A stretch of 20,820 bases of DNA from a virus, in the IMG/VR virus record IMGVR_UViG_3300037041_001615, positions 1-20,820 of that record; one strand, given 5' to 3'. Positions 1 to 20,820 of the stretch are shown in pieces; the first letter of the stretch is position 1; the number at the start of each line of letters is the position of its first letter. Below the pieces are notes generated by a model that was not told the origin of the DNA, did no database searches, and was given only the letters and a program-made list of their open reading frames with translations. The position numbers and the translations under genes are program-made.

Positions 1-489
1 ACTGAAGCAACTTGGTGGGAACAAGTGATAAATAAATCGGGCAAAATAAATGATATTGCCGATGCAACACAAGCTCGCACAGCTTTTGCGGTAAACGGTA
101 ACCATTCAAACGATGCTGTACTTGTCAAGAAGTTTCATTTATGGGGTGAAAAGAATGACATACCAACATCAACAATTCATGATGCATTTTTCGCAAATGC
201 TGCGGATATGATTAGGGCAAGAAAAGCCTTAAGAAACATATACGGAGAAGTTCTTGAAAGAAATGTGGTTAAAGATACACTTGATGAAATGCTTTCTAGA
301 GGTTTGCCCAAAGATGTTTATGATAAATATTTAAACGAAGCTAAAGATATTGGATTGATACCTATAAGCGGTAGGTCTATTGTTGGTGGTAAAGTTTTGA
401 AAGAAAAAGATATATTAAAAATTGAAGATATATTACAAGAAATTCCAGAGGGTTTTAAAGATGACTATGGATGGTATGGGATTGGATAA
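1..489 (+). CDS. C-terminal part of a single-subunit (T7/N4-type) RNA polymerase-like protein, 5' end outside the window
   Basis: The frame is open from base 1 to the TAA at 487-489, so this is the last 162 residues of a longer protein; the internal GTG at 25 is unlikely to be the start. The stretch NHSNDAVLVKKF, about 20 residues before IHDAFF, parallels the end of T7 RNA polymerase, where VHSQDGSHLRKT is followed by IHDSFG (motif C with the catalytic Asp). After motif C comes a helical, charged tail, but unlike T7 (which ends DFAFA) this protein ends DDYGWYGIG, so the extreme C-terminus differs. Such polymerases make phage transcripts; in N4 and crAss-like phages they are packaged in the virion and ejected. 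Position directly before scaffold and coat genes, where siphoviruses often have a MuF or polyvalent ejected protein, suggests a virion protein, but this is inference. It could also be another palm-domain polymerase. Confidence 0.6.
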   Translation, partial: TEATWWEQVINKSGKINDIADATQARTAFAVNGNHSNDAVLVKKFHLWGEKNDIPTSTIHDAFFANAADMIRARKALRNIYGEVLERNVVKDTLDEMLSRGLPKDVYDKYLNEAKDIGLIPISGRSIVGGKVLKEKDILKIEDILQEIPEGFKDDYGWYGIG

Positions 490-501
490 TACGAAGACCC
501 C

Positions 502-611
502 GTTAAATTAACCCATATTTAATATGATTAGGTTTATATTCGTTTTGACCTAATGTTTATAATAATTTTAATAAGAATTGTATTCTTATTTACAATACTG
601 AGTTGTACTCA
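502..611. repeat. Cluster of small inverted repeats in the RNAP-scaffold gap
   Basis: Five inverted repeats lie in about 110 bases: GTTA(AAT)TAAC at 502-512, ATAT(TTA)ATAT at 515-525, ATTAGGT...ACCTAAT at 527-533/548-554 with a 14-nt loop, AATAAGAAT(TGT)ATTCTTATT at 570-590, and TGAGT(TGT)ACTCA at 599-611. The 9-bp perfect stem at 570-590 is unlikely by chance; the shorter ones may be chance in A+T-rich DNA. Two hairpins share the same 3-nt loop TGT, with loop centres 25 nt apart. No U-tract follows either, so they do not look like standard terminators. Confidence 0.55.
558..563 (+). promoter_or_regulatory. Candidate sigma70 -10 box (TATAAT) upstream of the scaffold gene
   Basis: A perfect TATAAT lies in the only intergenic gap over 100 bases, with TG four bases before it. 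A TTGACC at 545-550 is only 7 bases upstream and so cannot serve as its -35. No other convincing -35 sits 16-18 bases upstream. A transcript from here would start near 570 and place the two TGT-loop hairpins in its leader. A+T-rich DNA yields such hexamers by chance. Confidence 0.3.
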
Positions 612-622
612 AAGGAAAAATC

Positions 623-1282
623 ATGCCTGAAACAAATATAGAAACATCTACATCATCTGTAACTACACCAAGTGTAGAGATACCACCAAACACTACAAAC
701 AAAGATGATGACTTAGTGACAAAGCTGGTCGAAGAACGTGTCAGTGAAAATCTAAAACCAATAAAAGAAAAACTTGACAGTGCTTATGCAGTTAGAGATG
801 AAGCTCTTAGAAAGATTGCAGAATATGAACAAAAAGAAAAAGATGCTGAATTAAAAAGATTGCAAGAAGAAGGCAAACATAAAGAAGCTTTTGAAATGCA
901 ACTGGCTGAAGAAAAAGCTAGAAGAGAAGTATTGGAAAAACGTAATATAGAATTAACAAGAGATATTACTTTAAAAAATATTCTTAATACAATCGACTTC
1001 AGGAGTGCTACAGCTTCTGAAATGGCATATAAGGAAATTGTAAATCAGCTGGTACAAAATGAAAATGGAACTTGGACGCATCGTTCTGGAATCTCTTTAG
1101 AAGATTTTGTAAAGTCTTTTACAGATGATGAAAATAATTCTTTTCTATTTAAAGCCAAAACAAATTCTGGCTCAGGCAATACAGGTGTAACCACAAATAT
1201 ACCTAATCAACAACCACAATCTATATTCGACTTATCTCAAGATGAAGTCTTGAAACGAATTAGAGAAGGAAAACTTAAATAA
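623..1282 (+). CDS. Putative capsid scaffolding protein
   Basis: A 219-residue, charged, helix-rich protein. The N-terminus (about 1-30) is Ser/Thr/Pro-rich and probably disordered. Residues about 40-120 are Lys/Glu-rich with coiled-coil character (for example KRLQEEGKHKEAFEMQLAEE). The C-terminus ends in a basic helix, DEVLKRIREGKLK, as expected of a scaffold tail that binds coat protein. Composition, length and the place immediately before the major capsid gene match phage scaffolds, which guide procapsid assembly and then leave. No protease motif is seen, so a protease-scaffold fusion is unlikely. The start follows AAAGGA with normal spacing. Assignment rests on context and composition, because scaffold sequences diverge fast. 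Confidence 0.7.
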   Translation: MPETNIETSTSSVTTPSVEIPPNTTNKDDDLVTKLVEERVSENLKPIKEKLDSAYAVRDEALRKIAEYEQKEKDAELKRLQEEGKHKEAFEMQLAEEKARREVLEKRNIELTRDITLKNILNTIDFRSATASEMAYKEIVNQLVQNENGTWTHRSGISLEDFVKSFTDDENNSFLFKAKTNSGSGNTGVTTNIPNQQPQSIFDLSQDEVLKRIREGKLK

Positions 1283-1301
1283 AATAAATAAGGAAAAATA
1301 A

Positions 1302-2486
1302 ATGACTATAAAAGCATTCACAGGCAACTTAAATGACACTTACGTCTTACAAGAAGCCATTAGTGCATATTCAGATGAAGCGTATACAACTGCAAAGAAA
1401 CTGTCAGGTACAGGTATTGTCGGTAGTAATCCTTTAATTGATGTAAATACTGAAACATTTATCGGTCAAGTACGTTGGTTGAAACCATTAAATCCAACTA
1501 TCAATGTTGCATCTTTAACAGATTCTTCTGATGGTGCTAAAACTACATTTGCAAGCGATTATTTACGTTATGTTAAAAGTGTTCGTACACACGGTGCGGA
1601 AAAGATCAACATGCAACAAATCGTTACACAACAAGATGGTTTGGCTAAAGTTGGTAGAGACTTCGGTCAAACTCGTAGTCAAGATGAACACAATGCAATC
1701 CTTGCTGTATTGAAAGGTGTTGCTATGTCTGAAGTTCTTAACGGTGCTTCTGCAGGTTCAGGCTCTACAGGTCTTGGTGGTCAATCTTTTGACAATGATC
1801 CTGAAGATAAGAAATATGGTTTCTATGTTGACCTTGGTGCAGCAAAACCTATTGTTGACGCAACAGTTTCTATTCAAGGCGCAGCTCGTGCTGAAGGCTT
1901 CTTACAAGCTATCGGTAAAGCTTTCAAAGATTATGAACCTGAATATGCTTACTTAGTTACTTCACCTGAAGTATATGCATCTTTACGTTCAGCAAATTTA
2001 GTTGACGAAATTGGTGTTGTTGACGGTAACATTACTTTCAGCACTATTTTCAACGGTAAATTCCGTATTATTCAAACTCGTGCAAGCCAAGGCTTTACAA
2101 CTGCTGAATTGACTAAAATCAATACAGGTGCTGGTGTTGATATTGTTGGTACTAAAACTAGCTTTATCGTATTACCTGGTGCTTTAGCTCTACAAAGCTT
2201 AATGGTTCCAGATCAAACTGAAATTTATCGTAACGCTAACACTTATAAAGGTGGCGGTGGTACTTCTATTTGGTATCGTTGGGGCTATGTACTTGCTCCT
2301 GCAGGTTACGATTGGAATGGTTCACAAGACAAATTTGCAAGTGATGATGAATATAAATCTGTAATTGAAAGCGGAACTGCTAAATTAATTACAGCTGCTA
2401 CTTCTACTGCTGCTTGTTCTGGTACTTGGGTTCGTAAAGCTGCTTCTGCACTTTCTTTAGGTATCTTACCAGTATTCCATTCATAA
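1302..2486 (+). CDS. Major capsid (coat) protein, HK97-like fold
   Basis: A 394-residue protein after the scaffold gene, with an AAGGA ribosome site 9 bases upstream. The C-terminal stretch IWYRWGYVLAPAGYDWNG is the signature seen near the end of coat proteins of this superfamily (the 'RWG..L.P.GY.W.G' pattern). The middle has a Gly/Ser-rich loop (GSGSTGLGGQSFDNDPEDKK), then a strand-rich part with YLVTSPEVYASLRSANLVD. It assembles the icosahedral shell. No N-terminal delta domain is obvious, consistent with a separate scaffold. Codon choice is tidier (more C-ending and CGT codons) than in neighbouring genes, as expected for the most abundant virion protein. After the Trp-Gly signature the C-terminus continues with an Ala/Ser/Thr-rich tail of about 60 residues. 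Confidence 0.85.
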   Translation: MTIKAFTGNLNDTYVLQEAISAYSDEAYTTAKKLSGTGIVGSNPLIDVNTETFIGQVRWLKPLNPTINVASLTDSSDGAKTTFASDYLRYVKSVRTHGAEKINMQQIVTQQDGLAKVGRDFGQTRSQDEHNAILAVLKGVAMSEVLNGASAGSGSTGLGGQSFDNDPEDKKYGFYVDLGAAKPIVDATVSIQGAARAEGFLQAIGKAFKDYEPEYAYLVTSPEVYASLRSANLVDEIGVVDGNITFSTIFNGKFRIIQTRASQGFTTAELTKINTGAGVDIVGTKTSFIVLPGALALQSLMVPDQTEIYRNANTYKGGGGTSIWYRWGYVLAPAGYDWNGSQDKFASDDEYKSVIESGTAKLITAATSTAACSGTWVRKAASALSLGILPVFHS

Positions 2487-2496
2487 GGAAGAAACA

Positions 2497-2976
2497 ATGG
2501 CTCTCGTGAAAGGTACAAATTCCTATGTAACGGTGGCTGAAGCTGAAATTTATTTTTCTGATAGAGTTGATGTTAAGGCTTGGACAAATGCGGATGAAAC
2601 TGTTAAGTCTCAAGCCTTAACTACAGCAACAACTATTCTAGATAATTTAGATTGGGCAGGGGTGGTTTTAGATTCTTCTCAAACTTTGGCTTTCCCAAGA
2701 TCTGGTGAATATTTCGATACTCGTTTGGGTATGTTAGTATATTCAACTACAACTGTTCCTGATAGGATAATAAAAGCTACTTTTGAACAAGCGTTGCATT
2801 TATTGAATAATGAAGGATTATTGGACAGTACAGGGACTATTGCCAATTTAAGTATTAGTGGAATCTCTTTAAGTACTATTAGAAACCCTCCTAAAGTTCC
2901 AATGACGGTTAAAAGATTGATTGATGTTTTATTATCTAGATCTTCTTTATCTAAAAGCTGGTGGAGAGCAAACTAA
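2497..2976 (+). CDS. Head-tail adaptor/head completion protein, 'DnaT-like' phage family
   Basis: A 159-residue protein starting MALVKGTNSYVTVAEAEIYF, the hallmark start of the phage family usually labelled 'putative DnaT-like ssDNA-binding protein'. In phages this family lies directly after the coat gene and is thought to act as a head-tail connector (adaptor) on the portal; the DnaT label does not imply replication. Helical heptads (ALTTATTILDNLDW, ATFEQALHLLNNEG) and a basic C-terminus (PMTVKRLIDVLLSR) fit an adaptor. The start follows AAGGAAG. The stop overlaps the next gene's ATG by one base (TAATG), indicating translational coupling. Confidence 0.7.
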   Translation: MALVKGTNSYVTVAEAEIYFSDRVDVKAWTNADETVKSQALTTATTILDNLDWAGVVLDSSQTLAFPRSGEYFDTRLGMLVYSTTTVPDRIIKATFEQALHLLNNEGLLDSTGTIANLSISGISLSTIRNPPKVPMTVKRLIDVLLSRSSLSKSWWRAN

Positions 2977-3329
2977 TGAGCTATTTAAGATTGATTGATA
3001 ACAATTTATCTAAGGCATTTAGTTTAATAAAAGATCTTGCAACAGATGCAACATTCATAAAAAAATCTAATACAACTTTTAATTTTAATACCGGAATTGC
3101 TAAACCAAAAGTTTCTGAGACAGTCGATGCAAAAGTAATTATTATGGATAAACTTAAAAGATCCAGAGATCGTAATACACAATCACAACAAATTATGTTT
3201 AAATCAAACGATGTTGGAGATTTGACTCTTTACGATTCAGTAATAATTAACGAGATAACATGGAAGTTGGGTGCTCATATTAAAAACGATGGTTTCATAA
3301 ATATTATTGAAATATCTAAGGAAAATTAG
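2976..3329 (+). CDS. Neck / head-closure-like small protein
   Basis: I place the start at the ATG at 2976 (117 residues): GGAG at 2963-2966 gives good spacing and the TAATG overlap couples it to the preceding gene. An upstream in-frame GTG at 2961 is less likely. The protein has a helical N-terminus and a strand-rich C-terminal half (DLTLYDSVIINEITWKLGA) like head-tail stopper proteins (SPP1 gp16 / lambda FII-type small beta proteins) that close the filled head. No specific motif is diagnostic. Its place between adaptor and tail-terminator-like genes is the main evidence. Confidence 0.5.
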   Translation: MSYLRLIDNNLSKAFSLIKDLATDATFIKKSNTTFNFNTGIAKPKVSETVDAKVIIMDKLKRSRDRNTQSQQIMFKSNDVGDLTLYDSVIINEITWKLGAHIKNDGFINIIEISKEN

Positions 3330-3331
3330 TT

Positions 3332-3739
3332 GTGGGAAAATATGTTAATTTAGAAACAGATATTTTTTCAGTTTTTGCAAGCACTCAATGGAAAAATGAA
3401 AAAATAAATACATATCCGAATAACTTCACCATTACAAATAACTCAGGTGAATTTATAAGAGTTACAATAATCCCAAGCGGAGCTGGTATAAATATCGCTT
3501 CAGTTTCAGGAGTATTAATCATAGACATATTTACATTTGCAGGTGAAGGGACTAAGCGTCCTTCAACTATTGCAGATAAGCTAGATCAATATTTGGTGGG
3601 AAAATCAATAAATACTATAAATAATAACAGTACACAATTTCAAGGAAGTTCGTTATCGTTTGTTGGTATAGATACAGATAATCCATCTTTGTTTAGATCA
3701 AACTACACAATATCTTTTAATTTTTACGGAACTTTATAA
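3332..3739 (+). CDS. Tail terminator-like protein (DUF4128-like)
   Basis: A 135-residue protein with a GTG start at 3332; AAGGA at 3318-3322 gives 9-base spacing and no better start exists. The strand-rich body and the ending NPSLFRSNYTISFNFYGTL match the phage 'tail terminator-like' group (DUF4128, lambda gpU-like role), which caps the tail tube at its head-proximal end and sets final length together with the tape measure. It lies immediately before the tube genes, the classical place for this protein. Recognition is by the terminal motif and context only. Confidence 0.6.
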   Translation: MGKYVNLETDIFSVFASTQWKNEKINTYPNNFTITNNSGEFIRVTIIPSGAGINIASVSGVLIIDIFTFAGEGTKRPSTIADKLDQYLVGKSINTINNNSTQFQGSSLSFVGIDTDNPSLFRSNYTISFNFYGTL

Positions 3740-3741
3740 AT

Positions 3742-4326
3742 ATGGCACATATTTCTACACTCGGTGCAGGTATTTACTCAGATCTATCTGTTTATGTACC
3801 TGCTGCAGCGTCACCTTTAACAGCACCAACAACTCCAGTAAAAGCTACTGTTGATGCTTTATTTTCAGGTGTTACTGCTCAAACAGCAACAAACGTTACT
3901 ACAGCAGCTTCTGTTAGAATTCAAAACGTACGATCATTTCCTTCAATAGGCGCACCAGCAAATATTGTTAACGTGGCTACATTTGGTTCTAAAGCTTCAA
4001 AACAAATCAATGGTCAAGCTGATTCACCAACTATTGAATTGACATTGAACTATATCCCTGCAGAATGGGATCCAACTCTTATTTTAGGTGCAAGAGTGGG
4101 TGACGGTAATGTTTATGCATTTCGTTTCACATTGTTCAATACACCTCCTACAGGTACTACATTTGCTTCGTCATCTGTAGGTTTTGGAGCAGGTGTTCAA
4201 AACAGCTATTGGTATTGGTATGGTAAAATTGAAGCATTGTTAATCAATCCTCAACTTACTGATTCTAATACTGCAACATTGACTCTTTCAGTTCAATCTG
4301 ATTTTGCCGGTCCATACACAGTATAA
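3742..4326 (+). CDS. Tail tube protein 1 (short paralogue)
   Basis: A 194-residue, strand-rich protein with few charges. It aligns end to end with the next gene product: both start MAHIS..GAGI.SDLSV, share FGSKASKQINGQADS in the middle, and end with LINPQLTD.NTATLTLSV and DF.GPYT. Tail tube subunits form stacked hexameric rings around the tape measure. The place (after the terminator, before the chaperones) and the existence of a paralogue support the tube role. Ribosome binding is weak (ACGGA, about 11 bases upstream); the gene begins two bases after the previous stop, so coupling is likely. A minor tube-like role for one of the two is possible. Confidence 0.75.
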   Translation: MAHISTLGAGIYSDLSVYVPAAASPLTAPTTPVKATVDALFSGVTAQTATNVTTAASVRIQNVRSFPSIGAPANIVNVATFGSKASKQINGQADSPTIELTLNYIPAEWDPTLILGARVGDGNVYAFRFTLFNTPPTGTTFASSSVGFGAGVQNSYWYWYGKIEALLINPQLTDSNTATLTLSVQSDFAGPYTV

Positions 4327-4339
4327 TAGGGAGTAATAC

Positions 4340-5122
4340 ATGGCTCATATTTCGTCTATTGGTGCTGGTATATTTTCAGATTTATCTGTTGCAGCACCTG
4401 CTACTGATTATACAAATGCAAATTTTGCAACATTCATTAGTGCAGCTACTTGGCAAGCCATTTTTGCCGATGAAGTTATTACAGGCTTATCTGGAGCAAC
4501 TAATGGCTATGTAAGATTGGCAAACGTAAGATCATATCCATCAATAGGAGCTCCTTCAAATATTATTAATGTTGCTTCTTTTGGTTCTAAAGCTTCAAAA
4601 CAAATTAATGGTCAAGCTGACTCTCAGACTATTGAAATAACTGTTAACTTTATTTCTTCTGAATGGGATGCCAGTTCTAAATTATTAGCTACCTTTTTGA
4701 ATGATGGGAAATATCATGCATTTAGATTTAGTCTTTTAAATGCAAGTCCAACAAACTTTTCAAAAGGTAATGACTCTTTGACAGCATCTGCTGCTGCAGG
4801 TTCAGGTTATTCTATTGTGTTAACAGGTGCACCTCCTGCAACTGTTGAAATAGGACAACAAGTTTGGTCTACAGGAGGCTCTCCTGAATCGCTAGGTACA
4901 ATCACTGCAATTGTTGGTTCAACCTTAACAATGGATACAATACAAACTTACAGTGCCAGTGCTACATTCACCACAAAAGGTATTGGACAAGTTCCAAATA
5001 GCCAATGGTATTTTTATGGTAAATTAGAAGCATTGTTAATTAACCCTCAATTAACTGATGCAAATACTGCAACATTAACATTATCTGTTGCTTCTGATTT
5101 CTACGGACCATATACTTTATAA
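4340..5122 (+). CDS. Tail tube protein 2 (paralogue with an inserted domain)
   Basis: A 260-residue paralogue of the preceding protein with the same core (FGSKASKQINGQADS; LINPQLTDANTATLTLS). The extra length is one insert at about residues 144-213 (nt 4769-4980), Gly/Ser/Thr-rich and strand-forming (VEIGQQVWSTGGSPESLGT), placed where the short copy has only a brief loop. In other phages, tube proteins carry such extra domains on the outside of the tube. A GGGAG ribosome site precedes ATG 4340, stronger than that of the first copy, so this may be the more heavily translated subunit. The two could co-assemble or form different tail segments; the sequence alone does not decide. Confidence 0.75.
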   Translation: MAHISSIGAGIFSDLSVAAPATDYTNANFATFISAATWQAIFADEVITGLSGATNGYVRLANVRSYPSIGAPSNIINVASFGSKASKQINGQADSQTIEITVNFISSEWDASSKLLATFLNDGKYHAFRFSLLNASPTNFSKGNDSLTASAAAGSGYSIVLTGAPPATVEIGQQVWSTGGSPESLGTITAIVGSTLTMDTIQTYSASATFTTKGIGQVPNSQWYFYGKLEALLINPQLTDANTATLTLSVASDFYGPYTL

Positions 5123-5132
5123 TATTGAAATA

Positions 5133-5159
5133 TATGAGGTGGTGTAATATCACCTCATA
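5133..5159. terminator. Hairpin after the tail tube genes (weak or partial terminator candidate)
   Basis: TATGAGGTG (5133-5141) pairs perfectly with CACCTCATA (5151-5159) around a 9-nt loop. It lies 11 bases after the tube gene stop. No T-tract follows, so it is not a classical intrinsic terminator; it could stabilise the upstream tube mRNA or cause partial attenuation. Confidence 0.45.
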
Positions 5160-5176
5160 ACTCTCAAGGGAAAAAT

Positions 5177-5413
5177 ATGACAGAAGAATTTGAAAAACCA
5201 TTTAGTACAAGTTATGTACTAAGGACTACAGCTAAACATATGCGTAAAAGCATTGATATTAGCATAAGAAAAACATTTGAAAGAGTTAAAGAATTTGAAC
5301 CTGACACTGTTAAGGCTAAAGAAGTTTTTATAACACTTTCAGTATTACATCAGATGCGAAAAAATCTAGATGATTTTCAAGCATTAAATTTAGATAATTT
5401 CAAAGGTGAATAA
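5177..5413 (+). CDS. Small helical protein of unknown function in the tail operon
   Basis: A 78-residue protein, highly charged and predicted mainly helical (HMRKSIDISIRKTFERVKEF; LSVLHQMRKNLDDFQALNLD). No signal peptide, membrane segment or recognised motif. AAGGG at 5167-5171 gives a good start at ATG 5177. It sits between the tube genes and tail chaperone G, separated from each by a hairpin. By place it may help tail assembly, but I do not recognise the family. Confidence 0.6.
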   Translation: MTEEFEKPFSTSYVLRTTAKHMRKSIDISIRKTFERVKEFEPDTVKAKEVFITLSVLHQMRKNLDDFQALNLDNFKGE

Positions 5414-5440
5414 TTTATTTCATCTAATTACGGAAATAAA
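5414..5440 (+). promoter_or_regulatory. Hairpin overlapping the ribosome site of the G-like gene
   Basis: TTTATTTC (5414-5421) pairs with GAAATAAA (5433-5440) around an 11-nt loop. The weak ribosome site CGGA (5431-5434) of the gene starting at 5443 straddles the base of the loop and the 3' arm, so folding could lower its translation. The stem is A+T-rich and may be chance. Confidence 0.3.
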
Positions 5441-5442
5441 AA

Positions 5443-5772
5443 ATGATTCCACAAATAAAGGTAAATAGTATGTCAGGTATGAGAAGTCTAGTTGGACGTA
5501 AAATGACTAAGTCTGTAAAATTTATGGGCGAAGATATTAAGATTTCAAAATTGAGTGTTTCTGAAGTAATGGACATTCAAGTAAAAGCAAAAACTGTTGA
5601 AGGAGATGAATCTGCCGGTTTAGAGCTTTTAAAGTGTGTTATTGTCGCTTCTGCTGAAGGTGCAGAAGATTTGGCAGACGAAGATTTTCAAACATTCCCT
5701 ATGGATGAACTGTCTAAGCTTTCAAATGAAATAATGAAATTTTCTGGTATTGGTGCAGAAGCGGGAAAGTAG
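5443..5772 (+). CDS. Tail assembly chaperone G-like protein
   Basis: A 109-residue acidic protein with strand-rich start (VKFMGEDIKISKLSVSEVMD) and helical C-terminal half (FPMDELSKLSNEIMKFSG), in the place of lambda gpG between tube and tape measure genes. G-type chaperones coat the tape measure before tube polymerisation and are not in the finished virion. The last two sense codons, GGA AAG, followed by TAG at 5770, form part of the slippery heptamer G GGA AAG, so a fraction of ribosomes should continue in the -1 frame to give a 221-residue GT fusion. Start at ATG 5443 has a weak ACGGA site. Confidence 0.8.
   Translation: MIPQIKVNSMSGMRSLVGRKMTKSVKFMGEDIKISKLSVSEVMDIQVKAKTVEGDESAGLELLKCVIVASAEGAEDLADEDFQTFPMDELSKLSNEIMKFSGIGAEAGK
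5763..5769 (+). promoter_or_regulatory. Programmed -1 ribosomal frameshift site GGGAAAG
   Basis: The heptamer G GGA AAG, the same as at the lambda G-T junction, lies directly before the G-like stop TAG (5770-5772). A -1 slip re-reads GGG AAA then GTA GAA CTC and stays open through the T-like frame to the TAA at 6105-6107. The frame arithmetic is exact (G in frame 1, T in frame 0). No strong downstream hairpin is obvious; the adjacent stop codon may add to pausing. Confidence 0.9.
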
Positions 5773-5789
5773 AACTCTCTGATGAAGAT

Positions 5790-6107
5790 ATGGCTATATA
5801 CGAGCTAGCTTTTCATCTTAGAATACCTATCTACGAATTATCAGAAAAAATGACTTATGAGGAATTATTGAGTTGGTTTTACTATTTTGAAAAGAGACCT
5901 GTAGGTTGGAGAGAAGACGATAGGACAATGAAGTTCTTACAAACACAAGGTGTTAAAGAAAAACCATGGGCTATCTTTCCAACACTCAATCCTATCTATA
6001 ATGAAGGAAAAGAAAAAGAAACTAATCCAACTTCAAGTTTAGAAGGTTCATCTTTATTTCAAAAACTAATGTTATCTAAAAATGGTGATGACGTAGATTT
6101 GTGGTAA
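5790..6107 (+). CDS. Tail assembly chaperone T domain, expressed as GT fusion by -1 frameshift
   Basis: The frame is entered at 5769 by a -1 slip from the G-like gene, giving 112 extra residues and a 221-residue fusion; the first in-frame ATG is at 5790 but no ribosome site precedes it, arguing against independent translation. The motif MTYEELLSWFYYFEKRPVGW followed by REDDR is characteristic of T-type tail chaperone domains. In lambda the T part binds the tube protein while the G part binds the tape measure, so the low-abundance fusion links both. The C-terminal 35 residues are polar and probably flexible. Confidence 0.85.
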   Translation: MAIYELAFHLRIPIYELSEKMTYEELLSWFYYFEKRPVGWREDDRTMKFLQTQGVKEKPWAIFPTLNPIYNEGKEKETNPTSSLEGSSLFQKLMLSKNGDDVDLW

Positions 6108-6111
6108 AACA

Positions 6112-6435
6112 ATGAAAATAAGTTTAGAAAATATTACAAAAACCTTCATCACTTTAGAAAAAGATTTAAAGGATGAACAAAAGAGTAAAGAAAAGATAAT
6201 AGTGAATAAGCTATTGGAAGATCTTCGATCTAAAACCCCTATTGATACTGGTTTAGCAAGAAAATCATGGATACAACACCAGACAGTAGATGGTTTTAAG
6301 TTAGAAAATACAACGGAATATATTGAGCATTTAAATAATGGCTCTTCTAAACAAGCTCCTAAATATTTTATAGAAAAGACTGCTATTGAATATGGGACAC
6401 CTCTAGGTCAAATTGTTGAACCTAGGAAAATATAA
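6112..6435 (+). CDS. HK97 gp10-like tail completion protein
   Basis: A 107-residue protein with the family pattern: a helical start, then TPIDTGLARKSWI, a strand, EYIEHLNNGSSKQAPKYFIE and a C-terminal helix. HK97 gp10-like proteins are small head-tail joining or tail-completion proteins normally encoded between the neck and tube genes. Here it lies after the GT chaperone and before the tape measure, out of its usual place. Ribosome binding is poor; ATG at 6112 lies four bases after the GT stop, so its translation may depend on ribosomes finishing GT. Confidence 0.75.
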   Translation: MKISLENITKTFITLEKDLKDEQKSKEKIIVNKLLEDLRSKTPIDTGLARKSWIQHQTVDGFKLENTTEYIEHLNNGSSKQAPKYFIEKTAIEYGTPLGQIVEPRKI

Positions 6436-6437
6436 AC

Positions 6438-6469
6438 ATACCCAAGGATCTGGAAAAATCTTTGGGTAT
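6438..6469 (+). terminator. Hairpin before the tape measure gene (weak terminator candidate)
   Basis: ATACCCAAGGAT (6438-6449) pairs with ATCTTTGGGTAT (6458-6469) over 12 bp with one G-T wobble and an 8-nt loop. TATTTT follows, a short broken T-tract. It could partly terminate or attenuate before the low-copy tape measure gene, whose AAAGGA site at 6476-6481 lies just downstream. Confidence 0.5.
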
Positions 6470-6488
6470 TATTTTAAAGGATTAACTA

Positions 6489-9400
6489 ATGGCAATAGTT
6501 TTAAGAACCATTTCTGATTCTAAAGCTGCTAGAGATGATTTAGCAAAGCTAAGAGAATCCGTTACAGGTATACAAACCTCTGTAGATACTACAAAAAATT
6601 CTTTGGCTTCTTTAAGTAAATCTGTAATTGGTTTTGCTTCAGCCGGTTTTGCTTTAAAAGGCTTAACTGAACAGTTGGATAAGTTTACAAACCTTGCTAA
6701 CAAGGTAAAAATAGTTACAAATACTCAACAAGAATATACACAAGCTATTGCGGAAACCAGAAAAATCGCAATGAGTACTCGTACCGATTTAACAGCTGTT
6801 ACAGCCCTATACTCAAGAGTAAGTATGGCAGTTGCAGGATTAGGCACTTCTCAGAAAACAGTTTTAAAGTTCACAGACCTTGTTTCCAAATCGATGCAAG
6901 TGTCAGGTGCAAGCGCACAGGAAGCTACAGCGGCTGTACAACAATTAGGTCAAGCACTGGCTTCAGGTAGATTACAAGGTGATGAGTTCAGGTCATTGGC
7001 TGAAAATGCTCCAACACTCACATTGGCTTTGGCTAAAAGTTTAAAGGTAAGTATCGGTGATTTGAGAAAAATGAGCACTGATGGCGAACTTTTAACAAGT
7101 GTTGTTATGAAGGGTATTGTTGACAGGGCTGATGATATCAATGCAGCTTTCGGTAAAGTTGGAATAACTTATGAAAAAGCTTTTTCAAACTTAGGGCAAT
7201 CTTTACAAATACTTGGAAATGTTACTTGGAATGCCTTGTTCAGTTCCACCAGCTCTCTTGCCGAAAAAATAAATGATCTTGCGGTATTTGTATTTGAACT
7301 TGCTGATACTTTTGAAGAAAGTATTGTAAGGATAAAAATAGTAGTATTACACTCTATTAGTGTTATGCTATCTGCATTGGATGACTTTTCAGCCGCATTA
7401 CTCACAGGTGAATTTGATGTTGAAAAATATGCAGATTCAATTTTAGCAGTATTTGCAGGATTAGTCCCAAGCTTATCAGAAAAGATAAAACAAATAAAAT
7501 CATTTCTTAGTGATGTTTTTGCCAAAATTGGTATTGAAATAAACCCAGCAACGCTAGTAAGAATAAAAGCAGAAGTAGCTAAATTGGGAGAATATTCAAA
7601 AACTACTTTTAATAAGATTTCAGAGTATTTATCAAAAACATTTAGTGGATTAAGTTTTGTAGATAAAATTAAACTAGGTTTTACTTTACTTAGTGATTAC
7701 GCAAAAGGTGTATTTAATAAAATTTCTGATGAAATAAAATTATTTTCAGATGATGCAGGACTTGCTTTTGACTTTTGGGTTGGAGCTGCTAAAATGGGTC
7801 TTAAAGAGCTTATAGTCTATTTAGGTAAAATTTTTGATTTCGATGCTCAAGGTGTAATAAGTAAGGTAGAAAATCAATTTTCAAAACTCAGTAATAAGAT
7901 ACAAGATATTTTTGGTAGTATAGATTTAGATAAAATCTTTAATAGTGAAGGCTTGACAGAAAGAATAAAATATGGTTTTATTCGTATTAAGTCTGACATT
8001 ATTGATGTCTTTTCTAGTATTTCAGATTACTTTAAAGAAACATTTTCTGGTCTAAGTACCATTGAAAAATTGAAGAAAGGCTTTTCTTTGCTTAAAGACT
8101 ACATAATAACCTCATTCACTGCTGTTTCTACTTATTTTAAAGAAACATTTTCTGGATTGAGTACCACTGAAAAGATGAAGAAAGGTTTTTCTTTACTTAA
8201 AGATTACGTAATAAGCGTTGCAAAGTCAATTTATAATTATTTTAAAGAAGCTTTTTCTGGACCTCATTTAACAGATAAATTAAAAGAAGGATTTACAAAT
8301 TTTGGACAATATGTAAAAAATACAGTAAAAGATTTTCCATCCTATATTAAAGAAGCATTTAGTGGAAATACTGCTGAATATGTTTCAAGCTTCTTTGGAA
8401 ATATGAAATTTGATTTACCAAAAATAGATATAATGAAATTCATTCCAAATCTGGATGAAGCACTAGCGAAGGTGAAGGATTGGTCTACGAAAGTTGAGGG
8501 GTGGTTCTTTTGGGTTTATGATCAAGTGATAGGTCACTCATGGATACCAGATTTGGTTAATGGTGTAATTTCTTGGATAGGTAAATTGGTCGGTACCCCA
8601 TTAGCCGCTGTAAAAGCGTTTACAACAGGTACTAATAGCTTGTTTTCAAAATTGGAAATAGGTTCTGCAATAGCTGGTAGTATTGCGTTTATTGCTAAAT
8701 ATACACTATCGTTATCTTCATTGGCTAAAATATTAGGTGTTGTCGGTGCAGGTCTAGCAGGGCTATCATTTTTAAAGGGTGGTGATTTTTCTGTTAAGAT
8801 TAAATCAGTTTTAGATAATGATACTAAAACATACTGGGATAAAATATTAGACGTATTGGTGATTGTTAAGGATAGTATATTAGGTTTCTTTTCTGGATCT
8901 ACTCTTGTTCATCTTTTCAAACAGATATTCAGTATGAAAGATACAACACCAGGAACTGTATTTGGTGAATCTATAGATACAACAGCAAATGTTGGTAGAG
9001 GTCGTAAACGTACAAAAGAAGATAGACCTTTTGGCCATGATGTGATCAGCGCATTACCTAAAACTTGGCAAGCTCCAGCAATAACAAGTGTAGCTGCTGT
9101 TTTTGGAATTGGTATTATCAAAGCATTTACTTCTGGACCAGTAAGATCTACTCTTTTGAGTTTGTTGACAACAGTATGGGCACTTGCTGTAAATTCTCTT
9201 GTCGATAAGAATGTATTTAGTATAGGTGGTTTCTTTAAAGATGTTGCTTATGAAGTTGTAGATATCTTTTCTAAAGGTTTTAGAGCTGTCATTGGAAAGA
9301 ATATTCTGGGTGATATTCCTGGAGGTCTTGCCATAATAGGTAAATCTTTATTATTGTTTGAAGCTGGCAGAAAAATGTTTTTGGATGCCGCTATTGGCTT

Positions 9401-12400
9401 TGCAAGAGCACCGATAGCAGCTGTAAATAATTTAACTGATAGGTTTTCAAGAGGTCAAATACAAAGACAAATTGAAGCAAATAAACCTCGAATGGATCAA
9501 TACGAGACAGATCTTGAAGATATGCAAGTTAAACTGGCTCAAGCTAGAAGTTTACATACAAGCGCTGTATCTGCTTTTGGAAAGTCTGGTTCCGTTTCAG
9601 GTTCTATTCAAGAAAGAACCATGTCGGCTGCGGATAAGACACAACAAGAAAGATTTACACAACTTAGGCAATTTCAAGAAGTCAATAAAGAGTTTCTTAA
9701 AACTCATGCTGAGTTAGTAGAGAATGAAAAAGCATTGACAACCAATCTAAAGATTGCCACAGAAAACATTAAACAAGGTATACGTTCCAGTGTTATCGGT
9801 ACTACAGCTGTTATTGGTGGTGTGAGTGGTTTTCAATTTGCCGCAGATTTTGTGAGTGGATTATCAGACTTGAGTGCAGGTGAAAAGATTGGAATTATCA
9901 TTGCAGGAGCTTTTCTTGGAGAGTTGATAGCATCAACAATTGGTGCTGTATTGGCTGAGTTTATTCTTGTGGTCTTCTCAACATGGATACCTGCTTTACT
10001 TGCAGGTTTAACAACATTCTTAGTTGCTTTTGTCGGTGCACCTATAGTGTTTGTGGCTGCTATGGCGGCTGCTTTATATGGTGTTTATGAACTATGGACA
10101 AATCTACCTGATGCTTGGGTTGCTAAAATTAAAAGTGTAATTGGAGCGGATGATCCTGATTCGATTATGGGAGGCATTTGGAAAAGATGGGAAGACAAGT
10201 TTGATCGGATTGCAAAGTCTTTAGATACAATTTCAAGTGTATTTGAATGGTTTTCAACTAAGGTGCTATCAATCCAGAAGCTTATTTCCACCCTTACTTT
10301 TGGCGCTCCTTCCGCCATAGCAAACATACCAGCCATAATACGGCAACAAAAGATAGATTCTCAAGTTACAGGATTAAATTCGCCTCTAACAACATCTTCT
10401 TCAGGACAAAAATCTGCATCTGTAGTTTTGGGTGATTTCTCTTCACTGAACGACAAGGTAAGAAAATATGCTACAGGTGGATTTGTTAGAGGTCCAGGTT
10501 CAGGTACTTCAGATTCAATACCTGCTATGTTATCTAATGGTGAATATGTTGTAAATGCCGATGCAGCTGATAAGAACAGAGGCATGCTTGATGCTATAAA
10601 TTCAGGTGATGTAAGACACTTTGCAACAGGTGGACCAACAGTAGCTAATGCTTATAACCTTTCAACAGGAAGTATTGGTGGTGGAAACGCTTCACTAGAT
10701 TCGATTGATAAAACCACAACTGAAAATAAAGGTATTTTTGAAAAACTTTCAGATTATGTTAAAGACTTTGGTTCACATTATGACAAGGTAAGTGATAAGA
10801 TTGCAAAACAAATGGGTGATCAGCATGGTATCACTAAAGAGCAATTAAATGCTGATGAAAAACAATCCAATGACTTATTGTCACAACTCAAAGCATTGGA
10901 TAAACCTATATCTGAAAAAGATATAGCTGCAATGACTGATAGACAGTATAGTGCTATTCAAGGCTTGGTATCACAGCTTAATACTCAAAAAGAAAGAAAA
11001 TCAAAAGGTGAATTGACCGGTGATACTATAGAGCAAACAACAAATATGTTGGACAAGGCTTTAGTAAATATAGGTAGAAATGAAAAAGATACTTTTGGAA
11101 CTGACAGTTCAAGCGGTGATGAAAAAGGTAAGAAAGGTAAAAGCCCAAAAGATGATATATTGACAATCAACGATCAATTTGACATTATAAATAAAACATT
11201 TCCCAAACTTGCTTTAAGTATGGAAGAGTTTTATAAAATGTCGGATGACCTTAGAGAATCTGTATTTATATCAGCAAGTAAGGTTGCTATTGCCAGAGAT
11301 GCTATTGATAAAACTCCAATCGGATTACTAGGTGCTACTCAAAAACAAGCAATATCAGAGAAAAGTATTCAAGTTGAAAAGGACAGGGCTGCCGGAGAAA
11401 AACAAGCAGCTGAAAAGATAAAACCTATGAGACCTTTATTTGCACCTGATGTGGCATTGTTCACAGAGATAGGTTCAAATATAAATGAAGCAGCATTTGC
11501 TATGTTTGATGATATGCAGAAGAGTAGTGCTATTGCTATCGCAAATGCCGCAAAAGATGCATTAACAACTGTAAAATCACCTGCAAATTCAAACTTATCT
11601 AAAGAAGTTAGAAAGAAAGCTCAAATAACATACAATGCAAAAATAAAAGAGCTTGATAAAGTACTTGCTGAAAGTTCACTCAATGCTTTAGATAGATTTG
11701 ATAAAATGAAAGCAACGCTGGAAACTTTCGGTATAAGTGTAGATAAAAGTCTTTTCAATACATTGACAAATGCTTCTCAAGAGATATTAATAGGTCTTAC
11801 CAAAGATTTAAAAGATGCTGATTTAAGTACAAACTCTTCTGATGAAAATATAAGAATGGCTGGAGAAAATTTAAAAGCCAGTATTGCTAAACAAATTGGA
11901 AAACTTTTTGAAGGATCTACAGCCAGATTGCAGCAGGAAGTTGAATCAGTTGGACAAAACTTTGGCGACAATATTTTTGATGCTTTTAAATCAGGCATAA
12001 AAGGATTAATAAAAGGTACTGTAAGCCTTAAAGAGCTTGCAAAAGGTATGATGGACAATATCTCCAATAATGTTGTTGACGTAGCTGTTGAAGGTATTAC
12101 AAGACCTTTCAAAGAAAAAGCAACAGAAATGCTTAAAGATGTTGGAGATTCAATCTTTGGAAGTGCTGTATTGGCATTTACAGGCGTGAAAGATCCGTTA
12201 AATGTGAAGATGAAAGAAGTATTCAAGAATCTTGGAGATACTGTTTTCAAATCATTTTCAGAAATGTTTTCAGGATCATCTAAATCCAGCGGTGGTGGAG
12301 TTTGGGATTCAATAACAGGATTTTTCTCAAATATTTTTGGAGGTGGTTCTTCATCCAAAGACACTGGTGGTGCAGCAACAGCAAAAGGGCTGTCTGGTGC

Positions 12401-13277
12401 TTTAGGTGGAGGATTTACGTCAAGTGATCCCAACACGCAAGCTCTAATATCTTCAGGTACAGCCAACACAGACCGCTTAATTGCCGCAATATCAAGCAGT
12501 GGAATTGGTGGTGGTGCTTTAGATAGCTTCACTAAAGGTAGTGTTAACGGTGGACTAAACTCTGAAAATATACCAAATCTACTTGCCAGACCTAATGGTG
12601 GATTAAATTCTGAAGGTGTTCCAAACTTACTTGCCAAGCCTGATGAAAGTATGTTCAGCGGTATTACTGATTCTTTGACCAAGACATTCTCAGGACTATT
12701 TGGAGAAGGTGGAACTATAAGTACACTACTTAGCGGTTTTGGTGGAAATATTATGGACACATTTTCAAAAATAGGCACAACCATAATGGGTCTTTTCAGC
12801 GGTGGTAGTGGCGGTGGAGGGTTGGATTTAGGAGGAATGTTTTCAGGAATTATGTCTTTCTTTGCTGATGGTGGTGTTGCGGGTAAAATAACAGGACCAG
12901 GAACAAGCACTTCAGACTCAATACCAGCTATGCTATCAAATGGAGAATTTGTTGTTAATGCGAAATCAACTAAAAAGAATTTAAAACTTTTAAGTGCAAT
13001 AAATTCAGGGAATATACGTAAGCTGGCAGAGGGTGGTTTAGCAAATGACATGCCACAAATCAGTCTTCCAAATTTAAGTGATTCTCAAATGAAAATGAAT
13101 CCAAAAGAAATAGATGTCAGTAAACTGAATAATAAACAAAACACTTCAAACCAAGTTATAAATTTATCATTTACAGGCGATATTTCTCGTCAAACAAAGG
13201 CGGAAGTTTACAAAATGTTGCCAACAATAGCACAGGGTGTAAACCTTCATAATAAAGAAAAAGGTTACAAAGGATAA
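6489..13277 (+). CDS. Tail tape measure protein (2262 residues)
   Basis: The largest complete gene. Residues about 65-250 match the tape-measure N-terminal domain (TIGR02675 type), with QLGQALASGRLQGDEFRSLA and ENAPTLTLALAKSLKVSIGD. Residues about 350-640 hold 35-residue helical repeats. Hydrophobic stretches lie near 727-761, 863-904 and 1100-1203, with a coiled coil at about 988-1095 (QYETDLEDMQVKLAQA). The C-terminal third is Gly/Ser-rich. A Gly/Pro motif with SDSIPAMLSNGE occurs twice (about 1328-1382 and 2126-2183). The protein sets tail length; at about 0.15 nm per residue it predicts a tail near 340 nm, and the hydrophobic parts may insert into the host membrane during ejection. No peptidase or lysozyme motif was recognised. 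AAAGGA precedes ATG 6489. Confidence 0.93.
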   Translation: MAIVLRTISDSKAARDDLAKLRESVTGIQTSVDTTKNSLASLSKSVIGFASAGFALKGLTEQLDKFTNLANKVKIVTNTQQEYTQAIAETRKIAMSTRTDLTAVTALYSRVSMAVAGLGTSQKTVLKFTDLVSKSMQVSGASAQEATAAVQQLGQALASGRLQGDEFRSLAENAPTLTLALAKSLKVSIGDLRKMSTDGELLTSVVMKGIVDRADDINAAFGKVGITYEKAFSNLGQSLQILGNVTWNALFSSTSSLAEKINDLAVFVFELADTFEESIVRIKIVVLHSISVMLSALDDFSAALLTGEFDVEKYADSILAVFAGLVPSLSEKIKQIKSFLSDVFAKIGIEINPATLVRIKAEVAKLGEYSKTTFNKISEYLSKTFSGLSFVDKIKLGFTLLSDYAKGVFNKISDEIKLFSDDAGLAFDFWVGAAKMGLKELIVYLGKIFDFDAQGVISKVENQFSKLSNKIQDIFGSIDLDKIFNSEGLTERIKYGFIRIKSDIIDVFSSISDYFKETFSGLSTIEKLKKGFSLLKDYIITSFTAVSTYFKETFSGLSTTEKMKKGFSLLKDYVISVAKSIYNYFKEAFSGPHLTDKLKEGFTNFGQYVKNTVKDFPSYIKEAFSGNTAEYVSSFFGNMKFDLPKIDIMKFIPNLDEALAKVKDWSTKVEGWFFWVYDQVIGHSWIPDLVNGVISWIGKLVGTPLAAVKAFTTGTNSLFSKLEIGSAIAGSIAFIAKYTLSLSSLAKILGVVGAGLAGLSFLKGGDFSVKIKSVLDNDTKTYWDKILDVLVIVKDSILGFFSGSTLVHLFKQIFSMKDTTPGTVFGESIDTTANVGRGRKRTKEDRPFGHDVISALPKTWQAPAITSVAAVFGIGIIKAFTSGPVRSTLLSLLTTVWALAVNSLVDKNVFSIGGFFKDVAYEVVDIFSKGFRAVIGKNILGDIPGGLAIIGKSLLLFEAGRKMFLDAAIGFARAPIAAVNNLTDRFSRGQIQRQIEANKPRMDQYETDLEDMQVKLAQARSLHTSAVSAFGKSGSVSGSIQERTMSAADKTQQERFTQLRQFQEVNKEFLKTHAELVENEKALTTNLKIATENIKQGIRSSVIGTTAVIGGVSGFQFAADFVSGLSDLSAGEKIGIIIAGAFLGELIASTIGAVLAEFILVVFSTWIPALLAGLTTFLVAFVGAPIVFVAAMAAALYGVYELWTNLPDAWVAKIKSVIGADDPDSIMGGIWKRWEDKFDRIAKSLDTISSVFEWFSTKVLSIQKLISTLTFGAPSAIANIPAIIRQQKIDSQVTGLNSPLTTSSSGQKSASVVLGDFSSLNDKVRKYATGGFVRGPGSGTSDSIPAMLSNGEYVVNADAADKNRGMLDAINSGDVRHFATGGPTVANAYNLSTGSIGGGNASLDSIDKTTTENKGIFEKLSDYVKDFGSHYDKVSDKIAKQMGDQHGITKEQLNADEKQSNDLLSQLKALDKPISEKDIAAMTDRQYSAIQGLVSQLNTQKERKSKGELTGDTIEQTTNMLDKALVNIGRNEKDTFGTDSSSGDEKGKKGKSPKDDILTINDQFDIINKTFPKLALSMEEFYKMSDDLRESVFISASKVAIARDAIDKTPIGLLGATQKQAISEKSIQVEKDRAAGEKQAAEKIKPMRPLFAPDVALFTEIGSNINEAAFAMFDDMQKSSAIAIANAAKDALTTVKSPANSNLSKEVRKKAQITYNAKIKELDKVLAESSLNALDRFDKMKATLETFGISVDKSLFNTLTNASQEILIGLTKDLKDADLSTNSSDENIRMAGENLKASIAKQIGKLFEGSTARLQQEVESVGQNFGDNIFDAFKSGIKGLIKGTVSLKELAKGMMDNISNNVVDVAVEGITRPFKEKATEMLKDVGDSIFGSAVLAFTGVKDPLNVKMKEVFKNLGDTVFKSFSEMFSGSSKSSGGGVWDSITGFFSNIFGGGSSSKDTGGAATAKGLSGALGGGFTSSDPNTQALISSGTANTDRLIAAISSSGIGGGALDSFTKGSVNGGLNSENIPNLLARPNGGLNSEGVPNLLAKPDESMFSGITDSLTKTFSGLFGEGGTISTLLSGFGGNIMDTFSKIGTTIMGLFSGGSGGGGLDLGGMFSGIMSFFADGGVAGKITGPGTSTSDSIPAMLSNGEFVVNAKSTKKNLKLLSAINSGNIRKLAEGGLANDMPQISLPNLSDSQMKMNPKEIDVSKLNNKQNTSNQVINLSFTGDISRQTKAEVYKMLPTIAQGVNLHNKEKGYKG
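7536..8390 (+). repeat. 35-residue (105-bp) helical repeats in the tape measure protein
   Basis: In-frame units begin at 7536, 7641, 7938, 8043, 8148, 8253 and (partial) 8358. Consecutive units are spaced exactly 105 bases. The unit starts FSGLST.EK.KKGFSLLKDY and ends YFKE(T/A). Units at 8043 and 8148 are most alike; outer ones are degenerate. The 192-base gap between 7746 and 7938 carries unrelated sequence. Confidence 0.85.
12546..12641 (+). repeat. 48-bp tandem duplication in the tape measure gene
   Basis: Two adjacent 48-base copies (12546-12593, 12594-12641) encode NGGLNSENIPNLLARP and NGGLNSEGVPNLLAKP. They differ mostly at silent sites, so the duplication is not brand new. Confidence 0.85.
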
Positions 13278-13281
13278 TTAA

Positions 13282-13905
13282 ATGGCATACGGTATCTATG
13301 AGAACGGAGCAGTAATTGCTGCATTTGTCGCACCAATGCGAGTAATAAGCAACAAGCCCATATTCGTTTCAGATACCCTTTCACTAAAAAGAACAACATT
13401 CTCAAGATCGGCACAACGATGGGAGATCGAGACAAATCTCGAACCTCTCGTCGAAACTGCAAATACCTTGTTTGTGAATTTAGTTACAAAGGGAAAGTCT
13501 GAAACTTTAACAGTGTTAATGCCGCAAAATTATGCGGTGACAAAGAAAAGAACATCAACTTCAACAGCACCGACGGCAATAGCAGTTGCTGGTGCAAGCT
13601 CTGCATCAGGTATAATAAGTACATCAGATGTTGTGGTTGCAGCAAATTCAGGTTTAATTCCTAAAGGATCTTTTATTAAATTTGCAAATCATGATAAAGT
13701 ATATATGACTGTTTCAGATCTTACAAATACAGGCGTTCTTACCATTTTCCCAACATTACAAGCAACCGTTTCAAGTACGGTATTTGCATTTAAAGATGAT
13801 GTAATTCTTAAAGGTATTTATGACACAGATACAATAACAGGAATGGTATATACAGACGGTATTATGATGGATATGGGTACTGTCAAGATTGTGGAGAAAC
13901 TATAA
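13282..13905 (+). CDS. Minor tail / distal tail protein
   Basis: A 207-residue strand-rich protein directly after the tape measure, the place of lambda gpM or a Dit-like distal tail protein that starts the tail tip. The N-terminal part (TLSLKRTTFSRSAQRWEIET) and the C-terminal part appear to form one domain interrupted at about residues 90-175 by a small beta insert (LIPKGSFIKFANHDKVYM, then LTIFPTLQATV) of the kind commonly seen inside phage tail-tip proteins. AAAGGA upstream sets the start. TAATG overlap couples it to the next gene. The exact lambda counterpart is uncertain. Confidence 0.65.
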   Translation: MAYGIYENGAVIAAFVAPMRVISNKPIFVSDTLSLKRTTFSRSAQRWEIETNLEPLVETANTLFVNLVTKGKSETLTVLMPQNYAVTKKRTSTSTAPTAIAVAGASSASGIISTSDVVVAANSGLIPKGSFIKFANHDKVYMTVSDLTNTGVLTIFPTLQATVSSTVFAFKDDVILKGIYDTDTITGMVYTDGIMMDMGTVKIVEKL

Positions 13906-14954
13906 TGGTAGTGCTTAGTGATAATATTAAAGCATGTTTAGCTTTAGACAGTGTTGAAGCTTTTTATTTGTTAAGAATAACAAATGCAGATAATTCTGTA
14001 ATTTATGCAAGTACAACATATTTTAAAGATATTGTACTTTCAAACGGATATTCATATACAGCCGATGATTTAATAGTGGCTGTTGATAGTCCCCAAATAT
14101 CTTCGAGTGTGGATCGTGAGCAATATAAAATTGTTCTTGCTGATCCCACTTTTGCACAAGGAGTTAGTGCATCGACAGGTCTTGTCGGTAAATATTTAGA
14201 AACAAGGATTGGTTTTATAAATAGATCAGCAGCTCCCGGAGTTACAACATTTGTAACAAATTTGAATTACGATTTCAATGGTACTTTACCTTCAAGCTGG
14301 GCATATCCAGGAACTATTGTTTCAACAGATGCAGCAGCTACTACAACATTGACAAACACGGTAATTGATCAAAATTTGAGATTATCGGGAGTATCAATAA
14401 CTCCTGCTTCAAACTATCTTATTAGAATGAGAGTTAAATTGGTTTCAGGGGCATGGGAGGGTAATCTTTTCTATACAAATACAAATCATGGTGAATCAGG
14501 TACTGTTGGACAGTATTTGTCTATACCCGCACCAACTCTTGGAGTATGGACAACTATTACTGTTGATGCAAGATCATTTGTAAATGATTATTTTACAGGT
14601 GGAACAATTACAGCTTTAAGATTTGATTTTATAAATGCATCAAGTGCAAGTGTGGCCATTGATTATATTCAAATAGGCAAAGCTGAAGATTATGGTCAAC
14701 CGTATTTGAATGCTTCTGACACATTTATTGTTTATAAGGGTCGTGTTGAAAGCGTGGCATATGCTATTGATACACAAGAAATTGGTGAAGCCAAAATAAA
14801 TATAACAGGCTCAAGTCCGATTGTAAATCTTGATCAAAAGAATGCAATTTACTTGAGTAGAGACTATATTCGAAAACAAAATGCTTCGGATTCTTGTTGT
14901 GATCAAATTTTTGAAGGATCAGGAACTCTTGCATTAAAATGGGGTAAGAAATAA
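13905..14954 (+). CDS. Tail hub / minor tail protein (gpL-like position) with inserted carbohydrate-binding-like module
   Basis: A 349-residue protein. The outer parts (VDSPQISSSVDREQYKIVLA, then GLVGKYLETRIGFI; and later FIVYKGRVESVAY) form a typical phage tail-tip/hub domain. Between them, residues about 117-259 form a beta-sandwich-like module (SWAYPGTIV, ASNYLIRMRVKLVSGAW, LRFDFINASSASVAIDYIQI) resembling carbohydrate-binding jelly rolls in tail-tip proteins. The C-terminus holds SDSCCDQIF; only three Cys occur in all, fewer than the four that bind the Fe-S cluster in lambda gpL, so a cluster of that kind is doubtful. Start and stop both overlap neighbours as TAATG, so three tip genes are translated as a coupled set. 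Confidence 0.65.
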   Translation: MVVLSDNIKACLALDSVEAFYLLRITNADNSVIYASTTYFKDIVLSNGYSYTADDLIVAVDSPQISSSVDREQYKIVLADPTFAQGVSASTGLVGKYLETRIGFINRSAAPGVTTFVTNLNYDFNGTLPSSWAYPGTIVSTDAAATTTLTNTVIDQNLRLSGVSITPASNYLIRMRVKLVSGAWEGNLFYTNTNHGESGTVGQYLSIPAPTLGVWTTITVDARSFVNDYFTGGTITALRFDFINASSASVAIDYIQIGKAEDYGQPYLNASDTFIVYKGRVESVAYAIDTQEIGEAKINITGSSPIVNLDQKNAIYLSRDYIRKQNASDSCCDQIFEGSGTLALKWGKK

Positions 14955-17900
14955 TGACATTTACGCTTATAACGTTAAATATGGTAATTGGTGCCATGAT
15001 GGTCATCCAGACTGTCGCATCTATTGTTTTTCAAGTTTTGCAAACAAAGAAAAAAGAAAGTCAACAAGCAAGTCAAAAATCTTCTGATGCAAAAAAGGGG
15101 TTTGAAATTGTTGTTGAAGGCAATGCTGACTATGTACCTAAGATTTATGGAAGAGCCAAGATTGGAGGTACTCGTGTATTTCATGGAACATCCAGTGATT
15201 ATAAATTTGTAACAACAAATGCTGATGAGTCTTTTCAAACAGGTTCAACAGCAGTTGCCAGTGGAACTTATTCAAGAAAGCAATATGATATAGATGGAAA
15301 TCTATACAATGAAAATACAACCTATAATGCATTAGACAATGGAACTTTATCTAAATCATATACTGGTAATGCTAAGAATGAGTTTTTATATTTTCAACAA
15401 GTACTTTGTCAAGGACCAATTAATAATGTAATTGAAGTCATTATTGACGAATCCAGATACCTTGATGATCCAGCATTAAGCGATTATGTTATACGTAATG
15501 AACAAGAATGGAGTACTCCTGATGGTGGTACTGAAACAAGAGTTGTTTGGAACAAAACAAAAGCAGCTTTACGTGTAAATATATTTAAATCAGGTGGTAT
15601 TGCCGATTCTATTGTTGCTGCAAACTTTAATGAAAGAAAAGATTCAACCTTTACTGGCATGGCTTATGCTAGTGCAATAGTAAGATTAGATAGAGAAGAT
15701 CCTCAATTTGCAGGTGTACCAAATTTACAATTCTTAATTGAAGGTGCATTGGTTCGAAAAGTTGTAGGCGGTGTACTGTCAACAACTTATACATATTCAA
15801 ATAATCCTGCTTGGTGTTTATTGGATTATTTATTGGACACTAAATGTGGTAAGGGTGTTGACCCTTTAAAAGAAGTTGATTTGTCTTCTTTTGAAGCTTC
15901 TGCTGCAGTTTGTGATATGGTTGTACAAAATAATGTTGTTGTCGGTGGTAAGATATATCAACCTACAGATAATACAAGAAATGTATATACAAGAAATTTG
16001 CGATTATATGAATGTAATGTTATTACAGACCCTAAAAAATCTATAAGAGACAACATCGAAGCTATATTAGAAACAATGGGTGATGCTCGTTTAGTATGGT
16101 CAGGTGGTAAATACAAACTTAATTTACAGTATGTAAGTGCAAATGCTCAACTAATAACTTCCACAACAATTACTGATGATGATTTAGCTTTAGATCAAAG
16201 CGTTTCAATATCATGGCCAACAGCAAGTCAACGTTTAAATTACTGTACTGTACGTTTTCATAATGAATGTGAAGAGTTTAAAGAAGATTCAGTATCATGG
16301 CCTCCAAAAATAAGTTCAACAGTTACTCGTGGTATTGGTGGTTTTAAATACTCTCAAGCAATTACAGCTTACGATGAAGATAAAGTAAGAGGTAGGTTAT
16401 TAAACGCTTATGGTGTTTGGTCAGGAGCAGAAACAACTGCAATAGACTATAAAATGTTAGTTGCCAAATCACAAGCAGGCTCTGTAACTTTAACTTTTGC
16501 AGGTGATAAAACTATAACTATAACTATTACTGATGATAGCACAAGCGCTGTAATTTATACAGGTAGTGCAAGTACTAGTATAGGCACTACAACACTAACA
16601 ATGGGTAATGTAAGTGTTGATAAGGTTTACTCAATACACATTACAGGAACTGCAGGTGCTCATGCTAAAGCTGTTTCGGCAAAACTTGAAACTAGTAGCA
16701 CTATTCTTTGGACAACAAGATCTGTAGCATACACAGCATACGTAGCAAATACATATTCTTCAGCAGTATATGATGCTATGCTGTTGGAAGATAGTAACGT
16801 TAAGCTTGAATTTGAAATGTTTTCTGAAGGTATTGTTGACGCATATCATGCACTAGCAAAGGCTGAAGAATTAGTAAGAACAAGTCGTTCAGCGTTTACA
16901 ATGCAATTTAAATATATTATAAGAAATAGCTATTTAGAGCCTGGCGATTATATTAAATTACAAAGCGACACATTGTATTTAGGTTCAGTTGCAAATCCTT
17001 TATATTTAAAAATAGAGTCTGTAAAAATTACTGAAGACAGTTCATGTGAAATTGTAGCAACTAGATTTGATTATACACAATTAGCATGGAGCGTAAAAGA
17101 TGATCAATATGTTTTACCAAAACCTATTTATGATTCACAAGTTGTAGCTCCAGAATGGATAGAATACACGCCTATGGCTGGTGTAATAACCAACTCTTCA
17201 GGTACATTGAATTGGGCAGCAACAAATTTTGTTGATCAGTATATCATCTATATGCACACTTCAGATGATTTGATAGATAGTGATGGTATTCCTGTATTTT
17301 CTGAAATAGGTAGAGCACCGAAAGGCGTAACCACATTTACTTTACCTGTATTGAGTGCTACAAGTGCTTATTTTGGAGTCAAGGTTTCGGTGAATGGCCG
17401 TTTATCGAAAATGACATACACCGATACAGCCACTGCAATAATTATTACAAATATTTCGTATTCATTTAATAATTTATCTTTTACTTATAATAGCCCTGCA
17501 GCTAATCAAATAACATGGTCAGATTTTATTGTAACATTAAATGGTACTGTTGTTAAAAATGTCTCTACAGGGTATGCAACATGGTCTTCAAACACTCTTT
17601 ATTTATATTATGATCCTATAACTAATGGTGTATTCAGTACAACATCTGTTAATGCTGCACAGTCAGGCAAAATAATTGCTACTTATGCAGGCGGTACAAA
17701 TCTTACTCCAGAAGTTTCTGACTTACTTCCACCTGTGAAACTATATGTTTATGGTACAGTAGGTGGTACTTATACATCTAAAGATTTAGAGTTAGTTTGG
17801 AGTTATCCTGTTGCAAATGAAGCTTCAACAAGTTCATTGGCAAAATATCAGATTAGATTTATTGATACAACAACAAATGTTGTAAAGTATGCTGAAGATG

Positions 17901-20820
17901 TAGAATATACAAAAGAACGTGGTGGTTATTACAAATTATTTTATGCTAATAATATTTTATATTTTGGATCAGCAACTCGAAGTTTTACAGTAAAAGTTTA
18001 CAGTGTTGATACAAGTGGTTCTTTATCTTCGGCAGCCACATTAGTTGTAAATAATCCTGTTCCTGCAGCTGCAGTGTTTACAGCCACAGCAGGTTTTGAT
18101 CAAGCTTTTATAAAAATAACCCCAACAACTGAAGTTGATGTTGATGGTTATTATGTATATAAGAGTGCAACCACTCCGGTTGTTAAGGATGCTACAACAC
18201 TCGTATATGAAGGTAAAGACACTAATATCGTATTAGCATCTACAGCAGGTATTCAATATTATTATACTGTTGCGGCTTATGACACTTTTGGAAAAACAGG
18301 GTTGCTTTATGCTTCTGAAAACACAGCCACTGCAGTAAGTGCTGAGCCTGATACGTATACTTATACAGGTTTAGTATTCAAGCCCGGATACTCTACATTA
18401 ACAACTGCAACCACAAATGCAGTTTATTGGTCATCTTTTGTTGCCAATAAGAATGGTTCAACAGCTGTAACTGTTACTTCGGGAACAACAACATGGACAA
18501 CAGGAACATTATATTTATATTATATTCCTGGAAATACTTCCATGCAATGGAATACAAGTCTACTTACAGCAATAGCTGCTGGTGGAAGAGTGCTCGCAAC
18601 GTATAAGGGCGGTACCGATTTAACCAGTGATCAAGGAAAGGCGTTTATTTCCGGTGATCAATTATTGGCAGGTACTGTTGGTGCAAGTGCGCTGGTAACC
18701 AACACAGCGATAATAACAGGTTCAGCTCAAATCGGCAATGTACTTCAAAGTAGCAATTACAATTGGGCTGCTGGTAATTATGCTGGATGGAAGATTGATA
18801 AGAGCGGTTCTGCTCAACTTACAAGTGTAGAAATTAGAGGTATAAATGGGGATGTTGTATTCAGTACCGGTACAGGAATGGAATGGGGTTATGTAACAGG
18901 TACAGGGCGACCTGTTGATGGCGCTACTCGAAATGTATTTAAAGGTGACTGGGCGACAGCAACACTATACTCATCTGGCGATATTGTACTTGATGCTTTG
19001 GGTTATGGTTGGTCATGTATTGCTACCCATACCTCTAGTGCAATTATTTCTTATCCTACATATCCTACAGCTTTCAATAATTATTGGACACTATATGCAG
19101 TTAAAGGTGTAGATGCCATATCAACAATTATGAGTAATGATACTCATACATTCCCTGCTGCTAGTGATGGTACTGTATCTGTGTATACAGGTTCAGGAAC
19201 AACATTACAAGTCTTTGAAGGTAGCCGTGAAGTAGTATATGATCCAAATTTTTCTGTTAATCTTGCAAACGGTACTTGGAAAGTAACAGCAGTTGCAACA
19301 AATATTACTGTGGGTACATTAACTGATTCAGGTAACTACTTGACGGTTGGTATCCATAGTGGTGTTGCGGCTGCTACAGACGTATCAACAATTGTATATA
19401 CAATAACAGGGAAAAGATTTGATGGTAGTGCTTTATCAGCAACTGCACAACAGTCTTTCTCGAAAAGTAAAGCTGGTGCCAGTGGTGTTGCAGGTTCATC
19501 AGGTGTTTCTGTCTATTTAGGTACTGTATATCAACAAGTAGCAACAGCTCCTGCTGCCCCTACAGGCGGTACTTATAACTTCAGTACAGGTACTTTAACA
19601 GCACCGGTTGGATGGTCAATAACTCAACCTTCGACCACAACAACACCAACTTATGCTGTAGATTATGTGTTTAGCACATCTACTCCTGCAACAACTGTTA
19701 CTGCAAACGCATGGACAAATGTTCGTATTGAAGCTGTTGCTGGTGGTACAGGTGCAAATGGAACATCAGGTACAAGTGTTTTTATTGTAGAATTATACGC
19801 TCAAGCAGCAACTGCACCTACATTGCCTGCAGCTCCTTCTTATACATTCAGTACAGATACGTTGTCAGGCACATTTACAGGATGGTCAAGATCATTACCT
19901 TCCAGTACAACAACACCCACTTGGAGAACTGCATACACGTTTAGTACAACAACTCCTACTGTTGCTGTTGTAAGTGGTGTGTGGTCAACTGCAATCGTTG
20001 TTTCGCAAAAAGGTGCTGATGGTGCAAATGGTGCAAATGGTGCTTCAGGTGATTCAGTTGATGTAGTTTTTGTAAGAAGTGCTACATTACCTGCAACACC
20101 AACAGCATCGACAGGAACACCAACTGCACCGATTACGTGGTATTCTGATGTAACAAGTGCAAACACTGCTGGTGGTCTTGCTAATCCTTTATATTCAAGC
20201 ACAGGATTTAAAGCAGGTTCTGTGGGTAATTATGCTTGGTCGGCTCCTGTAAGAATAGATGGTACTGCTGTAGCTGAAGTGACAGTTTTTGTCAGAAGTG
20301 CGACTGCTCCTGCAACACCCACAACAGGAGGTACTTATACATTTAGTACACCACCGGTCATTGTTGCTCCCACAGCACCTATTGCTTGGTCAACTTCAGT
20401 ACCTAGTGGAACTAATCCTGTTTATACATCAAGAGCTGTAGTATCTACATCCTCAACTAATACTGCTGCGGTTGCTATTAGTGGTTGGTCGGCACCTGTG
20501 ATAAGTTTACAAAATGGGGCTAATGGGGCTAATGGGGCTCAAGGTCCAAGTGCTTTAATGACATCTAGCAGGGCTGCATCATTTACTGCGACTGACGGTA
20601 CATTGGATGCTTCTCAAACTGACATAGTATTCACAACACAAGTGAGTGGAGTTACAAGCCCAACATATGTTTGGTCATTCAGTGGTTTTCAAACAGCACC
20701 GACAAATGGTGGACTTTCCACACAAACAGTTACAGCTGCACAATTTGGAACTTCAAAATCTGCAATCGTGACTTGTACAGTGAGTGGTGTATATGTTGAT
20801 AAAATGACTGTGGTCAGATT
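14954..20820 (+). CDS. Giant gpJ-like tail tip / host-recognition protein, 3' end beyond the window
   Basis: Open from ATG 14954 to the window end: 1955 codons with no stop. Residues about 5-29 are hydrophobic (a possible membrane helix). VPKIYGRAKIGGTRVFHGT and NPAWCLLDYLLDTKCGKGVD (residues 284-303) are hallmarks of gpJ-like baseplate-hub proteins. Fibronectin III-like domains follow (about 723-830 and 925-1134), flanked by two copies of a tail module (about 835-920 and 1134-1225). Then come the gpJ-type segment AGWKIDKSGSAQLTSVEIRG, a CBM5/12-like chitin-binding-type segment (about 1331-1385), four related fibre modules of about 75-93 residues with Gly-X-Y linkers, and an Ig-like start (about 1865 on). 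It forms the central tip and binds the host surface. No lambda K (NlpC/P60) or I gene lies between the hub gene and this one. Confidence 0.9.
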   Translation, partial: MTFTLITLNMVIGAMMVIQTVASIVFQVLQTKKKESQQASQKSSDAKKGFEIVVEGNADYVPKIYGRAKIGGTRVFHGTSSDYKFVTTNADESFQTGSTAVASGTYSRKQYDIDGNLYNENTTYNALDNGTLSKSYTGNAKNEFLYFQQVLCQGPINNVIEVIIDESRYLDDPALSDYVIRNEQEWSTPDGGTETRVVWNKTKAALRVNIFKSGGIADSIVAANFNERKDSTFTGMAYASAIVRLDREDPQFAGVPNLQFLIEGALVRKVVGGVLSTTYTYSNNPAWCLLDYLLDTKCGKGVDPLKEVDLSSFEASAAVCDMVVQNNVVVGGKIYQPTDNTRNVYTRNLRLYECNVITDPKKSIRDNIEAILETMGDARLVWSGGKYKLNLQYVSANAQLITSTTITDDDLALDQSVSISWPTASQRLNYCTVRFHNECEEFKEDSVSWPPKISSTVTRGIGGFKYSQAITAYDEDKVRGRLLNAYGVWSGAETTAIDYKMLVAKSQAGSVTLTFAGDKTITITITDDSTSAVIYTGSASTSIGTTTLTMGNVSVDKVYSIHITGTAGAHAKAVSAKLETSSTILWTTRSVAYTAYVANTYSSAVYDAMLLEDSNVKLEFEMFSEGIVDAYHALAKAEELVRTSRSAFTMQFKYIIRNSYLEPGDYIKLQSDTLYLGSVANPLYLKIESVKITEDSSCEIVATRFDYTQLAWSVKDDQYVLPKPIYDSQVVAPEWIEYTPMAGVITNSSGTLNWAATNFVDQYIIYMHTSDDLIDSDGIPVFSEIGRAPKGVTTFTLPVLSATSAYFGVKVSVNGRLSKMTYTDTATAIIITNISYSFNNLSFTYNSPAANQITWSDFIVTLNGTVVKNVSTGYATWSSNTLYLYYDPITNGVFSTTSVNAAQSGKIIATYAGGTNLTPEVSDLLPPVKLYVYGTVGGTYTSKDLELVWSYPVANEASTSSLAKYQIRFIDTTTNVVKYAEDVEYTKERGGYYKLFYANNILYFGSATRSFTVKVYSVDTSGSLSSAATLVVNNPVPAAAVFTATAGFDQAFIKITPTTEVDVDGYYVYKSATTPVVKDATTLVYEGKDTNIVLASTAGIQYYYTVAAYDTFGKTGLLYASENTATAVSAEPDTYTYTGLVFKPGYSTLTTATTNAVYWSSFVANKNGSTAVTVTSGTTTWTTGTLYLYYIPGNTSMQWNTSLLTAIAAGGRVLATYKGGTDLTSDQGKAFISGDQLLAGTVGASALVTNTAIITGSAQIGNVLQSSNYNWAAGNYAGWKIDKSGSAQLTSVEIRGINGDVVFSTGTGMEWGYVTGTGRPVDGATRNVFKGDWATATLYSSGDIVLDALGYGWSCIATHTSSAIISYPTYPTAFNNYWTLYAVKGVDAISTIMSNDTHTFPAASDGTVSVYTGSGTTLQVFEGSREVVYDPNFSVNLANGTWKVTAVATNITVGTLTDSGNYLTVGIHSGVAAATDVSTIVYTITGKRFDGSALSATAQQSFSKSKAGASGVAGSSGVSVYLGTVYQQVATAPAAPTGGTYNFSTGTLTAPVGWSITQPSTTTTPTYAVDYVFSTSTPATTVTANAWTNVRIEAVAGGTGANGTSGTSVFIVELYAQAATAPTLPAAPSYTFSTDTLSGTFTGWSRSLPSSTTTPTWRTAYTFSTTTPTVAVVSGVWSTAIVVSQKGADGANGANGASGDSVDVVFVRSATLPATPTASTGTPTAPITWYSDVTSANTAGGLANPLYSSTGFKAGSVGNYAWSAPVRIDGTAVAEVTVFVRSATAPATPTTGGTYTFSTPPVIVAPTAPIAWSTSVPSGTNPVYTSRAVVSTSSTNTAAVAISGWSAPVISLQNGANGANGAQGPSALMTSSRAASFTATDGTLDASQTDIVFTTQVSGVTSPTYVWSFSGFQTAPTNGGLSTQTVTAAQFGTSKSAIVTCTVSGVYVDKMTVVR
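17456..18628 (+). repeat. Duplicated tail module flanking two fibronectin-like domains
   Basis: Copy A (about 17456-17713) and copy B (about 18353-18628) share a strand-rich plan: a W-S-(D/S)-F-(I/V)-(V/A) segment, TW(S/T)..TLYLYY, and (I/L)ATY.GGT(N/D)LT. They lie about 900 bases apart with fibronectin-like domains between them. Confidence 0.75.
18944..19108 (+). other. CBM5/12-like chitin-binding-type module within the gpJ-like protein
   Basis: The encoded segment GDWATATLYSSGDIVLDALG is followed by YGWSCIATHTSS and then YWTLYAVKG. This W...Y..GDIV...G..W.C...H......W pattern is typical of carbohydrate-binding module families 5/12, known from chitinases and phage tail proteins. The ligand here is unknown. 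Confidence 0.55.
19508..20548 (+). repeat. Four tandem fibre modules with Gly-X-Y (collagen-like) linkers
   Basis: Modules begin near 19508, 19775, 20054 and 20279, each opening with a V-(Y/F)-(L/V)...A..P..P pattern and containing a W-S/W-Y..(V/L)P...P.Y/W pattern. Gly-X-Y runs precede modules 1-3 (for example GADGANGANGASGDS at about 20012-20056) and follow module 4 (GANGANGAQGPS, 20516-20551). At DNA level the linkers are perfect 9-base tandem repeats: GGTGCAAAT x2 at 20021-20038 and GGGGCTAAT x2 plus GGGGCT at 20516-20539. Confidence 0.8.

Follow-up and report, generated by a model that had tools for sequence, protein, structure and literature searches.

Adjacent tail tube paralogues, one with an inserted predicted OB-like domain, in an uncultured virus contig

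Two adjacent genes of an uncultured virus encode paralogous proteins predicted to be tail tube (major tail) proteins, an undecorated one of 194 aa (TTP1, positions 3742..4326, + strand) and one of 260 aa with an internal extra domain (TTP2, 4340..5122, + strand). We suggest that both are probably functional tube subunits built together into one tail, which would then be a mosaic of plain (TTP1) and decorated (TTP2) subunits. A mixed tail with a decorated surface is the reading that we favour, and its support comes from sequence conservation, from the matching of a loop between the two proteins and from the RNA hairpin that follows the pair; co-assembly, the outward position of the knobs, their function and the subunit ratio are what we infer. 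In the proposed mechanism TTP1 and TTP2 would be made from one high-expression unit and both would be incorporated in the same tail tube, with purifying selection and segmental gene conversion keeping the tube-forming cores interchangeable. The OB-like domain of TTP2, which separates two tube-fold strands, would be expected on the outer surface of the tail, and the resulting knobs would probably bind the cell envelope through weak, multivalent contacts or lend the tail stability.

The window, that is, the whole stretch of DNA analysed (20,820 nt), is the 20.8 kb uncultured virus contig IMGVR_UViG_3300037041_001615. It carries a siphovirus structural module comprising major head protein, tail terminator, TTP1, TTP2, chaperone, a long ORF in the position of the tape measure, distal tail protein (Dit) and tip protein. 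The tail terminator gene is upstream of the tube pair (3332..3739, + strand; PHROG 179, E 1.8e-6), the tail assembly chaperone is at 5443..5772 (+ strand; PHROG 4976, E 1.5e-4) and a separate Dit of 207 aa is at 13282..13905 (+ strand; PHROG 1302, E 2.7e-9). The ORF at 14954-20818, which is cut by the contig edge while still open and encodes at least 1955 aa, is tip-attachment-like and has repeated modules. The Dits of some relatives are longer than that of the window (L163:1498-2277, 260 aa; L212:1149-2270, 374 aa) and have extra segments within the B region relative to it; the L163 phage has twin tube genes.

Both tube proteins match PHROG 158, 'major tail protein', and no other PHROG in the profile scan (E 1.1e-13 for TTP1 and 3.6e-10 for TTP2). 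AlphaFold (AF2) models built from a 72-sequence alignment have a pLDDT of 83 for TTP1 and 80 for TTP2 and match lambda gpV with Z of 10.5 and 11, respectively. Each predicted model has the siphophage tube fold, with a beta-sandwich, a helix, a long loop and a match to a solved tube; full-length TTP2 had no match among PDB sequences. The earlier note on this DNA had proposed a tandem duplication of the tube gene, which is borne out by two adjoining PHROG 158 paralogues with gpV-like models, and the structure prediction that it had asked for both proteins gives a tail tube fold in each, not an unrelated fold (gpV Z ~11). Each of TTP1 and TTP2 is a complete ORF with its own start; both are on the + strand, 13 nt apart, and a stop codon and a new start lie between them. 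That they are paralogues is also seen in gapless DNA repeats of 78% identity between the genes (3912-4086/4510-4684, 175 nt; 4195-4328/4991-5124, 134 nt), which far exceed chance and map to residues ~58-115 and to the C-terminal strands, and in the 15-mer FGSKASKQINGQADS, which matches exactly between the proteins. In shared columns the two are ~60% identical, with 81% at residues 62-104, 78% at 215-260 and 42-44% elsewhere. The 'near-identical core' of the earlier note is thus right for the 62-104 loop region and overstated for the remainder.

The added domain, given in that note as about 70 residues, is ~66-72 residues long (~143-214) and internal, not terminal. It lies between the strands at residues 126-133 and 220-235, where TTP1 has a short linker, and occupies 4757..4984 on the + strand (~residues 140-215). 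It is missing in TTP1 and in single-copy relatives, in agreement with a domain gained by one copy. The insert is predicted to be a small, OB-like beta-barrel. In fold it matches the OB-type decoration domain of Dit proteins: its top structural matches are to residues 231-310 of 8vjh_B from the tail tip of phage Chi (70 residues, rmsd 1.9, Z 8.6) and to residues 246-325 of 8rk3_D from the JBD30 baseplate (72 residues, Z 7.8), with an rmsd of 1.9-2.1 for the two. In the Dit of JBD30, which chain D of 8rk3 appears to be, OB domain V (252-320) interrupts a tube-like fold (PMC11445458), and the matched range of 8rk3_D coincides with this domain. Small barrels of unrelated non-phage proteins also match the insert, with Z of 6.4-7.2. 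This indicates that the OB-like fold is common and that the likeness to Dit domains need not reflect common descent. When the insert was compared by hhalign with the B region of the Dit of the same phage family, the probability was 0.1%, with only four insert sequences in the comparison; as no sequence similarity was detected, transfer of a domain from Dit to tube is a structural suggestion only. The best structural matches listed are non-Ig, although the absence of Ig domains from that list excludes nothing. The insert alone had no match in a tblastn search of phage records or in PHROGs, and in a relaxed search of all fetched ORFs only four groups of TTP2 exceeded noise. These groups are connected through the insert itself (L001 versus the window, E 1e-6; L001 versus the L053 group, E ~1e-8), and comparison of the L053 and L056 inserts gives a dN of 0.08 and a dS of 0.93 (dN/dS ~0.09), which indicates that it is functional and under selection.

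The identity of the top matches raises the question of whether TTP2 might be an end-ring specialist, forming one or a few decorated hexamers beside the Dit or the terminator, with TTP1 forming the remaining tube. Both top matches are distal-tail or tail-tip domains, and several phage proteins predicted in the tail-tip region match TTP2 over ~150 columns, probably in its insert-bearing half. We nevertheless regard this as unlikely, since the phage encodes a Dit elsewhere that itself matches PHROG 1302 and since the position of TTP2, between the terminator and the chaperones, resembles that of a main tube gene.

A scan of viral contigs found 178 one-copy loci, of which 115 had flanks of 900 bp or more on each side, and 19 two-copy records including the window; L215 and L216, which repeat L053 and L060, were left out of the latter count, which includes several near-identical contigs of one phage. 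The expectation that most siphoviruses have one tube protein therefore holds within this tube family. Besides the window, three other divergent groups of viral contigs (L001/L002, L052-L055 and L056-L060) have the insert-bearing pair, in which the insert is always in the second copy and its site does not change, and the longer pair-bearing records, searched whole, have exactly these two tube copies. The source of the window is a 20.8 kb contig of an uncultured virus, so that a chimera of two phage variants assembled in a metagenome had to be considered. The same gene order and insert were assembled from other samples in diverged sequences, and these independent contigs refute such an artefact, to which we give practically no weight.

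Plain pairs that lack the insert were found in other lineages (L005/L125, L132/L134/L135, L223 and probably L255). This suggests that duplication of the tube gene is either recurrent or old and often lost. If second copies are easily gained in this way, one of the two tube genes might be redundant or in decay, without a role of its own, and retained because the duplication is recent. This is very improbable in our judgement, since the window and L001 groups keep the pair and the insert at an orthologue identity of just 58-63%, both copies as well as the insert are under purifying selection, and both reading frames are intact. In a tree of all columns the copies of the window and of L001 cluster together (98/84). 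When the loop and insert columns are removed, the four groups of TTP2 join (91/87), which suggests a single origin of the insert, but the TTP1 sequences are not monophyletic. No simple split into an ancestral TTP1 clade and an ancestral TTP2 clade was recovered.

The strongest likeness between the two copies is at residues 62-104 (3925..4053 in TTP1 and 4523..4651 in TTP2, both + strand). In this region paralogues within a phage are 90% identical, against 79% for TTP1 orthologues and 70% for TTP2 orthologues, and there are 12 phage-specific and no copy-specific columns (Fisher P 6e-4 versus the rest, the columns being not fully independent). Outside it the copies are no closer to each other than orthologues are. 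The loop-matching pattern is found again in the plain pair of L005/L125 (P 0.007). Residues 62-104 probably form the ring-stacking loop, as judged from their position in the predicted fold, between early strands and with low pLDDT, and from other tubes, in which a long loop at that position of the fold joins successive rings (PMC8718954). Part of the matching is due to gene conversion. In the group of the window, synonymous codons are phage-specific in the loop (25:3:2) and in the C-terminal strands (30:9:5), and in the tube genes at L001:3143-4528 the C-terminal strands have a dS of 0.20, as in a recent conversion tract, with the remainder far diverged; together these indicate that conversion acts in both regions. 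Because it contributes in the group of the window, matching is in itself no proof of contact. In L132/L134/L135, however, the loops share 98-100% identity even though synonymous sites are nearly saturated and show no phage specificity, which indicates that selection also acts and that conversion alone does not account for the pattern. The simplest cause of the matching would be that both proteins contact the same partners within one tube. The pair is a natural experiment that separates surfaces which need to match (the 62-104 loop and, in part, the C-terminal strands) from those free to diverge.

The matched loop would be required even at a single ring interface and so is compatible with TTP2 in an end ring. 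It is likewise compatible with a heterohexamer that always has three TTP1 and three TTP2 alternating in each ring, a two-gene counterpart of the T5 pb6 trimer. Both copies are kept in four divergent phage groups with matched core loops, and T5 pb6 provides an example of a working pseudo-hexamer built from two unlike tube domains (PMC5717097). Such a fixed composition seems to us quite improbable: no sequence feature sets a 3:3 ratio, near-identical interfaces favour random mixing, and single-copy relatives must build their tubes from one type of subunit. A more general form of order, in which plain and OB-decorated subunits polymerise in a fixed sequence, alternating in rings or graded along the tail, and conversion is confined to the assembly surfaces, we consider unlikely. 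A mosaic tail of the two subunits is the best-supported reading.

Directly 3' of TTP2 there is an RNA hairpin at 5130..5161 (+ strand; MFE -16.6 kcal/mol, z -4.4), which is strong and has no T run; hairpins in this position are frequent throughout the tail tube family. L001, L053 and L056 have hairpins at the equivalent place with different sequences. In single-copy relatives a hairpin directly follows the tube gene (118 cases, median -16.6 kcal/mol, z -2.05), compared with -8.0 kcal/mol and z -0.5 at control gene ends (n=305). In pairs it follows copy 2 and not copy 1: all 10 pairs have the lower MFE after copy 2, and in eight the difference is clear. This suggests that the two genes behave as one tube-gene unit. 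The hairpin may mark or protect a highly expressed tube mRNA, and its placement fits abundant synthesis of both tube proteins. TTP2 has its own ribosome-binding site, GGGAG, just upstream, with a Shine-Dalgarno duplex of -8.5 kcal/mol; that of TTP1 is weaker (-3.5). The stronger Shine-Dalgarno of TTP2, together with the expression-linked hairpin downstream, fits abundant rather than minor production and in this respect also argues against a TTP2 limited to an end ring. As a possible indicator of the subunit ratio, ribosome-binding strength showed no consistent trend across pairs.

Two tube genes of which one is decorated are a variant with precedents in SPP1, JBD30, T5 pb6 and Damascus, not a new kind of system. 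In SPP1, gp17.1 and gp17.1* are plain and FN3-bearing tube proteins made in a 3:1 ratio by translational frameshift (PMC8718954). A plain and a domain-decorated tube protein are also combined here, in what would likewise be one mixed tail. SPP1, however, uses one gene, a frameshift and a C-terminal FN3 domain, and the present phage a second gene that bears an internal, OB-like insert; an SPP1-type frameshift is not the origin of the longer form, TTP1 and TTP2 being separate complete ORFs. Where other phages obtain a mosaic tail by ribosomal frameshift, gene duplication would be a less common route to the same result. The major tail protein of JBD30, gp44, is likewise decorated by an internal domain (residues 88-175; PMC11445458), but it is encoded by a single gene, all subunits are decorated, and the domain is immunoglobulin-like and just after the helix. 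The JBD30 Dit, gp49 (domains III/IV, OB domains V/VI), resembles TTP2 in that an OB domain interrupts its tube-like beta-sandwich and differs in being a baseplate adaptor, a trimer of a large multi-domain protein. In T5 pb6 a tube-protein duplication is fused in one chain and forms trimeric rings (PMC5717097); TTP1 and TTP2 are two free chains and not such a fusion. In the literature that we searched for tails with mixed or paralogous tubes, no study had examined virions with two tube paralogues encoded by separate genes. Multiple major tail proteins are known in the Microbacterium phage Damascus (cluster EL), and two-tube annotations exist in cluster DJ too (PMC11080557, PMC10652937). Damascus gp17, gp19 and gp20 are three paralogous major tail proteins with cores 42-51% identical, and so resemble TTP1 and TTP2 as adjacent or near paralogues with differing extra parts. 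Unlike our pair they belong to PHROG 2645, differ at the C-terminus and are without an internal insert; phmmer found no match between them and the TTP pair, and no homology of the pair to PHROG 2645 was detected. In the Damascus tube genes (L151:10784-14873) the C-terminal parts of the proteins are quite different, and the middle protein is 609 aa long.
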